Below, in pieces: positions 1 to 64,000 of a DNA stretch of 64,000 bases; the stretch's first letter is position 1; each line of letters opens with the position of its first letter. Made by a program: the position numbers and the translations under genes. The stretch is from Desulfuromonas sp. (GTDB lineage: Bacteria; Desulfobacterota; Desulfuromonadia; Desulfuromonadales; BM501), in NCBI RefSeq assembly GCF_002868845.1, contig NZ_PKUB01000025.1:1-64000 (forward strand), written 5' to 3'. Below the pieces are notes generated by a model. That model was not told where the DNA came from. It was given only the letters and a program-made list of their open reading frames with translations, and did not search any database.

Positions 1-222
1 CATGGAGACCCCGTCGTTGGCGTTGCGCACCGCCTGGTCCATGCCGCGGACCTGGGCGGTCATGCGATTGGCGATGCTCATCCCGGCCGCGTCGTCCGAA
101 GCGCTGTTGATGCGCAGGCCCGAAGAGAGCCGCTCCATCGACTTGCCGAGGGCGTTCTGGGTGTTGGTCAGGTGACCCTGGGTGGTAAGGGAACTGATAT
201 TGGTGTTGATTGACATTGCCAT
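1..222 (-). CDS. fliC: flagellin, N-terminal part (runs off the window)
   Basis: The visible 74 codons encode the conserved flagellin D0/D1 N-terminus: it begins [12 protein letters not shown] and contains the hallmark segments [18 protein letters not shown] and [12 protein letters not shown]. This region forms the coiled-coil core of the filament. The rest of the gene lies beyond the left edge. Two in-frame ATGs are possible at 222 and 216; a GGAGG Shine-Dalgarno sequence sits 8 nt before the first, which is why 222 was chosen. The gene follows the csrA-fliW and exosortase genes and has its own strong sigma-28-type promoter. Confidence 0.95.
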
Positions 223-250
223 GGATTTTTCCTCCGTGAATTGTGTTTTC

Positions 251-264
251 GGGCTTCCATGCCC
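251..264 (-). promoter_or_regulatory. putative CsrA-binding hairpin in flagellin leader
   Basis: On the flagellin mRNA this stretch reads GGGCATGGAAGCCC, a 4-bp GC stem whose hexaloop presents GGA, the core CsrA-binding motif. A second GGA lies in the Shine-Dalgarno sequence about 20 nt downstream. This two-site layout resembles the Bacillus subtilis hag leader, where CsrA represses flagellin translation and FliW relieves it. csrA and fliW are about 6 kb upstream in this same window. The structure is seen; the regulation is inferred. Confidence 0.5.
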
Positions 265-321
265 ACAAGGTTAGTGCGACTTTAAAACCAAATTTCTAGG
301 ATTTGTTCTCGCTTGCTTTAC

Positions 322-348
322 TCATCGACCGCTAAACAAGAAACTTTA
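322..348 (-). promoter_or_regulatory. sigma-28 (FliA) promoter of flagellin
   Basis: Read on the minus strand the site is TAAAGTTT, 11 nt, GTCGATGA, against the FliA consensus TAAAGTTT-N11-GCCGATAA. The -35 half is perfect and the -10 half has two mismatches. It would start transcription about 85 nt before the flagellin ATG. The cognate sigma factor, fliA, is encoded at 15284-16033. Confidence 0.85.
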
Positions 349-500
349 GTACTTTTTCGCATTATGTAATATTTCCTGCCAGCTTCTTTGACCTTTGGGC
401 TGTGTTTTTCCCGCCTGGTTCTCTTATCGGTCAGAGAGAAAAATCCTTAAGAACTTTTTCCCTTGCCCCGGGCAGGCGTGCCCGGAGTCCGCGAAAAATG

Positions 501-534
501 GAAAAGGCCGCCCCCCGAAATAGGAAGGCGGCCC
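501..534 (-). terminator. rho-independent terminator after the exosortase cassette
   Basis: On the minus strand a perfect 7-bp GC stem (GGCCGCC paired with GGCGGCC) is followed by TTTTCC and a further T run. It lies about 50 nt after the last gene of the cassette and would separate it from the flagellin promoter. Confidence 0.75.
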
Positions 535-581
535 TGGATAAATTGACCGATGGCGCCAGAATGTGCGAACTGGGTGGGGTG

Positions 582-1070
582 TCAGCGGCCCGCGGTTGGG
601 CTCGGGGCTCTTCCCTGATGGACGCCGCCCCCGAAGAGCTCCCCGAGCTGCCGGTGAACCCCGGCAAACCAGAGCAGGTAGGGAAGCACCCAGTGCCCGA
701 GGGTTTCCCATGCGAGGCTGAAAAGGATATGGGCCCTGGATGCGCCCTGCCCCGGCTGGCGGGAGGGGGGCTCGGTCCAGATGAGGAACCCGGCGAGGTC
801 TATGGCCCAGAAAACGGCCACCCCCGTCAGCAGCAGGCCGCCGCGGCGCCTCCAGGAAAGCTTCGGGGTGGCGAGGACCAGGGCGAGGAAGGGGAGGGTG
901 CGAAAGGAGCTGTCGTAATACGAGGCCAGCCCGGCGTGGTCCGAGGGGAGGAAGACGGAACAGGCCGCGAGCAGAACGAACTCGTAGGCCACCATGATCC
1001 AGCCCTTGCAGAGGTACAGGATCAACGAGACAAGGAGAAATTTAACGGCGAAGAGGAACTTTGTTCTCAC
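582..1070 (-). CDS. exosortase H-associated membrane protein
   Basis: This 162-residue protein has a hydrophobic N-terminus (KFLLVSLILYL), further membrane segments around residues 27-42, 57-68, 79-98 and 119-137, and a short polar tail. Its start overlaps the end of xrtH by 29 nt, implying translational coupling. Small multi-pass proteins directly after exosortase H occur as an accessory family; their biochemical role is not established. Assignment rests on position, size and topology rather than on a catalytic motif. It is the last gene before a terminator. Confidence 0.65.
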   Translation of the reverse strand: MRTKFLFAVKFLLVSLILYLCKGWIMVAYEFVLLAACSVFLPSDHAGLASYYDSSFRTLPFLALVLATPKLSWRRRGGLLLTGVAVFWAIDLAGFLIWTEPPSRQPGQGASRAHILFSLAWETLGHWVLPYLLWFAGVHRQLGELFGGGVHQGRAPSPTAGR

Positions 1071-1614
1071 GCTTGACCACCAGTTCGATCCAGGAGAGCC
1101 ACATCAGGACAAGGAGGAAGAGGAACAGGACCTGCCACAGATAGTCGTGGGCGAAGGGGGCGATCCCGGGCCACAGCTTCACCAGCCAAGCCAGAACGAA
1201 GAGCCGGGCCACGTTAATGATGAAGAGAAGCGGCAGCCCCGCCAGCGCGCCCAGGACCTTGGAACGCAGAGAAGCGGGATAGGCCAGGACAAAGGAGAGA
1301 TAGACCAGGGCCGCGGAGAAGGCGGTGCACTCGAGGACGACCTTCCAGTGGGCGAAGCCCATATAAAGATCGATCCCCTCGAGACGGACCCCGATGCCCG
1401 ATGCGGCGATCACCGCCGCGGCGGCCCGGGCGGTGGCCAGTTGCAGGAACTCCAGGTGCCAGGGCTTCACCAGCATCCACTGGACCATGTGGAAGCCGAG
1501 TACCAGAGCCGCGAAGAGCAGGCAGACCCGGATCATGGGAAACGGGGGCGGATTCCCGTCCCCCCCAGGCTCCGGCGTGGCTTGCCCCCCGGCGGGGGCC
1601 CTTTTTTTGGCCAT
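1042..1614 (-). CDS. xrtH: exosortase H (XrtH-type transpeptidase-like protease)
   Basis: Exosortases are multi-pass inner-membrane enzymes that cut a C-terminal sorting signal (hydrophobic helix plus basic cluster) from exported proteins and are thought to transfer them to a surface anchor. All three signature residues are visible: Cys96 in LECTAFSA, Arg137 in INVARLF and His156 in FAHDYLW, spread over several membrane helices. At 190 residues it is a short exosortase, fitting the H subfamily dedicated to one or few substrates. It starts 12 nt after the giant NHL/Ig-like gene, whose C-terminus has the matching signal. An N-terminal Lys/Pro/Gly-rich stretch of about 25 residues precedes the first helix. 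Confidence 0.85.
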   Translation of the reverse strand: MAKKRAPAGGQATPEPGGDGNPPPFPMIRVCLLFAALVLGFHMVQWMLVKPWHLEFLQLATARAAAAVIAASGIGVRLEGIDLYMGFAHWKVVLECTAFSAALVYLSFVLAYPASLRSKVLGALAGLPLLFIINVARLFVLAWLVKLWPGIAPFAHDYLWQVLFLFLLVLMWLSWIELVVKRENKVPLRR

Positions 1615-1625
1615 GACGCGCGTCC

Positions 1626-4600
1626 TCAGGAGGCCTGCCCGTCGCGCCGCCGGGAGTATGCGATAAGGCCGAAAGCGGCCGCCGCCGACAGAAGGGACCA
1701 GCCGCCCTGGCCGACGGGCACCTTCTGCGGCGTCGAGGGCTCTACCACGTAAAAGGGCGACAGGGTCCTGGACTCGCCGCAGATCCGGTTCGCACTGGTA
1801 TTCAGGACCGTGGTGATGTCGCTTGTATAGTGGAAAAGCCTGAGGGCGTCCTCTTTTTCCGGGGAAACCAGGTCGTCATCGCTGTATGCCAGGCAAATGG
1901 TAATGACCCCGTCGTAACTGGCCGAGGTGGAAATCGCATAGGCGGACGACGGCAGGACCCGGAACTGTGTCAACCTCGGGAAATCGACCACCGGCACCCG
2001 CGTCACCTCGACCTCGCCGCCGGCGGTGATCTGGCTGAAGGAGACCTCCACCTCGGAGATGGGGGCCACGGAGGGATTGCCTGAACTCACCGTGTCGACC
2101 GCCTCCCGAAGAATCGTTCCCCTGAAGGCGCCGGAGATATTCCCCGCGGCGTCCTGGTACCGGGCCTGGACCTCGGTCTCCCCGAGCCCCGCCAGCAGGG
2201 TCCAGTCCTTGGAAGGGGCGAAGGGCTCCCAGGCGCTCCAACCCATGCCCTCGTTGTTGAAGGACATGAGAGAGACCGGACCGATGTTGTCCGAGGCGGC
2301 GAGGGAGAGGGTCACCGAAGAGCCGTTGGCGCCGGCCGATGCGCCCTCGATAACCACGGAGCCGCTCGGTGCCACGGTGTCGAGAGTGGTCGTTGCCTGA
2401 TAGGTTTGCGAGAGGTTGCCGGCGGCATCCTCGAACTTCAGGTAGACGGTCTTCGTCCCGTCCTCCCCTGCCAGGGTCCAACTGAGGACGGCCGCGAAAT
2501 CGACCGTCGTGAAGGTTACGTCGTCGTTACTCAGGCGGACCCGGGGCACCCCGTTGGCGTCCGCCGCGGAGAGATCGAGGGTGACGACGAGACTCCCCGT
2601 CAGGGCCTCGCGGATGGTGAAACTGCCGGTCGGGTCGGCGGTGTCGAAAAGAATGGAGGCAGCCTCAGGTGAGAACTCGTTCCCCGCCCGGTCCCTGAAC
2701 CTGACTGAAACAGTCTTGTCCCCGTCTCCGTCCGTCAGGGTCCAGCCCGCCCTGCTGGTGGCATAGGCCTCCCAGGCGCTCCAGGCCCCCTCCCCGTTGC
2801 GGAAGGCCATCTCGGCGCAGCCGCTTCCGTCGCCATCGTCGCAGGAGGGTCCGAGAGATACCGAGGAATCATCGGTATTCGCCGCACCACCGTTGATGGT
2901 GACGGAACCGGAAGGGAGGGTGCTGTCGAGGACGAAGGTGGTGCTGATGGCGGCGGAGAGATTCTCCAGTTCGTCCTCGAACTTCAGGAAGACGGTCTTT
3001 TCCCCGTCCCCCGCCGAAAGGTCCCACCCCGTCACGCTCGTGGCGTAGGGCATTTCCTGGTAGGTGACGCCGTCGTTGCTCAGGTGGATCTTGGCGACGG
3101 TCCCCACGTCGACAGCGGTGATCGCCAGCGTCACCGGGGAGGAGGCGACGTACCCCGAGAAGGCAGTCTCGACGGCCAGGGTCCCCTCCGGGGGGGTCCC
3201 GTCGAACTCGATAGTGTCGGAGAACGCCTCGGAGACGTTGCCGGCACCGGAGCGCAGCTTCACAGAGACGGTCTTCGTCCCGTCCCCTTCGGTCAGGGTC
3301 CACGATTTGGTCGTCGCGAAGGCTTCGAATTCGCTCCACTCGCCCGTCTCGTTCTTGAAGGCCATCGAGGCGGCGCTCCCCGAGAGGGTCAGCGTCACGT
3401 CGCGGCTCCCCGTCCGGGCGACTCCCCCGTCGATGGCGACGGTGCCCGTCGCCGGCGCCTCGGTGTCGAGGGTGATGGCTGCCGCTATCGGGGACGAGTC
3501 GTTCCCCGCCGCATCCTGGTACTTGACACGGACGCTCTTCGCGCCGTCCCCGGCCGGGAGGGTCCACCCCGTCTTGGGCGTCGTGAAACCCTCCCAGTCG
3601 GACCAGGTCGAGCCGTCGTTGGAGAACCGCATCTGGTCGCAGCCGCTTCCCCCGTCGCTGCAGGAGAGATCGAGATCGACGACGGTCGAGGTCACATAGC
3701 CGGGGAAATCGGTGACGACCGCGGCCGTCCCCGTCGGGGAGGTGGAATCGAAAAGGATCCCGTCGGAGACGGGGGCGCTTGTGTTCTCCGCCGCATCCTT
3801 GAACCGGGCGTAGACCGTCTTGGCGCCGTCCCCCGACGGAAGCATCCACGCCTTGCTGGCGGAATAATCCTCCCAGGGATAGGGCCAGCTTGTTCCATTA
3901 TGGGAGAACTGCATCATGTCGCAGTCGTCCGGGCCCGTCGCGTCGCAGGAGAGGGAGAGGGTCACCGAGCGGGTCGTCGTATTGTCGGCCCCCTCCGCGA
4001 TGGAGACCCCGCCGCCGGTCGGCGCCGCGGTGTCGTAGGTGACGGAGGCCGAAACCGTGGAGGAGAGGTTCCCCAAAACGTCCTTGTACCGGGCGTAGAC
4101 GGTCCGCGAGCCGTCCCCCCCCGCAGCCAGGTCCCAGGAGGAGGAGGAGGCGTAGTCGATCCAGCCCGACCAGGTCGAGTTGTCGTTGGAGAACTGCATC
4201 TGGCTGCAGCCGCTGCCGACCCCGTCGTCGCAGGCGAGTGCGAGGGTCGCCGACAGGTCGCCGATGTGGGTCGCCTCGCCCTGGAAGCCAACGGTCCCGG
4301 TCGGCACGGCCGTGTCGAGGGTGATGGTCGCCGTATCGGAGTTGGTGTTGCCGGCGGCGTCGGAGACGGCCACCGTGATCTCGTTGTCCCCCTCGGTGAG
4401 GCCGACATCGCAGCTCCAGCTGCTTCCGGCCCCGAGGACACAAACCGGATCCCCGTCGTTCACCCGCACCGTCCCGGTCGCATCGCTCGTCTTGGCACCA
4501 CCGAGGGTCTGGGAACTGACCGGGGTCGGCGAGGTGACCGAATCGATGGAGACGGTCGGCGCCAGGGTATCGAGGGTGATGGATGCACTGTCCAGCACCG

Positions 4601-5921
4601 CCGACTCGTTGCCGTAGCCGTCCTTGAATTTGACAGAGACGGTCTTGTCGCCGTCACCCGACGAAAGGGGCCAGTCGGCCCGGGATGCGGCGTAGGCCTC
4701 CCAGGCGCCCCAAGCGGCGGCCTCGTTCTGGAAGGCCATCTCCGCGCAGCCGCTTCCGAGGCCGTCGTCGCAGGTCAACGCGAGGTCGACCGTGTCGGAG
4801 TTGGTGGGATTGCCGTCGACAATGGAGATCGAACCGCTCGCGGGGGCGATCTCGTCGTTGAGGATCTGGCGCAGGGCATGGTTTGCCGTGTCGGCGATAA
4901 AGATGCTGCCGCCACTGTCCAGGGTCAGGCCCCTGGGGCTGCTGAACTGGATCTCCCCGCTCCCGCCATCGCCGGAATAACCGGCGACGCCGGTACCGGC
5001 CACGGTGGAGACGGTCCATCGCTTCGCCTCCTCGGGGTCGGTGCTGCCGGTATCCAGGTCGAGCCTGCGGATCGTGTGGTTGTGCGTTGATGAATACCTT
5101 GTATCGGTCACGAAGAGAACACCGGGTTCCTTGACGGCAATCCTCGTGGCCAGGGCAAATTTTGCCACATCGCCCGCGCCATCGGTCGTGCCGCGACTGC
5201 CGTCCACGCCGGCCACGATTTTTACGGAATTGTCGGCGGCGATCTTGCGGATCACCCACCTCCTGGAGTCGACCACGTAAAGGTTGGTGCCGTCGACCGC
5301 AACGTCGGTGGGGTACGACATTTTTAACGAAAACCTGGTCTGGTTGTCCCCCGTGCCCCCCCCCCCGCCGGCAAAGAGGCTCACGGTGCCGCCCGCGTCG
5401 ATGCTGAAGATTCTGTGGGCCGAATTGTCGGCTACGTAGAGGGTGTCGCTCCCATAGTCCAGACCGACGGGCGCGACCAGCGGCGAGCCCGTCGCGAAGA
5501 CCGAGACGGTATTCTTCGCGGTGATCTTGCAGATCCGGATATTGCCGGTGTCGGCCACATAGACGTTCCCGGCGGGATCCAGCGCCAGGTCCTGGGGCCC
5601 GCTGAACCCGTCAGCATAGACCTCCGACTGCCAGGTCCCATCCTTCCAGACCCGCAGCACCCGGTTGTTGTTGGTATCGGAGACGTAAACACTGCCGTCG
5701 GTCGCCACCACAACGCCCTGGGGCTGTTCGAAGGGCCCGTCAATCGTCCCTCCCAACAAGGTATCGATTTGCACCCCCGCGGCGGCTGCCCAGCCGGGGA
5801 GGAGCAAAAAGAAGACCAGCAGCAGGGCCAGGCAGCGGGCGCCGCCAAAGAGTCTGCGGAAAACCTGCGCCGAGGGAATTATTCCGGAAAGATCACCGAC
5901 GGGGGTGCGGGGGGTGTCCAT
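1626..5921 (-). CDS. giant exported NHL-repeat / Ig-like-repeat protein with exosortase sorting tail
   Basis: This is the likely XrtH substrate. From an ATG at 5921 (AAGGA 6 nt upstream; a longer in-frame start at 5978 lacks a ribosome site) it has about 1431 residues. A signal peptide with a strongly hydrophobic core (LALLLVFFLLLPGWAAAA) leads into a beta-propeller of NHL-type repeats of the form GPQDLALDPAGNVYVADTGN over roughly the first 370 residues. About ten Ig-like repeats of 90-100 residues follow, each opened by a DT-x-P motif and many carrying paired cysteines (SCDDG-GSGC). The C-terminus has VPVGQGGW, a hydrophobic helix and SRRRD, an exosortase-type tripartite signal diverged from the IPTLxxWG form. 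It is probably a surface-anchored or secreted adhesin-like protein; its ligand is unknown. Confidence 0.8.
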   Translation of the reverse strand: MDTPRTPVGDLSGIIPSAQVFRRLFGGARCLALLLVFFLLLPGWAAAAGVQIDTLLGGTIDGPFEQPQGVVVATDGSVYVSDTNNNRVLRVWKDGTWQSEVYADGFSGPQDLALDPAGNVYVADTGNIRICKITAKNTVSVFATGSPLVAPVGLDYGSDTLYVADNSAHRIFSIDAGGTVSLFAGGGGGTGDNQTRFSLKMSYPTDVAVDGTNLYVVDSRRWVIRKIAADNSVKIVAGVDGSRGTTDGAGDVAKFALATRIAVKEPGVLFVTDTRYSSTHNHTIRRLDLDTGSTDPEEAKRWTVSTVAGTGVAGYSGDGGSGEIQFSSPRGLTLDSGGSIFIADTANHALRQILNDEIAPASGSISIVDGNPTNSDTVDLALTCDDGLGSGCAEMAFQNEAAAWGAWEAYAASRADWPLSSGDGDKTVSVKFKDGYGNESAVLDSASITLDTLAPTVSIDSVTSPTPVSSQTLGGAKTSDATGTVRVNDGDPVCVLGAGSSWSCDVGLTEGDNEITVAVSDAAGNTNSDTATITLDTAVPTGTVGFQGEATHIGDLSATLALACDDGVGSGCSQMQFSNDNSTWSGWIDYASSSSWDLAAGGDGSRTVYARYKDVLGNLSSTVSASVTYDTAAPTGGGVSIAEGADNTTTRSVTLSLSCDATGPDDCDMMQFSHNGTSWPYPWEDYSASKAWMLPSGDGAKTVYARFKDAAENTSAPVSDGILFDSTSPTGTAAVVTDFPGYVTSTVVDLDLSCSDGGSGCDQMRFSNDGSTWSDWEGFTTPKTGWTLPAGDGAKSVRVKYQDAAGNDSSPIAAAITLDTEAPATGTVAIDGGVARTGSRDVTLTLSGSAASMAFKNETGEWSEFEAFATTKSWTLTEGDGTKTVSVKLRSGAGNVSEAFSDTIEFDGTPPEGTLAVETAFSGYVASSPVTLAITAVDVGTVAKIHLSNDGVTYQEMPYATSVTGWDLSAGDGEKTVFLKFEDELENLSAAISTTFVLDSTLPSGSVTINGGAANTDDSSVSLGPSCDDGDGSGCAEMAFRNGEGAWSAWEAYATSRAGWTLTDGDGDKTVSVRFRDRAGNEFSPEAASILFDTADPTGSFTIREALTGSLVVTLDLSAADANGVPRVRLSNDDVTFTTVDFAAVLSWTLAGEDGTKTVYLKFEDAAGNLSQTYQATTTLDTVAPSGSVVIEGASAGANGSSVTLSLAASDNIGPVSLMSFNNEGMGWSAWEPFAPSKDWTLLAGLGETEVQARYQDAAGNISGAFRGTILREAVDTVSSGNPSVAPISEVEVSFSQITAGGEVEVTRVPVVDFPRLTQFRVLPSSAYAISTSASYDGVITICLAYSDDDLVSPEKEDALRLFHYTSDITTVLNTSANRICGESRTLSPFYVVEPSTPQKVPVGQGGWSLLSAAAAFGLIAYSRRRDGQAS

Positions 5922-5990
5922 GGCGTGTCCTTGTCGTGGCAAAAAAATGTTGGCGACGGCTGATTCAAGGAGCTTCATTAGAAACAGAAA

Positions 5991-6020
5991 GAGGGGGGAG
6001 ACTGTATAGCCTCCCCCCTC
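5991..6020 (-). repeat. perfect 10-bp inverted repeat in leader of NHL/Ig-like gene
   Basis: The arms GAGGGGGGAG and CTCCCCCCTC pair perfectly around a 10-nt loop and sit about 70 nt before the chosen start codon. On the transcript the hairpin is followed by TTTCTGTTTC, so it could act as an attenuator, a weak terminator or a protective 5' stem. The function is inferred only. Confidence 0.55.
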
Positions 6021-6184
6021 TGAATCGTTGCGTTATGTCCCGGGCGCTGGCCATGCCAGCCGGTCCGGCCCATAGGGTCCTCCTTCACATCGGGAAAGGA
6101 GAACCCCTTCTCCCCGCCCTTCCTCAAACCTTCTTTACCCAAAAACCCACATGAGACTAACAGACAAGCCACCCAATATGCAAT

Positions 6185-6231
6185 AAAAAACGGGCGCCGG
6201 GACGGCCCACCGAGGGACGGCCCGACGCCCG
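6185..6231 (-). terminator. terminator after csrA-fliW
   Basis: On the minus strand a long GC-rich stem (about 18 bp with three imperfect positions, loop near 6210-6214) runs directly into six T residues followed by ATTG. It lies about 85 nt after the fliW stop codon. Confidence 0.8.
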
Positions 6232-6315
6232 AGAGGCGTAAGGAAAGAACGACTGCGCGCGGCAAGGACGAACGGGCGAAACAGGTCCAACCCTGCCGCT
6301 ATCCCCCTGAGCCGC

Positions 6316-6747
6316 CTAGGCCTTTGGCAGGGGGGTGTTCAGGCCGTACGGTGAGTTATCGAGCACCACCTGGATGGCCCGGTTGGTCCCCGGCGCAAAG
6401 AGGATGGGGGCCTGCAGGTTGAGAGTCACGTCCTCGGGGCCATTCACCGTCACCACCGCCAGCAGGCACCACTCGTCCCCCTGGTCGATGCCGAGCGCCT
6501 CCAGCTCCCTGCGGTCGGGACGGACCTGGAAATCGGGGAAAAAGGAGGTGGGGTCGGTGAGGACAAAGGCCACCGCCGAATCCTCGGCGCTCTGAATCCA
6601 GAAGAGAGGGCCCTTCTTCAGCTGGGGCATGACGATATAATCGTGCAGCGCTCCGAAGCCGAGCAGCCCCTCCGGGAAGCGGATGGTCAGGCTGGGGTCG
6701 TACTCGACCTCTCCGAAACGGGTCAAAATCTTCCGAATGTCGCTCAT
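6316..6747 (-). CDS. fliW: flagellar assembly factor / CsrA antagonist FliW
   Basis: FliW binds both flagellin and CsrA: when flagellin is exported, free FliW sequesters CsrA and lets flagellin mRNA be translated. The 143-residue product has the family landmarks: GEVEYDPSLTIRFPEGLLGF near the N-terminus, then PLFWIQS, FVLTDP, and a C-terminal ILFAPGTNRAIQVVL strand region. Length matches the family. The start ATG overlaps the csrA stop codon (ATGA), so the two are translationally coupled. It ends in TAG at the expected place. Confidence 0.95.
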   Translation of the reverse strand: MSDIRKILTRFGEVEYDPSLTIRFPEGLLGFGALHDYIVMPQLKKGPLFWIQSAEDSAVAFVLTDPTSFFPDFQVRPDRRELEALGIDQGDEWCLLAVVTVNGPEDVTLNLQAPILFAPGTNRAIQVVLDNSPYGLNTPLPKA

Positions 6748-6986
6748 TTGGAACCGTCCTTCGCCGCCAGAGTGACACTCAAGACATCCAAGTCGTCCAT
6801 GCTCCACTGGGTCGCCTCCTTGTTCTCCTGACAGATCTTGTCGAAGATCTCCTGCCGGTAAACCTTCCTGTCTCGCGGAGCATCGATGCCGATGCGGATA
6901 CCGCCCCCCTTGATCTCGACGACGGTCACCTTGATGTCGTCGCCGATAACGATTCCTTCACCGACCTTCCTGGTCAATACAAGCAT
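6744..6986 (-). CDS. csrA: carbon storage regulator CsrA
   Basis: CsrA is a dimeric RNA-binding protein that represses or stabilises mRNAs through GGA motifs. The 80-residue protein shows the complete fold: MLVLTRKVGEGIVIGDDI, then VTVVEIKGGGIRIGIDAP and the basic RDRKVYRQEI segment that contacts RNA. A 25-residue helical/disordered tail follows. AGGGAGG lies 6 nt before the ATG. Its neighbours fliW and flagellin make flagellin translation the most likely target. Confidence 0.97.
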   Translation of the reverse strand: MLVLTRKVGEGIVIGDDIKVTVVEIKGGGIRIGIDAPRDRKVYRQEIFDKICQENKEATQWSMDDLDVLSVTLAAKDGSK

Positions 6987-7039
6987 GTCGCCCTCCCTGG
7001 CAGGTTGCTTCTATCAAAACGTTCTGAAAAAGTAACTGA

Positions 7040-7068
7040 ATTATAACCCCAAAAAGGGCCACCCAAAA
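7040..7068 (-). promoter_or_regulatory. possible sigma-70 promoter of csrA
   Basis: A perfect TATAAT (minus strand, 7045 down to 7040) lies about 55 nt before the csrA start. The -35 region (TTTTGG-like, 16-17 nt upstream) is poor. The site lies within an AT-rich stretch between flgL and csrA, so it is the best candidate for a housekeeping promoter. Confidence 0.4.
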
Positions 7069-7218
7069 TGGGCCGTTCGACAACCCTGAAGCCCCAGGCC
7101 CCGGAAGCGCCGCAAAGAAGAAGGCCTCTGACCGATGCGCGGGATCCCGCCTCCGCGCCTCGCAGCACTCCTTGATTCCCCTCTGTCGAACCGTCCGTTC
7201 CGGTTGTGGCTCCGAGGA

Positions 7219-8097
7219 CTAAAGGTACTTGAGAATGCTCAACTGGGAGATCTTCTAGGTCACGCTGAGGGCCGCCTCGTAGGCGGCCTCCTGCTGAGTG
7301 AGGCTGCTGATCGTCTCCACGATGTCGGCATCCTCGATACGCGAGAGGACCATCTGCATGTCGACCTTGACCCCCTCCATGTGACCCCGGGCCTCCTCGA
7401 TGCGGGCGGCGGTGCTGCCGAGTCGGCTCCGTTCGCTGCGCAGCTGCTCCATGCCGGCGTCAAGGTCCCCGAGCCGGCCCTGGATTCCGGCCGTGTCATC
7501 GGCCCTCAGGTCCGCCTCGAAGCCTTCGAGCAGGGCGAACAGGTCTACTCCGTTCTTGAACAGCTCGTCGCCGGGCGCGTTGACCCGGACCTGCTCGCCC
7601 GGGCCGATCTCCAGATTGAGGGCTCCGCCGTCTCCTCCGTAGGCGTGGGGCGGAGCGTCGCCGAAGGGGGGGGCGTCATCCCGGAAACCGCCGAACAGGT
7701 AGCGGCCGCCCATCTCGGCGTTGGCCACCCCCAGCAGTTCCTGGCGCAAATGCCCGACTTCCTCGGCCATGGACTGACGGTCCTCGGCGGAGAGGGCGCC
7801 GTTGAGCGAGCCGATGGCGAGCTCCTTGGCCCGGATCAGCACGTCTCCCCCCCGGTCGAGTTGGTCGTCGGTAAACTGCAGCCGATCGAGGGCCGAGCCC
7901 ATGGTCTCGATGTAGCGTTCGGTCCCCCGGATGTCGCTGCGGGCTGCAAGCAGGGAGCGCACCGCGCCGGGATCATCCGAGGGGCGAACCAGCTTCTTGC
8001 CCGAGACGGCGGTCAGCCGCAACTCGTTGAGGCGGGTGCCGTTGCGCTCCAGCTGACCGAGCAGGGTCCGATATGTGGAAGCGTTGGTGACCTTCAT
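7219..8097 (-). CDS. flgL: flagellar hook-filament junction protein FlgL, with in-frame TAG before its last 11 codons
   Basis: FlgL (HAP3) joins the hook-cap junction to the filament. The uninterrupted frame is 280 residues (stop TAG at 7255-7257) and starts MKVTNASTYRTLLGQLERN with the typical PSDDPGAV segment at residues 39-46. The C-terminal D0 helix reads up to QQEAAYEAALSVT, then TAG, then in the same frame KISQLSILKYL and a second TAG at 7219-7221. That 11-residue tail is what FlgL proteins normally end with, so the amber codon cuts off a conserved end. Either the protein is made truncated, TAG is read through, or the base call is wrong. It is the last gene of flgMNKL. Confidence 0.9.
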
Positions 8098-8106
8098 CGA
8101 CTCGTC

Positions 8107-9504
8107 CTAGATGTTGAGCAGGGAGTCCATCATCTCGTCGACCGTCGCCAGGAACTTGGCGGAGGCCTCGAACCCCGTCTGAAACTGGATGAGGCTGACC
8201 ATCTCCTCCTCCACCGAGACGCCCACCTGGGCATCGCGGAAATTCTGGAGCTGAAGCAGGGCGTCCCCGCTGCCCTGAAGGGAAAGCTGGTTCTGGCTCA
8301 CCTCGGTCCCCACCCGGGAGGCCATATCGGCGTAGAAGCGGCCGAAGCTCGTGGAGCCGTCGACGCTGGGCGCATCCTCCAGGGCCATCATCGCCAGGGC
8401 GTTGGTGTTGTCGCCCGATGCGGAACTGGTGCCGGCGGCCACCTGGCCGGTGTCGCTCAGAGCCGTCGCCAGGGAGCCCGCGGCCCCCTCCCAGGGGTCG
8501 GCCGGCGGCGCCGGCGCCGCCGGGACCGCGAAGAAAGCCCCCCCCGCCGCGCCGCTCGGATCGGTCCCCGCGGCGTGCACGGCGTTGACCCCGGTGGCCA
8601 GGCTGTAGGCGAGCTTGTCGAGATCGTTCTGAACGCCGGGCAGGACCTGGTCCCGGACCTCGAGCAGGCCCCCCGCTTCGCCGCCGAGGTTGTCGACGCC
8701 AAGGTCATGGACCCTGTCGCCCGCCTTCAGCTGCAACTGCAGGGCGTCCCCGCTGCGATTGGCCTCCAGGGCCAGGGCCTCGCCTTCCTGGACGAGGGGG
8801 GGAAGCCCCCCGGGCAGGTGAACCGCCACCATGCCGCTCCCGGCATCGAAATGCTGGATCCCGAGACTGGAAGAGAGGCTCTCCAGAAGCTGGTCGCGCC
8901 GGTCCCGGTCGGCCGGGGCGCTCTGCCCGGCGGCCTGAAGGGACGAGATGCGCAGATTGAGATCGGCCACCTCCTGAAGCTGGCCGTTGATGGCGTCGAT
9001 CTTCCCCTCCAGGGTGTCGTCGATACCGCGGCGCACCCCCTCCAGCTCGTCTGCCGCCTGGTTGAAGGCCGTCGCGAGCATCTCCCCGCCCTGAAGGACT
9101 CCGTCGCGGGCCGCTGAGCTGGCCGGGTCGCTGCTGAGTTCCTTCCAGGCGTCGAAGAAGCCGTCGATGCGGCCGCCGAGGCCGGTCTCGGAGATGTTGG
9201 CGATACGCTCGAGGTCGGCCAGGGGAACGGCCTTGGCGCTCTCCTGGCCGAGCGCCGCGCTCTGGCTGTCGATCTGGCGGGTCAGAAATGAATTGTGGGC
9301 GCGGGTGACGTCGTCGACCCGGACTCCCTGGCCGACCAGAAAGCCCCCCATATTGAGAGTAGGATAGCTGGAGACCTGGGCGGTCTGCCGGGAATAGCCG
9401 GGAGTATTGACGTTGGCGAGATTGCCGCCGGTGACCTCGATCCCCTTCTGGCTGGCGCCGAGGCTCGACTTGCCGATCTGAAGTGCATTGAACAGTCCGG
9501 ACAT
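8107..9504 (-). CDS. flgK: flagellar hook-associated protein FlgK
   Basis: FlgK (HAP1) is the first junction protein between hook and filament. The 465-residue protein opens with the rod/hook-family motif LEVTGGNLANVNTPGYSRQ (here IEVTGG) near residues 22-40 and closes with the D0 helix FEASAKFLATVDEMMDSLLNI. The middle is an Ala/Gly-rich variable domain with a Pro/Ala stretch around residues 325-337. Length is at the short end for the family. It lies 1 nt after flgN and 9 nt before flgL. Confidence 0.96.
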   Translation of the reverse strand: MSGLFNALQIGKSSLGASQKGIEVTGGNLANVNTPGYSRQTAQVSSYPTLNMGGFLVGQGVRVDDVTRAHNSFLTRQIDSQSAALGQESAKAVPLADLERIANISETGLGGRIDGFFDAWKELSSDPASSAARDGVLQGGEMLATAFNQAADELEGVRRGIDDTLEGKIDAINGQLQEVADLNLRISSLQAAGQSAPADRDRRDQLLESLSSSLGIQHFDAGSGMVAVHLPGGLPPLVQEGEALALEANRSGDALQLQLKAGDRVHDLGVDNLGGEAGGLLEVRDQVLPGVQNDLDKLAYSLATGVNAVHAAGTDPSGAAGGAFFAVPAAPAPPADPWEGAAGSLATALSDTGQVAAGTSSASGDNTNALAMMALEDAPSVDGSTSFGRFYADMASRVGTEVSQNQLSLQGSGDALLQLQNFRDAQVGVSVEEEMVSLIQFQTGFEASAKFLATVDEMMDSLLNI

Positions 9505-9505
9505 C

Positions 9506-9859
9506 TCACGCCCTCCCGGAGAGGAGCCTTCCCGCCGCCGCGGCCCGGGCCTCGCCGCCGCCGGTGCCGTACCCGGGGGAGGTCCCCTGCTGGCCGAAGA
9601 ACTGCATGGTTTCCCGGACCCAGTTCAGGGCCGACCAGAGCAGGTAGGCGTTGCGGCGGTTCTCCTCTCGCACAACCGCAGCCAGGCTGTGGATCTTCTC
9701 GTCCGCCTCGGCGGCGGAGGGCAGGCAACGGACAAGATCCTCTTTCTGCCGGGTGGCGGCGCTCATCTGCTCCAGATCGAGGGCCTTGGCGCACTCGCGC
9801 TCCCGGAGAATAAGGCGGTGCAACTCGGTCAGCTGGCCGTGCAGGCCCTGCTCGCTCAT
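9506..9859 (-). CDS. flgN: FlgN-type chaperone for FlgK/FlgL
   Basis: This 117-residue helical protein lies between flgM and flgK, where FlgN, the export chaperone of the hook-filament junction proteins, is normally found. It starts MSEQGLHGQLTELHRLILRE and has the heptad pattern and charge expected of the FlgN helix bundle, followed by a less ordered Gly/Ala-rich tail. Sequence conservation in this family is low, so position carries much of the assignment. Its start overlaps flgM by 4 nt. Confidence 0.8.
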   Translation of the reverse strand: MSEQGLHGQLTELHRLILRERECAKALDLEQMSAATRQKEDLVRCLPSAAEADEKIHSLAAVVREENRRNAYLLWSALNWVRETMQFFGQQGTSPGYGTGGGEARAAAAGRLLSGRA

Positions 9860-10152
9860 GAAGATTCCTGCTCGGACAGGAACTTGAGGACGCTCTCGGC
9901 GACCTTCTCCAGGTCGGGCTTGTAGGTGCCGTTCCCGATCTGCTCCTTGAGGGCGGCCACCTTATCGGCCCGCTCGGCGTCGGAACCGGCGGTCGGCTCC
10001 TTGGCCTTGTTCACCTCCTGAAGAACCGAGGAGAAAGCCACCCGGTCCTTGGCGGTCTGTTGCCCGTCATCCTTGGGAACCTCGACCTTGCGGGTCCGCT
10101 TGACCCCGTCTATAGGAGTGATGCCCTTGTTGCCGAGAATTTTAGACGTCAT
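9856..10152 (-). CDS. flgM: anti-sigma-28 factor FlgM
   Basis: FlgM holds FliA inactive until it is exported through the completed hook. The 98-residue protein begins MTSKILGNKGITPIDGVKRT and has the C-terminal FliA-binding helices (VAALKEQIGNGTYKPDLEKV and ESVLKFLSEQ). The ATG at 10152 has AGAGGT about 7 nt upstream; an upstream GTG at 10161 is less likely because it lies on that ribosome site. A sigma-28-like promoter precedes it, giving the usual autoregulatory loop. Confidence 0.93.
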   Translation of the reverse strand: MTSKILGNKGITPIDGVKRTRKVEVPKDDGQQTAKDRVAFSSVLQEVNKAKEPTAGSDAERADKVAALKEQIGNGTYKPDLEKVAESVLKFLSEQESS

Positions 10153-10240
10153 GGCCTGCACCTCTTTGAAGCACCCCGCGCGGGTCGCGGGGCTGGGATT
10201 CTGCGAATGGAGGCTCTTCCCCCTCCATCTCTTAGTCTTC

Positions 10241-10268
10241 TTTTCGGCAGGGGGGCGGAAAAAGTTTA
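10241..10268 (-). promoter_or_regulatory. sigma-28 (FliA) promoter of flgMNKL
   Basis: On the minus strand TAAACTTT is followed after 12 nt by GCCGAAAA, one mismatch from consensus in each half but with one extra base of spacing. It lies about 90 nt before the flgM start in the only sizeable gap between flgJ and flgM. Confidence 0.7.
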
Positions 10269-10321
10269 GAAAAAATCTCAGGCGGGCCGTTCGAAGTGAT
10301 CGAACAGGGGCGAAAGGCCGC

Positions 10322-10636
10322 TCAGTCCGACTCGGTCGGGGCGTCGAGCAGTTGCCGGTAAAGGGCCTCGGCGATGCCCAGGCCCTTGCCGGAGGCCGCC
10401 GAGCGGGCGATCTCCATGTCCATCATGTCCCGGAACACCTCCCCCTTCATCCCGTTCTCCATGAGCCCCCCCTCGGGGACGGTGCTCCGCATCCCCTTGA
10501 AGAGCTGCTGGACGAAAATGGCCTCGAACTCCTGGCAGGTATTGCGCAGGGCCTTCGGGTCCTGGCCCGACTTTTCGGGGGAAACCTTGGTAGTGGCCAT
10601 GTTCAGCAGCAGGCTGGGATCGAGATTGAGATTCAT
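10322..10636 (-). CDS. flgJ: rod-assembly protein FlgJ (N-terminal domain only)
   Basis: The 104-residue protein matches only the rod-cap half of FlgJ: ALRNTCQEFEAIFVQQLFKGMRSTVPEGG, then FRDMMDMEIARSAASGKGLGIAEALYRQL. The muramidase domain of enterobacterial FlgJ is absent, as is common outside gamma/beta-proteobacteria. The start ATG at 10636 lies after the flgI stop; an apparent longer frame would overlap flgI. It is the last gene of the flgF-flgJ run. Confidence 0.9.
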   Translation of the reverse strand: MNLNLDPSLLLNMATTKVSPEKSGQDPKALRNTCQEFEAIFVQQLFKGMRSTVPEGGLMENGMKGEVFRDMMDMEIARSAASGKGLGIAEALYRQLLDAPTESD

Positions 10637-10652
10637 GGTCGGTGCTCCGGTC

Positions 10653-11759
10653 CTAGAGGATAACGAGCTCGGCATGGAGGGCGCCGGCCGCCTTGATGGC
10701 CTGGAAGATGGCGATGATGTCGCGGGGCGTGGCGCCGATGGCGTTCAGGGCGCCGGCCACGTCGCCGATGCTGACCCCCCTCTTCATGACGACGAGGCTG
10801 GAGTCCTGCTCGCTGACCTCGATGCCGGTGTCGGGCACCACGACCGTCTTGCCCTCGCCGAAGGCGTTGGGCTGGGAGACCTGGGCCGACTCGCTGATCA
10901 CCAGGCTGAGGTTGCTGTGGGAGACCGCCACGGTGGAGATGCGCACGTCCTCGCCCATGACGATGGTGCCGGTCCTTTCGTTGACCACGATGCGCGCCAG
11001 GCTGTCGGGCACCACGTCGAGGGACTCCAGGGCGGCGACGAAATCGACGGTCCGTCCCGCGAAGGCGGCGGGAATCTTCACCCGCAGGGTGCCGCCGTCC
11101 ACCGCAGCCGCGGTCTCGGGGCCGAAGGCGGTGTTGACCGCCAGGTTCATGCGCGACATGGTGGTGAAGTAGGCGTTCTTGAGGCGATAGGTCAGGCTCT
11201 GCAGGTCGCCCAGGGCGAAAGGAACCTCCCTCTCCACCAGGGCCCCGCCGGGAATCCTCCCGACGGTCGGGTGGTTGGTCTGGACCTTGGCCGCTTCACC
11301 CCCGAAGGCCAGGGAGCCGACCACGAGGGGCCCCTGGGCCACGGCGAAGGTGTTGCCGTCGGGACCCCGAAGGGGGGTCATGAGAAGCGTTCCCCCGGCC
11401 AGGTTCTCCGAATCCCCGACCGAAGAGACCAGGACGTCGATGGTGCTGCCGGCCCGGGCGAAGGGGGGGAGCTGAGCGGTGACGATGACCGCGGCCACGT
11501 TGTCGACCTTGACCTGGTCGCGGTCCACGGTCACCCCGAGGCGCTCCATCATGTTGACCAGGGACTGGACCGTGAACTGGGTGCTGGCGCTGTCGCCGCT
11601 GCCGTTAAGGCCCACCACCAGGCCGTAGCCGACCAGCTGGTTGTCGCGGACCCCCTCGAGGCGGGCGATGTCCTTGATCCGCGTGGCGTGGGCGGCGACC
11701 GAAAAGAGCAGGAGAGCGGCGAGGGCAAGGACAGTGGTCTTGTTGAAAACGCTTCGCAC
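10653..11759 (-). CDS. flgI: flagellar P-ring protein FlgI
   Basis: FlgI forms the periplasmic P ring around the rod. The 368-residue protein has a signal peptide (ALAALLLFSVAAHA) and then the family-defining ATRIKDIARLEGVRDNQLVGYGLVVGL. Strong conservation continues through NVAAVIVTAQLPPFARAGS and the C-terminal GATPRDIIAIFQAIKAAGALHAELVIL. It follows flgH by 11 nt, and its folding and assembly depend on FlgA, encoded just upstream. Confidence 0.97.
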   Translation of the reverse strand: MRSVFNKTTVLALAALLLFSVAAHATRIKDIARLEGVRDNQLVGYGLVVGLNGSGDSASTQFTVQSLVNMMERLGVTVDRDQVKVDNVAAVIVTAQLPPFARAGSTIDVLVSSVGDSENLAGGTLLMTPLRGPDGNTFAVAQGPLVVGSLAFGGEAAKVQTNHPTVGRIPGGALVEREVPFALGDLQSLTYRLKNAYFTTMSRMNLAVNTAFGPETAAAVDGGTLRVKIPAAFAGRTVDFVAALESLDVVPDSLARIVVNERTGTIVMGEDVRISTVAVSHSNLSLVISESAQVSQPNAFGEGKTVVVPDTGIEVSEQDSSLVVMKRGVSIGDVAGALNAIGATPRDIIAIFQAIKAAGALHAELVIL

Positions 11760-11770
11760 GGAAGTCCCCC

Positions 11771-12463
11771 TTAGAAAGGCCAGGTATGGTCCAGGAGCCG
11801 AACCAGCCAGCCCTGCTTCTGCTTGTCGCTGAGGACCCCCTTGCCGGTGTAGGCGATGCGGGCGTCGAGGATGCTCTGAGAGTTGACGACATTGCTGGAG
11901 GAGATGTCGGCCTGGCGGATAAGGCCCGAGAGCTTGACGATCTGCTCCTCGTTGTTGACCGTAACCGTCTTCTTCCCCTCGATGCGCAGGTTGCCGTTGG
12001 GCAGCACCTCCACGACCTGGGTGCTGAGGGTGGCGACAAGGTCCTCCTTGCGGGAGGTCCTGCCCGAGCCTTCGAAGTCGTTCTCGTAGCTGGTATCGAT
12101 CAGGCTCGTGGGGTCGATGGCGCCGTTGAGGGTGGCGAGGTTCTTCTCCAGGCCGAAGAAGTTGGCGAGCCCGGCCTTGGCGGTGCTTTTGCGCCCCGCG
12201 GAGGTCTTCGCCTCCTTGCTGGCGCTGGCCTGCTCGAAGATGGCCACGGTCAGGATGTCTCCCACCCTGCGCGCCTTGAGATCATAGAAAAGCCCGCCGC
12301 GCCCCTCGGTCCAGAGCGAGCCTGCTGTGGTGGGGGTGGGGGGCTCGATGACCACTTCGGTGATCGTCGGCGGCAGGACCTGCTCGTGACGCGCCTCGCC
12401 GTGCAGGGCGCACCCGCAGAGCGGAAGAAGCAGCAGCGGCGAAAGGAAGATCAGGGCTTTCAT
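11771..12463 (-). CDS. flgH: flagellar L-ring lipoprotein FlgH
   Basis: FlgH forms the outer-membrane L ring. The 230-residue precursor has a lipobox LCGC, with Cys18 as the likely lipidated residue. Family motifs follow: SLWTEGRGGLFYDLKARRVGDILTV around residues 49-73, GNLRIEGKKTVTVNNEEQIV, and GLIRQADISSSNVVNSQSILDARIAYTG, ending WLVRLLDHTWPF. It sits between flgA and flgI, spaced by 1 and 11 nt. Confidence 0.97.
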   Translation of the reverse strand: MKALIFLSPLLLLPLCGCALHGEARHEQVLPPTITEVVIEPPTPTTAGSLWTEGRGGLFYDLKARRVGDILTVAIFEQASASKEAKTSAGRKSTAKAGLANFFGLEKNLATLNGAIDPTSLIDTSYENDFEGSGRTSRKEDLVATLSTQVVEVLPNGNLRIEGKKTVTVNNEEQIVKLSGLIRQADISSSNVVNSQSILDARIAYTGKGVLSDKQKQGWLVRLLDHTWPF

Positions 12464-12464
12464 C

Positions 12465-13205
12465 TCAGAACTCTACCTCGGCCAGCCCGGGCGCCACCAC
12501 CCGGCACTGGATCTCCTTGCGGGAGCTGTTGTTGCGAACCCGGACGAACTCCCCCTCGCGGCCGTCCTGGCGGGCCTCGCCGAGAGCGGTCAGGCGAAGA
12601 GCCCCCCTGGCGGCGCTGATGGTGATGGTTTCCCCGCGCCGGACCATGGGCGGGAATTCCACCGTCCCGCGGCTGACCGGAACGCCGGCGCGAACCGAGC
12701 GCCGCAGCCTCTTGCCGAGAAGCTCCTCCGGGTCGAAACAGGGCTCCCTCAGGTCGACCAGGTTCCGTTCGGACAGGACAATGTCGTCCCGGGACAGCTC
12801 GGCTCCCCGACGCAGGTCCGAGGCCGCCACCACGACAGGGGCGAGGGCCTCGAGCTCGGCGCGCAGCGACAGGTTCTTGACCACCCGGCCGTCGACCCGG
12901 AAGATAAGGGTAAAGCGGCGGCTGCCGAGAATTGCCGGGTCGGAAGGGATGACCTGGGTGGAGAGCCGCCCCGCAGGCAGGGTAAAGGGGTCGGGCAGGG
13001 TCAGGGACCGAAATCGGACCGAAGCCGGAGGCAGCTCCTCGCGGTGCTCCTCGAGGTAGGCCTGGAGGATTTGCTCGATCCTGTCCGGGCCGATACGGGT
13101 GTCGCCCCCTCCCGCTCCGGCGATCTTGGTCAGGCGGACCTCCTGGCCGAGGGCAACCGATCCGGCAAGGGAGAGAAACAGGGCAAACAGGGCAATGCGC
13201 GGCAT
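12465..13205 (-). CDS. flgA: flagellar P-ring assembly chaperone FlgA
   Basis: FlgA is a periplasmic chaperone needed for P-ring formation. The 246-residue protein has a signal peptide (IALFALFLSLAGSVALG) and the C-terminal SAF domain expected of FlgA: VVVAASDLRRGAELSRDDI, then RRSVRAGVPV and VRRGETITISAARGALRLTALGEA. The ATG at 13205 was chosen over an in-frame TTG two codons upstream. It is the weakest-conserved gene of the ring set, but its domain order and position are typical. Confidence 0.93.
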   Translation of the reverse strand: MPRIALFALFLSLAGSVALGQEVRLTKIAGAGGGDTRIGPDRIEQILQAYLEEHREELPPASVRFRSLTLPDPFTLPAGRLSTQVIPSDPAILGSRRFTLIFRVDGRVVKNLSLRAELEALAPVVVAASDLRRGAELSRDDIVLSERNLVDLREPCFDPEELLGKRLRRSVRAGVPVSRGTVEFPPMVRRGETITISAARGALRLTALGEARQDGREGEFVRVRNNSSRKEIQCRVVAPGLAEVEF

Positions 13206-13219
13206 GTTCAATCCAATCC

Positions 13220-14008
13220 CTAGCGGGTCAGGTTATTGGTCATCTGGAGCATCTCGTCGGCGGTCTTGATCGCCTTGGAGTTCACCTCGTAGGCGCGCTG
13301 GCCGGCGATCATGTTGACCATCTCTTCCATGATGCTGACGTTGGAGCCCTCCAGGAAGCCCTGGGCCAGGGTGCCGAAACCTTCCTCGCCGGGCAGGCCC
13401 GAGGTCGGGTTCCCGGTGGTGGGCGTCTCGGCGAAGAGATTGCGCCCGAGGCTCTTGAGCCCGGCCGGGTTGCTGAAGCGCACCAGGTCGAGAGTGCCGA
13501 CCTGGGTGGGGGAGTTCTCCCCGTCCAGGAAGACCTCCACGGCACCGTATTCGCCGATGGCGACCTGGGTGGCGTTGGCCGGAATGACGATCTCGGGGAA
13601 GACCGGATAGCCCTCGGAGGTGACCAGGCGCCCGGTGCTGTCCTTCTTGAAGGCCCCGGAGCGGCTGTAGACCGTGTCCCCGGCCGGATCGGTGACCTGG
13701 AAGAACCCTGAGCCCTCGATGGCCACGTCGAGCTCGCCGCCGGTCTTGTGGATGTCCCCCACGGTGAAGATCTTCTGCACCGCGGCGACCTTGGAGCCGA
13801 GGCCGACCTGGACCCCGGTGGGGATTTCCACCCCCGGGGTCGCGGTGGTGCCGGCGGTGCGCGCGGTCTGGTAGAGGATGTCCTGGAAGTCGGCCCGGCT
13901 CTTCTTGAACCCGGTGCTGTTAACGTTCGCCAGGTTGTTGGCGATGACGTCCATGTTGATCTGCTGGGCCTCCATTCCGGTGGCCGCGGTCCAAAGCGCT
14001 CTGATCAT
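13220..14008 (-). CDS. flgG: distal rod protein FlgG
   Basis: FlgG builds the distal rod. The 262-residue length is standard. It begins [36 protein letters not shown], the rod signature, has the central [15 protein letters not shown] motif, and ends with [38 protein letters not shown]. An ATG lies after a good AGGAG sequence downstream of flgF. Confidence 0.98.
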
Positions 14009-14031
14009 GCCTATCTCCTCCCGGGAGCCGC

Positions 14032-14760
14032 CTAGGCGACGATTCCCAGTTCGTTGGCCTTGCCGGCCAGGTCGTGGTAGGTTTTGAGCATTTTCTGGCA
14101 GGCCTCGAAGACCCGCATCGAATCGACCATCTGCCCCATCTCCTGCATCAGGTTGATGTTGGCGTCTTCCAGCTGGCCCCGGTAGATGCGGGGTTCGGCG
14201 ACCCGCTGCTCCACGGCGGCGGGGTCGGCGACGAACATACCCCCGCCCTGGCGCTTCAGGATCGAAAGATCGTCAAAGGTATAAAGGGGGATCTTCTTCA
14301 TCTCCCCGTCGTCGAGGAAGACGTTGCCCTCCTCGTCGATCTCCACGTCGGGCCGGGGAAGGGCGATCGGGCGGCCCTCGTCGTCGAGCATCTGGAGACC
14401 GTCGGCGGTGAGGAGGCCGCCCCCGGTGTCGAGGCGCAGGTTGCCCTGGCGGGTGTAGAAGACGCTGCCGCCGGCGTCCTGGACCTTGAAAAAGCCCTCC
14501 CCGTCGATGGCCAGGTGCAGGGGCACGTTGGTTCGGGAAAGGGCGCCCTGGGTGAAGTCGGTGAACCCCTCCTCGATCCGGGCGTAATCGACCCCCCTGG
14601 CCGCGAGACCGCTGCGGGCCGCCTCGAGCCGGGCCTCGAACACCGCCTGCCCCTTCTTGAAACCGACAGTCTGGGCATTGCTCAGGTTGTCGCTGATGGT
14701 GTCCAGCATCTGCATCCGGGCCTTGGCTCCGGAGAGGACCCCGTAAACGCCTGAACTCAT
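14032..14760 (-). CDS. flgF: proximal rod protein FlgF
   Basis: FlgF is a proximal rod subunit paralogous to FlgG. The 242-residue product starts [36 protein letters not shown] and carries [16 protein letters not shown] and a C-terminal [37 protein letters not shown] lies 7 nt before the ATG. A sigma-28-like site lies just upstream, so the gene may be read both from the long upstream operon and from its own promoter. Confidence 0.95.
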
Positions 14761-14791
14761 TCTCTGCTCCTTTGTTGTCCCTCAGAAAGAC

Positions 14792-14819
14792 GTATCGACA
14801 CTTGCGGCCGGCATCTTTA
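14792..14819 (-). promoter_or_regulatory. possible sigma-28 promoter before flgF
   Basis: On the minus strand TAAAGATG, 12 nt, GTCGATAC resembles the FliA consensus with the same one-base-longer spacing seen at flgM and cheA1. The TAAA overlaps the stop codon of the preceding DUF2802-like gene. Rod genes are usually sigma-54 dependent in polar flagellates, so this assignment is tentative. Confidence 0.45.
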
Positions 14820-15272
14820 GCCTTGTTTTCTGCCCTGGCGCGAGAGCCTGCTGAGCTTTATCAGCTGGCGGGCCTCCTCCGAGGAGACCTGGAGAATGGC
14901 GAGCGCCTCGTCCATGTTGTCCGGCTCGACGCCCCGGCTCGCCAGGGAGGCCAGCAGGCGGTAGCGGTCGGGAGCCTCGCGGGGCGCCGTCTCCGCCTTC
15001 AGGCGGGTTCCCAGCCGGGCCCATTTCAGGTCCGCGGAGAAACCGCCACGGAGCGCCGCCGGGTTCTGGGCCACCGGCGCCGGCGCGGCCGCCTGCGGCC
15101 GCCCCTGGAATGCCCCCAGCACCTGCTCGGCCCTGCTCCGAAGCCGGGCGTTCTCGCCGCCCAGCCGGTCGAGCCGGCGCGCCAGGAAAAAACAGCCGCT
15201 GCCGAAGGCCAGGGTCAGGGCCAGCACCACCATGAAAGAGACGTCCTGAGCCGAAAACGCGGAAAAATCCAT
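14817..15272 (-). CDS. membrane-anchored DUF2802-like protein of the flagellar locus
   Basis: The 151-residue protein has one N-terminal membrane helix (VSFMVVLALTLAFGSGCFFLARRL), a short charged coiled segment, an Ala/Pro linker, and a C-terminal helical domain with YRLLASLASRGVEPDNMDEALAIL and SEEARQLIKLSRLSRQ. Proteins of this build (DUF2802) are found next to fliA/flhFG in several proteobacteria; their function is unknown. The C-terminal repeat-like helices look like a helix-turn-helix or DNA/protein-binding module, which is a guess. The ATG at 15272 has GGGGAGG 5 nt upstream. Confidence 0.7.
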   Translation of the reverse strand: MDFSAFSAQDVSFMVVLALTLAFGSGCFFLARRLDRLGGENARLRSRAEQVLGAFQGRPQAAAPAPVAQNPAALRGGFSADLKWARLGTRLKAETAPREAPDRYRLLASLASRGVEPDNMDEALAILQVSSEEARQLIKLSRLSRQGRKQG

Positions 15273-15283
15273 GGTCACCTCCC

Positions 15284-16033
15284 CTAGTTGCCCAGCATCG
15301 GCCGGCGCCGGACCTTGACTTTGAGCTTGGCCAGCGCCTGGCTGTGCAGTTGGGAAACCCGCCCTTCGGAAACCTCCAGCACCTCGGCGATCTCCTTCTG
15401 GGTCAGCTCTTCGTAGTAGTACAGGGAGACGACCAGCCGCTCCTTCTCGGAGAGCTTGGCCAGGTGCCCTGCCAGCTCCCGGGTCAGCTCCTTCGACTCC
15501 AGGTTCTGGCAGGGGTTGCGCCCCTTGCGGTCCTCCAGGGCGTCGAGAAAGCTCTTGCCGTCCTCTCCGTTCTGGTCCATGGTTTCGTTGAGACTCACGC
15601 AGCCCAGGTGGCTGACCTCGCCGAGCAGCTGCTGGTAGTCTTCGAGCTCCAGGCCCATGGCCTCGGCGATCTCATCCTCGGCGGGCGAGCGGCCGAGGCG
15701 GTTCTCGAGATCCTCCAGGGTGCTCATCAGCTGCCCCTGCTTGTCGCGCATGGAGCGGGAGAACCAGTCCATCTTGCGGACCTCGTCGAAAATGGCCCCC
15801 CGGATCCGGCGCTCGGCAAAGGTCTTGAAGAGGATGCCTTTGCTCGGGTCGAAGCGACGGGCGGCGTCCATCAGGCCCATGCTGGCGGCGCTGGTGATGT
15901 CGTCCCGGGTCATGAAAGAGGGGACCTGGGTAGTCATGCGATCGACGAGGAACTGGACCAGGGGCAGGTGATCCATGATGAGTCGCTCCTGGTCGCTGGC
16001 AGTCGGCTGCGGGTAGGCGGTGGCAGAATACAT
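15284..16033 (-). CDS. fliA: RNA polymerase sigma-28 factor for flagellar operons (FliA)
   Basis: FliA directs late flagellar and chemotaxis transcription. The 249-residue protein has region 2 (LIMDHLPLVQFLVDRM, DDITSAASMGLMDAARRFDPSKG, FKTFAERRIRGAIFDEVRKMDW), region 3, and region 4 ending LTQKEIAEVLEVSEGRVSQLHSQALAKLK. The start at 16033 has AGGAGGG 6 nt upstream; longer in-frame extensions are inside flhG. Five candidate target promoters occur in this window. Confidence 0.97.
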   Translation of the reverse strand: MYSATAYPQPTASDQERLIMDHLPLVQFLVDRMTTQVPSFMTRDDITSAASMGLMDAARRFDPSKGILFKTFAERRIRGAIFDEVRKMDWFSRSMRDKQGQLMSTLEDLENRLGRSPAEDEIAEAMGLELEDYQQLLGEVSHLGCVSLNETMDQNGEDGKSFLDALEDRKGRNPCQNLESKELTRELAGHLAKLSEKERLVVSLYYYEELTQKEIAEVLEVSEGRVSQLHSQALAKLKVKVRRRPMLGN

Positions 16034-16035
16034 GG

Positions 16036-16953
16036 CTATCCCTCCTGTCCCATTGAAAGAAGCCTCCTCCAGAAAAACTCCACGCCTCCCTTGGGCTGGG
16101 AACTGTGCTGGGGGGCAGCCAGGTTCTTGGCAAGGGCCTCGAAGGCGCAGCTGGCCTTGATGTTGGGGAAAAGCTCGACAATGGCCTTCTGCCGGGTAAT
16201 CGACTCGCGCATCCGCCTGTCGAAGGGGATGCCGCCCAGGTAGTCGATGGAGATGTCCAGGTAGCGGCTCGAGACCATGGTCAGCTTGCGGTAGACCTCC
16301 AACCCCTCCTCGCCGCTCCTCACCGAGTTGACCACCAGCTTGAAGCGCTTTTCCTGGTAGCGGGTGGAGAGCAGCTTCATGAGGGCGTAGGCGTCGGTGA
16401 TGGCGGTCGGCTCCGGGGCGGTGACCACGAGGATCTCCTGGGCGGCGGTGTTGAAATAGGTCACGTTCTCGGAGATGCCCGCCTCGGTATCGATGAGGAC
16501 CACGTCGAAGTCGCTGTCCAGGGCCTCCATCTCGTTGATGAAACACATCTTCTGCTCGCGGTCGAGGCGGGTGACGGCCTGCACCCCGGAGCCGGCGGGA
16601 AGGATGTGAATCCCCTCCGGCCCCTCGACGAGGATCTCGCTCAGCCCCTTTTCCCCCGAAAAATAGTGATTCAGGGTGTACTGGGGGGTGAGGCCGAACA
16701 TCACGTCGATGTTGGCCAGACCCAGGTCGGCATCGATGATCAGCACCCGCTGCCCCTGCCTGGCCAGGGCCACGGCCACGTTGGTGGTGACCGCGGTCTT
16801 GCCGACCCCGCCCTTGCCGCTGGTGACGGAAATCACCCGGGCCGCCCCCCGGCGCAGGGATTGTCCCGAGGTCGAGCCTGAGCGCTGCCCGGTGAGGGAC
16901 CTCAAGGTGTCGGCCTGATCGAATTTTTCCTGTCGCAACATCGCAGTTTCCAT
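16036..16953 (-). CDS. flhG: MinD-like ATPase FlhG (FleN)
   Basis: FlhG controls flagellar number and works with FlhF. The 305-residue protein has a deviant Walker A, VTSGKGGVGKTAVTTNVAVA, a switch motif DADLGLANIDVMFG, and VVLIDTEAG. The C-terminal part has an amphipathic stretch (PKGGVEFFWRRLLSM) that could act as a membrane-targeting helix. The ATG at 16953 was chosen because AGGAAG lies 6 nt upstream. The gene is 11 nt after flhF and 2 nt before fliA, the usual FlhF-FlhG-FliA order of polar flagellates. Confidence 0.95.
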   Translation of the reverse strand: METAMLRQEKFDQADTLRSLTGQRSGSTSGQSLRRGAARVISVTSGKGGVGKTAVTTNVAVALARQGQRVLIIDADLGLANIDVMFGLTPQYTLNHYFSGEKGLSEILVEGPEGIHILPAGSGVQAVTRLDREQKMCFINEMEALDSDFDVVLIDTEAGISENVTYFNTAAQEILVVTAPEPTAITDAYALMKLLSTRYQEKRFKLVVNSVRSGEEGLEVYRKLTMVSSRYLDISIDYLGGIPFDRRMRESITRQKAIVELFPNIKASCAFEALAKNLAAPQHSSQPKGGVEFFWRRLLSMGQEG

Positions 16954-16964
16954 TGATGGCTTCC

Positions 16965-18209
16965 TCAGTGCGTTCCCATGATCAAATTGGCAATCCCCTT
17001 CGGCTCGGCCAGCAGCAAGTCTTCGGGAACCCGCTGGCCGTTGGTGACGTAGGAAAGAGGATAAGGGAATTTCTGCTGGACATTGAGCAGTGCGCCCAGG
17101 GTTTCGCATTCGTCGAGTTTGGTGAAGAGGAGGCTGCTGATGGGCAGGCGGCCGAAGCTTTGCACCGCGCTGGAGATCTCCCGCTCCCGGGTGTTGGCCG
17201 CGAGCACCAGGTGGTTCTCGACGCCGCTCTCCTCTCCGAGAAAGGCCGCCATCTCCTCCAGGCCGAGGCCGTCCTTGGGACTGCGCCCCGCCGTATCGAC
17301 GAGGATCAGTTCCTTGTCCCGGTGCTTGGCGAGCTGCTGGCGGAACTGCTCCGGGGAGATGGCCACATCGACCGGCAGGTCCATGATCTCGCCGTAGACC
17401 TTGAGCTGCTCGGCGGCGGCAATGCGGTAGATGTCGATGGTCACCAGGGCCACCCTGCGCCCCTGGCGCAGCAGGTGGTCTGCGGCGAGCTTGGCGACGG
17501 TAGTCGTCTTGCCGACCCCGGTGGGACCGACCAGGGCGACGGTGCGGGGCCCGCGGCCCTCGAAAGCGAGGGGCCCGCTGACCTTGACCAGGTGGGCGAT
17601 GGCCTGCCGGGCGAAGGCCTTGAGGACCTGGGGATTTTCTTTCTGGCGGGTGGTCAGCTTGCCCATGGCGATGCGGACCATGGCCTCCTCCACCTCTCCC
17701 TCCAGGCCGTACGCGGACAGGATGTCGGCCAGGGTGGCGACCCACCCCTTCCTGGAGGCGGCGCCCTCCAGGGCGCTGCGGGGAACGTCGGTTCGCGCTC
17801 CGGCGCCCGGGACGGAGGCCGTTTCGAACATCTTTTTCAGATCGCGGATCTCGCCGCGCAACTCCTCGATGTTCAGGGAGGAGAGGTGGCCCTTGAGCCC
17901 CTCCACTTCCTCCTCGAGAGGATCGATGACCCGGCGATTCTTCCAGATGTCGGCGTAGGAGATGTCCTCCTCGATCGGGGCGCGGCGCGGAGGGGGGGCC
18001 GAAGCCCCGGCGGAACGGACCAGGTGCTGCGCCTCGGCGGGCGGGGCCTCCACGGCGGCGGTCACCTCCAGGCGGGGCTTGCCCAGCCTCCCCATCCCCC
18101 CGCGGCGCACGCTGCGTGTGGAGAGGATCAGCGCCTCGGCTCCCAGGGTCTCCTTGACCTGGCGCAGAGCGCTTTTCATATCGTCGGCTTCGAAAACCTT
18201 AACTTGCAT
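16965..18209 (-). CDS. flhF: flagellar placement GTPase FlhF (SRP-type)
   Basis: FlhF is an SRP-like GTPase that marks the site of flagellar assembly, usually the pole. The 414-residue protein has an N-terminal basic region (MQVKVFEADDMKSALRQVKE), a variable linker, an N domain, and the G domain with GPTGVGKTTTVAKLAAD (G1), DIYRIAAAEQLK, DTAGRS (G3) and FTKLDE (G4). It overlaps flhA by 11 nt. Confidence 0.96.
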   Translation of the reverse strand: MQVKVFEADDMKSALRQVKETLGAEALILSTRSVRRGGMGRLGKPRLEVTAAVEAPPAEAQHLVRSAGASAPPPRRAPIEEDISYADIWKNRRVIDPLEEEVEGLKGHLSSLNIEELRGEIRDLKKMFETASVPGAGARTDVPRSALEGAASRKGWVATLADILSAYGLEGEVEEAMVRIAMGKLTTRQKENPQVLKAFARQAIAHLVKVSGPLAFEGRGPRTVALVGPTGVGKTTTVAKLAADHLLRQGRRVALVTIDIYRIAAAEQLKVYGEIMDLPVDVAISPEQFRQQLAKHRDKELILVDTAGRSPKDGLGLEEMAAFLGEESGVENHLVLAANTREREISSAVQSFGRLPISSLLFTKLDECETLGALLNVQQKFPYPLSYVTNGQRVPEDLLLAEPKGIANLIMGTH

Positions 18210-20280
18210 TGAGGCTCACCATTCCGAGAGACCGTATCTTGAGGTGGGGCGCGATCTCGTTGTGGGAGAGGACCGCCAGGTTGGGCAGGAACCGTTCGGT
18301 CAACCTTTTGACATGGGGTCGGATCGTTGGCGGGCAGAGGAGCACCGGCAGGCTGCCGCCGCCGAACTTCTCCACGCTCTTGCTCAGCTCCCCGACGACG
18401 GCCTGGGCCGTCCCCGGATCGAGCGCCAGGTAGCTCCCCTGGCCCGACTGGACGATGGCATCCTGAAAAGCCTCTTCCAGGGCGGGGTCCAGTGTCAGCA
18501 GGGAGAGGGTGTTTTCCTGGGCGAAGCTGGAGCAGATCGAGCGGCTCAGGCCCTGGCGCACGTGCTCGGTGAGGAAGTCGGGATCCTGGCTGGCCGGCGC
18601 GCTGTCGGCGAGGGCCTCCAGGATGGTCCGCATGTCCCTGATGGAGACGTGTTCTCTGAGCAGATTCTGCAACACTTTCATCACTCCCCCGAGGCTCAGC
18701 AGGCCGGGAACCAGCTCCTCGACCAGCTTCGGATACTCCTTGCCGAGGTTATCGAGCAAGTTCTGTGCCTCTTGGCGTCCCATGAGCTCGTGACCGTGTC
18801 TTTTTATGGTTTCGCTGACATGGGTGGCCATGACCGTAGTGCAGTCGACAACGGTGTATCCGGCGATCTGGGCCAGCTCTTTTTTGTCTTCGGAAATCCA
18901 GGTCGCCGGCAGGCCGAAGGCCGGCTCGACCGTCGCCGTTCCCTTGAGGGTCTCGGTGGCGGTGCCCGGGTTCATGGCCAGGCAATGACCGGGAAGAGTC
19001 TCGGCGCTGGCGATGCGCACCCCCTTGAGAAGGATGGCGTACTCGTTGGGCTTGAGCTGAAGGTTGTCCTTGATGTGGATGGGGGGAACGATGAAGCCCA
19101 TCTCCAGGGCGAACTGCTTGCGGATCGAGCGGATCCGGTTGAGCAGCTCGCCCTCCTGGGAGGCGTCGACGAAGGGAATCAGCCCGTAGCCGACCTCCAG
19201 CTCGAGCAGGTCGACGCTCATCATCTCCTCGTAGTTCTCCGGCTCGGCCGGAGCCGGGCGCTCCTCCGCCTCGCGGAGGCTGACTTCCCGCCGGCGGCGG
19301 GCCTTCTCGGCGCGATAGGCCACCGCGCCGAGACCGGCGCTGAGGAAGAGGAAGGAGAAGTGGGGCAGGCCGGGGATCAGGGCGAAGAAGAACAGAATAC
19401 CCGCCACCATCCACAGGGCCCTGGGGTTGAAGAAGAACTGCGCCTTGATCTCCGTGCCGAGGTCTCCTTCGCCGCCGGTGCGCGTGACCAGGATGCCGGC
19501 GGCGGTGGAAATGATCAGGGCGGGCACCTGGCCCACCAGCCCGTCGCCGACGGTGAGGATCGTGTAGTTCTGGGCCGCGCTCGCCATCGGCATCCCCATC
19601 TGCAGGACCCCGATGACGAAGCCGGCGCCGATGTTGATCAGGGTGATAATGATCCCGGCGATGGCGTCTCCGCGGACGAACTTGCTGGCGCCGTCCATGG
19701 CCCCGTAGAAATCGGCCTCCTGGGCGACGTCCTTGCGCCGGGTGCGGGCCTCCTCGTCGTTGATGAGACCGGCGTTGAGGTCGGCGTCGATGGCCATCTG
19801 CTTGCCGGGCATGGCGTCGAGTGTGAAACGGGCCGCCACCTCGGCGATGCGCCCCGCGCCCTTGGTGATGACCATGAAATTGATCACCACCAGGATCACG
19901 AAGATGACGATCCCGACCACGAAGTTCCCCCCCACCACGAACTGGCCGAAGGACTTGATGACGTTGCCGGCGGCGCCGGGCCCTTCGTTGCCGTGGAGCA
20001 GAATCAGGCGGGTCGAGGCCACGTTGAGAGAGAGCCGGAAGAGGGTCGTGGCCAGCAGGACCGAGGGGAAGACCGCGAAGTCCAGGGCCCGGGTGGAGTA
20101 GAGGGAGATGATGAGGATCAGCAGGGCGGCGGTGATGTTGAGCGCCAGGAAGAGATCGAGCAGCACCGACGGCAGCGGCACGATCATCAGCAGCAGAATG
20201 GTCATGAAGGCCGCCGCGACCAGCACGTCGCTGCGCAGAAGCATTTCGGAGAGGCGGTTTCGACTCAGTGCGGCGATCAT
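18199..20280 (-). CDS. flhA: flagellar type III export gate protein FlhA
   Basis: FlhA forms the nonameric ring of the export gate and docks substrates and chaperones. The 693 residues are the standard length: an N-terminal membrane half with about eight helices, including the conserved DAMPGKQMAIDADLNAGLI loop and AMDGASKFVRGDAIAGI, and a C-terminal cytosolic half with EVGYGLIPFVDASQEGELLNRI and DCTTVMATHVSETIK. The stop overlaps flhF, and the start overlaps flhB by 4 nt. Confidence 0.98.
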   Translation of the reverse strand: MIAALSRNRLSEMLLRSDVLVAAAFMTILLLMIVPLPSVLLDLFLALNITAALLILIISLYSTRALDFAVFPSVLLATTLFRLSLNVASTRLILLHGNEGPGAAGNVIKSFGQFVVGGNFVVGIVIFVILVVINFMVITKGAGRIAEVAARFTLDAMPGKQMAIDADLNAGLINDEEARTRRKDVAQEADFYGAMDGASKFVRGDAIAGIIITLINIGAGFVIGVLQMGMPMASAAQNYTILTVGDGLVGQVPALIISTAAGILVTRTGGEGDLGTEIKAQFFFNPRALWMVAGILFFFALIPGLPHFSFLFLSAGLGAVAYRAEKARRRREVSLREAEERPAPAEPENYEEMMSVDLLELEVGYGLIPFVDASQEGELLNRIRSIRKQFALEMGFIVPPIHIKDNLQLKPNEYAILLKGVRIASAETLPGHCLAMNPGTATETLKGTATVEPAFGLPATWISEDKKELAQIAGYTVVDCTTVMATHVSETIKRHGHELMGRQEAQNLLDNLGKEYPKLVEELVPGLLSLGGVMKVLQNLLREHVSIRDMRTILEALADSAPASQDPDFLTEHVRQGLSRSICSSFAQENTLSLLTLDPALEEAFQDAIVQSGQGSYLALDPGTAQAVVGELSKSVEKFGGGSLPVLLCPPTIRPHVKRLTERFLPNLAVLSHNEIAPHLKIRSLGMVSLNAS

Positions 20281-21341
20281 CCCTTAATCCCTTTGAGGCT
20301 GTAGACGTGTGCCAAAATTTCGGCTACCGCCTGGAAAAGTTCGTCCGGCACGGCCTGGCCGAGCTCCATCTTGTACAGGGCCCGCGCCACCGGCTTGTTC
20401 TCCACCAGGGGAACGCCGTTCTCCCCGGCGATCTCCCGGATGCGCATGGCCACCGCGTCGGCCCCCTTGGCCACCACCTGCGGAGCGTCCATCTCGCCCC
20501 TCCGGTAGGAGAGGGCCACCGAGAGGTGGGTCGGATTGGTGACCACCACGTCGGCCGTAGGCACCTCGGCCATCATCCGCTTGCGGGCCATCTCGGTCTG
20601 AAGGGAGCGGATGCGCGACTTGAGCATGGGATCCCCCTCGGTTTCCTTGAACTCCTCTTTCTGCTCCTGCTTGGTCATCTTCATTTTCTGTTCCAACTCA
20701 TAGCGAACGAACAAAAAATCGAAAAACGCAAGAAGAATCAGGATGCCGCTGCTCTTGGCGAGGACCAGCAGCGACACCCGGCCCAGGTAGTTCACGGTCT
20801 CGGAGGGCTCCATGTCGATCAGGTAGAGCCCCTGCTCGAATTCGGCGCTCACCGTCCGATAGGCCACCACCCCGATGAGCAGGACCTTGGCCAGGGACTT
20901 GACCAGCTCCACCAGGGAGCGTTTGGAAAAGAGCCGCGCCGCCCCCTTGATCGGGTTGAGCTTGCCCAGTTCGGGCTCGAGCGGCTTGGTGGTGAAGAGG
21001 AACACGACCTGGGAGACGCTGGACAAAAATCCGACCAGCATCACCATCATCAGCAGCGGGACGAGGAGCAGGCCGACCTTGCCGGCGATGAACATGAACA
21101 GGTCGATCACCGACAGGGGGGTGACCTCGAAGGTCCCGATCCGCTCCATCAGAACAACGATCAGCCCCTGCAGGTTGCGCCAGAACATCGGGGCGTAGAA
21201 GAACCACAGCAGCAGGCTGCAGGACATCAGCACCGCGGTATTGACCTCGCGGCTCTGGGCGACCTGGCCCTTCTTGCGAAAGTCCTGGCGGCGTTTCGCT
21301 GTCGCTTGTTCTGTGCGTTCCTGCCCTGTTTCCTCGGACAT
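20277..21341 (-). CDS. flhB: flagellar export switch protein FlhB
   Basis: FlhB switches export from rod/hook to filament substrates by self-cleavage. The 354-residue protein has four membrane helices and a cytosolic domain with the autocleavage motif N269-P-T-H272 in VVVTNPTHLSVAL. The N-terminus (ERTEQATAKRRQDFRKKGQ) is the typical basic leader. Cleavage between Asn and Pro is expected from the intact motif. FliK, encoded in the other operon, triggers the switch. Confidence 0.98.
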   Translation of the reverse strand: MSEETGQERTEQATAKRRQDFRKKGQVAQSREVNTAVLMSCSLLLWFFYAPMFWRNLQGLIVVLMERIGTFEVTPLSVIDLFMFIAGKVGLLLVPLLMMVMLVGFLSSVSQVVFLFTTKPLEPELGKLNPIKGAARLFSKRSLVELVKSLAKVLLIGVVAYRTVSAEFEQGLYLIDMEPSETVNYLGRVSLLVLAKSSGILILLAFFDFLFVRYELEQKMKMTKQEQKEEFKETEGDPMLKSRIRSLQTEMARKRMMAEVPTADVVVTNPTHLSVALSYRRGEMDAPQVVAKGADAVAMRIREIAGENGVPLVENKPVARALYKMELGQAVPDELFQAVAEILAHVYSLKGIKG

Positions 21342-21350
21342 GGGGTCTCC

Positions 21351-22127
21351 CTAAAGGGCCTGAAAGAGAAAGAGGACGCGATCCTGCAGGGCGGCGAACT
21401 CGCGCCCGAGCAGGGAGACCACCAGGGGGAGTGTCAATCCGATGACCAGCAGGGAGATGCCGATGTTCAGGGGAAAGGAGAGGAGGAAGACGTTGAGCTG
21501 GGGAAAGACCCGGGCCAGGATTCCCAGCACCAGCCCCGACAACAGGAGCACCGCCAGGATGGGGGCGCTGAACTGGACCCCGAGAGAGAACATCTGGCCG
21601 GCCAGGCCCATCAGGAAGGGGACCGCGCCGCCGCCCAGGTCGAGCTGGCCCGGGCTCAGAAAGTCGTAGGACCGCACGATCGCTCGAAGGAAGAGGTGGT
21701 GGACGTCCAGGGCGAGAAAAATCAGGATCGCCAGGATGTTCTGGAACTGGGAGACCAGGGAGACCTGGCGCTGGTTCTGGGGATCGTAGACGTTGGCCGC
21801 GGCGAAGCCCATCTGGTAGCCGATGATCGTCCCCCCGAGCTCCACCGCGGTGAAGACGAGCCGGGCGGTGAAGCCGACCATGACCCCCAGGAGGGTCTCG
21901 CTGACCACGAGCACGGCCAGGGTCCCCGGGCCGAAATCCGCAGGGGGCAGGTAGCCCTCCACCACGGGGAAGACCAACAGAGCCATGAAGACCGCCAGCC
22001 CGATGCGCACCCGGACCGGGGCGGTGCAGCTGCCGAAGACGGGCAGGGTCGCCATCAGGGCCCCCACCCGGGCGGCGCACACCAGAAAGAGCTGGAACTT
22101 GGCGAGGGGGATGACGAAGGGCTCCAC
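21351..22127 (-). CDS. fliR: flagellar export apparatus protein FliR
   Basis: FliR is a membrane subunit of the export-gate core with FliP and FliQ. The 258-residue protein is almost entirely hydrophobic with about six helices, and includes the typical ELGGTIIGYQMGFAAANVYDPQNQRQVSLVSQF segment and a late LLSFPLNIGISLLVIGLTLPL. It lies between fliQ and flhB with gaps of about 9 nt. Confidence 0.96.
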   Translation of the reverse strand: MEPFVIPLAKFQLFLVCAARVGALMATLPVFGSCTAPVRVRIGLAVFMALLVFPVVEGYLPPADFGPGTLAVLVVSETLLGVMVGFTARLVFTAVELGGTIIGYQMGFAAANVYDPQNQRQVSLVSQFQNILAILIFLALDVHHLFLRAIVRSYDFLSPGQLDLGGGAVPFLMGLAGQMFSLGVQFSAPILAVLLLSGLVLGILARVFPQLNVFLLSFPLNIGISLLVIGLTLPLVVSLLGREFAALQDRVLFLFQAL

Positions 22128-22135
22128 GATGCGCC

Positions 22136-22405
22136 TCAGCCGCCCAGGGAAACCATGTTTTCGAGGATGCCGTGGGTGAATGCCAGCATCTTCTGGATCA
22201 TCCAGGGGGCGAAGAGGATCAGCGAGACCAGCACCGCCACGATCTTGGGGATGAAGGTCATGGTCTGCTCGTTGATCTGGGTGGCGGCCTGGAAGATGCT
22301 GACCATCAGGCCGATCACGACGGCGGACAGAAGCATCGGGGCCGCCAGGAGCAGAACCATCTCCACTGCCTTGCGGCCGATATCGACAACGAATTCCGGG
22401 GTCAT
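22136..22405 (-). CDS. fliQ: flagellar export apparatus protein FliQ
   Basis: FliQ is an 89-residue two-helix membrane protein of the export-gate core. It starts MTPEFVVDIGRKAVEMVLLLAAPMLLSAVVIGLMVSIFQAATQINEQTMTF and ends with a second hydrophobic helix and ENMVSLGG, exactly the family pattern. A ribosome site AGAGG precedes the ATG. It is followed on the coordinate axis by a palindromic repeat that separates it from fliP. Confidence 0.97.
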   Translation of the reverse strand: MTPEFVVDIGRKAVEMVLLLAAPMLLSAVVIGLMVSIFQAATQINEQTMTFIPKIVAVLVSLILFAPWMIQKMLAFTHGILENMVSLGG

Positions 22406-22423
22406 GGGGGGAAACCTCTCAAT

Positions 22424-22497
22424 CCGGAAGCCGGAATCCAGAAGCCGCGAATTCAGGTGTTTTCACCTTGCTTCTGGCTTCCGGCTCCTGGCTTCTG
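22424..22497 (-). repeat. palindromic intergenic element between fliP and fliQ
   Basis: The arms CCGGAAGCC (22424-22432) and GGCTTCCGG (22476-22484) are perfectly complementary. Inside them AGAAGC pairs with GCTTCT, and AGGTG-TTTT-CACCT forms a central hairpin. The right side repeats the theme as GGCTTCTGGCTTCCGGCTCCTGGCTTCTG (split here as short direct repeats). It fills the only long gap in this otherwise tightly packed operon and looks like a dispersed REP-like element. Confidence 0.65.
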
Positions 22498-22498
22498 C

Positions 22499-23236
22499 CT
22501 AGTAAAAACTCTGCACCAGGGACCCGACCACCAGGTCCCAGCCGTCCACCAGGACGAAGAGGAGCAGCTTGAAGGGAAGGGAGATGATCGGCGGCGGGAG
22601 CATCATCATGCCCATGGCCATGAGCACAGAGGCCACCACCATGTCGATCACCAGAAAGGGGATGTAGACGAGGAACCCCATCTGGAAAGCCCGCTTCAGC
22701 TCGGAGAGCATAAAGGAGGGGATGAGGGTCATGGTCGGCACGTCGTCCCGGTCCTCGGGCTGCTCCAGGCCCGCCACGTTCATCAGCAGCCCCAGGTCCT
22801 GCTCCTTGGTCTGGGCGAACATGAACTCGCGGATCGGCCCCAGGGCATTCTCCAGGGCCACCTCCTGGCCGATTTCCTTCTCCAGGAAGGGCTGCAGGGC
22901 GGTCTCGTTGACCTGGCTCCAGACCGGGGCCATGATGAAGAAGGTCAGGAACAGGGCCAGCCCGACGATGATCTGGTTGGGGGGCATCTGCTGGGTCCCC
23001 ATGGCCTGGCGGACGAAGGAGAGGACGATGACGATGCGGGTGAAGGCGGTGGTCATCAGGAGGATCGCCGGGGCGACCGAGAGGACGGTGAGGACGAAGA
23101 GGATCTGAACGGCCGTGGAGACCTCTTCGGGCCCGTTGGCCTCGCCGATGCCGAGGGTGATGGTCGGCAGCCCCGCGGCCCCCGCCAGGCCGGGCAGCAG
23201 GAGCAGGCCCGCGGCCAGAAGGATCAGGGCCCTCAT
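22499..23236 (-). CDS. fliP: flagellar export apparatus protein FliP
   Basis: FliP forms the pentameric core of the export channel. The 245-residue protein has a cleavable-type signal (ALILLAAGLLLLPGLAGA), helices around TAVQILFVLTVLSVAPAILLMTTAFTRI and QIIVGLALFLTFFIMAP, and the conserved C-terminal half ELKRAFQMGFLVYIPFLVIDMVVASVLMAMGMMMLPP. The ATG at 23236 overlaps the fliO stop; longer in-frame starts would lie deep inside fliO. Confidence 0.97.
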   Translation of the reverse strand: MRALILLAAGLLLLPGLAGAAGLPTITLGIGEANGPEEVSTAVQILFVLTVLSVAPAILLMTTAFTRIVIVLSFVRQAMGTQQMPPNQIIVGLALFLTFFIMAPVWSQVNETALQPFLEKEIGQEVALENALGPIREFMFAQTKEQDLGLLMNVAGLEQPEDRDDVPTMTLIPSFMLSELKRAFQMGFLVYIPFLVIDMVVASVLMAMGMMMLPPPIISLPFKLLLFVLVDGWDLVVGSLVQSFY

Positions 23237-23607
23237 CGGCCTTCCTCCATCCGGGCCTGCAGGGCTTCGTCGAAAGACTTCGAGGAGCGCTCCCCGAGGG
23301 GCGAGAGGAGCTCGACCCGGTCGCCGCCGAGCCCCAGCAGGAATTCCTCGCCGCGCACCTCGACCAGGCACAGGGACCTCTTGGCCCCCAGGGGGCGCAT
23401 CTCCACCACCTTGATAATGCCCCCCTTGGCCGAGGGCAGAAAGCCGACCCCGCGGCGCCCGACCCAGTACAGGATGAGAATGATGCCGAGCACCACCCCG
23501 AGGGCGGCGATCAGCTTCAGGCTCGAGGAGAACAGGTCGCCGCCCTCGGCGGCGGCCTGGGCGGGGAGGGGAAAAGCCAGAGCGGCCAGCAGGAAGATCC
23601 GTCCCAT
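23233..23607 (-). CDS. fliO: flagellar biosynthesis protein FliO
   Basis: FliO assists assembly of the FliP ring. The 124-residue protein has a signal-like N-terminus, one strong membrane helix (LIAALGVVLGIILILYWVGRRG) and a small cytosolic domain with VVEMRPLGAKRSLCLVEVRGEEFLLGLGGD, the family core. It sits between fliN and fliP and overlaps fliP by 4 nt. Confidence 0.93.
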   Translation of the reverse strand: MGRIFLLAALAFPLPAQAAAEGGDLFSSSLKLIAALGVVLGIILILYWVGRRGVGFLPSAKGGIIKVVEMRPLGAKRSLCLVEVRGEEFLLGLGGDRVELLSPLGERSSKSFDEALQARMEEGR

Positions 23608-23615
23608 GGCGCGGC

Positions 23616-23939
23616 CTATCCCAGGTTCTCGATGCGTTCCGAGGGGCTGACCACGTCGGTCAGGCGGATGCCGAACTTCTCGTTGATCAGCACCGCCTCG
23701 CCCCGGGCGATGAGCCGGGAATTGACGTACAGGTCGAGGGGTTCGCCCGCCAGCTTGTCGAGCTCGATGACATGGCCCTCCTGCATCTGCAGCAGGTCCT
23801 TGACCAGGATCCTGGTGCGGCCGGCCTCGACCGAGACCTGCAGGGGAATGTCGAGCAGAAACTCGATGTTCTGTGCCTCCTTCTGCTCCTTGGGGGCCTC
23901 ATCGGGGACCTGCTTCGGGGTCAGTTCAGTGGTTTCCAT
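23616..23939 (-). CDS. fliN: flagellar motor switch protein FliN
   Basis: FliN forms the C-ring base with FliM. The 107-residue protein has an acidic, Glu/Pro/Lys-rich N-terminus and the SpoA domain LLDIPLQVSVEAGRTRILVKDLLQMQEGHVIELDKLAGEPLDLYVN, ending FGIRLTDVVSPSERIENLG. The ATG at 23939 lies inside the end of fliM (14-nt overlap) and has GGGAG 6 nt upstream. Confidence 0.96.
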   Translation of the reverse strand: METTELTPKQVPDEAPKEQKEAQNIEFLLDIPLQVSVEAGRTRILVKDLLQMQEGHVIELDKLAGEPLDLYVNSRLIARGEAVLINEKFGIRLTDVVSPSERIENLG

Positions 23940-24927
23940 CGTTTGCTCCCTGGGCAAGCTTGCGGCCGATGCGCACGGCCTTTTTGCCCTTGTAGATTCC
24001 GGCCATGGCCTGGAATTTCGGTTTTCCCTCCACCTGCACCTGCACCGGGTCGTCGGGGCCGCGGTCCAGGGCGATGATGTCGCCTTCCTGGAAATTGAGG
24101 ATATCCCTCACCTTGAGCACGATCTCGTCGAGCTGCACCGAGACCTGGGCCTCGACCTCGAAAAGCTCGCTGCCGATCCGGTTCGTCCAGCTCTCTCCCT
24201 CGCGGGAGGGCAGAGAGAGGAGGCCGTCGCGCATCTTGTCGCGCAGAGGCTCGATCACCACGTAGGGCAGGACGAGGCTCATCTCTCCGACCATTTTGTC
24301 GATCGCGACTTCGTAGCGGGCCACCATCACCGGGGTGTCGGGAGAGACCACGTTGCTCAGGCGCGGGTTGTTCTCCACCTTGACCAGGGAGGCACTGAGG
24401 TTTTCGAGGGGGCGGAAGGCCTTTTGCAGGTCGCCGCAAGCGCCTCCGAGCAGCCCCTGGATGAGGTGCATCTCGATGGTGGTCATGGGGCGCCCCGGAA
24501 TTCCCCCGCGGCCCTCGGGCCGACCGCCGAGAATCATTTCGATCAGGGAGAAGGAGAGGCTGCTGTCGAGAATGATCAAACCGCCGCTCTTGAAGGGATC
24601 GAGGCGCAGGATGCCGATGGCGGCCCCCTCGGCCAGGGACTTGGTGAAGGACTCGAACTCGGTGGACTCGAGCCCGCCGAGCTTGATCCCCGCCGAACGC
24701 TGCAGGCGGTTGGTAAGGGTCACCCCGTAGTTGCGGCCGAAGACGTCGAACAGGATATCGACGTTGGGGATCGGAACCCGTCCCGAGCCGGCGGTCTTGG
24801 TCAGGTCAAAGGGCTTGACCTTCCGCTCGCCATCCTGCGCCGAGGGCTCGGGTTCGGTCTCGATATCGCCCTGCTGCACGGCGGCCAGCAGTTCGGCGAT
24901 CTCTTCTTGGCTCAGTATGCGTTCCAA
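23926..24927 (-). CDS. fliM: flagellar motor switch protein FliM (TTG start)
   Basis: FliM binds CheY-P and sets rotor direction. The 333-residue protein begins with the CheY-binding peptide region LSQEEIAELLAAVQQGD. The central domain has the GGRPEGRGG-type loop, and the C-terminus has a SpoA domain (VQLDEIVLKVRDILNFQEGDIIALDRG). No ATG fits the start: the codon before ERILSQEEI is TTG at 24927 with AGGA 6 nt upstream, so a TTG start is called. It lies 8 nt after fliL. Confidence 0.95.
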   Translation of the reverse strand: MERILSQEEIAELLAAVQQGDIETEPEPSAQDGERKVKPFDLTKTAGSGRVPIPNVDILFDVFGRNYGVTLTNRLQRSAGIKLGGLESTEFESFTKSLAEGAAIGILRLDPFKSGGLIILDSSLSFSLIEMILGGRPEGRGGIPGRPMTTIEMHLIQGLLGGACGDLQKAFRPLENLSASLVKVENNPRLSNVVSPDTPVMVARYEVAIDKMVGEMSLVLPYVVIEPLRDKMRDGLLSLPSREGESWTNRIGSELFEVEAQVSVQLDEIVLKVRDILNFQEGDIIALDRGPDDPVQVQVEGKPKFQAMAGIYKGKKAVRIGRKLAQGANDGNH

Positions 24928-24935
24928 GGTCGTTC

Positions 24936-25427
24936 CTATTGGATGACGAATTCGGTGAAATAGAGCTTCTTGACCTTGCCGGCCTTCAACAGGTCGTTGA
25001 TGCGGCTGACCAGCTCGGCGCGCAGCTGCAGTTTGCCCTGCAGGTCGTAGAGTTCGCCAAAGGTCTTGCTGCCGATGAGAAGCAGAATGGCGTCCCTGAT
25101 CTGGGGCATCCTGTTCTGCACCTCCTCCCCGACCAGGGGACCGGAAAGCTCCAGGGTGATGGCCGACTTGAGGTAGCGGGTCTCCTGTTCGTCGAGCAGG
25201 TTGACAATAAAGTCGTCCAGCCCCACCAGGGGCCCGATGGTCCCCTGATCCTGCGAAGCCTCTGCGGAGCCGGCCGCCTCGCCCGCCGCCTTCTCGTCCC
25301 CGCCCGAGGAGCCGAGCAGGAAGCCGCCGACTCCGGCCCCGACCGCCAGGACCAGGGCAACCACGATGATCAAAAGAAACTTCTTGCTGCACTTGGCGCC
25401 CTTGCTCTCTTCCTTGTTCTCCGACAT
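24936..25427 (-). CDS. fliL: flagellar basal body-associated protein FliL
   Basis: FliL is a single-pass inner-membrane protein that surrounds the stators and supports torque. The 163-residue protein has a short Lys/Glu-rich cytosolic tail, a helix (FLLIIVVALVLAVGAGVGGFLLG), an Ala/Gly/Glu linker and a periplasmic domain with LDDFIVNLLDEQETRYLKSAITLEL and RAELVSRINDLL, ending in the usual VKKLYFTEFVIQ. It lies between motB and fliM. Confidence 0.96.
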   Translation of the reverse strand: MSENKEESKGAKCSKKFLLIIVVALVLAVGAGVGGFLLGSSGGDEKAAGEAAGSAEASQDQGTIGPLVGLDDFIVNLLDEQETRYLKSAITLELSGPLVGEEVQNRMPQIRDAILLLIGSKTFGELYDLQGKLQLRAELVSRINDLLKAGKVKKLYFTEFVIQ

Positions 25428-25456
25428 GGCGACGATTCTCCGTGGTGTCTTGCTGG

Positions 25457-26197
25457 TTAAAAGGGAAGCTGGTCCTTGGCGTCGATCAGGAAGGGCAGGT
25501 CCTCCCGATGGCCGCCGATGCTCTCCAAAACGAACTCCACCCTGCGGTTCAGAGCCTTCTCCTGCGGGCTCTCGCCCGCGGCCAGGGGCCGCTGGGAGCC
25601 GTAGCCGACCGCGGACATCCGGTCGAGGGGAAGGAGCTTCTCGCTCTCAAAGGCCTTGAGGACCGAAATGGCCCGGGCCACCGAGATGTCCCAGTTGGAC
25701 ATCTCCTTGCTGGTCGGCCGGATACTGTCGGTGTGGCCCTCGATGCGCAGGTGCAGGGGAAGGTTGCGGATCAGCCCGGCAATGTCCCGCAGCACGGGAT
25801 AGGCCTCCTGCTTGACCCGGGTCTGGCCGGAACCGAAGAGGATCGCCTCGTTGACCCGCAGGATCACCGCGCCGCGGTCCTTGACCAGGTCGATGCGCCG
25901 GTCGATTTTGAGCCGGTTGAACTCCGTGGCGACCCGCTTGTAGACCCGGGTCACGAAATCGTCCTGGATGGGGACGAAATCGACCACCTTGGGCCGGGGC
26001 AGGTCCGTCTTGTCGCCCCCCTTGAGCACGCCGAAGGCGCCCTTCAGGGAGCCGGCCGCGTCCTCGAACTTCATCTTGTCGAGGCGGGCCATGGAGAGCA
26101 TGAGGACGAAGAAGCACAGCAGGAGCGTCACCAGGTCGCTGAAGGTCGTCATCCACAGGGGCGCGCCGGCGGACGCTTTTTTTGGCTTCCTGGCCAC
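25457..26197 (-). CDS. motB: stator protein MotB
   Basis: MotB anchors the stator to peptidoglycan and carries the ion-binding residue. The 246-residue protein has one N-terminal helix with Asp21 in MTTFSDLVTLLLCFFVLML as the predicted ion-binding residue, and a C-terminal OmpA-like domain with LRIEGHTDSIRPTSKEMSNWDISVARAISV and MSAVGYGSQRPLA. Ion type (proton or sodium) cannot be told from this alone. The gene is 3 nt after motA. Confidence 0.96.
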   Translation of the reverse strand: MARKPKKASAGAPLWMTTFSDLVTLLLCFFVLMLSMARLDKMKFEDAAGSLKGAFGVLKGGDKTDLPRPKVVDFVPIQDDFVTRVYKRVATEFNRLKIDRRIDLVKDRGAVILRVNEAILFGSGQTRVKQEAYPVLRDIAGLIRNLPLHLRIEGHTDSIRPTSKEMSNWDISVARAISVLKAFESEKLLPLDRMSAVGYGSQRPLAAGESPQEKALNRRVEFVLESIGGHREDLPFLIDAKDQLPF

Positions 26198-26200
26198 GGC

Positions 26201-26974
26201 CTAGTCCTTCTTCCCGAAGCTGCTCTCGCGGTGCTTGGGCGGAATGTAGGCATGGAGCTTCTGCTCCATGATCCGCGGGTTCTCCACGGCGAGTACGCAG
26301 CGCATCCCCTCGGCGATGAGGGTCTTGCGCAGCACCTCCTCCTGGGAACGGTTCTTGAGCTTGCCCGACATCGGCATGCAGACCACGTTGGCGGCCACCG
26401 CCCCGTAAAAGGTTGTGAGCAGGGCGACCGCCATGGCCGGGCCGATGGTGGAGGGGTCGTCCATCGTCTGGAGCATCTGCACCAGGCCGATGAGGGTGCC
26501 GACCATCCCCATGGCCGGCGCGTAGGTCCCCATGGCGATGAAGATGTCGGCGCCGGTCTCGTGGCGCTCCTGGATATAGTCGATCTCGCGGTCGAGCATG
26601 ACCTTGAGCTCGTCGGGCTCCTGGCCGTCGACGGCCATCTGCATCCCCTTGAGGAAGAAGGTGTCCTCCACCTCCCCCATCACCGACTGCAGGGCCAGGA
26701 TCCCCTCCTTGCGGGCCTTGGTGGCGAAGCGGATGAGCTGCTCGATGGTCTCCTTGGCCGGCTCGTCGCGATGGAAGAAGGCCTTCTTGCCCACCGCAAG
26801 GGCCCGGGCGAACTCCTTGAAGGGATAGTGAACGAGGGTGGCGCCTATCGTCCCTCCGCCCACGATGACCAGGGAGGCCGGTTCGACGAAGAGGAGCACC
26901 CCTCCGCCGGTCATCATGGCGACAATCATCAGGCCGAAAGCGGCGATGATCCCCAAAATCGTCGAAAGATCCAT
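26201..26974 (-). CDS. motA: stator protein MotA
   Basis: MotA makes the pentameric outer part of the stator. From MDLSTILGII it has 257 residues with four membrane helices; MMTGGGVLLFVEPASLVIVGGG lies near the N-terminus and GTYAPAMGMVGTLIGLVQML in the third helix region. The cytosolic loop contains the charged segment FATKARKEGILALQ that faces the FliG torque helix. The start codon is not decided by a strong ribosome site; an in-frame ATG four codons upstream (26986) is possible. A sigma-54 promoter lies upstream. Confidence 0.94.
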   Translation of the reverse strand: MDLSTILGIIAAFGLMIVAMMTGGGVLLFVEPASLVIVGGGTIGATLVHYPFKEFARALAVGKKAFFHRDEPAKETIEQLIRFATKARKEGILALQSVMGEVEDTFFLKGMQMAVDGQEPDELKVMLDREIDYIQERHETGADIFIAMGTYAPAMGMVGTLIGLVQMLQTMDDPSTIGPAMAVALLTTFYGAVAANVVCMPMSGKLKNRSQEEVLRKTLIAEGMRCVLAVENPRIMEQKLHAYIPPKHRESSFGKKD

Positions 26975-27030
26975 CTGCAAGCACATCTGAGAAAAGTTGG
27001 CTTCGGGTTTTCTGCCTCGCACACCTAATC

Positions 27031-27046
27031 AGCAATCCGCATGCCA
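27031..27046 (-). promoter_or_regulatory. sigma-54 (RpoN) promoter of the motA-fli-flh operon
   Basis: On the minus strand TGGCATG, four nt, TTGCT matches the -24/-12 consensus TGGCACG-N4-TTGCW with one mismatch and exact spacing. Transcription would begin near 27019, about 45 nt before the motA start. The activator (FlrC/FleQ type) and its enhancer site are not identifiable here. Confidence 0.85.
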
Positions 27047-27117
27047 GACTTGGCCTGCGGCCGATAAAGGTTGCAATGAACCGGTATTATTGATTTTTTC
27101 GTCGCAAGAAAAGAGGA

Positions 27118-27154
27118 CGAAGGGGGCCGGGCCATTGCCGGCCGGCCCCCTTCG
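27118..27154 (-). terminator. terminator after the large glycosyltransferase gene
   Basis: Arms CGAAGGGGGCCGG and CCGGCCCCCTTCG pair perfectly over 13 bp around an 11-nt loop; on the minus strand the stem is followed by TCCTCTTTTCTTGC. It lies about 300 nt after the stop codon of the preceding gene and just upstream of the motA promoter. Confidence 0.7.
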
Positions 27155-27453
27155 GGTCGGGAATTTGACTTGTCCGGTCGGCGTTTTCCTGCCGGGATGC
27201 GGCGCAGACTCTTTTTGCCGCTTATCCCTTCGGCCCCGGATGCCATCCCCCTGCCCCCCCGGAAGGGTCAACCGCCCCCCTTAAGAGGCGCACGCGAAAA
27301 GAACCCGGCCGCCCGCGACCGCCCCAAGGGTCCGCGCAGCCCGTCTTCCCGCCCCCGGGGACCGGGAAGGCTCCGAAGCCTTTCGGCCCTTTCGGGTCAA
27401 TTTCCCGACGGACCCCGCCCGAGAGGGACATTGACCCTTTGCCCTCTCCGGGC

Positions 27454-30400
27454 TCACCGCCCTCCCCGGCCGCCGCTTTTGACCATGCTTTTGTAGCACC
27501 TGGAAAGCAGGACGGGGATCTTCTCGTCCAAAATCCCGTTGTCCACCACGGCCTCGAGGATGGCCGCGGCGAAGGCGAGGTTGCCGAGGTCAAAGAGGCG
27601 GCTTGCCAGTTCATAGGCATAGCCCGCGGTGTTGAAGCGCGTTCGGCCCAGTTTTTCAAAATATTCCGCCGTTTCCCGGGCCCGCCCCGCACAGCACAGG
27701 GCCGCGATCAACTGGCACACCGCGACCGGGTAATCCGGGTCTTTGCCGACCAGGTCCTCGGCGACGGGCAGGGCCTTTTCGACCTTCCCCGCAAAGAGTT
27801 CACACAGGACGTAGAGCTGGGAGACTTCCCTCGAAGGGGCAGAGAGCTTCCTGGCCTTTTTGACCGCGGCAAGGGCGTCGTCGTACCTGCCGAGGGAAAA
27901 GGACGCATTGCCGAGGCCGTAAAAGGCTCTCGAAGAATCCGGCTTCAGGGCGACGAGCCGGCCCCAGAGGGTTGCGGCGTCTTCGTACTTTTTCAGCTCC
28001 TCGGCCTGCACGGCGAGTTCGAAGATCGCGTTCTCGCCGCCCCCCTGCTCGTCGAGCTTCTTTTTGCCCAGCAGGAAATAGTCCTCCCCCTTGGACAGGG
28101 TCTGCTTTTTGACCAGCTTGCCGTAGTGGTGGACGGGAACCTTGGCGTCCTTGACCGGGATGCCGGCCCGGGCCAGCGAGGCTTCGACGAGTTCGTGGAC
28201 CGGGTTCTCGAACCGCACCCGCTTGTCGTTGGGGAAGAGGCGGACCTTGGTGCTCGGCACCCAGCCGGTGCCGGCCTCCTCGGGATACGCGCCGTCGTTG
28301 GCCCGCCAGCCGAGAGTCTGCATATTGCCGATGTAGTTCCTGGTCGTCAGGGCGTAGGCGGCCCGCCCTTCGCTCCCGGCCAGGACCTTCAGCCGCGCAA
28401 GGTCGGAGCGCCCGAGGACCTCGTCCGCGTCGAGAATCAGGACCCAGTCGCCGGAGGCCTTGGAAAGGGCGACGTTTCTGGCCTCGGAGAAATCGTCGTT
28501 CCACGGGTGATCGTAGACCTTCGCCCCGAAGGCCCTGGCGATCTCCCTGGTCCTGTCCTCGGAGCCGGTGTCAACGACGATGATTTCGTCCGCCACCGGC
28601 CCGGCGCTGCTCAGGCATCGGGCGATGTGGCTCTCCTCGTTCAGGACGATCATGCACAGCGAGACGGTGCCCTTGGCGGCGCCGCCGATCTCTTTGGCGC
28701 CGACCTTTTCCCTCAACTCGAGGGCGGCGCCGAGACCGTCGTCGTCCATGCCGAAGGCGATCAGGGCCTCCTCGGCATGGGACAGGGCCTCGGCATGGGC
28801 CCCCCGCCGTCCCAGGAATTCGATCAGGAGGTATTTGAGGCGCTTGTTCAGGGGGTGCAGGGCGACCGCGTCGGCGACCCGGCCGGTCGCCCGCTCCAGG
28901 TCGGAGAGCTCGATCGCGGCGGCCTGGTAGTTCCCCGCGATGTCAGCGCAGCCCGGGCAGAGGACGAAGGCCGTCTCGAAAAGGCCCAGGGCCTCTTCCC
29001 GCTGCCCCGTCGACCATTTGAGCACCCCGAGGTTCGCGTACGCCTCCCCGTCGCCCGGATCGGCTTCGATCGCCCGGAGAAAGAGCTCTTCGGCGGGCGC
29101 ACCCTCCCTGCGGAGGATCGCCATGCCCTTGAGGTTGAGGGCCCGTGCCGAGCCGGGCTCGGCCTCGAGGGCCTTGTCGGCGCACTCTTCGGCCTCGGAA
29201 AAAAGTTCGAGGCCGTCCCTGCAGCAGCCTGCCAGCACGAGCCCCCTCGCGTCCCCGTCCAGGCCGCCGGGGACGGTTTTCAGAACGTCCAGGGCGTCTT
29301 TGAACCTCTTGTTCTCGATCAGCATTTCCGCAAAGGCGCGATAGACCGCCCGGTCTTCCGGGGAGTGCTTGGCCCCTTCGATAAAGGCCTCGACGGCCTT
29401 CTCCAGGAGACCCATCTGGCTGTATTCGCCGGCCTTCAGCACCGCGTTGACCGTGACGAGCCGTTTTTTGAGCGCCTCCGGCCAGTCGGCTCCGCCCCAC
29501 TTGTCACGGTAGATCTTTTTGTTCCGGGCCATCATGGCGCCGTGGTCGATGTTGTTGCCGATGAAGCTCTGGCTGCCGAAGTGGTGGATAAAGACATCCC
29601 CGGCGATAAGGTTCCGGTACCCTTCGAGGGAGGCCCGCAGGCAATAGTCGTCGTCCTCGTAATTGCCCGAGCCGAAGGTTTCGTCGAGCAGGCCGATCTT
29701 TTGCACCAGTTCGCGGCGGAAGAGCATGCAGAAGCCGACGATCCGGCGGGCGGGCACGCGGCGGTGCCGGTTCGCCTCCCTGAAGTCCCTCGCGTAGGCG
29801 TCGAGATTCGCGGGGTCGTAGCCGTCGTCGACGACTTTCTGGGGGCCGCTGATGCTGTTGGTCATGGGGCCGACGATCCCCGCGTCGGGGTCGCTTTCGA
29901 GGTGCCCGAGCAGGCCCGACAGCCACCCCTCGGTCACGAGAACGTCGTTGTTGAGCAGGAGGATGTGCTCGCCGGAGGCGGCGGAGATCCCCTGGTTGCA
30001 GGCCTTGGCGAAGCCGAGGTTTTTCTTGTTGGCGACAAGATGATAGTTCTCGTTCGCCTTCACCAGCTGCCGCAGCCGCTTGGGGGTGCCGTCCTTGGAG
30101 CCGTTGTCGACGAAGACGATCTCGACAGGCTCCGGCGTATGCTTGCGGATGCTTTCGATGCACTGTTCCGTGAACCGGTACTGGTTGAAGGTCGGAATGA
30201 CGATCGAGACGAGCCCTTTGGTAAAGTCCTCCCCGATGAAGGGTTCCGCTTTCGCGGCCGAGTCGCGACCCTCCCCGGCCTCGGCGGCGGCACCCTCCTC
30301 CAGCTCTTCTTCGCCCCCCGCCTCGGGGTCTTTCCTGGCGATGACGAGGTACTGGTAGGTGAAGAACCTGATCACCTCTTCCCGGGAAAGATTATTGAGG

Positions 30401-31614
30401 GACATGTTCTCGAGCTGGATACTGTTGCCGGTCTCCTTCAGGGCCGAGAGATCGGGCTTCGGGTTGATGATCTGCTCGACCTTGACGACCGAAAAGCCCG
30501 CCCCGGCGAACATCTCCAGGCTCGACTCGTAGGTGAAAAACCTCAGGTGGGTGGCGTCGAGGATGCCCGCGTCCTGGTATTTCCACGTCCCCCGGGCCAG
30601 ATCCTGAAGGACGGTGACGTTCTGCACGTTCGGAATCGAGGCGATGACATGGCCGCCCGGCTTGAGGTGCTTTGAAAGACCGGCCAGCGCGTCCCAGGGG
30701 TCGTTCAGGTGCTCCAGGACATCGAGGGCGAGCAGAAGGTCGTAGTCTTCGTGGGCGATGCCGTACTCGCTCTGCAGGTCGACCTTTTCGATGTCGGCCG
30801 TGATCACCCGGTCGAGGCTCGTCTTTGCAATCGCCGCGGCCTCCTCCGAGATATCAACCCCGACGTAATGATCGACCTCCATGGCCTCCTTGAATTTTTT
30901 CCCGGTCGCCCCCGTCGAACAACCGATCTCGAGAACCCTCCGCGCCGCCAGGGAATTGCCGGTGACGGCCTCGACGGCTTCCCCCCGGGCGAAGGCATAA
31001 TAGGAGCCCCTCTTTGCCGCACTCAGGGGGTTGTTCCGGTTGGCGGGACGGGCGGCGACGGGCTCCTTCGCCGCCGACGACACGCGCTTCTGGAGGACGC
31101 AGTAGGTGTCGCCCCACTGGTCGCTGCCGTCGTCGAAACCGGTCGCGCCCCAAAAGGTCTTGACGTCCAGAACCTCGAGCTCGGCCCATTTGGCCAGGGC
31201 GCGGAACCCGTCGGGGTAGTATCGCCAGCAATCGGCGGGATAGCGGTGCTCGGGGCCCCGCGAGGGGGCCACGATGCACATCAGGCCGTTGGTTTTGAGC
31301 TTCTTCTTCATCTCGGCGATGGTGAGCCAGGGGAACTCCACATGCTCGAAAACCTGCCCCGAGATCACGGCATCGTAGGCCCCGTCCTCCAGCCCGCTCC
31401 ATTTATAGGGGTCGTCGGGGACGTAATCGACGTTCGGGCCGGCCTCCAGATCGAGGCCGGTATAGTCGTAGCGCTCACTGTCGGCGAAAATATCCTTGTA
31501 CGTTCCGTTGACGCCGTAGCTGCCGACATCGAGGATCCTGATCTTCCGGCCCTGGGAGTGTTTTTCCAGCAACTCTTCGAATTTGGTCAGAATCTGGTAC
31601 GAGCTTTGATGCAT
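27454..31614 (-). CDS. multi-domain methyltransferase-glycosyltransferase-TPR protein
   Basis: This 1386-residue cytosolic protein strings together two SAM-dependent methyltransferase domains (residues about 25-175 with ILDVGSYGVNGTY, and about 225-380 with VLEIGCSTGATGKKF and LDVLEHLNDPW), a family-2 glycosyltransferase (about 468-720; VSIVIPTFNQYRFTEQ, FVDNGSKDGT, LLLNNDVLV, and a GNYEDDDYCLRA acid pair), TPR-like repeats, a second GT2 domain (about 995-1200; SLCMIVLNEESHIARCL, VVDTGSEDRT, LILDADEVL) and further TPRs. It stands alone between flgE and motA, so modification of flagellin or hook proteins, or synthesis of a methylated glycan, is the likely role. That substrate is inferred from location only. 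Confidence 0.85.
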   Translation of the reverse strand: MHQSSYQILTKFEELLEKHSQGRKIRILDVGSYGVNGTYKDIFADSERYDYTGLDLEAGPNVDYVPDDPYKWSGLEDGAYDAVISGQVFEHVEFPWLTIAEMKKKLKTNGLMCIVAPSRGPEHRYPADCWRYYPDGFRALAKWAELEVLDVKTFWGATGFDDGSDQWGDTYCVLQKRVSSAAKEPVAARPANRNNPLSAAKRGSYYAFARGEAVEAVTGNSLAARRVLEIGCSTGATGKKFKEAMEVDHYVGVDISEEAAAIAKTSLDRVITADIEKVDLQSEYGIAHEDYDLLLALDVLEHLNDPWDALAGLSKHLKPGGHVIASIPNVQNVTVLQDLARGTWKYQDAGILDATHLRFFTYESSLEMFAGAGFSVVKVEQIINPKPDLSALKETGNSIQLENMSLNNLSREEVIRFFTYQYLVIARKDPEAGGEEELEEGAAAEAGEGRDSAAKAEPFIGEDFTKGLVSIVIPTFNQYRFTEQCIESIRKHTPEPVEIVFVDNGSKDGTPKRLRQLVKANENYHLVANKKNLGFAKACNQGISAASGEHILLLNNDVLVTEGWLSGLLGHLESDPDAGIVGPMTNSISGPQKVVDDGYDPANLDAYARDFREANRHRRVPARRIVGFCMLFRRELVQKIGLLDETFGSGNYEDDDYCLRASLEGYRNLIAGDVFIHHFGSQSFIGNNIDHGAMMARNKKIYRDKWGGADWPEALKKRLVTVNAVLKAGEYSQMGLLEKAVEAFIEGAKHSPEDRAVYRAFAEMLIENKRFKDALDVLKTVPGGLDGDARGLVLAGCCRDGLELFSEAEECADKALEAEPGSARALNLKGMAILRREGAPAEELFLRAIEADPGDGEAYANLGVLKWSTGQREEALGLFETAFVLCPGCADIAGNYQAAAIELSDLERATGRVADAVALHPLNKRLKYLLIEFLGRRGAHAEALSHAEEALIAFGMDDDGLGAALELREKVGAKEIGGAAKGTVSLCMIVLNEESHIARCLSSAGPVADEIIVVDTGSEDRTREIARAFGAKVYDHPWNDDFSEARNVALSKASGDWVLILDADEVLGRSDLARLKVLAGSEGRAAYALTTRNYIGNMQTLGWRANDGAYPEEAGTGWVPSTKVRLFPNDKRVRFENPVHELVEASLARAGIPVKDAKVPVHHYGKLVKKQTLSKGEDYFLLGKKKLDEQGGGENAIFELAVQAEELKKYEDAATLWGRLVALKPDSSRAFYGLGNASFSLGRYDDALAAVKKARKLSAPSREVSQLYVLCELFAGKVEKALPVAEDLVGKDPDYPVAVCQLIAALCCAGRARETAEYFEKLGRTRFNTAGYAYELASRLFDLGNLAFAAAILEAVVDNGILDEKIPVLLSRCYKSMVKSGGRGGR

Positions 31615-31962
31615 TACCTTTGCTCCATTCTTGCAGGCGGGGATTTGGTGACAGCGTCACCCCCCTGGAGGGAACCGGGGCGTTCTCATGCCGGTGCGGC
31701 GATAGGGCTCACAGGACTTTTCGACATTTCGGCGGAAATCGATTAGCAAATTCGGGGCAGGGATACGGGAAGGGGGCTCAGCGCAGGCGATCTGGCCTTC
31801 CGCTCCCGGAGCGTTAAACATGCGGGGGCAAGGGGGACGTCCATGCATTCATGCGCGGCCATTGGTGCCGCGCCATTTCACTTTTTACCCGCCAAGCACA
31901 AATAGGCCCCAGGTGCGCTCACCTGGGGCCTATTCTTTACACGCTATGCACTGCGTTCAGGT
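31615..31962. other. intergenic region between flgE and the glycosyltransferase gene
   Basis: No gene is supported. The only clear element is the hairpin at 31901-31934 that ends the flgE operon. I found no convincing promoter for the glycosyltransferase gene: one sequence near 31750 resembles a -12 element but lacks a proper GG at -24. The gene may therefore be expressed by read-through. Confidence 0.55.
31901..31934 (-). terminator. terminator/hairpin after flgE
   Basis: AATAGGCCCCAGGT and ACCTGGGGCCTATT form a perfect 14-bp stem with a GCGCTC loop, about 30 nt after the flgE stop. On the minus strand the T-tract is weak (TATTTGTGCTT), so termination may be incomplete. Confidence 0.7.
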
Positions 31963-33294
31963 CTACCGCTTCAGGTTGATCAGCTCGTTGAGCATCTCGT
32001 CGGTGGTGGTGATGATCTTGGAGCTGGCCTGGAAGCCGCGCTGGGTGGTGATCATGCTGACGAACTCCTGGGCCAGGTCGACGTTGGAGCGCTCCAGGGC
32101 GTTGGTGAAGATCTTGCCGATGCCCGAACCGACGGTGCCGACGACCGAGTCGCCGGAGGCCACGCTGGCGCCGTACATGTTGTTGCCCTCCTTGACCAGG
32201 CCGGCGGGATTGCTGAACTTGGCCAGGGCGACCTGGAAGAGCCTCTTGGGCAGGCCGTTGGAGTAGTTGCCGAGCACGTAGCCCTCGTTGTCGACCGAGA
32301 GGGTCGCCACGTTGCCGGTGGTGTAACCGTCCTGGGACTGGGAGATGACCACCGAGGCGCTCGAGTACTGGGTGGTGTTGAAGTTGAGGTTGATCTCCTG
32401 GTTCTGGTCGGCGTTGTTGTCCCAGGCCAGGGAGCCGCCGGGAATCATGGGGGGATCGGGGTTCTGGGAAAGAAGATTGCCGTCGGCGTCGAAGGTCACG
32501 GTTCCGGTGGTGACCTCGACCGGGTAGGGGGCGTCGGGATCGGCGTTGGGGTCGGGATTGGTCAGCCCGATGTCCCTGCCGTCCACGGTGGCGTGATACT
32601 CCCACTCGAGGGGATTGGTGGCCGGATCCATCTTGGAGAACCACACGGTCACCGGGTGACTGTTGCCGAGCGAATCGTAGACGTTGGTGGAGGTGGCGTA
32701 GTTGGTGGCGTTGTTCAGGGCCACCGGGTCGTAGCCGCCGTTGGCGTCAGTAGTCGGGAAGGCCCCGTGGTAGGTGGCGTCGGCATCGAGGTTGGTGGTC
32801 AGGGTCATGTTGCCGGTCATCTTGGGCGCACTGAGGGTCATCATGTCGACCTGGATGTCGGTCAGCTCACCGGAGATCTCGCCGGCGTCGTTCAGGGCGT
32901 AGCCCTGGACCTGGTATCCCTCGGGGGTGATCAAGTTGCCGCCGGCGTCGAAACGGAAGGCCCCGGCGCGGGTGTAGAGGTCGTTGCCGGTGATCGGGTC
33001 CTGGGCGATAAAAAAGCCCTCCCCCTCGATGGCCATGTCGGTGTTGCTCGCGGTGTTCTCGAAGGTCCCCTGGGTGAAAAGGTTGTCAACGACCGACAGC
33101 CCGACCCCGCGGCCGACCTGGCTGGTGCCCCCCGAGCCGGAGACCTGGCTGGAGAGGAGGTCGGAGAAGAGGACGCGCCCTCCCTTGAAGCCGATGGTGT
33201 TGTTGTTGGCGATGTTGTTTCCGATCACGGTCATGGCGTTGCCGTTGTTGGTCAGGCCGCTGACGCCGCTGAACAGTGAAGTCATGATTCCCAT
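31963..33294 (-). CDS. flgE: flagellar hook protein FlgE
   Basis: FlgE polymerises into the hook. The 443-residue protein begins MGIMTSLFSGVSGLTNNGNAMTVIGNNIANNNTIGFKGG, has the TDMAIEGEGFFIAQDPITG motif, a variable middle domain with an NPDPNADPDAPYPVEV insertion, and the conserved end ALERSNVDLAQEFVSMITTQRGFQASSKIITTTDEMLNELI. AGGAGG lies 7 nt before the ATG. It is the last gene of the hook-basal-body operon. Confidence 0.98.
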   Translation of the reverse strand: MGIMTSLFSGVSGLTNNGNAMTVIGNNIANNNTIGFKGGRVLFSDLLSSQVSGSGGTSQVGRGVGLSVVDNLFTQGTFENTASNTDMAIEGEGFFIAQDPITGNDLYTRAGAFRFDAGGNLITPEGYQVQGYALNDAGEISGELTDIQVDMMTLSAPKMTGNMTLTTNLDADATYHGAFPTTDANGGYDPVALNNATNYATSTNVYDSLGNSHPVTVWFSKMDPATNPLEWEYHATVDGRDIGLTNPDPNADPDAPYPVEVTTGTVTFDADGNLLSQNPDPPMIPGGSLAWDNNADQNQEINLNFNTTQYSSASVVISQSQDGYTTGNVATLSVDNEGYVLGNYSNGLPKRLFQVALAKFSNPAGLVKEGNNMYGASVASGDSVVGTVGSGIGKIFTNALERSNVDLAQEFVSMITTQRGFQASSKIITTTDEMLNELINLKR

Positions 33295-33311
33295 TTTTTA
33301 TCCTCCTGGGT

Positions 33312-33365
33312 GGGGGCCGCCTCTGTCGGTTGGCGGCCCGCGAACCTCCTCTGCGAGGACCGGTT
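33312..33365 (-). promoter_or_regulatory. two tandem hairpins in the flgE leader
   Basis: In the 74-nt gap before flgE, CGAACC-TCCTC pairs with GAGGA-(CC)-GGTTCG, and immediately afterwards GGGCCGCC pairs with GGCGGCCC. The second stem ends a few nt before the flgE ribosome site. They could adjust flgE output by pausing, attenuation or mRNA stability; this is inference from structure. Confidence 0.45.
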
Positions 33366-33368
33366 CGG

Positions 33369-33755
33369 TTAGGCGATTATTGCGCTGTCAATGTTGGTGA
33401 AGACGTTGCCCTTGAGGCTGTTCTGATCGACCGCGGTGACCACGGTCTGGTTTTTGACACTCACCACCAGGGCGGTGCCGTCGAGCATCACCAGGGACTG
33501 CCGGCCGCCCTTGGCGCCGACCTGGTCCACGGCGCTCTCGAGCCGGGCCATCTGCTCTGTGCCGAGATCGATGCCGCGGCTGACCAGGCGTTCCTGGGCG
33601 TGGCGTGAGAAGCGCAGGGCCGGGCTCTGGATCTGGCCGTTCAGGACCTGGTCGAAGCTCGGTCCCGACGAAGGGGCCTTGCCGCGGGACGGGCCCGGAG
33701 GCGTCTGCCCCGGGGGCAGGATCGGCCGGCCGATTATCGGCATGTTGTCGCTCAT
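33369..33755 (-). CDS. flagellar operon protein (TIGR02530-type)
   Basis: The 128-residue protein has a Pro-rich N-terminus (ILPPGQTPPGPSRGKAPS) and a conserved domain with LRFSRHAQERLVSRGIDL and GGRQSLVMLDGTALVVSVKNQTVVTAVDQ, ending GNVFTNIDSAIIA. This matches the small family regularly found between flgD and flgE in Firmicutes, deltaproteobacteria and spirochaetes. Its exact role is unknown; position suggests hook assembly. Confidence 0.85.
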   Translation of the reverse strand: MSDNMPIIGRPILPPGQTPPGPSRGKAPSSGPSFDQVLNGQIQSPALRFSRHAQERLVSRGIDLGTEQMARLESAVDQVGAKGGRQSLVMLDGTALVVSVKNQTVVTAVDQNSLKGNVFTNIDSAIIA

Positions 33756-33757
33756 GA

Positions 33758-34420
33758 TCAGCCTTCCGTTGCGTGAATGACGTCGTTAAGAAGAAATTCG
33801 CCGGCGTCGGTGACGAGGAGGCTGCCGGAGGGGCTGAAGTCGACCCCCGCCACCCGGCCCTTGACCAGGGCTGCGGCCCCCACTGCGGGCTCGTCTCCCT
33901 GCATGGCCCGGACTTCAATGCCGTACCGGCCCGCCGGAATCACCTGGCCGCTGTCGTCCCGCCCGCTCCAGGTGAAATAGTGCTCGCCGGCGGAGAGGTC
34001 CGAAAGGTTCATGCTCGCCACCGTGGCGCCGAGTTCGTTCACCAGGCACATCTGGGCGTCGGTCACTCCCCCTTCGAGCTGGTAGCCGAGGGTCACGTCC
34101 CCTCCCCCGTAGTCCAGAACGCCGCTCGAAGAGACCACATCCCTGCCGATCAGGCCCATGGCCGAGAGCCGCTCCATGTCGGCGCTCATGACGGCCATCT
34201 GCCCGAGGCTGTCGTTCATCTGGAACTGCTGCTCGAGAGAGCTGAACTGGGCCAGCTGGGCGGTGAACTCGGTCGGGTCCGAGGGATTGAGAGGGTCCTG
34301 GTTCTGCAGCTGGGCCACGAGGAGATTGAGAAAATCGTCCTTGCCCAGGTTTTGCTCCTCCAGCGAAGTCATCGGAGCGGAGAAGGAGTTTATAGGACTG
34401 AGTTCAGAAATATCTGTCAT
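33758..34420 (-). CDS. flgD: hook cap / hook assembly protein FlgD
   Basis: FlgD caps the growing hook. The 220-residue protein has the N-terminal export and capping region LGKDDFLNLLVAQLQNQDPLNPSDPTEFTAQLAQFSSLEQ, then a tudor/FnIII-like C-terminal half with DYGGGDVTLGYQL and FTWSGRDDSGQVIPAGRYGIEV. It lies between fliK and the flagellar operon protein, with gaps of 25 and 2 nt. Confidence 0.97.
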   Translation of the reverse strand: MTDISELSPINSFSAPMTSLEEQNLGKDDFLNLLVAQLQNQDPLNPSDPTEFTAQLAQFSSLEQQFQMNDSLGQMAVMSADMERLSAMGLIGRDVVSSSGVLDYGGGDVTLGYQLEGGVTDAQMCLVNELGATVASMNLSDLSAGEHYFTWSGRDDSGQVIPAGRYGIEVRAMQGDEPAVGAAALVKGRVAGVDFSPSGSLLVTDAGEFLLNDVIHATEG

Positions 34421-34445
34421 GGTTTTATCTCACCTCCTTTGCTTT

Positions 34446-36221
34446 CTAGATGCGCAGGCTGAGCCCGCCTTCGGTTGCTGCCGTTATTTGCCGGGGCTGA
34501 TCCTCCCCGCCGTCACCCTCGCCCTGCCATGACGCCGCCGTGGCGGCCGTACGGGGAGCGCTCCAGGGCTGACGGGGGTCCTGGGAGGAGCCGCGGCCGC
34601 CGTCTGCGCCGGAATCGACGCTGACCCGGACCTCCTCCAGCGCCAAACCCTGCTGCTGAAGGGCTTCCCTCAGCCTGGGCAGGTGCCGCTCGAGGATCTC
34701 CTGCACTTCGGCGCTCTGGGCCTGAAAGTGGGCCCGGAGTCCGTCTTTCTCCATGGTCAGGTCGAGCTTCAGCTGGCCCAGCTCCTCGGGGTGCAGGCGC
34801 ATGGAGATCCGGCTGGTCCGCTCGCCGGGGTTGACGGAGAGTCGATCGATGACCTGATCGAGGACCTTGGCCTCTGCCGTCTGGGCCGCGGAGGGCTCGG
34901 AGGAGACGGCCGGTGCCGTCTTGGCAGCGGCTTCCACCCCTTCGGTGGCCCGCCCGGATGCGGCCCCGGAAGCCGGGATCGCCAGGTTTTGGGGCGCCGA
35001 AGCGTCCTTGATGCCTGTTGCGATCTCGGGTTCGACCCCCGTGAGCGAAGGCCGGTCCGTCGGCGAAGCCGAAACTTCCGACTCGGCGGAGAAGGCCGCC
35101 ATATTCGCCGTCCCGGGCTCCGGGACAGGGGCGGGAGTTGCTGCGCTCCTGCCGCCGAGGATTTCCCCGAAACGGGCATCGGAGAAAGCGGCCCGGGTTT
35201 CGCCCCCGGCTCCGTTCCTGCGCGAGGCGACGGGCTCCTGCGAGCCCCCCCGGAGAACCCCCTTGTCGGCGGGCGCGACCGGAATCGCCGCGACCGGCTC
35301 GGCCGCAGAGGCCTGAGAGACGTTCGCGACATTCAGCTGCGGAAGGGGCCGGACGGCCGCCTGGGCGGAGACCGGATCCTGCTGCATGCTCTGCCGGACC
35401 GGAGGAACCATCCCCTCGGCGGACGTGGCCGCTGCGGGCTGGGGGGCAGAAGGGGTCGAGGACTCCCCGGAGGCGGTTGCGACCGGGGAAAGAAGAGGTT
35501 CAGCGCTGCGCAAAGCCGCGTCCCCGAAGCCCCGTTGCCCTTCGCCCGGAACCGGCCCGGGAGTGGTGTTCTCCGGCCCCTGAACGGAAACCGGCGAAAC
35601 GGTACGCTCCTGGACAGGACCTGTTGCCGGCAATGCGGGCGAGCCTGGCGCTTTGGCCTGCATCGCCGCGTCCGCCCCCGCGGGATCGAGGATCCCCCTG
35701 CCCGAATCGGACAAAGGCGCCCGGGGTGCCTCGGCCGGCGATCGCCCTTCGGCGCCGGAGAGTTCGGACGGCCGGACCGGCTGTTCAATGGCCCGCTCCG
35801 GAAGTACGGCGGCGAGCGCCTGGGTGCCGAGGAGAGCCTCCGGGGCTTCAGGCCGGGCCTGCTCCCCGCCTCCTTCGTGGAGAAGAGCATGGATGGTTTC
35901 CTGCTCGGAGGCAGCGTCCGCTTCGGGATCTTTGCCGAAGACGGAAAACTGCTCTCCTTCAAAAGACGCCGGGACACCCTCCGTCCCCGGATGGAAGCCG
36001 GCGGGAACCTCCCCGCGGGCCATCAACCGGTCGAGAAAGGCCCTGGCCTTGCCCGTGGACAACCCGCCTGCATCCCCCTGCGGCGCGGGCTGAGCCGAAA
36101 AAGCCTCGCCCTGCCCGAGAAGCCGGGCAAAAGCCGAGATGTCCCCGCCTGTGGGGACTCCCTGCCGCGCAGTCGCAACCGGAGAGAACATTTCGTCCAT
36201 CTGCATCGGTACGATGTGCAT
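34446..36221 (-). CDS. fliK: flagellar hook-length control protein FliK
   Basis: FliK measures hook length and triggers the FlhB switch. The 591-residue protein has the expected build: a long low-complexity Ala/Pro/Glu/Ser-rich region, and a C-terminal hook-length domain around ISMRLHPEELGQLKLDLTMEKDGLRAHFQAQSAEVQEILERHLPRLREALQQQGL. The start MHIVPMQMDEMF at 36221 has GGAGGT 8 nt upstream, so longer in-frame starts were rejected. The middle is poorly conserved. Confidence 0.93.
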   Translation of the reverse strand: MHIVPMQMDEMFSPVATARQGVPTGGDISAFARLLGQGEAFSAQPAPQGDAGGLSTGKARAFLDRLMARGEVPAGFHPGTEGVPASFEGEQFSVFGKDPEADAASEQETIHALLHEGGGEQARPEAPEALLGTQALAAVLPERAIEQPVRPSELSGAEGRSPAEAPRAPLSDSGRGILDPAGADAAMQAKAPGSPALPATGPVQERTVSPVSVQGPENTTPGPVPGEGQRGFGDAALRSAEPLLSPVATASGESSTPSAPQPAAATSAEGMVPPVRQSMQQDPVSAQAAVRPLPQLNVANVSQASAAEPVAAIPVAPADKGVLRGGSQEPVASRRNGAGGETRAAFSDARFGEILGGRSAATPAPVPEPGTANMAAFSAESEVSASPTDRPSLTGVEPEIATGIKDASAPQNLAIPASGAASGRATEGVEAAAKTAPAVSSEPSAAQTAEAKVLDQVIDRLSVNPGERTSRISMRLHPEELGQLKLDLTMEKDGLRAHFQAQSAEVQEILERHLPRLREALQQQGLALEEVRVSVDSGADGGRGSSQDPRQPWSAPRTAATAASWQGEGDGGEDQPRQITAATEGGLSLRI

Positions 36222-36271
36222 GTTTTTCACCTCCTTTCTTTGGGAAATCATCCCTTGCGGGAAATCGAATC

Positions 36272-36802
36272 TCAATCGGTTTCGGTCAGGGAGTAGGCTG
36301 CGCTGAGCTGGCCGGCCTTCTCCTTGTCCATGGCGTTCAGGAGCCGTCCCGCCGACTTTCTCTTGAGCCTGGCGAGGATCCCGATGGCCAGGTCTTCCTC
36401 CAGGTCCTCCAGGAGGGCGGCGGCCTGCTGCGGCTCCATCTTCTCGTACATCTGGGCCAGTTCCTTGATCCGCCGGGCCTGGGCCTCGTCCCTCTCTGCC
36501 AACAGCCGGCGCAGTTCCTGGTGCAGCCCCTGAAGTTCTTCCAGCTTCTTATCGACCTCCGCACCCAGGGACTTTAGCTCTTCGCGCTCCAGGGCGAGAC
36601 TTTTCTCCTTCTCCTCGTATGCGGCCTGGAGCCTGACGCGCTCCTGGCGCAGCGAGGAGAGCAGCCGCCGCTCCTCCACCGAGCCGAGCTCCGTCCCGGC
36701 CTCCCCGGTCCCGGGAGGATCGACGGCGACGGCTCCCGGCGGGGACAGGCAGAGCAGCACCAGCAGGGCACCGAGCATGATTGGGCGTCGCGGGATCATC
36801 AT
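36272..36802 (-). CDS. MotE-like flagellar protein (MgtE N-domain type)
   Basis: The 176-residue protein has a signal peptide or anchor (PIMLGALLVLLCLSPPGAVA), a long coiled coil (about residues 45-110) and a C-terminal MgtE-N-like domain: IKELAQMYEKMEPQQAAALLEDLEEDLAIGILARLKRKSAGRLLNAMD. This architecture is shared with MotE, a periplasmic stator chaperone in alphaproteobacteria, and with small proteins between fliJ and fliK in many flagellar operons. Function here is inferred. The start at 36802 lies 4 nt after fliJ. Confidence 0.75.
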   Translation of the reverse strand: MMIPRRPIMLGALLVLLCLSPPGAVAVDPPGTGEAGTELGSVEERRLLSSLRQERVRLQAAYEEKEKSLALEREELKSLGAEVDKKLEELQGLHQELRRLLAERDEAQARRIKELAQMYEKMEPQQAAALLEDLEEDLAIGILARLKRKSAGRLLNAMDKEKAGQLSAAYSLTETD

Positions 36803-36806
36803 GCGC

Positions 36807-37238
36807 TCACCGGTTGAGACTGCTGAGGGCGACCTCGTCCAGGAACAGGGTCTCCTTGTGGCGCAGCCGCTGCTGCCACTCCAGCTCCCGTTTCTCCTTG
36901 AGCTTCTCCAGGAGGCGTTTTTCCTTGCCCGCCTCGCGCAGGGCGTCCCGCCTCGCCTCCACCTCGCCTCCCACCTCATCGAGGCGGCGGGTCAGCTCCC
37001 GCAGGGTCGCCCGGCGCTGGCCGATGCTGGTCTGAAAGAGAGACTGTTCCGGGGAGCCGATCCCCTGCCGCTGGCGGTCGATCAGTTCGGCGTAAAGGCC
37101 TTCGAGGTTGTCCCGCTCCCGCTCGATCGCCAGGCGCAACTCGCTCTCCCTGGCCAAGACCTCGGCCAGCTGCTGGCGGGCCTGATGCTCAAGGTTCTGA
37201 CGGTAATCCAGAACCGGCTGAAGTTTGAATCGTTCCAT
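36807..37238 (-). CDS. fliJ: flagellar export protein FliJ
   Basis: FliJ is the coiled-coil stalk of the export ATPase and a chaperone escort. The 143-residue protein is almost entirely an antiparallel coiled coil, beginning MERFKLQPVLDYRQNLEHQARQQLAEV as FliJ proteins do. It follows fliI, its functional partner, after 43 nt. Confidence 0.9.
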   Translation of the reverse strand: MERFKLQPVLDYRQNLEHQARQQLAEVLARESELRLAIERERDNLEGLYAELIDRQRQGIGSPEQSLFQTSIGQRRATLRELTRRLDEVGGEVEARRDALREAGKEKRLLEKLKEKRELEWQQRLRHKETLFLDEVALSSLNR

Positions 37239-37281
37239 CGTCCTCTCGTCCTTCCTTGTCTACACAACGGCCCCCCGACGC

Positions 37282-38583
37282 TCAGGCGAAAAGGGCCTCC
37301 ATTTGACTTTGAGTCGAGGGCAGGTCGACCCACTCGTCCATCCCCTGACGCAGAAATCCGGTGATCGGATCGATCTTGGTCAGGGCGTAATCGATCTTGG
37401 GGTTGCTCCCCTTGGCGTAGGCCCCGATGTTGACCAGGTCCTCTGCCTCCCGGTAGGTCGCAAGGACCTCCCGGATTTGGCCGCTCAACTGAAGGTGCTC
37501 CGGCGTAACGATGTCCCGCATCACCCGGCTGGCCGAGGTCAGGACGTCGATGGAGGGAAAGTGGTTGCGGGCCGCCAGGTCCCGCGAGAGCACGATGTGC
37601 CCGTCGAGAATGGAACGGACCGAATCGGCCACCGGCTCGTTCATGTCGTCCCCTTCCACGAGCACGGTGTAGAGGCCGGTGATGCTCCCCGCCCCCCGAA
37701 AACTGCCGGCCCGCTCCAGGAGCTTGGGAAGGGTCGCGAAGACAGAGGGAGTGTAGCCCTTGGTCGTGGGGGGCTCGCCGATGGCCAGCCCCACCTCGCG
37801 CATGCCCATCGCGAAGCGGGTCACCGAGTCCATCATCAGCAGCACCGACTGGCCCCGGGCGCAGAAATGTTCGGCGATGGTGGTGGCCACGAAGGCCCCC
37901 CGCATGCGCAGCAGGGGAGACTGGTCGGAGGTGGCCACGACCACCACCGATCGGGCCAGCCCCTCCGGGCCCAGGTCGCGCTCGATGAACTCGCGCACCT
38001 CGCGGCCTCGCTCGCCGATGAGAGCGATGACGTTGACGTCGGCCCGGGCGTTGCGGGCCATCATCCCGAGCAGAACGCTTTTGCCGACCCCCGAGCCGGC
38101 CATGATCCCCATCCTCTGCCCCATTCCGCAGGTCAGCAGGCTGTTGATGGCCCGCACCCCGAGGTCGAGGGGCTGCTCGATTTTATCCCGCTCCATGGGG
38201 CCGGGAGGCAGGGCGTAGAGGGAGCGCTCGGCGTCGCAGCGCAGGGGGCCGAGGCCGTCGATGGGATGCCCCATCGCGTCCACCACCCGCCCGAGCATGG
38301 CGTCGCCGACCGGAAGGGTGGGGCTGGTGCTGCAGACCTCGACCAGGCAACCCGGTCCCAGCCCGCGGGTCTCCCCGAGAGGCATGAGCAGGGCCCGGGA
38401 GTCGCGGAAACCGACCACCTCGGCGACCACCGGCGAACTGCCGTCCCGGGGGGTCAGCTCGCAGATGGTGCCCACCGAGGCCTCGGGGCAGTGCCCCTCC
38501 ACCACCAGCCCGACGATGTTGGTGACCTTGCCCCGCACCCGCAGGGTGTTGAGATCCTTGACCTGGCTGACGAGATGTTCCAT
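37282..38583 (-). CDS. fliI: flagellum-specific export ATPase FliI
   Basis: FliI powers loading of export substrates. The 433-residue protein has the F1-beta-like fold with Walker A GSGVGKS at residues 163-169, IALIGERGREVREFIE, VLLMMDSVTRFAMGMREVGLAIGEPP (Walker B and following), and FPSIDVLTSASRVM. Its ATG overlaps the last base of fliH. Confidence 0.98.
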   Translation of the reverse strand: MEHLVSQVKDLNTLRVRGKVTNIVGLVVEGHCPEASVGTICELTPRDGSSPVVAEVVGFRDSRALLMPLGETRGLGPGCLVEVCSTSPTLPVGDAMLGRVVDAMGHPIDGLGPLRCDAERSLYALPPGPMERDKIEQPLDLGVRAINSLLTCGMGQRMGIMAGSGVGKSVLLGMMARNARADVNVIALIGERGREVREFIERDLGPEGLARSVVVVATSDQSPLLRMRGAFVATTIAEHFCARGQSVLLMMDSVTRFAMGMREVGLAIGEPPTTKGYTPSVFATLPKLLERAGSFRGAGSITGLYTVLVEGDDMNEPVADSVRSILDGHIVLSRDLAARNHFPSIDVLTSASRVMRDIVTPEHLQLSGQIREVLATYREAEDLVNIGAYAKGSNPKIDYALTKIDPITGFLRQGMDEWVDLPSTQSQMEALFA

Positions 38584-39374
38584 TACGCTGCGAGAATTCC
38601 CTTGAGAAGGTTCTGACGGATTTCCTCCGTCTGGCTGGCGATGGTCGCGTCAACCTCGCCGAATTCCGATTCGACCAGGCAGCCGCCCCGGGCGACCGCC
38701 GGGTCGGCCTCGAAGACGATGTTCTTCAGGCCGCTGATGCTGGCCAGGAAGAGGGGCTTCTTTTCGGTGAGCAGGGCGTAGTCCTCGGCGTTGACCCGAA
38801 CCTGCAGCTCGTCGCAGCCGAGGGACGCCTGCAGGGCCCCCTTGACCGCCCCCAGGACGACCTCAGGGTTGGCGGTCACCTCGCAGTGAATGACCTGCTC
38901 GGCCACCGCCATCACCAGGCGCACCATGTCCCGGGTGCTGTTCTTCAGCAGGGTCTCCCGCAGCCGGCTGATCTCCTCGAGCGCCGTGCCGAAGGCCTGG
39001 GCAAGGTCGTCCATGCGCTCCTCGACCTGCTCGATGCCGGCCTGCCTGCCGCTGGCGAATGCCGCCGCCAGCTGCTGTTCATGGTCAACGTCGGGCGCCT
39101 TGGCGGGCTGTCCTGCGGAGAGATCGGGCGCCGCCGAAGAGTTCCCGGCGGGTTCCTCCGGCAGGCTCTCCTCCGGCGGGTTCTCGGGAAGCGCTTCGGC
39201 GGGGACCGGCCCGGCCGGGTCCGCCTCATCCTTCCAGAGGCTGGAGAAGCCGCCGGGGGCATCGGCCGCCGGGGCGGGGGAGTGCTGCCCCGCGGCCGCG
39301 GTCCCGAACTCCTCGAAATGCATGCTGCGCAGCCCCGAAACGCTGCTTCCCTTGTAGACCCTAGACAAGGACAT
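38583..39374 (-). CDS. fliH: flagellar assembly protein FliH
   Basis: FliH regulates FliI and docks it at the C ring. The 263-residue protein has an acidic Pro/Ala/Glu-rich N-terminal half and a C-terminal V-ATPase-E-like half with LLKNSTRDMVRLVMAVAEQVI and GCLVESEFGEVDATIASQTEEIRQNLLKGIL. It contains the extended helix (about residues 100-145) with small residues at regular spacing typical of FliH. Its start overlaps fliG by 14 nt. Confidence 0.93.
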   Translation of the reverse strand: MSLSRVYKGSSVSGLRSMHFEEFGTAAAGQHSPAPAADAPGGFSSLWKDEADPAGPVPAEALPENPPEESLPEEPAGNSSAAPDLSAGQPAKAPDVDHEQQLAAAFASGRQAGIEQVEERMDDLAQAFGTALEEISRLRETLLKNSTRDMVRLVMAVAEQVIHCEVTANPEVVLGAVKGALQASLGCDELQVRVNAEDYALLTEKKPLFLASISGLKNIVFEADPAVARGGCLVESEFGEVDATIASQTEEIRQNLLKGILAA

Positions 39375-40377
39375 CGTTGACCCCTCTTCCCGGAATGACG
39401 ATCTTGCCCTCGGTCTCGAGCTTGAGGGCCACCTGGACGATCTCCTGCTGGGCCGTCTCCACGTCCTCCAGGCGCGCCGGGCCCATGGCCTCCAGGTCGT
39501 CCTGGATCATCTCGGCGGCCCGGCTGGAGATGTTGGAGAAGAACTTGGCCTTGATCTCGTCGGTCCCGGTCTTCATCGCCATCACCAGGGTGTCGTTGTT
39601 GATCTCCCGCAGGATCGACTGCAGGCCCCGGTCGTCGATGAAGATCAGGTCTTCGAAGGTGAACATCTTCTTGCGGATCTCGTCGGCCAGGGAAGGATCG
39701 GTATCCTCCATCTCCTCGAGGATGACCTGGTCCTTGCCCTTGGAGAGGCGCCCGAGGATATCGACCACCTTGTCGACCCCGCCGACCTGCTGCTGCTCCC
39801 GGTTGACCATCAGGCCGATCTCGTGGCGCAGGGACTCCTCGATCTGATTGAGAACCTCCGGGGAGACCTTCTCGATCCTGGCGATGCGGTGGATAACCGC
39901 CCCCTTGAGCTCCTCGGGCAGATACTCGATGATCTTGCTGGTGTGCTCCGGAGTCTGAGTGGAAAGGATCAGGGCGACGGTCTGGGGATGCTCGTTCTCC
40001 AGCAGGCTGGCGACCATGCGCGGCTGCATCATGGCGATGGTCTCCAGGGGCCGGAAGCTCGGCCCCGCGGCGAGCTGCTCGAGGAGCATCGTCTTGCGCT
40101 GGTCGTTGCCCCCCTTGGAGATCGCCTTCCGAACGAATTCGTCGCCCCGCACGAAGATCCCGGCGTACTCCTCGCGGGTCTTCTCGAAAAGGTCGAGGAC
40201 CTGCTTGGAGATGTGCTCGGGGACGTGGTCGAGCCCCATCATGCAGCGGCTGATCATGCGCACCTCGGGATCGTCCAGATCCTCGAAGATCTTGCTCGTC
40301 GCCTCCTCCCCGAGGGAAAGGAGGAGAATGGCGGCCTTTTCAACGCCCGACAGACGGGCCAGCTGGTTCGTGTCCAA
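39361..40377 (-). CDS. fliG: flagellar motor switch protein FliG
   Basis: FliG transmits torque from the stator. The 338-residue protein begins LARLSGVEKAAILLLSLGEE, has the middle-domain EHPQ motif (ENEHPQTVALILST) and the C-terminal torque helix region TFEDLIFIDDRGLQSILREINNDTLVMAMK, plus KFFSNISSRAAEMIQDDLEAMGP. All segments are full length. It lies between fliF and fliH. Confidence 0.98.
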   Translation of the reverse strand: MDTNQLARLSGVEKAAILLLSLGEEATSKIFEDLDDPEVRMISRCMMGLDHVPEHISKQVLDLFEKTREEYAGIFVRGDEFVRKAISKGGNDQRKTMLLEQLAAGPSFRPLETIAMMQPRMVASLLENEHPQTVALILSTQTPEHTSKIIEYLPEELKGAVIHRIARIEKVSPEVLNQIEESLRHEIGLMVNREQQQVGGVDKVVDILGRLSKGKDQVILEEMEDTDPSLADEIRKKMFTFEDLIFIDDRGLQSILREINNDTLVMAMKTGTDEIKAKFFSNISSRAAEMIQDDLEAMGPARLEDVETAQQEIVQVALKLETEGKIVIPGRGVNDVLV

Positions 40378-40381
40378 TGTC

Positions 40382-41971
40382 TCAGCCCTCCTTGAGCCAG
40401 CCCTTGATGATCTGGGCGAAGGGACGGTGCTCGTTGATCACCTGCTCGCGCAGGTCGAACAGCGGATCCTGGGGCACTTCGGGCAGGGATTGCTGACCCG
40501 CCATCTGCCCCTCCAGTTCCTTCTCGAGCTCTTCCACGGTCTTCATCGGAGATTCCTCCACATCTTCGCTGCGCATCGAGCGGACCAGAGGCCGGACCAC
40601 CAGCAGGTAGAGCAGGACCACGCTCAGAGCCAGGAGGCCGTACTTGAGAGCGGGCAGCCAGCGCTCCAGGGCGCCCGCGGTCTCCGGCTCGGGGACGAGG
40701 GCGTGCTCGAAGATGTTTTCGAAGGGCATGGAGACGACTTCGAGCTGATCGCCCCGGCCGGCGTCGAGCCCCAGGGCGCTGCGAACCATGCTCTCGATGG
40801 AGGCCAGCTCCTCTTCCTTGCGGGGCGCCCAGGCGGTCTCGCCGCCCTCGCCCCCCTCGGCTGCAGGCACCCGGCGGTCGGCCACCAGGACCGCCACCGA
40901 GAGCTGCTTCAGGGTGCCCACCGGGAAGACCTTGCGGCTGACCACCTTGCTGACCTCGTAGTTGACGGTCTCTTCGTTGCGGGAGGTCGGAACCGACGCG
41001 GCGAAACCGCCCTCCTGGTTAAGATTGGACTCGACCCCGGGGACCCCGCCGGAGGACTCGGAGCCGGACTTCTCGCGGCTGCTCTGCTCGCTGCGCACCA
41101 CGGTGGCCTCGGGGTCGTAGGTCTCCTCGGTCATCTCCTGCTGGGAGAAGTCGACGGTCGCGGTGGCCTGCACGAGGGAGTTGCCCGGTCCCAGGGCCCG
41201 GTCGAGCAGGGCCTGGGCGCGGCTCTCGAGGCGTCCCTCCAGGGTCTGCTGGTACTCCAGCATGCCCGGGGTAGCCGAGCCGACCATCTCCTCCTGGAAC
41301 CTCTTGGTCAGAACCCGCCCGCTGGCGTCGATCACGGTGATGTTTTCGGGGGGCAGCCCCTCGATGCTGCCGGCCACCAGGTGCACGATGCCCTGGACCT
41401 GGTCCTCCTTCAATTCCCGGCCGACGGCCAGCTTGAGAATGACCGATGCGGTGGCCTCCTTCTGCTGCTCCTTGAAGAGCCGCTTGGAGGGAAGGGCCAG
41501 GTGTACGCGGGCCGCCTCGACCGGCGCCAGCGAAGCGATGGTGCGGGAGAGTTCGCCCTGCTGGGCCCTCTGAAGGTTGATTTTCTGGGCGAAGTCGGTG
41601 ATGCCGAAGCTGGTCTGGTCGAAGATCTCGAAGCCGACCCCGCCCCCCTGGGGCAGGCCGGCGCCGGCCAGCGCCAGGCGGCTTTCGTAGACCAGGTCCG
41701 CCGGGATGTGGATGGAGCGTCCCGCATCCTCCAGGCGGTAGGGGGTCTTGCTCTCCTTGAGCCAGGCCACGACCTCTGCCGCGTCCTCCTCGGCGAGCCC
41801 GCCGTAGAGCAGCCGGTAGTCGGGCGTTCCGGCCTGCAGGCCGATCACCGCGAAACCCGCCAGGCAGGCCAGGGCCGTCACGGCCAGGGCCAGCTTGCGC
41901 GGCAGGGGCCACGCCTTGATCGTGTCGACCAGATTTTTCCAACCCTCTTGGTTCTTGATGTCTTCCGCCAT
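40382..41971 (-). CDS. fliF: flagellar MS-ring protein FliF
   Basis: FliF builds the MS ring in the inner membrane. The 529-residue protein has a first membrane helix around residues 26-45, the ring-building motifs PDYRLLYGGLAEEDAAEVVAWL and LAGAGLPQGGGVGFEIFDQTSFGITDFAQKINLQRAQQGELSRTI, and a second helix (GLLALSVVLLYLLVVRPLV). The FliG-binding C-terminus is LFDLREQVINEHRPFAQIIKGWLKE. A periplasmic Ser/Glu/Gly-rich loop lies near residues 310-340. Confidence 0.98.
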   Translation of the reverse strand: MAEDIKNQEGWKNLVDTIKAWPLPRKLALAVTALACLAGFAVIGLQAGTPDYRLLYGGLAEEDAAEVVAWLKESKTPYRLEDAGRSIHIPADLVYESRLALAGAGLPQGGGVGFEIFDQTSFGITDFAQKINLQRAQQGELSRTIASLAPVEAARVHLALPSKRLFKEQQKEATASVILKLAVGRELKEDQVQGIVHLVAGSIEGLPPENITVIDASGRVLTKRFQEEMVGSATPGMLEYQQTLEGRLESRAQALLDRALGPGNSLVQATATVDFSQQEMTEETYDPEATVVRSEQSSREKSGSESSGGVPGVESNLNQEGGFAASVPTSRNEETVNYEVSKVVSRKVFPVGTLKQLSVAVLVADRRVPAAEGGEGGETAWAPRKEEELASIESMVRSALGLDAGRGDQLEVVSMPFENIFEHALVPEPETAGALERWLPALKYGLLALSVVLLYLLVVRPLVRSMRSEDVEESPMKTVEELEKELEGQMAGQQSLPEVPQDPLFDLREQVINEHRPFAQIIKGWLKEG

Positions 41972-42024
41972 CGAAGAATTTCCTCTCGAATGTTCCTAGT
42001 TCCGTTCGAAATGATGTCGATCGC

Positions 42025-42321
42025 TCAGACCTGCATCCGCATGACTTCCTGATAGGCCTCAAGGACCTTGTTGCGCATCTGCACCATCATGCGCAGGGAG
42101 ATATCCGCCTTCTCCAGGGAGATCATGGCGTCGTGCATGTTCTGACCGTCTCCGGTGTGCAGGCTCTGGACGGCTCCATCGGCCTCCACCTGCGAGCGGT
42201 TGACCTCGGAGACGGCTGATTTCAGGGCCTCGGCGAAACCGGTCCCTCCCGCAGCGGGGCGCGCCGCCGCCTGGGACGGGGCGAGGGACTTCAGATGGGA
42301 GACGAGGGTGATGTCTTTCAT
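42025..42321 (-). CDS. fliE: hook-basal body protein FliE
   Basis: FliE connects the MS ring to the rod. The 98-residue protein matches the family length and its C-terminal helix: SLHTGDGQNMHDAMISLEKADISLRMMVQMRNKVLEAYQEVMRMQV. The middle segment FAEALKSAVSEVNRSQ is also conserved. It lies between flgC and fliF. Confidence 0.96.
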   Translation of the reverse strand: MKDITLVSHLKSLAPSQAAARPAAGGTGFAEALKSAVSEVNRSQVEADGAVQSLHTGDGQNMHDAMISLEKADISLRMMVQMRNKVLEAYQEVMRMQV

Positions 42322-42329
42322 GGCTTAAC

Positions 42330-42761
42330 CTACCTTCCTATCTCGAGCGCCTTTAGCGCCATGCGTTTGGCCGACTTGACCGCCGTGACATTGGCCTCGT
42401 AAGCCCGGGCGGCGCCGGTCATGTCGGCCATCTCCTCAAGCAGGTTGACGTTGGGCATGGCCACGAAACCCTTGTCGTCGGCATCGGGATGGCCGGGATC
42501 GTAGACCATCTTGGGCGGCGCGGAGCTGGTCCGTATTTCGGCCACCTCCACGCCCTGCACCGCCCCGCGCATGCTCCGGTCGAGGCGCTCGGAGAAAGAC
42601 CCCGCGCTGCTCTGGAAGACCACCTCCCGCTTGCGGTAGGGACCGCCCTCGGGGGTGCGGGTCGTTTCGATATTGGCCAGGTTGGAGCTGATCGTGTTGA
42701 GCCGGGTGCGCTGGGCGCGCAGGGCCGAGGAGCTGATTTTCAGGGACGAGAAGATATCCAT
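42330..42761 (-). CDS. flgC: proximal rod protein FlgC
   Basis: FlgC is a rod subunit. The 143-residue protein begins MDIFSSLKISSSALRAQRTRLNTISSNLANIETTRTPEGGPYRKREVVF and ends NVNLLEEMADMTGAARAYEANVTAVKSAKRMALKALEIGR, both canonical rod-family ends. It sits 12 nt after flgB. Confidence 0.98.
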   Translation of the reverse strand: MDIFSSLKISSSALRAQRTRLNTISSNLANIETTRTPEGGPYRKREVVFQSSAGSFSERLDRSMRGAVQGVEVAEIRTSSAPPKMVYDPGHPDADDKGFVAMPNVNLLEEMADMTGAARAYEANVTAVKSAKRMALKALEIGR

Positions 42762-42773
42762 GGCGAGACTCCC

Positions 42774-43184
42774 TTATTTGCCGTCTTGGGCGACGTACTT
42801 GAGCAGGGCCAGCTTCTTGCTGATCATGCGGGTTGCCGCCTCATATAGAATCTGATTTTCGGCCAGCGCGATCATCTCCTGATCGACGTCGACCCCGTTG
42901 CGGTCACCGAGGCCGGTCCGGTCCCGGGACCTCAGGACCTGGGCCTGGGCGGCCTCGAGGCTTCCGCCGCCCTTGAGGTGCTCCGGCCGGGTGGTGGCCA
43001 GGGCCTGCCCGCCCTTGCCCATGGCCCGGCGCAGGCCCTCCTCGAACTCGAGGCGGGCCGGGGCGTAGCCCGGGGTGTCGACATTGGCGATATTGGACGA
43101 GATCACCTGCTGGTTCCGGGTCCGCAAGTCGAGGACCTTGCCCAGCAGGGCGGTGGTGCGATCGAACAGGGGCAGTTTCGGCAT
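42774..43184 (-). CDS. flgB: proximal rod protein FlgB
   Basis: FlgB is the first proximal rod subunit. The 136-residue protein starts MPKLPLFDRTTALLGKVLDLRTRNQQVISSNIANVDTPGYAPARLEFEEGL and ends VDQEMIALAENQILYEAATRMISKKLALLKYVAQ. ATG at 43184 was preferred over 43190 because AGAGG lies 6 nt before the former. Confidence 0.96.
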   Translation of the reverse strand: MPKLPLFDRTTALLGKVLDLRTRNQQVISSNIANVDTPGYAPARLEFEEGLRRAMGKGGQALATTRPEHLKGGGSLEAAQAQVLRSRDRTGLGDRNGVDVDQEMIALAENQILYEAATRMISKKLALLKYVAQDGK

Positions 43185-43198
43185 CTCCATCCTCTGCA

Positions 43199-45634
43199 CT
43201 AAGGGTTGTCGGCAAGCCCGGCCGAGGGGCTCCCCAGCTCGGCCAGACGCAGCCGTTCTCCGGCCATGCTCTGCCAGCGGGGGCTTTTACCTTCTTCGGC
43301 CAGGCGCCGCAGAATGTTAAGTCCCTCTTCGACCCGCCCTGCGGCCAGATGAATCTGGGCACTGCGGTAGCGGGCCTGGTCGGCCAGCAACCCGCTCTCT
43401 GCAAGCCGTTCGAAGTGAGCCAGGGCCTGCTCGCCACGCCCGAGTTGGAACAAGGCCTCCCCCCTCCAGTAGCGGTAGAGAGGCCCGGGGCCGTCGTCGC
43501 CCCCGCCGCTCCCGATCCGCGAGAGGCACTCCTCGACAGAGGCGAAATCCTGATCCTCGAAGAAAATCTGCCCGGCCAGCAGCAGGGCCTCGCGGGACGG
43601 GGAGAGCTCGCCGCCCAGCAGGGCCCGGGCCGCCTCCTCCGGACGATCCAGAGCGAGGAGGGCGCGTCCCTGCAACAGGCGCAGGGCCCTGTCCTGCTCG
43701 CCGCCGGCGAAGCGCTCCAGGTAGCGTGCGGCATAGCGGGCTGCCCGGGTGAAATCGTTAATCTCGAAAAGGACCTGGGCCAGGGGCAGATAGAAGCGTT
43801 CTTCCCCCGGGATGCTGTCCGACCCGTCGAGAAGCTGGCGATAGAGGTTGGCCGCTTTCTCCAGCAGCCCGACCCGGGCGAAGGACTCTCCGAGGGCGAG
43901 GAAAAAGTCGGGGCTGAAAGAGCTGTGGACCAGGTGCGAACGGTTCTTCTCCACCAGGGCCAGGGCCTTCAGATCCTCGCCCCGCTCCAGGAGCTCCTCC
44001 ACCGCGGCGGGAAGCGTCTCGGCCAGCAGGGCGTTCGCCTCTTGCTGCAGGGCACCGGAGCCGAAGCGTCGCCGGAAACTATTTAAAAGTTCGAGGCCGG
44101 CGACCCGGTCCCCCTCCAGGCACGTGGCCAGGGCCGCCTTGAAGGCGGCCTCCTCCTGCAGGCGGCGGCCCGGAATCTTCTCGGCGAGGCTTCCGTACTG
44201 CCTGCTCGCCCAGAGGGCGCCGAGATCGTCGCCGGCGGCCATGCGAAGGTCAAGTATCGTCAGCCAGGACCTCAGCCCCCCTTCCGAGTCGGGATGGTCG
44301 TTGCGCAGGGCGGCGAACTCGGTCAGGGCCCTGCGCTCCTGCCCCGCGCGCAAGGCACAGCGGGCCGAGGCGAACAGGAGGAGGCCTCGGGAGTTCTCGA
44401 GACCGGGCTCGCAGGCCAGCCCCCTGAAGACCGCCTCGGCCTGGTCGTAAGCCCCTTCCAAAAAGAGGGCCTCGGCGAAACCGGCGCGGGAGGACGGATG
44501 ATCCCCCCAAAGCCGGTCCGCACCCTCCAGGCCCCGGTAGATTTCCAATGCCTCGGACCAGCTCCCGGCGGCGTACAGCAGATCGGCTCGGCGCAGGCGG
44601 AACAGCTCATTCAGGCTTTCCGGCCGGGGGGTCTCCAGCCAGGGCCGGGCCTCCTCGGGACGCCCCTGAGCCAGGGAAATCTCCGCTTGAAGCAGGGCGG
44701 CATGGGCGCAGTAGAAACCGCCCCTGCCCCCGGCCTCCCCGAAGGACTCGAGAGCGCAGGAAGCGGCGTAGGTATCTCCGCAGCGTGCGATGGCCACGGC
44801 GTCGAGGTAGGCCGCTCTCTCGAGCAGGGCGGAGGCGGGAAAATCGCGCCGCAGCTCCTCCAGAGCCCGGGGCGGCTCCGGTGCGCCGGTGCGGACCAGG
44901 GCCTCGCCGAGCAGCGCCAGGCAGACCTCCCGGTCGGCCCCCATCAGGGCGTCCTCCGGAACGGCCTGCAGCAGACCCCGCACCTCCTGCCAGGCCCCTC
45001 GGTTCGATGCATCCACGGCCGAGGCGAGAGACTGCCCCCAGCGGTCGTCATGGAGCGGGTGGTAGCTGATTTCGGGAAGAGCCGGCAGCGAGAAACGGGG
45101 GGCGATGCCGTATTCGAGGGGTGTCTCGAAGGAGGCGAAAAAACCCTTCCAGTCCATCGCCTCGGAAGAGGCCATGAACTTCATGGCGCCATCGCCGGGG
45201 AGGATTGCGGGACGGCCGCCACGTCCGATGGCCAGGGCGGGGCGGGAGCCCCCTTCGCCCCAGGCGATCTCGAGTTCGAACCGAGGAGGCTTCTCGGTGG
45301 TGACCACTTCGACCCTCTTTGGAACTCGCCGGAACAGGAAGGAGACCATGACCCGGCCGGGCTGCTGCCCGAGAAGAATCTTGATGACCTGCCCGTCCTC
45401 GGGGAGCGAGGCCAGGTCGGGCAGGGCCGAAGCCCCGAACAGAAACAGGTCAACTCTTTGACCAGAGGTCTCGACTTCATAGCGGGGCAGGACCGACAGA
45501 TCGAGACCAAGCGTGGTCGCCCGGGGAGACTCCTCCTTGGAGATGCCGCGCAGAACGATCTCGTCCGCGGCCCCGGCGGCCGGGGCCAGGGTCGTGACGA
45601 GCAGCAATCCGGTGATGATCCATTGGCGCAGCAT
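43199..45634 (-). CDS. exported TPR protein with AMIN-like domain, first gene of the flg operon
   Basis: The 811-residue protein has a signal peptide (WIITGLLLVTTLAPAAGA; ATG at 45634 with GGGAG 6 nt upstream) and so is periplasmic or surface-exposed. Residues about 25-130 form a beta-rich domain resembling AMIN modules, ending RFELEIAWGEGG. The rest is a long array of degenerate TPR helices, for example RLWGDHPSSRAGFAEALFLEGAYDQAEAVF and GPLYRYWRGEALFQLGRGEQALAHFERL. It is the first gene behind a sigma-54 promoter and is followed after 14 nt by flgB, so a role in basal-body assembly or its envelope passage is likely but unproven. No known flagellar protein of this architecture comes to mind. 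Confidence 0.75.
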   Translation of the reverse strand: MLRQWIITGLLLVTTLAPAAGAADEIVLRGISKEESPRATTLGLDLSVLPRYEVETSGQRVDLFLFGASALPDLASLPEDGQVIKILLGQQPGRVMVSFLFRRVPKRVEVVTTEKPPRFELEIAWGEGGSRPALAIGRGGRPAILPGDGAMKFMASSEAMDWKGFFASFETPLEYGIAPRFSLPALPEISYHPLHDDRWGQSLASAVDASNRGAWQEVRGLLQAVPEDALMGADREVCLALLGEALVRTGAPEPPRALEELRRDFPASALLERAAYLDAVAIARCGDTYAASCALESFGEAGGRGGFYCAHAALLQAEISLAQGRPEEARPWLETPRPESLNELFRLRRADLLYAAGSWSEALEIYRGLEGADRLWGDHPSSRAGFAEALFLEGAYDQAEAVFRGLACEPGLENSRGLLLFASARCALRAGQERRALTEFAALRNDHPDSEGGLRSWLTILDLRMAAGDDLGALWASRQYGSLAEKIPGRRLQEEAAFKAALATCLEGDRVAGLELLNSFRRRFGSGALQQEANALLAETLPAAVEELLERGEDLKALALVEKNRSHLVHSSFSPDFFLALGESFARVGLLEKAANLYRQLLDGSDSIPGEERFYLPLAQVLFEINDFTRAARYAARYLERFAGGEQDRALRLLQGRALLALDRPEEAARALLGGELSPSREALLLAGQIFFEDQDFASVEECLSRIGSGGGDDGPGPLYRYWRGEALFQLGRGEQALAHFERLAESGLLADQARYRSAQIHLAAGRVEEGLNILRRLAEEGKSPRWQSMAGERLRLAELGSPSAGLADNP

Positions 45635-45676
45635 GATGAACTCCCGTGATGCGTGTGTCTCTGCTCCGGCAAATTC

Positions 45677-45692
45677 TGCCAGTTCCATGCCA
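45677..45692 (-). promoter_or_regulatory. sigma-54 (RpoN) promoter of the TPR-flgBC-fli-flgE operon
   Basis: On the minus strand TGGCATG, four nt (GAAC), TGGCA fits the -24/-12 consensus with exact spacing; one mismatch lies in each half and the invariant GG and GC are intact. The start point would fall about 32 nt before the TPR gene. Confidence 0.75.
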
Positions 45693-46077
45693 AACCTCCG
45701 GCGGCCCCTCCCCGGCGCCTGTTTCCCCTTTCCTTTCAAAGGCCTGTCCCGCTTCGGCCCCATTGCCCGACCCGGCCCGGGCGGTCACCGTTTTGACAGT
45801 GCGCCCTCCGACATGGGCCAGCCATCCCCGGAGGAAAGATTCCTTTTCCAAAAAAGATTTCCCCTCTTTCGGGCTCACCGAAACGGGCCGGCTCCGCTGC
45901 GAGGGGAAGGACCCAAAACGCCGGATCTCCGACTTTTTCAGAACGGCCCGCCCTTTGCCTTCGGTCTCCCCGGGGCACAGCCCCCCGGCCGGCCGGAGCC
46001 GGGCCGACGAGTCGATTTGGTTCACAACCTGCAACGGGTGACCCCAGCCGCCTTCCTTGCGGGGGCCAAATTAGCGT

Positions 46078-46105
46078 TAAAGAATCGCGTCTTCCAAGCC
46101 GAAGA
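46078..46105 (+). promoter_or_regulatory. sigma-28 (FliA) promoter of the cheA1 operon
   Basis: TAAAGAAT is followed after 12 nt by GCCGAAGA, close to TAAAGTTT-N11-GCCGATAA with one extra spacer base, as at flgM. Transcription would begin about 47 nt before the cheA1 ATG. Confidence 0.65.
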
Positions 46106-46159
46106 AGAGAAACGCCACTGTCGTTCCACCCCGATTAACCGCTGCGAGGCATATCTACA

Positions 46160-48637
46160 ATGAGCGATCAGATGTTTGATGATCAAATGGAAATCATCCG
46201 GGAATTCGTGCAGGAAAGCCGCGACATGATCGACCAGCTCGAACCGACCATCATCGAGCTGGGGCAAAGCTGTCAAAAAGTCGACTGCTGGGAAGCCATG
46301 GGCTGCAGCCAATCGGACTGCCCCCGCCTCGGGCGGCAACTCGACTTCCCCTGCTGGCTGCAGGTCGGCAACATCGGCGAAGGCACGGCCACCTGCCACG
46401 CCGCCGCCTCCGGCCAGGAGTGCCGCAACTGCCGGGTATTAGAAATGACCAACGGCGACGGGGAGACCATCAACGCCATCTTCCGCCTCTTCCACTCCAT
46501 GAAGGGAAGCGCGGGGTTCCTCGACCTGAACCACATCGCCCGCGTCTCCCACGCCGCCGAGAGCCTTCTCGACCTGGTCCGCTCCGGAAAGATCCTGCTG
46601 AAGCCGGAGCACGTCGACTGGTTGTGCCAATCCAGCGACTTTGCCAAGGAGGCCCTTGAACAGGTGGAAGAACAGGGCAACGACGAGGGCATGGCCGAAC
46701 CGGCCGAGATCCTCGCAAAATCCCTGGAGGAGGCCGCCGGGCAGGCCCTCGCCGCGGCGGCCGCCGGACCGGCCCCCGCCGCCGAAGAATCGCCCCCGAA
46801 GCAGGCCGCCCTCGACGATCCCGCCTCCCTGGTCACCCCGGACATGGTGGAGCGTTTCGTCCAGGAAGCGGACGAACTGCTGCAGGGGGTGGAGCAGGAA
46901 TTCCTGAAGTGGACCGAGAACCCGGAGGCGGTCGATTTCGGCAGCCTGTTCCGGAACATCCACAGCCTCAAGGGAAACTGCGGCTTTTTCGGCTACGGTG
47001 CCCTGGAGCGCCTGAGCCACATGATGGAGACGATCCTGGAGGTCTGCAAATCGGGAGCGCCCCTGAGCGTCGCGAACCCGGCCGAGCTGCTCCTGGCCAA
47101 CGTCGACCTGCTGCAGGCCGCCGTGGCCGACCTCTCCCGGGGCGGCGCCGGCCAGATCGAAAACCTCTCCGACCACCTCGAGCGCCTTCAGGCGCTGCTG
47201 CCGCCGGCCGAGGCCCCGGCCGGGGAGGACCGTCCGCCCCAGCTGCTCGGAGAGATCCTCGTCGAACAGGGGACGGTCTGCGCCGAAGCGGTCCAGTCGG
47301 CGATCGCCCTGCAGAAAAAGCCGATCGGCGAGCTGCTGGTGGACATGGGCGCCACCGACCCCCAGAAGGTGGAGAAGGCACTGCAGCAGCAGAAGAAAAC
47401 CCCGCCGTCCAAGGGCCCTGCCGGAGCGAACAAGAAACCGGCCCAGGCGGTCAAGCGCAACGACATCCGGGTCGACCTGGAAAAGCTGGACGTTTTGATC
47501 AACCTCATCTGCGAGCTGGTCATCGCCGAGAACATGCTGATCCACAACCCCGAGATGGAGCACCTCGAGGTCGAGAGCTTCACCCGGGCCGGCCAGCAGA
47601 TGAGCAAGATCGTCCGCGAGCTGCAGGAGCTGGCCATGTCGATCCGCATGATTCCGGTCACCGGCCTGTTCCGGCGCATGCTGCGCCTGGTGCACGACCT
47701 CTCGATCAAATCGGGCAAGAAGGTGGAGCTGCAGCTCTCCGGCGAGGAGACCGAACTGGACAAAACGGTCATCGAGACCATCACCGACCCCCTCGTCCAC
47801 CTGATGCGCAACTCCATGGACCACGGCCTCGAACCCCCGGAGGAGCGCCTTCGGCTCGGCAAGCCGGAGAAGGGGTCGGTGCGCCTCGCCGCCCGCCACG
47901 AGGAGGGCGAGGTCTGGATCACCATCGAGGACGACGGACGCGGCCTGAACCGGGACAAGATCCTGGAGAAGGCGATCGCCAAGGGCCTGGTCGAGGGGGA
48001 CGGCTCCGACATGAGCGACAAGGCGATCTACAACCTCATCTTCCAGCCCGGCTTCTCCACGGCGGACCAGATCACCGACATCTCCGGCCGGGGGGTCGGG
48101 ATGGACGTGGTCAAGCAGAACCTGGACAAGATCAAGGGCAAGATCGAGGTCCACAGCAAGCCGGGCCTCGGAACCCGCCTGACCCTGCGCATCCCCCTGA
48201 CCCTGGGGATCATCGACGGCATGATGGTCCGGGTCGCCGACACCAAGTGCATCGTGCCGACCCTGGCGATCCGCGAGGCCTTCCGCCCGGAGGCGGACCA
48301 GATCACCACCACCCCCGACGGCGAAGAGCTTGTGCGGGTGCGGGAGAGCTTCTTCCCCGTCACCCGGCTGCACAAGGTGCTGGACAAGACGCCCGACTCC
48401 GACCGCCTGGAAGACGGGATTCTCATCGTCCTGGAGTACCAGGACCGGGGGATCGCCCTGTTCGTCGACGAGATCCTGGGCCAGCAGCAGACGGTCATCA
48501 AGGGCCTCTCGGACTATATCGGCAACGTGCGCTGGTTCTCGGGCTGCACCATCCTCGGCGACGGGGAAGTCTGCCTCATCCTCGACGTGGGCCACTTTGT
48601 TGAACTGATGGGCAAGAAAGAATCGGCTGTCGCCTGA
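46160..48637 (+). CDS. cheA: chemotaxis histidine kinase CheA with two Hpt domains and a Cys-rich insert
   Basis: CheA phosphorylates CheY in response to receptors. The 825-residue protein has an N-terminal Hpt domain with phospho-site His112 (FHSMKGSAGFLDL), split by an inserted module of eight cysteines (residues about 38-92: DCWEAMGCSQSDCP, FPCW, CHAA, ECRNCRV). A second Hpt follows with His268 (NIHSLKGNCGFFG). A repeat module (362-411, LLGEILVEQG and IGELLVDMG) resembles MshEN c-di-GMP-binding repeats. Then come the dimerisation helices, the ATPase domain (HLMRNSMDHGLEPPEER, EDDGRGLNRDKI, GFSTADQITDISGRGVGMDVVK) and a CheW-like domain. No CheY-type receiver is fused. Confidence 0.95.
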   Translation: MSDQMFDDQMEIIREFVQESRDMIDQLEPTIIELGQSCQKVDCWEAMGCSQSDCPRLGRQLDFPCWLQVGNIGEGTATCHAAASGQECRNCRVLEMTNGDGETINAIFRLFHSMKGSAGFLDLNHIARVSHAAESLLDLVRSGKILLKPEHVDWLCQSSDFAKEALEQVEEQGNDEGMAEPAEILAKSLEEAAGQALAAAAAGPAPAAEESPPKQAALDDPASLVTPDMVERFVQEADELLQGVEQEFLKWTENPEAVDFGSLFRNIHSLKGNCGFFGYGALERLSHMMETILEVCKSGAPLSVANPAELLLANVDLLQAAVADLSRGGAGQIENLSDHLERLQALLPPAEAPAGEDRPPQLLGEILVEQGTVCAEAVQSAIALQKKPIGELLVDMGATDPQKVEKALQQQKKTPPSKGPAGANKKPAQAVKRNDIRVDLEKLDVLINLICELVIAENMLIHNPEMEHLEVESFTRAGQQMSKIVRELQELAMSIRMIPVTGLFRRMLRLVHDLSIKSGKKVELQLSGEETELDKTVIETITDPLVHLMRNSMDHGLEPPEERLRLGKPEKGSVRLAARHEEGEVWITIEDDGRGLNRDKILEKAIAKGLVEGDGSDMSDKAIYNLIFQPGFSTADQITDISGRGVGMDVVKQNLDKIKGKIEVHSKPGLGTRLTLRIPLTLGIIDGMMVRVADTKCIVPTLAIREAFRPEADQITTTPDGEELVRVRESFFPVTRLHKVLDKTPDSDRLEDGILIVLEYQDRGIALFVDEILGQQQTVIKGLSDYIGNVRWFSGCTILGDGEVCLILDVGHFVELMGKKESAVA

Positions 48638-48674
48638 TTTGACCCTCTGACCCGAAATCCTTAGGAGTAACTGC

Positions 48675-50381
48675 ATGTTCGGACGCATGAAGCTGTCGAC
48701 CAAGATCGTAAGCCTGAGCTGCGCCATTATCCTGGCCTTTACCGTCGCCATCCTGTGCCTCTACTCGGTGAGCCGCGACCGCCTGATCGACGCCCGCCAC
48801 GCCAAGGTCCGCCATCAGGTGGAGACCGCCTGGGGGGTCCTGAACCACTTCGCCCAGCAGGCCAAGAGCGGGTCGCTTCCCCTGGAAGAGATCCAGCGCC
48901 AGGCCAAGCAGGCTGTCAAGGAGCTGCGCTACGGCGAGAGCGGCTATTTCTGGATCAACGACCTGGAGCCGCGCATGGTCATGCACCCGATCAAGCCGGA
49001 GCTCGACGGCAAGGATCTCTCCGGCTCGGCCGACCCCAACGGCAAGAAGCTGTTCGTCGCCTTCGCCGACACCTGCAAAAAGTCCGGGGAGGGCTTCGTC
49101 GACTACTTCTGGCCCAAGCCGGGCAACGCGGAGCCGGTGGCCAAGGCCTCCTACGTCAAGCTGCTCCCCGAATGGGGCTGGATCATCGGCAGCGGGCTCT
49201 ACGTGGGGGACCTGAAGCAGGAACTGTTCAAGATGCTCCTCGTCGCCCTCGCCATTCTCGGCACCATTGCCGCGGCCGCCCTGCTCCTCGCCTACGGGGT
49301 CGGGCGCAAAATCTCCGGGGCCATGGCCAAAACGGTCCACATGATCGAGGAGATGGAAATGGGGCACCTCGAAACCCGGCTCAACCTGGACCGGGGGGAC
49401 GAGATCGGCCAGATGGCCCGCACCATGGACGCCTTTGCCGACAGCCTGCAGCACGAGGTGGTGGCCGACCTGGAGATGCTCGCCCGCGGGGACCTCTCCT
49501 TTTCCGTCCAGCCCCGCGACGAAGAAGACGTCATCCGCGGCTCCCTGAGAAAGGTCGCCGAAGACCTCAACGACATCATGATCCAGGTGCAGAGCGGCGC
49601 CGAACAGATCGCCACCGGGGCGGTGCAGGTCGCCGAGGGAAGCCAGTCCCTCTCCGACGGCGCCACCCACCAGGCCAGCTCCCTGGAGCAGATCAGCGCC
49701 TCCATCAACCAGATGAGCTCCCAAACCAAGCAGAACGCCGACAATGCCGCTCAGGCCAGCCAGCTTTCGGGCCAGGCCCACGGAGCCGCCGAGCAGGGCA
49801 ACCGGCAGATGCACGAGATGGTCCAGGCCATGGCCGAAATCAACCAGGCCGGGAAGAGCATCTCCAAAATCATCCAGGTTATCGACGAGATCGCCTTCCA
49901 GACCAACCTGCTCGCCCTCAACGCCGCGGTGGAGGCGGCCCGGGCCGGCAAACACGGCAAGGGCTTCGCGGTGGTCGCCGAGGAGGTGCGCAACCTGGCC
50001 GCACGCAGCGCCAAGGCCGCCCACGAAACCGCCGAACTGATCGAGGGGGCCGTCTCCAAGTCCCAGAACGGGGCGCAGATCGCCGACCGCACCGACCAGG
50101 CCCTGACCGAAATCGTCTCGACCGTCAGCAAGGTCACCGACCTGGTGGCGGAGATCGCCGCCGCCTCCAACGAACAGGCCGAGGGCATCGGCCAGGTCAA
50201 CGACGGGCTCGGCCAGATCGACGGGGTCACACAGCAGACCTCGGCCAACGCCGAAGAGAGCGCCGCGGCCGCCGAGGAGCTTTCCAGCCAGGCAGGGCAG
50301 CTGCAGCAGCTGCTGCGGCGCTTCCGTCTGGCGGGTCATGCCCCCACCGAAGGACACCCCGAGATCCACCTTCTCCCCTGA
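48675..50381 (+). CDS. methyl-accepting chemotaxis protein with single-Cache sensor (mcp1)
   Basis: The 568-residue receptor has a membrane helix at about 10-30, a periplasmic sCache_2-type domain with [30 protein letters not shown] and [14 protein letters not shown], a second helix at about 186-208, a HAMP plus a HAMP-like second module ([14 protein letters not shown]), and the signalling domain with tip [39 protein letters not shown]. sCache_2 receptors often sense small organic acids; the ligand here is unknown. It lies 38 nt after cheA1. Its C-terminus lacks the EFGKY tail of mcp2 and mcp3. Confidence 0.95.
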
Positions 50382-50417
50382 GCCCCAACCGACAGCCATC
50401 GCACGGAGACAGAAACG

Positions 50418-50933
50418 ATGAGCGAGAACACCGCAAAAATGAACATCGACCGCTTCGAAGAGGAAGAGGACACCCAGAAGGGGAAATTCCTCACCTTCCG
50501 GCTCGGCAACGAAGACTACGCCATAGAGATCCGCTATGTCACCGAGATCATCGGCATCCAGCGGATCACCGACGTTCCGGACATGCCCGATTACGTTCGC
50601 GGAGTGATCAACCTGAGGGGAACGGTGGTCCCGGTGATGGACGTGCGCTCCCGTTTCAGGCTCCCCCCCCGCGCATACGACGACCGCACCTGCATCGTGG
50701 TCGTTAACATGAACGATACTGCGGTCGGGCTGCTGGTGGACAAGGTCAACGAGGTCTCGGATATCCCCGACGCCCAGATCGAACCGCCGCCGCCCACCCA
50801 GGGCGAGAGCGCCCGCTGCATCCAGGGCCTGGGCAAGATGGGCGAAGAGGTCAAGATCATTCTCGACGTCGACCGGCTCCTCTTTCCTGAGGAGCGGGCG
50901 GGGCTCGGCGAAAGCGAAGGACAGGCGGCCTGA
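50418..50933 (+). CDS. cheW: chemotaxis adaptor CheW (first copy)
   Basis: CheW links receptors to CheA. The 171-residue protein begins with an acidic leader (RFEEEEDTQKG), then the CheW fold: FLTFRLGNEDYAIEIRYVTEIIGIQRITDVPDMPDYVRGVINLRGTVVPVMDVRSRF, and a second half with VGLLVDKVNEVSDIPDAQIEPPPP and KIILDVDRLLF. It is closely similar to the second cheW at 55399, suggesting local duplication together with a receptor gene. Confidence 0.97.
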   Translation: MSENTAKMNIDRFEEEEDTQKGKFLTFRLGNEDYAIEIRYVTEIIGIQRITDVPDMPDYVRGVINLRGTVVPVMDVRSRFRLPPRAYDDRTCIVVVNMNDTAVGLLVDKVNEVSDIPDAQIEPPPPTQGESARCIQGLGKMGEEVKIILDVDRLLFPEERAGLGESEGQAA

Positions 50934-50951
50934 CCGCCAGGGAGAAGAACG

Positions 50952-52997
50952 ATGAAATTAGCGATTCGAGGCAAAATCCTCGCCGGCATGTTCGCGGTGG
51001 TCGCGGTCTTCGCGGCCTGCGGCGGCTTTTCCATGTTCCAGGCGCAGAGCGTCGCCGGCAAGGCCCGCTCCTTTATCGAGGACGACTGGGCCGCCACCGA
51101 CCTGATCATGGAGACCCGCATCACCCTCGGCGAGGTGGCCAAGACGGTGACGGCCCCCCCCGCGGACCTCGATGCCGAAGGGTACATCCGGGAGACCCGG
51201 CAGGCCCTCGCGCAGATCGAAGAGGCGTTCCGGGCCAGCGTCCTCGACGCCGAGACCGTGGAGGAGATCAATCACCTCCTGGAGCGCTCCGCAGCCTACC
51301 TGGTGGAACCGCTGTCGACCTACGCCGAACCGATGGACCGGATGGAGGCGGCCGACGCCTCCGCCGAAGCGGTCATGGATGCCATCGGCCCGCTCGGCAG
51401 CATCGAGCTGGCCAGGATCCTCTCGACGGCGACCATGACCTTCAACGACGTCCTCATCAGCGGGGACCTGGAGGAGTTCGTCCGCTTCGACGAGGCGGCC
51501 TCCGCCATGGAGGAACACCCCGACTACGAAACCTTCCGGGAGCCCTTCCTGCGCTACCGGGCGTCCGCCGAGGCGGTCTTCGACGCGGCCATGGAGCTGG
51601 ACGAAGCCAGGGGCATCTTCCTCTCCTCCGCCGACACCCTCGACCAGACCCTCGAAGAGTTCGAGGAGCGCTTCGCGGCGACCGTGGTCGAGCCTGAGAA
51701 GGCCGACATCCTCGCCCGGCTCGCCTCGATCGTCTGGGTCCTGCTGGGGGCGATCCTCGTTGCCGCCGTTATCGGCCTGCTCATCGGCTACTTCCTGGCC
51801 CGCAGCATCGCCCGCCCGATGGCCCGCACCGTGTAGATGATCGAGGAGATGGAGAGGGGTCACCTGGAGGGCCGCCTCCGGCTGCAGCGGAACGACGAGA
51901 TCGGCCGCATGGCCCGCGCCATGGACGCCTTCGCCGACAGCCTGCAGAACGAGGTGGTCGACGCCCTGCAGCGGCTGGCCCGGGGGGACCTGACCTTCGA
52001 GGCCGTCCCCAGGGACGAAAAGGACCTGCTTCGCGGCACCCTGAAAACCGTCGGCGACGACCTCAACGGTGTCATGCTTCAGGTCCACACCTCGGGCCAG
52101 CAGATCGCCTCGGGCGCGGCCCAGGTCTCCGACTCGGGCCAGACCCTCTCTCAGGGGGCCACCACGCAGGCCAGCTCCCTTGAGGAAATCTCCGCCTCCA
52201 TGAGCGAGATGACCGCCCAGACGAGCCAGAGCGCGGAAAACGCCGCCCAGGCCGACAAGCTCTCCAGCCAGGTGCGGGAAGCCGCCGAGCGGGGCCACGC
52301 CCAGATGGGGGAGATGGTCGGGGCGATGGGAGAGATCAACGAAGCGGGACGCAACATCTCCAAGATCATCAAAGTCATCGACGAGATCGCCTTCCAGACC
52401 AACCTGCTGGCGCTGAACGCCGCGGTGGAGGCGGCCCGGGCCGGCCAGCACGGCAAGGGCTTCGCGGTCGTCGCCGAGGAGGTGCGCAACCTCGCCGCGC
52501 GCAGCGCCAAGGCCGCCAAGGAAACAGCCGAGCTCATCGAAGGCTCGGTTGAGAAGACCGAGAACGGCACCCAGATCGCCGACCGCACCGCCGAGGCCCT
52601 GAAGGGGATCGTCGAGGGCATCGCCAAGGTCACCGGCCTGGCGACCGAGATCAGCGTGGCGGCCAGCGAGCAGGCCGAAGGGTTTTCCCAGATCAACCAG
52701 GGTCTGAGCCAGATCGACCAGGTGACGCAGAATAATACCGCCAGCGCCGAGGAGAGCGCCGCAGCGGCCGAGGAGCTCTCCGCCCAGGCCGCCCAGATGC
52801 AACAGATGCTCGCCAGGTTCCAGTTGCGGTCCCTGTCCGGGCGGATTGAGCCGGTGTCGCTCCCCGATACGCCGCCGCCCCTTCCGGAGGAGACGACCAG
52901 CAGCTGGGAGGAGATGCTCGAGAACGAGGCGCCCCCGCAGGCCGCACCGGCCGGGACGGTCATCGCCCTCGACGACGACGAGTTCGGCAAGTACTGA
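50952..52997 (+). pseudogene. methyl-accepting chemotaxis protein interrupted by an in-frame TAG (mcp2)
   Basis: One reading frame of 682 codons encodes a complete receptor but contains TAG at 51834-51836. Before it are 294 residues: a membrane helix, a helical periplasmic sensor of about 220 residues, the second helix (LASIVWVLLGAILVAAVIGLLIGYFLA) and the start of HAMP ending ARPMARTV. The codon right after it is ATG, and the frame goes on [14 protein letters not shown] through HAMP, a second HAMP-like unit and the signalling domain to EFGKY. mcp1 has [17 protein letters not shown] at the same spot, so TAG replaces one residue. Without read-through the sensor and signalling halves would be separate; re-initiation at the ATG could give a soluble signalling fragment. 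Confidence 0.85.
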
Positions 52998-53032
52998 TGC
53001 CTTTTGCAACCACCGACACGAAGGAGTGTCCC

Positions 53033-55030
53033 ATGAAAACAGTTCAGGCAAACAGAGGGTGGAGATGGACCATCGGCCGCCAGATGGGCCTCATCGGCAC
53101 CATCGGTCTGGCCGGCCTGCTGGCCCTGGGGGGGATCGGCTTCTGGGCCAGCTCCCACCTCTCCGACACCGCGGCGGGAGCCCTCGGCCGAGAGACCGAC
53201 GCGCGCACCCTCTACGCCAGGACCTCCGCCGATGCCCTGGAAAGCGAAAAGCAGGCCCGTCTCCTGGGCAACCTGAATACGGAGCTGATCCTCCTCCTTC
53301 AGGCCGTGGTGGAGGGCCCCCTCTACCCCGAAAGGGGCATCAGCGCGGAGAACGTGCTGCAACAGGCCAAGGACGTGGTCGGCAAGGCGGAGATCGTACG
53401 CCTGGTTCCGGGGAGCGACAAGCCGATCCCCGGAACCAAGATGACCCTGGCCGACCAGATCGTCGGCAACTTCGTCGACGTCGAAACCCTGATCGAATTC
53501 GAGCTGCCCGACCTCTACGCCGAGGAACCGGGGAGCGATGCCTTCGCCCAGAAGCAGGGGGCCATCCTCGTCTCGATGACGAACATGTACTGGTTCATCT
53601 CGCGCACCCTCGGGGAGCTGGCCACGAACATCGACGCCGAGGTGGCCGAGGACCGGGCCAACCTGGCCCGGGTCACCGAGGAAACCAACCGCCTCACCGC
53701 CGCGGCGAAAGAGGGACTGGACGGGGCCTCGCACAAGGCGAGCCTGGCCCTTCTGGCGACCTTCCTGGCCACCGCCCTGATCCTGGGCCCCCTCTTCGCC
53801 CTGTTCCGCTCCCGCATCGTCACCCCCCTGAAAAAGACCGTGGCCATGGCCCGGGACCTGAACCGGGGCCGGGTGACCTCCCGCCTTCAGCTGGGCAAGC
53901 GGACCGACGAGTTCGCCGACATGGGCGAGGCCCTCAACGAGTTAGCCGACAGCCTGGAGCACGAGGTGGTCGCCGCCCAGCAGAGCCTGGCCCACGGCGA
54001 CCTCACCTTCACCGTTACCCCCAAAGACGGCGAGGACAGGCTGCGCGGAGCAGTCAAAACCGTCGGCAAGGACCTCAACGACCTTCTCGTCCAGATCAGA
54101 AGATCCGGGGAGAGGATCGCCTCGGGCTCGAACCAGATCTCCGACTCGGGCCAGGCCCTCTCGGAAGGGGCCTCCACCCAGGCCAGCTCCCTGGAGGAGA
54201 TTTCCGCCTCCCTCAACGAAATCGCCACCCAGACCAGGCTCAACGCCGAAAACGCCTCTCAGGCCGACCGCCTCTCCACCGAGGCCAAGGAAGTAGCCGA
54301 AAACGGCAACCGGCAGATGGTGGAGATGATCGAGGCGATGGGGGAGATCAACCAGTCGGCTCAGGATATTTCCAGGATCATCAAGGCCATCGACGAGATC
54401 GCCTTCCAGACCAACCTGCTGGCGCTGAACGCCGCGGTGGAGGCGGCCCGGGCCGGCCAGCACGGCAAGGGCTTCGCGGTCGTCGCCGAGGAGGTGCGCA
54501 ACCTCGCCGCGCGCAGCGCCAAGGCCGCCAAGGAAACGGCGCAGCTCCTGGAGAGCTCGAGCACGAAGACCGACAGAGGCACCGTTATCGCCGACCGCAC
54601 CGCCAAAGCCCTGAACGAGATCGTCGCCGGAGTGACCCAGGTCACCGACCTCGTGGGAGAGATCAGCGCGGCGGCCAACGACCAGGCCGAGGGGATCGCC
54701 CAGGTCAACCAGGGGCTGACGCAGATCGACCAAGTCACCCAGCAGAATACCGCCACCGCCGAAGAGAGCGCCGCAGCCGCCCAGGAGCTGGCCGGCCTGG
54801 CCGGACAGCAACAGCAGATGCTCACCCGCTTCCGCCTGACGGACTCCGGGGAACAGGCTCCGCAGCTGACGATGCCGACGCCGCCCTCCCTCCCCCGAGA
54901 GCCGGTTTCGATGGGCTGGGATGACCTCGAGGGAGCCAAAGGCGGTCCCAGCCCGGAAGAGCCGTCCCCACCCGGCGAGGGCGAAGGGCTGGTCATCGCC
55001 CTGGACGATACCGAGTTCGGGAAGTACTAA
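53033..55030 (+). CDS. methyl-accepting chemotaxis protein (mcp3)
   Basis: The 665-residue receptor starts at 53033 (AAGGAG 7 nt upstream). It has a first membrane helix ([20 protein letters not shown]), a periplasmic domain of about 200 residues that I do not recognise, a second helix ([21 protein letters not shown]), HAMP and HAMP-like units, and the signalling domain. It shares a 150-nt identical stretch with mcp2 across the signalling tip. The C-terminal tail carries GWDDLEG and ends [12 protein letters not shown], nearly the same as mcp2. Confidence 0.94.
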
Positions 55031-55237
55031 AAGGGCCCGAGGTCACAGGATTGGCACCTCCTGTCAAGACCATGCCCTTCCTGGACCTCCACCCCTTTCA
55101 TTTATGCAGGAATCAACACGCATGAAAGGGGAAAAAGACCCGTCAGCCTTGGCACAACAATTGTTATCTCCCTTAAATCACGAAGGGAAACAAGAACCGC
55201 CGGGTCGCCGGAGAGATCATGGCCTCGCAGCAAAAAG

Positions 55238-55268
55238 CCCCCTCTTCGAACGGAAGAGGGGTTTTTTC
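55238..55268 (+). terminator. rho-independent terminator after mcp3
   Basis: CCCCTCTTC pairs perfectly with GAAGAGGGG around a GAACG loop and is followed directly by six T residues. It is about 210 nt after the mcp3 stop codon. Confidence 0.9.
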
Positions 55269-55287
55269 TCAAAAATGTAATTCTTTC

Positions 55288-55316
55288 TAAACTTCAGAGG
55301 GTGCCCGTGCCGATAA
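55288..55316 (+). promoter_or_regulatory. possible sigma-28 promoter of the second chemotaxis unit
   Basis: The -10 half GCCGATAA is a perfect match to the FliA consensus. The -35 half TAAACTTC is good but lies 13 nt away, two more than usual. It would start transcription about 75 nt before cheW2. Confidence 0.55.
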
Positions 55317-55398
55317 ATACAAAGTCCAGAGGTAAACATCCGCGGACAGAGTCCCCTGCCGTTCCGGTCAATCCGAATCAGGCGGAAAGGAAGAGACC

Positions 55399-55920
55399 AT
55401 GACATCGAGCAGCAACGCCAACGTGCTGGACCAGGGCCTCCTGGGCGAAGAGGAGGAAGACACCCTGAGCGGGAAATTCCTCACCTTCCGCCTCGGCCGG
55501 GAGGACTTCGGCCTCGAAATCCGCTATGTCACCGAGATCGTCGGCCTGCAGAAGATCACCGAACTGCCGGACATGCCCGGCTACGTCAAGGGGGTGATCA
55601 ACCTGCGCGGTGCGGTGATCCCCGTCATTGACGTACGGGTGCGCTTCCGTCTCGAGCCCCGGGAATACGACGAGCGGACCTGTATCGTCGTAGCCCAGCT
55701 GCAAAACCGGGCCATGGGCCTGGTCGTTGACCAGGTCAACGAGGTCACGGAAATTCCAGCCGGCCAGATAGAACCGCCGCCGCGGGCGGGTAGCGCCAGC
55801 GGTGGCGGCTTCATTCAGGGTCTCGGCAAGATCGGGGAGGATGTCAAGATTCTGCTCGATACGGAAAAACTCCTCTCAGATCAGGAACTCGACCTGGTCA
55901 GTTCGCTGGCGGCCGATTAA
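55399..55920 (+). CDS. cheW: chemotaxis adaptor CheW (second copy)
   Basis: The 173-residue CheW has the acidic leader EEEEDTLSG, then FLTFRLGREDFGLEIRYVTEIVGLQKITELPDMPGYVKGVINLRGAVIPVIDVR, and a second half with MGLVVDQVNEVTEIPAGQIEPPPR and VKILLDTEKLL. It is closer to the first CheW here than to the third, which is consistent with duplication of a CheW-receptor pair. It heads the unit containing mcp4. Confidence 0.97.
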   Translation: MTSSSNANVLDQGLLGEEEEDTLSGKFLTFRLGREDFGLEIRYVTEIVGLQKITELPDMPGYVKGVINLRGAVIPVIDVRVRFRLEPREYDERTCIVVAQLQNRAMGLVVDQVNEVTEIPAGQIEPPPRAGSASGGGFIQGLGKIGEDVKILLDTEKLLSDQELDLVSSLAAD

Positions 55921-55968
55921 GACCCTAAAGCGAGCGAGCCCCTTAGCTCCCATCTCCCGGAGATCTCA

Positions 55969-57789
55969 ATGCGCATCGGTATCCAACTCAAAGTGTCCCT
56001 CTTTCTGGCCCTGGTCCTGGCCCTGGTTTTCGGCCTGAACACGGTGGTCACGGTCTGGCAGACCACCGGTCTGCTCGCCGAGTCGGCCGCCTCATCCAAG
56101 GCCTCCCTCAAGGAATCGGCCTTCGACCAGGCCCGCAGCGTCTTTACCAGCCTGCAGATCGGGACCAGGGGATCCCTGCAACAGGGGGACATGGAGTTGT
56201 TCGACCGGCTGCTGACCGATCTCGGCGCCATCGCCCAGGTCCGGGAAATCGGCCTGGCCGATCCCGGGGGGGTCATCAACTACGCCAACCGGCCCCAGGC
56301 CCTTGCGACCTCCCTCGACGAGGCCTTTCTGCAAAAAACCCTGTCTGAACGGGAGAGCCTCCATCACGAGGAACTTGGCGATGACCTCCTGCTGGCCCGG
56401 CCCCAGCGCCTGGAGAGCGCCTGTCTCGAATGCCACGAGGAACGCCGGGAGGGTGAAGTGGCCGGAATCCTCTACATCCGCTTCAGCCTCGAGAAGCTGC
56501 GCGGGGCCGAGGCGGCCATGGAGGCGGCCCTCGGAGCGGCGCGAAAAAAGAGCGCCGCCCTCGGAGCGGCGGCCGGAGCCGCGGCCCTGATCGTGGCGGC
56601 CCTCGGCATCTACCTGCTGCTCGGGGTCCTGGTGCGCCGCCCCCTCGAACGCCTTCGGGAGATGATGGTCGATCTTGAAGCAGGCCGCCTGGTCAAGCGC
56701 CTGGGCATGTCCCAGGGCGACGAGATCGGCCAGACCGCCCACGCCATGGACACCCTCGCCGACAGCCTCCAGAACGAGGTCATCGACTCCCTGCAGAAGC
56801 TGGCCAAGGGGGACCTGACCTTCTCCGTCACCCCCCGCTGCGACGAGGACGCCGTGCGCGGGGCCCTGAAGAAACTCGGCGACGATCTCAACGGGCTGAT
56901 GGGACAGACCCAGACGGCCGGCGACCAGATCGCCATCGGCTCCGCCCAGATCGCCGCCTCCGGCCAGAGCCTGTCCCAGGGGGCCACCCAGTCGGCGGCC
57001 GCGGTGGAGCAGATCACCGCCTCGATGACCGAACTCGCCTCCCAGACCCAGACCAATGCCGACAACGCCAACCAGGCCCATTCCCTGTCCGCCGAGGCCC
57101 GCAGCGCCGCGGAGATGGGGGGCCAGAAGATGCAGGAAATGAGCGCCGCCATGGAAGAGATCAACCAATCGGGACAGGACATTTCCCGGATAATCCAGGC
57201 CATCGACGAGATCGCCTTCCAGACCAACCTGCTGGCCCTCAACGCCGCCATCGAGGCCGCCCGCGCCGGCCAGCACGGCAGGGGCTTCGCTGTCGTGGCC
57301 GAGGAGGTGCGCAACCTCGCCGGGCGCAGCGCCAAGGCCGCCCGGGAAACCTCGGAGCTCATCGAAAGCTCGGTGGACAAGACGCAGAAGGGGGCGATGG
57401 TCGCCGCCCGGACCGCCGAGGCCCTGGACAGCATGGTGGACAAGGTGACCCGGGTCACCGACCTGATGACCGAAATCGCCGCGGCCTCCAGCGAGCAGGC
57501 CCTCGGCATCGGCCAGGTCAACCAGGGACTGGGACAGATCGACCAGGTGACCCAGCAGAACACCGGCAGCGCCGAAGAGAGCGCCGCGGCGGCCGAAGAG
57601 CTCTCCGCCCAGGCCGCGCAGCTGCGCGAGAACCTGGCCCGCTTCAAGCTGCGCCCGGACGGCTCCGAAGCGATGCCGGCCCCGGACAGGACCGTCTCCT
57701 TCGCCCCCCCCGCCGAGTCGGACGATTCCGGCGGATGGGGCTCCCCGGCACCCGGCGCCCCCGAAGACGAGCCGTTCGGCAACGCCTGA
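55969..57789 (+). CDS. methyl-accepting chemotaxis protein with c-type heme sensor domain (mcp4)
   Basis: The 606-residue receptor has a first membrane helix at about 10-28, a periplasmic sensor of about 160 residues, a second helix ([24 protein letters not shown]), HAMP, a HAMP-like unit and the signalling domain. The sensor contains Cys152-Leu-Glu-Cys155-His156, a complete CxxCH heme c attachment site, near its C-terminal end. This matches the layout of the Geobacter chemoreceptors with heme-containing PAS-like periplasmic domains, so a redox or gas/ligand-sensing role is likely. Heme attachment requires export and cytochrome c maturation, which fits a periplasmic location. Confidence 0.93.
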
Positions 57790-57860
57790 AACGGCCCGAT
57801 GCGGGGGCTTCGCCAGCCCTTTCAGAAAAAATTCTCTGAACCAACCACGGGAGACAGAAC

Positions 57861-59105
57861 GTGCCAAAACGAAAGACAACCAAAACCAAAGACCAGGGTC
57901 CGCTGCCGGGGATCCTGCTGTCGCTCCTCGGCCTGGCGGCGCTGCTCGCGACGGGATGCGGAACCCTGCCGGTGCTGATCCTGGCGGGGGTCTGCGGGGG
58001 ATGGATGCTCCTGGCCTGGAGCGCCCGCAAATCGAACCGCGCCATGGACCACCGCCAGTGGCGGGAGATCGCCTCGGGGCTCGACGAGCTGACCGGGGAG
58101 ACCGAGGAGCTCTTTGCCAGCCTCGCCCGGGAATGCACGGCCCAGATCGACAGCCTGAGCGAGGAAAACCGCCAGGTCCGCGAGCTGCTCAACGGGGCCA
58201 TCGAAAACCTGGTGGGGAGTTTCACCGGACTGGAGGAAAACTCCCGCAGCCAGCAGGAGCTGGTCCACCAGCTCACCCGTTGCAGCGGCAGCCCGCAAAG
58301 CGGCGCCGGAAAACAGGAACTGAGCTTCGAGGCCTTTCTCCAGGAAATCGACGGGGTGCTGAAGGTCCTGGTCGACGCCACGGCCAGCAACAGCGGGGCC
58401 GCCAAAACACTCGCCGAGCAAATGAAACACGCCAAAGCCGACTTCGACCAGGTCACCAACATGCTCGGAGAGATCAAGAAAATCGCCGACCAGACCAACC
58501 TGCTGGCCATCAACGCCGCGGTGGAGGCGGCCCGTGCCGGCCAGCACGGCAAGGGCTTCGCGGTTGTTGCCGGAGAGGTGCGCCAGCTCTCGGTACGGTC
58601 CAACACCTTCAGCATGCAGATCGAGACCTCGGTGGAAAACATCGCCGGTTCCCTGCAGGCCGCCGAGGACGCGGTCCACGACATGGCCCGGGAGGGCATG
58701 GACCTGGCCCGGCAGTCCCAGGGGAAGGTCGAGCAGATCCTGGAGAAAAACCAGGCATTCAACCACCGGATCGAAAGCTCGGCTCGGGACATCTCGGGCA
58801 TCGCCGAGCAGGTCAAGGAAGGAGTCGCCGCCGCCGTCACCTCCCTGCAGTTCCACGACCTGCTCTCCCAGATCCTGACCCACATGGACAAACGGGCCGA
58901 GCTGATGCGCTCGATGCTGACCGGCCTGGCCGGCGTCACCCTCGTGGGGGCCGGCGCAGACTCCCGCGATCCGGGCCATGACTGCAGCCTTCGGCTGACC
59001 GGCATCAAGTCGGGCCTGGCGGAGGCGGCCGCCCTGGTCGAGCGGGTCAAGCACAACCCCGTTTCGCAAAAAAGCATGGACACCGGCACGGTCGAGCTGT
59101 TCTAG
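57861..59105 (+). CDS. short membrane MCP-like protein with a CheZ-like motif
   Basis: The 414-residue protein (GTG start, GGGAGA upstream) has two close N-terminal membrane helices (residues about 16-33 and 36-52) with no real periplasmic domain and no HAMP. The signalling core is a shortened MCP domain with tip [39 protein letters not shown]. Near its C-terminus is LQFHDLLSQIL, in which Asp and Gln are four residues apart as in the CheZ active site FQDLTGQ. cheY follows 63 nt later. It may be an intracellular-signal receptor, a CheY-P phosphatase, or both; the latter is inference. Confidence 0.8.
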   Translation: MPKRKTTKTKDQGPLPGILLSLLGLAALLATGCGTLPVLILAGVCGGWMLLAWSARKSNRAMDHRQWREIASGLDELTGETEELFASLARECTAQIDSLSEENRQVRELLNGAIENLVGSFTGLEENSRSQQELVHQLTRCSGSPQSGAGKQELSFEAFLQEIDGVLKVLVDATASNSGAAKTLAEQMKHAKADFDQVTNMLGEIKKIADQTNLLAINAAVEAARAGQHGKGFAVVAGEVRQLSVRSNTFSMQIETSVENIAGSLQAAEDAVHDMAREGMDLARQSQGKVEQILEKNQAFNHRIESSARDISGIAEQVKEGVAAAVTSLQFHDLLSQILTHMDKRAELMRSMLTGLAGVTLVGAGADSRDPGHDCSLRLTGIKSGLAEAAALVERVKHNPVSQKSMDTGTVELF

Positions 59106-59168
59106 AGCCGTACCGATTTTTTTTAGACGCCCAAGACTCATTAAAAAGCGAGAGGAGGATCGATCGCC

Positions 59169-59534
59169 ATGAGCAAGCAGATTCTGGCCGTAGACGATTC
59201 CAAGTCCATCCTGCAGATGGTGTCATTCACCCTGCAGGGAGCAGGATACCAAGTCGAGGTCGCCGCCGACGGCCAAGCCGCCCTCGAGATGGCCACCCGC
59301 AAGAACTACTCCCTGGTCATCACCGACCTCAACATGCCCCGGCTCAACGGCCTGGAGCTGATCAAGTCCCTGCGCGGCAAGCCCCAATACCGCTTCACCC
59401 CCCTGCTGATGCTGACCACCGAGGCAAGCCCCGCCTTCAAGACCCAGGGCAAGGCGGCCGGCGCCACCGGCTGGCTGGTCAAACCCTTCGACCCCCAGCA
59501 GCTCCTCGGGGTCGTGAAGAAGGTCATCGGCTGA
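59169..59534 (+). CDS. cheY: chemotaxis response regulator CheY
   Basis: CheY-P binds FliM to change rotation. The 121-residue single receiver domain has all active-site residues: Asp9-Asp10 (AVDDS), phospho-acceptor Asp53 (ITDLNMP), Thr83/84 (MLTTEA) and Lys105 (VKPF). No output domain is attached. It lies between the MCP-like gene and the STAS gene. Confidence 0.95.
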   Translation: MSKQILAVDDSKSILQMVSFTLQGAGYQVEVAADGQAALEMATRKNYSLVITDLNMPRLNGLELIKSLRGKPQYRFTPLLMLTTEASPAFKTQGKAAGATGWLVKPFDPQQLLGVVKKVIG

Positions 59535-59595
59535 TTCCGACCCCCCGATCCCCGGCCCGTGCCGCGGCACGACCCGGGCAACCCAGAGGTGCGAC

Positions 59596-59946
59596 ATGTC
59601 CAACACGAGTCTGGAGCCAGCCCCCGATGCCCAGGGGAACCACGTCCTGACCCTCGAGGGCGAGGTCACCGTCGAGATCCTTCGCGAGCTGAAAGAGACT
59701 CTCGCCGAGAGGCTCGATTCGGCCCGAACCCTCGAGCTCGATTGCGGGAAGGTCACCGGCATCGACGTCTATGCCATCCAGCTGCTCTGCTCCGCCCACC
59801 GCTCGGCCATGGCCGCCGGAAAGGGCCTGGGCTTTGCCGGCGACCCGTCCGAGAAATTCCGGGAGATGGTCCGCGTCTGCGGCTTCGAGCGCAAACGGGG
59901 CTGCTCCCTGTGCCAGGAAGGGGAGCGCTGTCTCTGGATGGCATGA
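59596..59946 (+). CDS. STAS-domain protein of the chemotaxis cluster
   Basis: The 116-residue protein has a STAS fold: GNHVLTLEGEVTVEILRELKETLAERL, then TLELDCGKVTGIDVYAIQLLCSAHRSAMAAGKGL, and a C-terminal helix. At the place where anti-sigma-factor antagonists have a phosphorylatable Ser (usually DSSG), this protein has Asp57-Val-Tyr, so classical phospho-switching is unlikely. The tail holds Cys103, Cys106 and Cys112 in GCSLCQEGERC, which could bind metal. STAS genes between cheY and cheA are seen in other deltaproteobacterial clusters; the role is unknown. Confidence 0.8.
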   Translation: MSNTSLEPAPDAQGNHVLTLEGEVTVEILRELKETLAERLDSARTLELDCGKVTGIDVYAIQLLCSAHRSAMAAGKGLGFAGDPSEKFREMVRVCGFERKRGCSLCQEGERCLWMA

Positions 59947-60016
59947 GCCGCCAACGGCGGAATGCTTCTGCGCACCATGAAACGACTGCCCCAGTGGGGA
60001 AAAGGATGACTTTGCC

Positions 60017-62134
60017 ATGATCGATCAACAAAAGGAGATTTTCCGGGAGGAGGCCAACGAGCTGCTCGCCGAACTGGAGACCTCCCTGCTCGAACTGGAG
60101 GAGAACAGCGGCGACTCCGAACTGGTCGCCCAGGTCTTTCGGGCCATGCACACCATCAAGGGTTCGGGGGCCATGTTCGGCTTCGACGAAGTCGCCGCCT
60201 TCACCCACGAGGTGGAGACGGTCTTCTACCAGGTGCGCAACGGCAAACTCCAGGTCACCAAGGCACTGGTCGACCTCTCCCTCTCCGCCAAGGACCACAT
60301 CCGCTCCCTGCTGGACGACTCCGGAGAGGATCCCGCTGCGATCTTCAGCCGCGGCCAGGGCCTCGTCGACGGCTTTCGCGGGCTGCTGCCGGGCGCCTGT
60401 GAGGCGGACGCAGCCACCCCGGAGCCTGCCGATGCGCCCGCCGCACCCAGGCCCTCCGCCAACGTCACCTACCGCCTGCGCATCCGCCTGCCGAGGGACA
60501 TCATCATGCGCGGCACCCGGCCCCTCTCCCTGCTGCAGGAACTCGAGGAGCTCGGCCCCTGCCGGCTCGTGGCCCAGACCGGGGACATCCCCCTGCTCGG
60601 CGAGATCGACCCCGAGTCCTGTTACGCCTACTGGGAGGGGGCCCTCACCACCGACCGCGGCCTCAACGCCATCCGGGACGTCTTCATCTTCGTCGAGGAC
60701 GACACCGAACTGACCATCGACGTTATCGACGAAGACGACAACCTGGAGAGCGAGAACGACTACAAGCGTCTCGGGGAGATCCTCATCGAGCGAGGCGACC
60801 TCTCCCCCGCCGCCCTGCAGGAGGTCCTCTCCGTACAGAAGCCCCTCGGCGAAATGCTCATGCAGGCCAAGGGGATTCACCCCGACAAGATCGAGGCGGC
60901 CCTGGCCGAGCAGCAGCAGGTGCGGGAGATGCGCCAGAAGCGCCAGGACCAGCAGACCGGCGCCACCATCCGGGTCCCCGCAGAACGCCTCGACTTCCTG
61001 GTCGACATGGTCGGCGAGCTGGTCACCGTCCAGGCCCGGCTCTCCCAGGCGGCCGCCTCCCGCAACGACCCGGACCTCGTCTCCATCTCCGAAGAGGTGG
61101 AGCGCCTCACCGCCGAGCTGCGCGACAGCTCCCTCGACATGCGCATGCTCCCCATCGGCTCCACCTTCAGCAAGTTCAAACGCCTGGTCCGCGACCTCTC
61201 CATGGAGCTGGGCAAGCAGATCGAGATGGCCACCGAGGGGGCGGAGACCGAACTCGACAAGACGGTTATCGAGAAGCTCAACGACCCCCTGATCCACCTC
61301 ATCCGCAACAGCATCGACCACGGCATCGAGACGCCCGAGGACCGTGCCGCCCTCGGCAAGCCGCCCAAGGGGACGGTACACCTGGCCGCCACCCATTCGG
61401 GAGACAGCGTCCTGATCACCATCCGCGACGACGGCCGGGGCCTGAACCGTGAGACGATTCTCGCCAAGGCCGTGGAAAAGGGGCTGGTAGCCCAGGACGC
61501 CCAGCTCTCCGACCGGGAGCTCTTCGCCAAGATCTTCGCGCCCGGCTTTTCGACGGCCCAGAAGGTCACCGGGGTCTCCGGGCGCGGGGTGGGGATGGAC
61601 GTGGTCAAGCGAGCCATCGACGCCCTGCAGGGGAGCATCTCCCTAGACAGCGAGCACGGCCTGGGGACGACCGTCACCATCAAGATCCCCCTGACCCTGG
61701 CCATCGTCGAGAGCCTCCTGGTCAGCATCGGGGGGGACGCCTTCGTCCTGCCCCTGTCGACCGTCGAGGAGGGCGTCGAGCTCACCCGCCAGGACGTGAC
61801 CGCGGCCCACGGCCGCAACCTGGCCCACGTGCGCGGCCAGCTCGTCCCCTACATCCCCCTGCGGGAGCAGTTCGCCATGGCCGGGGAGACCCCCGCCATC
61901 CAGCAGATCGTCATCACCCAGGTGGCCGGCCGCCGGGTCGGCTTCGTGGTCGACCACGTCATCGGCGAGCACCATACCGTTATCAAATCCCTCGGACGCC
62001 TCTACCGCGACGTGGAGGGCATCTCCGGGGCGACCATCCTCGGCGACGGCAGCGTGGCCCTGATCCTCGACGTGCCCAAGCTGGTGCGGGAGGCCGAACT
62101 CCTGGAGGAAGGCCCGCAGCGCAGCGCCATCTGA
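60017..62134 (+). CDS. cheA: chemotaxis histidine kinase CheA (second copy)
   Basis: The 705-residue kinase has one Hpt domain with phospho-site His45 (FRAMHTIKGSGAMFGF), a middle domain (about 150-240: YRLRIRLPRDIIMRGTRPLSLLQELEELG), and a repeat module at 251-299 opening with RLGEILIERGDLSPAALQEVL. It then has the dimerisation segment, the ATPase domain (HLIRNSIDHGIETPEDR, RDDGRGLNRETI, GFSTAQKVTGVSGRGVGMDVVK) and a CheW-like domain ending ATILGDGSVALILDVPKLV. The repeat module is a better match to MshEN c-di-GMP-binding repeats than that of cheA1. It is paired with cheW3. Confidence 0.96.
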   Translation: MIDQQKEIFREEANELLAELETSLLELEENSGDSELVAQVFRAMHTIKGSGAMFGFDEVAAFTHEVETVFYQVRNGKLQVTKALVDLSLSAKDHIRSLLDDSGEDPAAIFSRGQGLVDGFRGLLPGACEADAATPEPADAPAAPRPSANVTYRLRIRLPRDIIMRGTRPLSLLQELEELGPCRLVAQTGDIPLLGEIDPESCYAYWEGALTTDRGLNAIRDVFIFVEDDTELTIDVIDEDDNLESENDYKRLGEILIERGDLSPAALQEVLSVQKPLGEMLMQAKGIHPDKIEAALAEQQQVREMRQKRQDQQTGATIRVPAERLDFLVDMVGELVTVQARLSQAAASRNDPDLVSISEEVERLTAELRDSSLDMRMLPIGSTFSKFKRLVRDLSMELGKQIEMATEGAETELDKTVIEKLNDPLIHLIRNSIDHGIETPEDRAALGKPPKGTVHLAATHSGDSVLITIRDDGRGLNRETILAKAVEKGLVAQDAQLSDRELFAKIFAPGFSTAQKVTGVSGRGVGMDVVKRAIDALQGSISLDSEHGLGTTVTIKIPLTLAIVESLLVSIGGDAFVLPLSTVEEGVELTRQDVTAAHGRNLAHVRGQLVPYIPLREQFAMAGETPAIQQIVITQVAGRRVGFVVDHVIGEHHTVIKSLGRLYRDVEGISGATILGDGSVALILDVPKLVREAELLEEGPQRSAI

Positions 62135-62197
62135 CCCAAAGACCCGTTTAGGGGCCCTGCGCCCCTTGAAATCCGAACCAACAAAAGGAGAAGGTTC

Positions 62198-62713
62198 ATG
62201 AGTGAACAGGAGAAGAGGGAAGCGACCCAGTACCTCACCTTTGTCCTGGACGAGGAGGTCTTCGCCCTCGACATCACCAAGGTACGCGAAGTGCTCGACT
62301 TCACCGCGGTAACCAAGGTCCCCAAGACCCCCGACTTCATGCGCGGGGTCATCAACCTGCGCGGCTCGGTGGTCCCGGTGGTCGACATGCGCCTCAAGTT
62401 CGGCCTCACCGCCACCGAGCGCACCGTCAACACCTGCATCATCATCGTCGAGATCGAGATTGGGGGCGAAACGACGGTCCTCGGGGCCCTGGCCGACTCG
62501 GTGCAGGAAGTGCTCAACCTGGAACCGGAGCAGATCGAACCGGCTCCCAAGATCGGCACCCGCCTCAACACCGAGTTCATCCGGGGGATGGGCAAGCGCG
62601 ACGAGCGCTTCGTGATCATCCTCGACATCGACAAGGTCTTCTCCTCGGACGAGCTGGCCATTGTCCGGGGGCCGGCCGGGGACGCCCCCCTGCCCGAAGC
62701 CGCGGAGGCCTGA
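62198..62713 (+). CDS. cheW: chemotaxis adaptor CheW (third copy)
   Basis: The 171-residue CheW begins with a short polar leader and QYLTFVLDEEVFALDITKVREVLDFTAVTKVPKTPDFMRGVINLRGSVVPVVDMRLKFGL, followed by LGALADSVQEVLNLEPEQIEPAPKIG and FVIILDIDKVFSSDEL. It is clearly different from the two CheWs upstream and pairs with cheA2, suggesting a second signalling array. AAAAGGAG lies upstream of the ATG. Confidence 0.97.
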   Translation: MSEQEKREATQYLTFVLDEEVFALDITKVREVLDFTAVTKVPKTPDFMRGVINLRGSVVPVVDMRLKFGLTATERTVNTCIIIVEIEIGGETTVLGALADSVQEVLNLEPEQIEPAPKIGTRLNTEFIRGMGKRDERFVIILDIDKVFSSDELAIVRGPAGDAPLPEAAEA

Positions 62714-62858
62714 TTCCTTTTTTATCGGAATTACAACCCAAAAGAAGGTGACCAAAAGTCAATCTCTCTTTGTTTTGATTATAGGTCCGTTTGTTATTCA
62801 ATCGCGGCGCCTGAACCCCTTTTGCAGGAGCCGCATCGACTTCAGGAAGGTAATCACT

Positions 62859-64000
62859 ATGCTCAAGAACATGTCTCTGGCAAAAAAACTCATTTTCGGC
62901 TTCAGCATCGTCCTGGTCCTCCTGGTGGCCGTGGGAGGAGTAGGATTCCAGGCCCTCGAAGGGGCCTCCGAGGGCTTCTCCCAGTACCGGGGACTGGCCC
63001 GCGACACCAACCTCTCGGGCCGGGTGCAGGCCAACATGCTCATGGTCCGCATGAACGTCAAGGACTTCATCATCACCGGCAGCGACCTGGACCTGCAGCA
63101 GTACCGGGACTACGCCGATAAGACCCAGGGCTTTCTGGACCAGGCTCAGGAAGAGATCAACAACCCGGAGCGGGCGCGCCTGGTCGATCAGGCCGACGAG
63201 AAGCTCAAGGCATACGACAACGCCTTCGATAAGGTCATCGCCTTCAAGGAACAACGCAACGAACTGGTCTTCGATGTACTCGACACCCAGGGACCGGCCA
63301 TGGAGAAGGCCCTGACAGAGATCATCACCTCGGCCAAAAAAGACGGCGACATGGAGGCGGCCTACCTCGCCAGCATGGGGATGCGCAACCTGCTGCTGGC
63401 CCGCCTGTACGTCGTCAAGTTCCTCGACTCCAACGACGCAAGCGCCGTGGAGCGGGTGAAAAAGGAGTTCGAGGCCCTCAATGACCAGATGGCCATCATG
63501 GACAAGTCGCTGCAGAACCCCCAGCGCCGGACCCTGATGGCCGACATCATGAATATGGAAGAGAAATACTCGGCCGCCTTCGCCAAGGTGGTCCGGGTCA
63601 TCCAGGAGCGCAACGACGTCATCACCAACACCCTCGACAAGCTCGGCCCCCAGATCGCCAAGGACATCGAGGACGTCAAGCTCGGGGTCAAGAAGGAGCA
63701 GGACGCCCTCGGTCCCCAACTGCAGGCCTCCAACGACAACGCCGTGCGCATGATCGTGATCCTCGGCATTTTTGCCCTGGCGCTGGGGGCGGTGATCGCC
63801 CTGGTCATCATCCGCGGGGTGCTGGGACAGCTCGGTTGCGACCCGTCGGTCATCGAGAAGGCCATGCAGCGCCTGGCCGATGGGGATCTCACCGAGAAGA
63901 TGGATATCACCAGCAAGAACGCCAACAGCGTCTACGGCTCGGTGAAGGGCATGGTCGACAAGCTCAAGGAGGTGGTCGAGAACGTCAAGAGCGCCTCGGA
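62859..64000 (+). CDS. methyl-accepting chemotaxis protein, HBM-type sensor (cut by window end)
   Basis: The visible 380 codons begin MLKNMSLAKKLIFGFSIVLVLLVAVGG (membrane helix). A long all-helical periplasmic region of about 260 residues follows with VRMNVKDFIITGSDLDLQQYRDY, which looks like a helical bimodular (HBM) sensor. The second helix (MIVILGIFALALGAVIALVII) and the start of HAMP (MQRLADGDLTEKMDI) come next. The signalling domain lies outside the window. HBM domains can bind small organic acids; the ligand here is unknown. AGGAAGG lies about 8 nt before the ATG. Confidence 0.9.
   Translation, partial: MLKNMSLAKKLIFGFSIVLVLLVAVGGVGFQALEGASEGFSQYRGLARDTNLSGRVQANMLMVRMNVKDFIITGSDLDLQQYRDYADKTQGFLDQAQEEINNPERARLVDQADEKLKAYDNAFDKVIAFKEQRNELVFDVLDTQGPAMEKALTEIITSAKKDGDMEAAYLASMGMRNLLLARLYVVKFLDSNDASAVERVKKEFEALNDQMAIMDKSLQNPQRRTLMADIMNMEEKYSAAFAKVVRVIQERNDVITNTLDKLGPQIAKDIEDVKLGVKKEQDALGPQLQASNDNAVRMIVILGIFALALGAVIALVIIRGVLGQLGCDPSVIEKAMQRLADGDLTEKMDITSKNANSVYGSVKGMVDKLKEVVENVKSAS

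Follow-up and report, generated by a model that had tools for sequence, protein, structure and literature searches.

The CheA histidine kinase encoded at positions 60017-62134 of the window, the 64,000-nucleotide stretch of Desulfuromonas sp. DNA analyzed here, contains two tandem motifs in the linker between its P2 and P3 regions. Profile comparisons have shown that residues 251-299 form a tandem-motif module derived from MshEN, matching the N-terminal, ligand-binding half of that domain. This MshEN-derived module in CheA is real and widespread, and its spacer is altered. The module plausibly provides a direct c-di-GMP input to CheA, and such an input is about as likely as the alternative, a structural role after binding has been lost.

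The CheA gene and its domains are located as follows.

60017..62134, + strand: CheA histidine kinase, 705 aa (ORF and Pfam scan)
Residues 7-100: Hpt (Pfam)
About residues 148-238: region in the P2 position
Residues 251-299: MshEN-like module
60965..61138, + strand: dimerisation (P3) helices, residues 317-374 (Pfam H-kinase_dim, E 7.8e-12)
Residues 423-560: HATPase_c (Pfam)
Residues 566-693: CheW-like (Pfam)

Hpt, H-kinase_dim, HATPase_c and CheW occur in the expected order, each above its Pfam cut-off. The module lies downstream of the P2-position region and upstream of H-kinase_dim (317-374), which is the placement between a P2-like region and the dimerisation helices that the earlier note had described. 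The P2-position region (60458-60730, ~90 residues) has no sequence match in Pfam or the PDB and is kept among relatives.

Positions 60767-60916 encode residues 251-300 of CheA, in which the two motifs and the spacer can be read directly.

60767..60838, + strand: motif I, residues 251-274 (R251-Q274), RLGEILIERGDLSPAALQEVLSVQ (direct reading; NF053729 stretch on exactly the same bases)
60839..60841, + strand: one-residue spacer, K275 (direct reading; the four-residue hhalign gap falls exactly there)
60842..60913, + strand: motif II, residues 276-299 (P276-Q299), PLGEMLMQAKGIHPDKIEAALAEQ (direct reading; NF053729 stretch 60842-60922)
60914..60955, + strand: residues 300-313, over which the last helix of the module is predicted to run on (AlphaFold)

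Several claims made earlier from the DNA alone are borne out here. Residues 251-274 fit the 24-residue MshEN pattern, both by reading of 60767-60838 and by NF053729, and a second copy stands close behind, at residues 276-299, with one Lys in between. The spacer is shorter than five residues, consisting of K275 alone, and the second repeat lacks the Arg, its position 1 being P276. The ligand contacts of MshEN, as given by Wang et al. 2016 (PMC5013675), are at positions 1, 2, 3, 17, 21 and 24 of each motif. The corresponding residues are R, L, G, L, L and Q in motif I, all consensus, and P, L, G, I, L and Q in motif II, so that 10 of the 12 contact positions in this CheA are consensus, the exceptions being Pro and Ile. 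Like the MshEN of Vibrio cholerae MshE (PDB 5HTL; PF05157), the CheA module is built of two tandem 24-residue RLGxx...LxxxLxxQ motifs; it shares four predicted helices with MshEN and largely keeps the ligand-contact residues, but it has a one-residue spacer instead of the canonical five (a 29-residue period), lacks the C-terminal subdomain and is not matched by PF05157.

Three independent profile comparisons support the relationship to MshEN that had been proposed. NF053729, a 53-position NCBIfam model related to MshE and named cyclic di-GMP-binding domain-containing protein, gives the whole CheA 39.9 bits, above its cut-off of 38, and the isolated module 48.6 bits, and it matches all 58 of 58 CheA modules. 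The match in this CheA is above the cut-off but is broken in two at the spacer, each stretch covering one motif. When the PDB was searched with a profile made from 27 CheA modules, significant E-values were obtained for MshEN-bearing proteins only, namely PilF (1.7e-26), MshE (5.1e-10) and PilB. Comparison of the CheA modules with MshEN domains of related genomes by hhalign gave 98.6% and a score of 72.8 over 54 columns (67.6 with short-spacer modules alone), and the alignment opens a gap of four residues exactly at the spacer. Column shuffles, 100 for each of the two comparisons, peaked at 15.7 and 17.3, five other CheA segments reached at most 14.8, and reversed controls were likewise far below the real comparison. 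Pfam PF05157 (MshEN, 90 positions) reported neither the whole CheA nor the isolated module at E 10, so the profile check suggested in the earlier note succeeded with NF053729 (39.9 bits against 38) and failed with PF05157. Weak matches to the Pfam family DUF4388, up to 26 bits in relatives (cut-off 25) and 14 bits in the CheA studied here, probably reflect the same hairpin motif.

Among 107 CheA relatives picked by likeness to the whole protein, 46 carry the tandem motif pair in the P2-P3 linker (44 with two motifs, 2 with three). The distances from motif start to motif start are 25 (n=29), 26 (n=5), 27 (n=1) and 31-37 (n=13), and a period of 28-30 residues was found in none of the CheA modules sampled from these relatives and further loci. 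With the further loci added, the 65 non-redundant modules comprise 53 short (25-27) and 12 long (at least 31) ones. Long spacers occur, for example, in CheA proteins from Rubrivivax gelatinosus (L091), Methylobacter tundripaludum (L117) and a Shewanella (L088). MshEN domains in the motif scan, which permitted periods of 24-40 and which ten further loci escaped, have a period of exactly 29 in 27 of 27 cases. Motif II ends in Gln in 65/65 non-redundant modules, while the terminal Gln of motif I, invariant in 25/25 MshEN domains, is replaced in 21/53 short-spacer modules. Position 1 of motif II is a mixture of Arg, Pro and Lys. Position 3 Gly is invariant in both motifs of the CheA modules, which carries little weight because the scan demands it. 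Motif II also has CheA-specific Ala20 and Glu23, whose entropies are 0.14 and 0.75 bits; the same positions of motif I have 2.17 and 3.23. On a tree of the P3-P5 regions, which scores as absent any module that has degenerated beyond the reach of the motif scan, gain or loss of the module requires at least 22 changes, 14 of them forced by well-supported branches. A link between the short spacer and loss of the motif I Gln (kept in 32/53 short and 12/12 long modules; Fisher p 0.006) was dropped, since the CheA tree gives one independent pair only and that pair shows no difference. The CheA relatives L036 and L037 have three tandem motifs with a 26-residue period, which suggests that the hairpin is extendable as a repeat. 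A plasmid search with the module gave no match.

AlphaFold modeling of the module alone (58 relatives; mean pLDDT 82.8, pTM 0.51) predicts helices at residues 252-259, 264-273, 277-285 and 289-313. The helix over 289-313 appears in both AlphaFold models and extends towards the dimerisation domain. The module model, whose global confidence is low (pTM 0.51), superposes on MshE (5HTL) with a TM of 0.36 and an rmsd of 9.5 Å. Foldseek with this model gave no significant match; its 11 weak matches include MshE (5HTL) and PilF GSPII-B (8PFA), both at TM 0.36-0.37 and an rmsd exceeding 9 Å. For the longer model (239-410), VIA-align returned only P3-like and other helical hairpins, which are uninformative on the module, and for the module alone it returned a single unrelated weak row (Z 3.0). 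With modest confidence, the model (pTM 0.51) indicates helices that agree with MshEN, in a predicted packing that differs and lacks the compact four-helix bundle. A structural comparison with MshE had been proposed earlier, and it gave four helices in register and, in this pTM 0.51 model, no MshEN bundle.

Published binders of c-di-GMP bear on the two departures in motif II. In Thermus PilF, GSPII-B has Lys/Leu at position 1 and binds c-di-GMP at 6 nM (PMC11731258), and GSPII-C, in which position 1 of motif II is P335, has an MshEN-like affinity for the ligand (PMC11731258; KD 324 nM in PMC12002112). In a resurrected GSPII-A, the cost of reverting two Leu to Ile is 2.4-fold, and the N-terminal half by itself binds c-di-GMP (PMC11731258, PMC12002112). 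By analogy with these precedents (the Pro of GSPII-C, the Lys/Leu of GSPII-B and the Leu-to-Ile changes in GSPII-A), the Pro and Ile of the CheA motif II can be tolerable for binding. We note that GSPII-A with its consensus restored still does not bind c-di-GMP (PMC12002112), and therefore motif-complete MshEN-like domains can be non-binders. PilF is the top PDB match of the CheA-module profile, and its GSPII-C shares Pro at position 1 of one motif with the CheA module; unlike that module, the PilF motifs are at least five residues apart and sit within complete GSPII domains carried by an ATPase. The doubt about binding that had been attached to the second repeat is thus half upheld: the Arg is indeed absent, but the objection is weakened by GSPII-B and GSPII-C, which bind without an Arg there. 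To our knowledge, no solved MshEN domain has a one-residue spacer. The real obstacle to c-di-GMP binding is the short spacer and not the missing Arg, because the canonical length occurs in no CheA sampled and the predicted model lacks the MshEN bundle.

If the module is the c-di-GMP-responsive element that we infer in the P2-P3 linker at residues 251-299, its two hairpins would hold c-di-GMP between the clusters of Leu and the terminal Gln of each motif, and the motifs would pair either within one chain or from one chain of the CheA dimer to the other. Binding would then repack the linker immediately ahead of the dimerisation helices, and this change would tune autophosphorylation or phosphotransfer from P1. 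The genome gave 39 matches to GGDEF, with one domain split over two of them, and nine full MshEN matches, so c-di-GMP signaling is certainly present, and the roughly 37 GGDEF proteins provide plenty of c-di-GMP to sense. The non-canonical period, the loss of the motif I Gln (21/53), the model with TM 0.36 and the PF05157 miss count against c-di-GMP input. In the portions of the literature on MshEN or T2SSE_N with CheA that were covered, we found no binding or kinase assay on a CheA.

It is also quite possible that a former MshEN module no longer binds its ligand and, with only the hairpin fold kept, now acts in the P2-P3 linker as a structured spacer or an element for protein contacts. Every short-spacer CheA has had its spacer cut by about one helical turn, the motif I Gln is gone in 21/53, Arg, Pro and Lys are mixed at motif II position 1, and the predicted model has no bundle, all of which favor this reading. 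The module is moreover dispensable for the kinase, as it is absent from about half of the CheA relatives and its presence switches many times on the tree. However, contacts that helix packing does not need are kept, chiefly the motif II Gln (65/65), which in MshEN is a phosphate/ribose contact.

A site formed across the dimer appears improbable. CheA is a dimer, and here the spacer would block closure within one chain, so that hairpins of two protomers (for example, motif II and motif II′) would meet at the dimer axis and bind the two-fold symmetric c-di-GMP there. The short spacer and the predicted open arrangement are in line with this, as are the position of motif II next to the dimerisation helices, its CheA-specific Ala20 and Glu23 and a terminal Gln kept more strictly than that of motif I. 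On the other hand, the arrangement is taken from a single-chain model with a pTM of just 0.51, the long spacers of some CheA proteins should permit one-chain closure, and in several relatives the linker that follows the module abounds in Pro and Ala and is presumably loose. If a trans-dimer site does exist, the dimer geometry of the chemotaxis kinase would be set directly by c-di-GMP. The idea that generic amphipathic hairpins resemble the MshEN motif by chance could draw on the motif's many Leu, Glu and Gln residues and on the PF05157 miss, but it was rejected as extremely unlikely given the hhalign shuffles (at most 17.3 against 72.8), the similarly low reversed and other-domain controls and a curated model, NF053729, above its cut-off.

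Known links between c-di-GMP and chemotaxis are PilZ-domain receptors, adaptors acting on methyltransferases, and the flagellar motor. A c-di-GMP receptor module inside CheA, if confirmed, would mean that the gain of the whole array could be adjusted by c-di-GMP at the kinase. The pairing of MshEN with CheA is not new: CheA is named among MshEN-associated proteins in the main text of Wang et al. 2016 (PMC5013675), which describes the same domain combination as in the CheA of the window, and the pairing is flagged by the NCBI model NF053729. We found no binding test for any CheA in that text. The distinguishing feature of the module studied here is its altered spacer, which makes it a variant of a known domain combination. 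As the module is common (46/107 CheA relatives), the question of binding concerns a large class of bacteria, and the short-spacer form bears on whether MshEN-type binding truly depends on the length of the spacer.

The CheA gene sits in a chemosensory cluster that includes several receptors, and the window holds a second CheA (46160-48637) with the same module, a finding absent from the earlier note.

47243..47392, + strand: module in the other CheA, LLGEILVEQGTVCAEAVQSAIALQ-KK-PIGELLVDMGATDPQKVEKALQQQ, 26-residue period (translation)
50418-50933, 55399-55920 and 62198-62713: three CheW genes
59169-59534: CheY-like receiver
59596-59946: STAS protein

The module profile scores 78 bits on the other CheA, whose sequence is itself among those building the profile, and NF053729 scores 40.4 bits on the locus and 36.5 on the whole protein (cut-off 38). 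Elsewhere in the genome, a 304-aa ORF (G000:C13:48948-49271) has two successive NF053729-type motif pairs. The other CheA contains two Hpt domains and is Cys-rich ahead of the first Hpt phosphorylation site (CWEAMGCSQSDCP...CW...CHAAASGQECRNC), a segment whose residues may bind a metal or an iron-sulphur cluster. Directly 3′ of its gene, a receptor (48675-50381) combines a Cache sensor (dCache_2/sCache_2), HAMP and an MCP signaling domain. Another MCP receptor (55969-57789) has CLECHEE in its sensor region, a possible haem-binding CxxCH motif, together with a weak Tll0287-like match (E 0.007).
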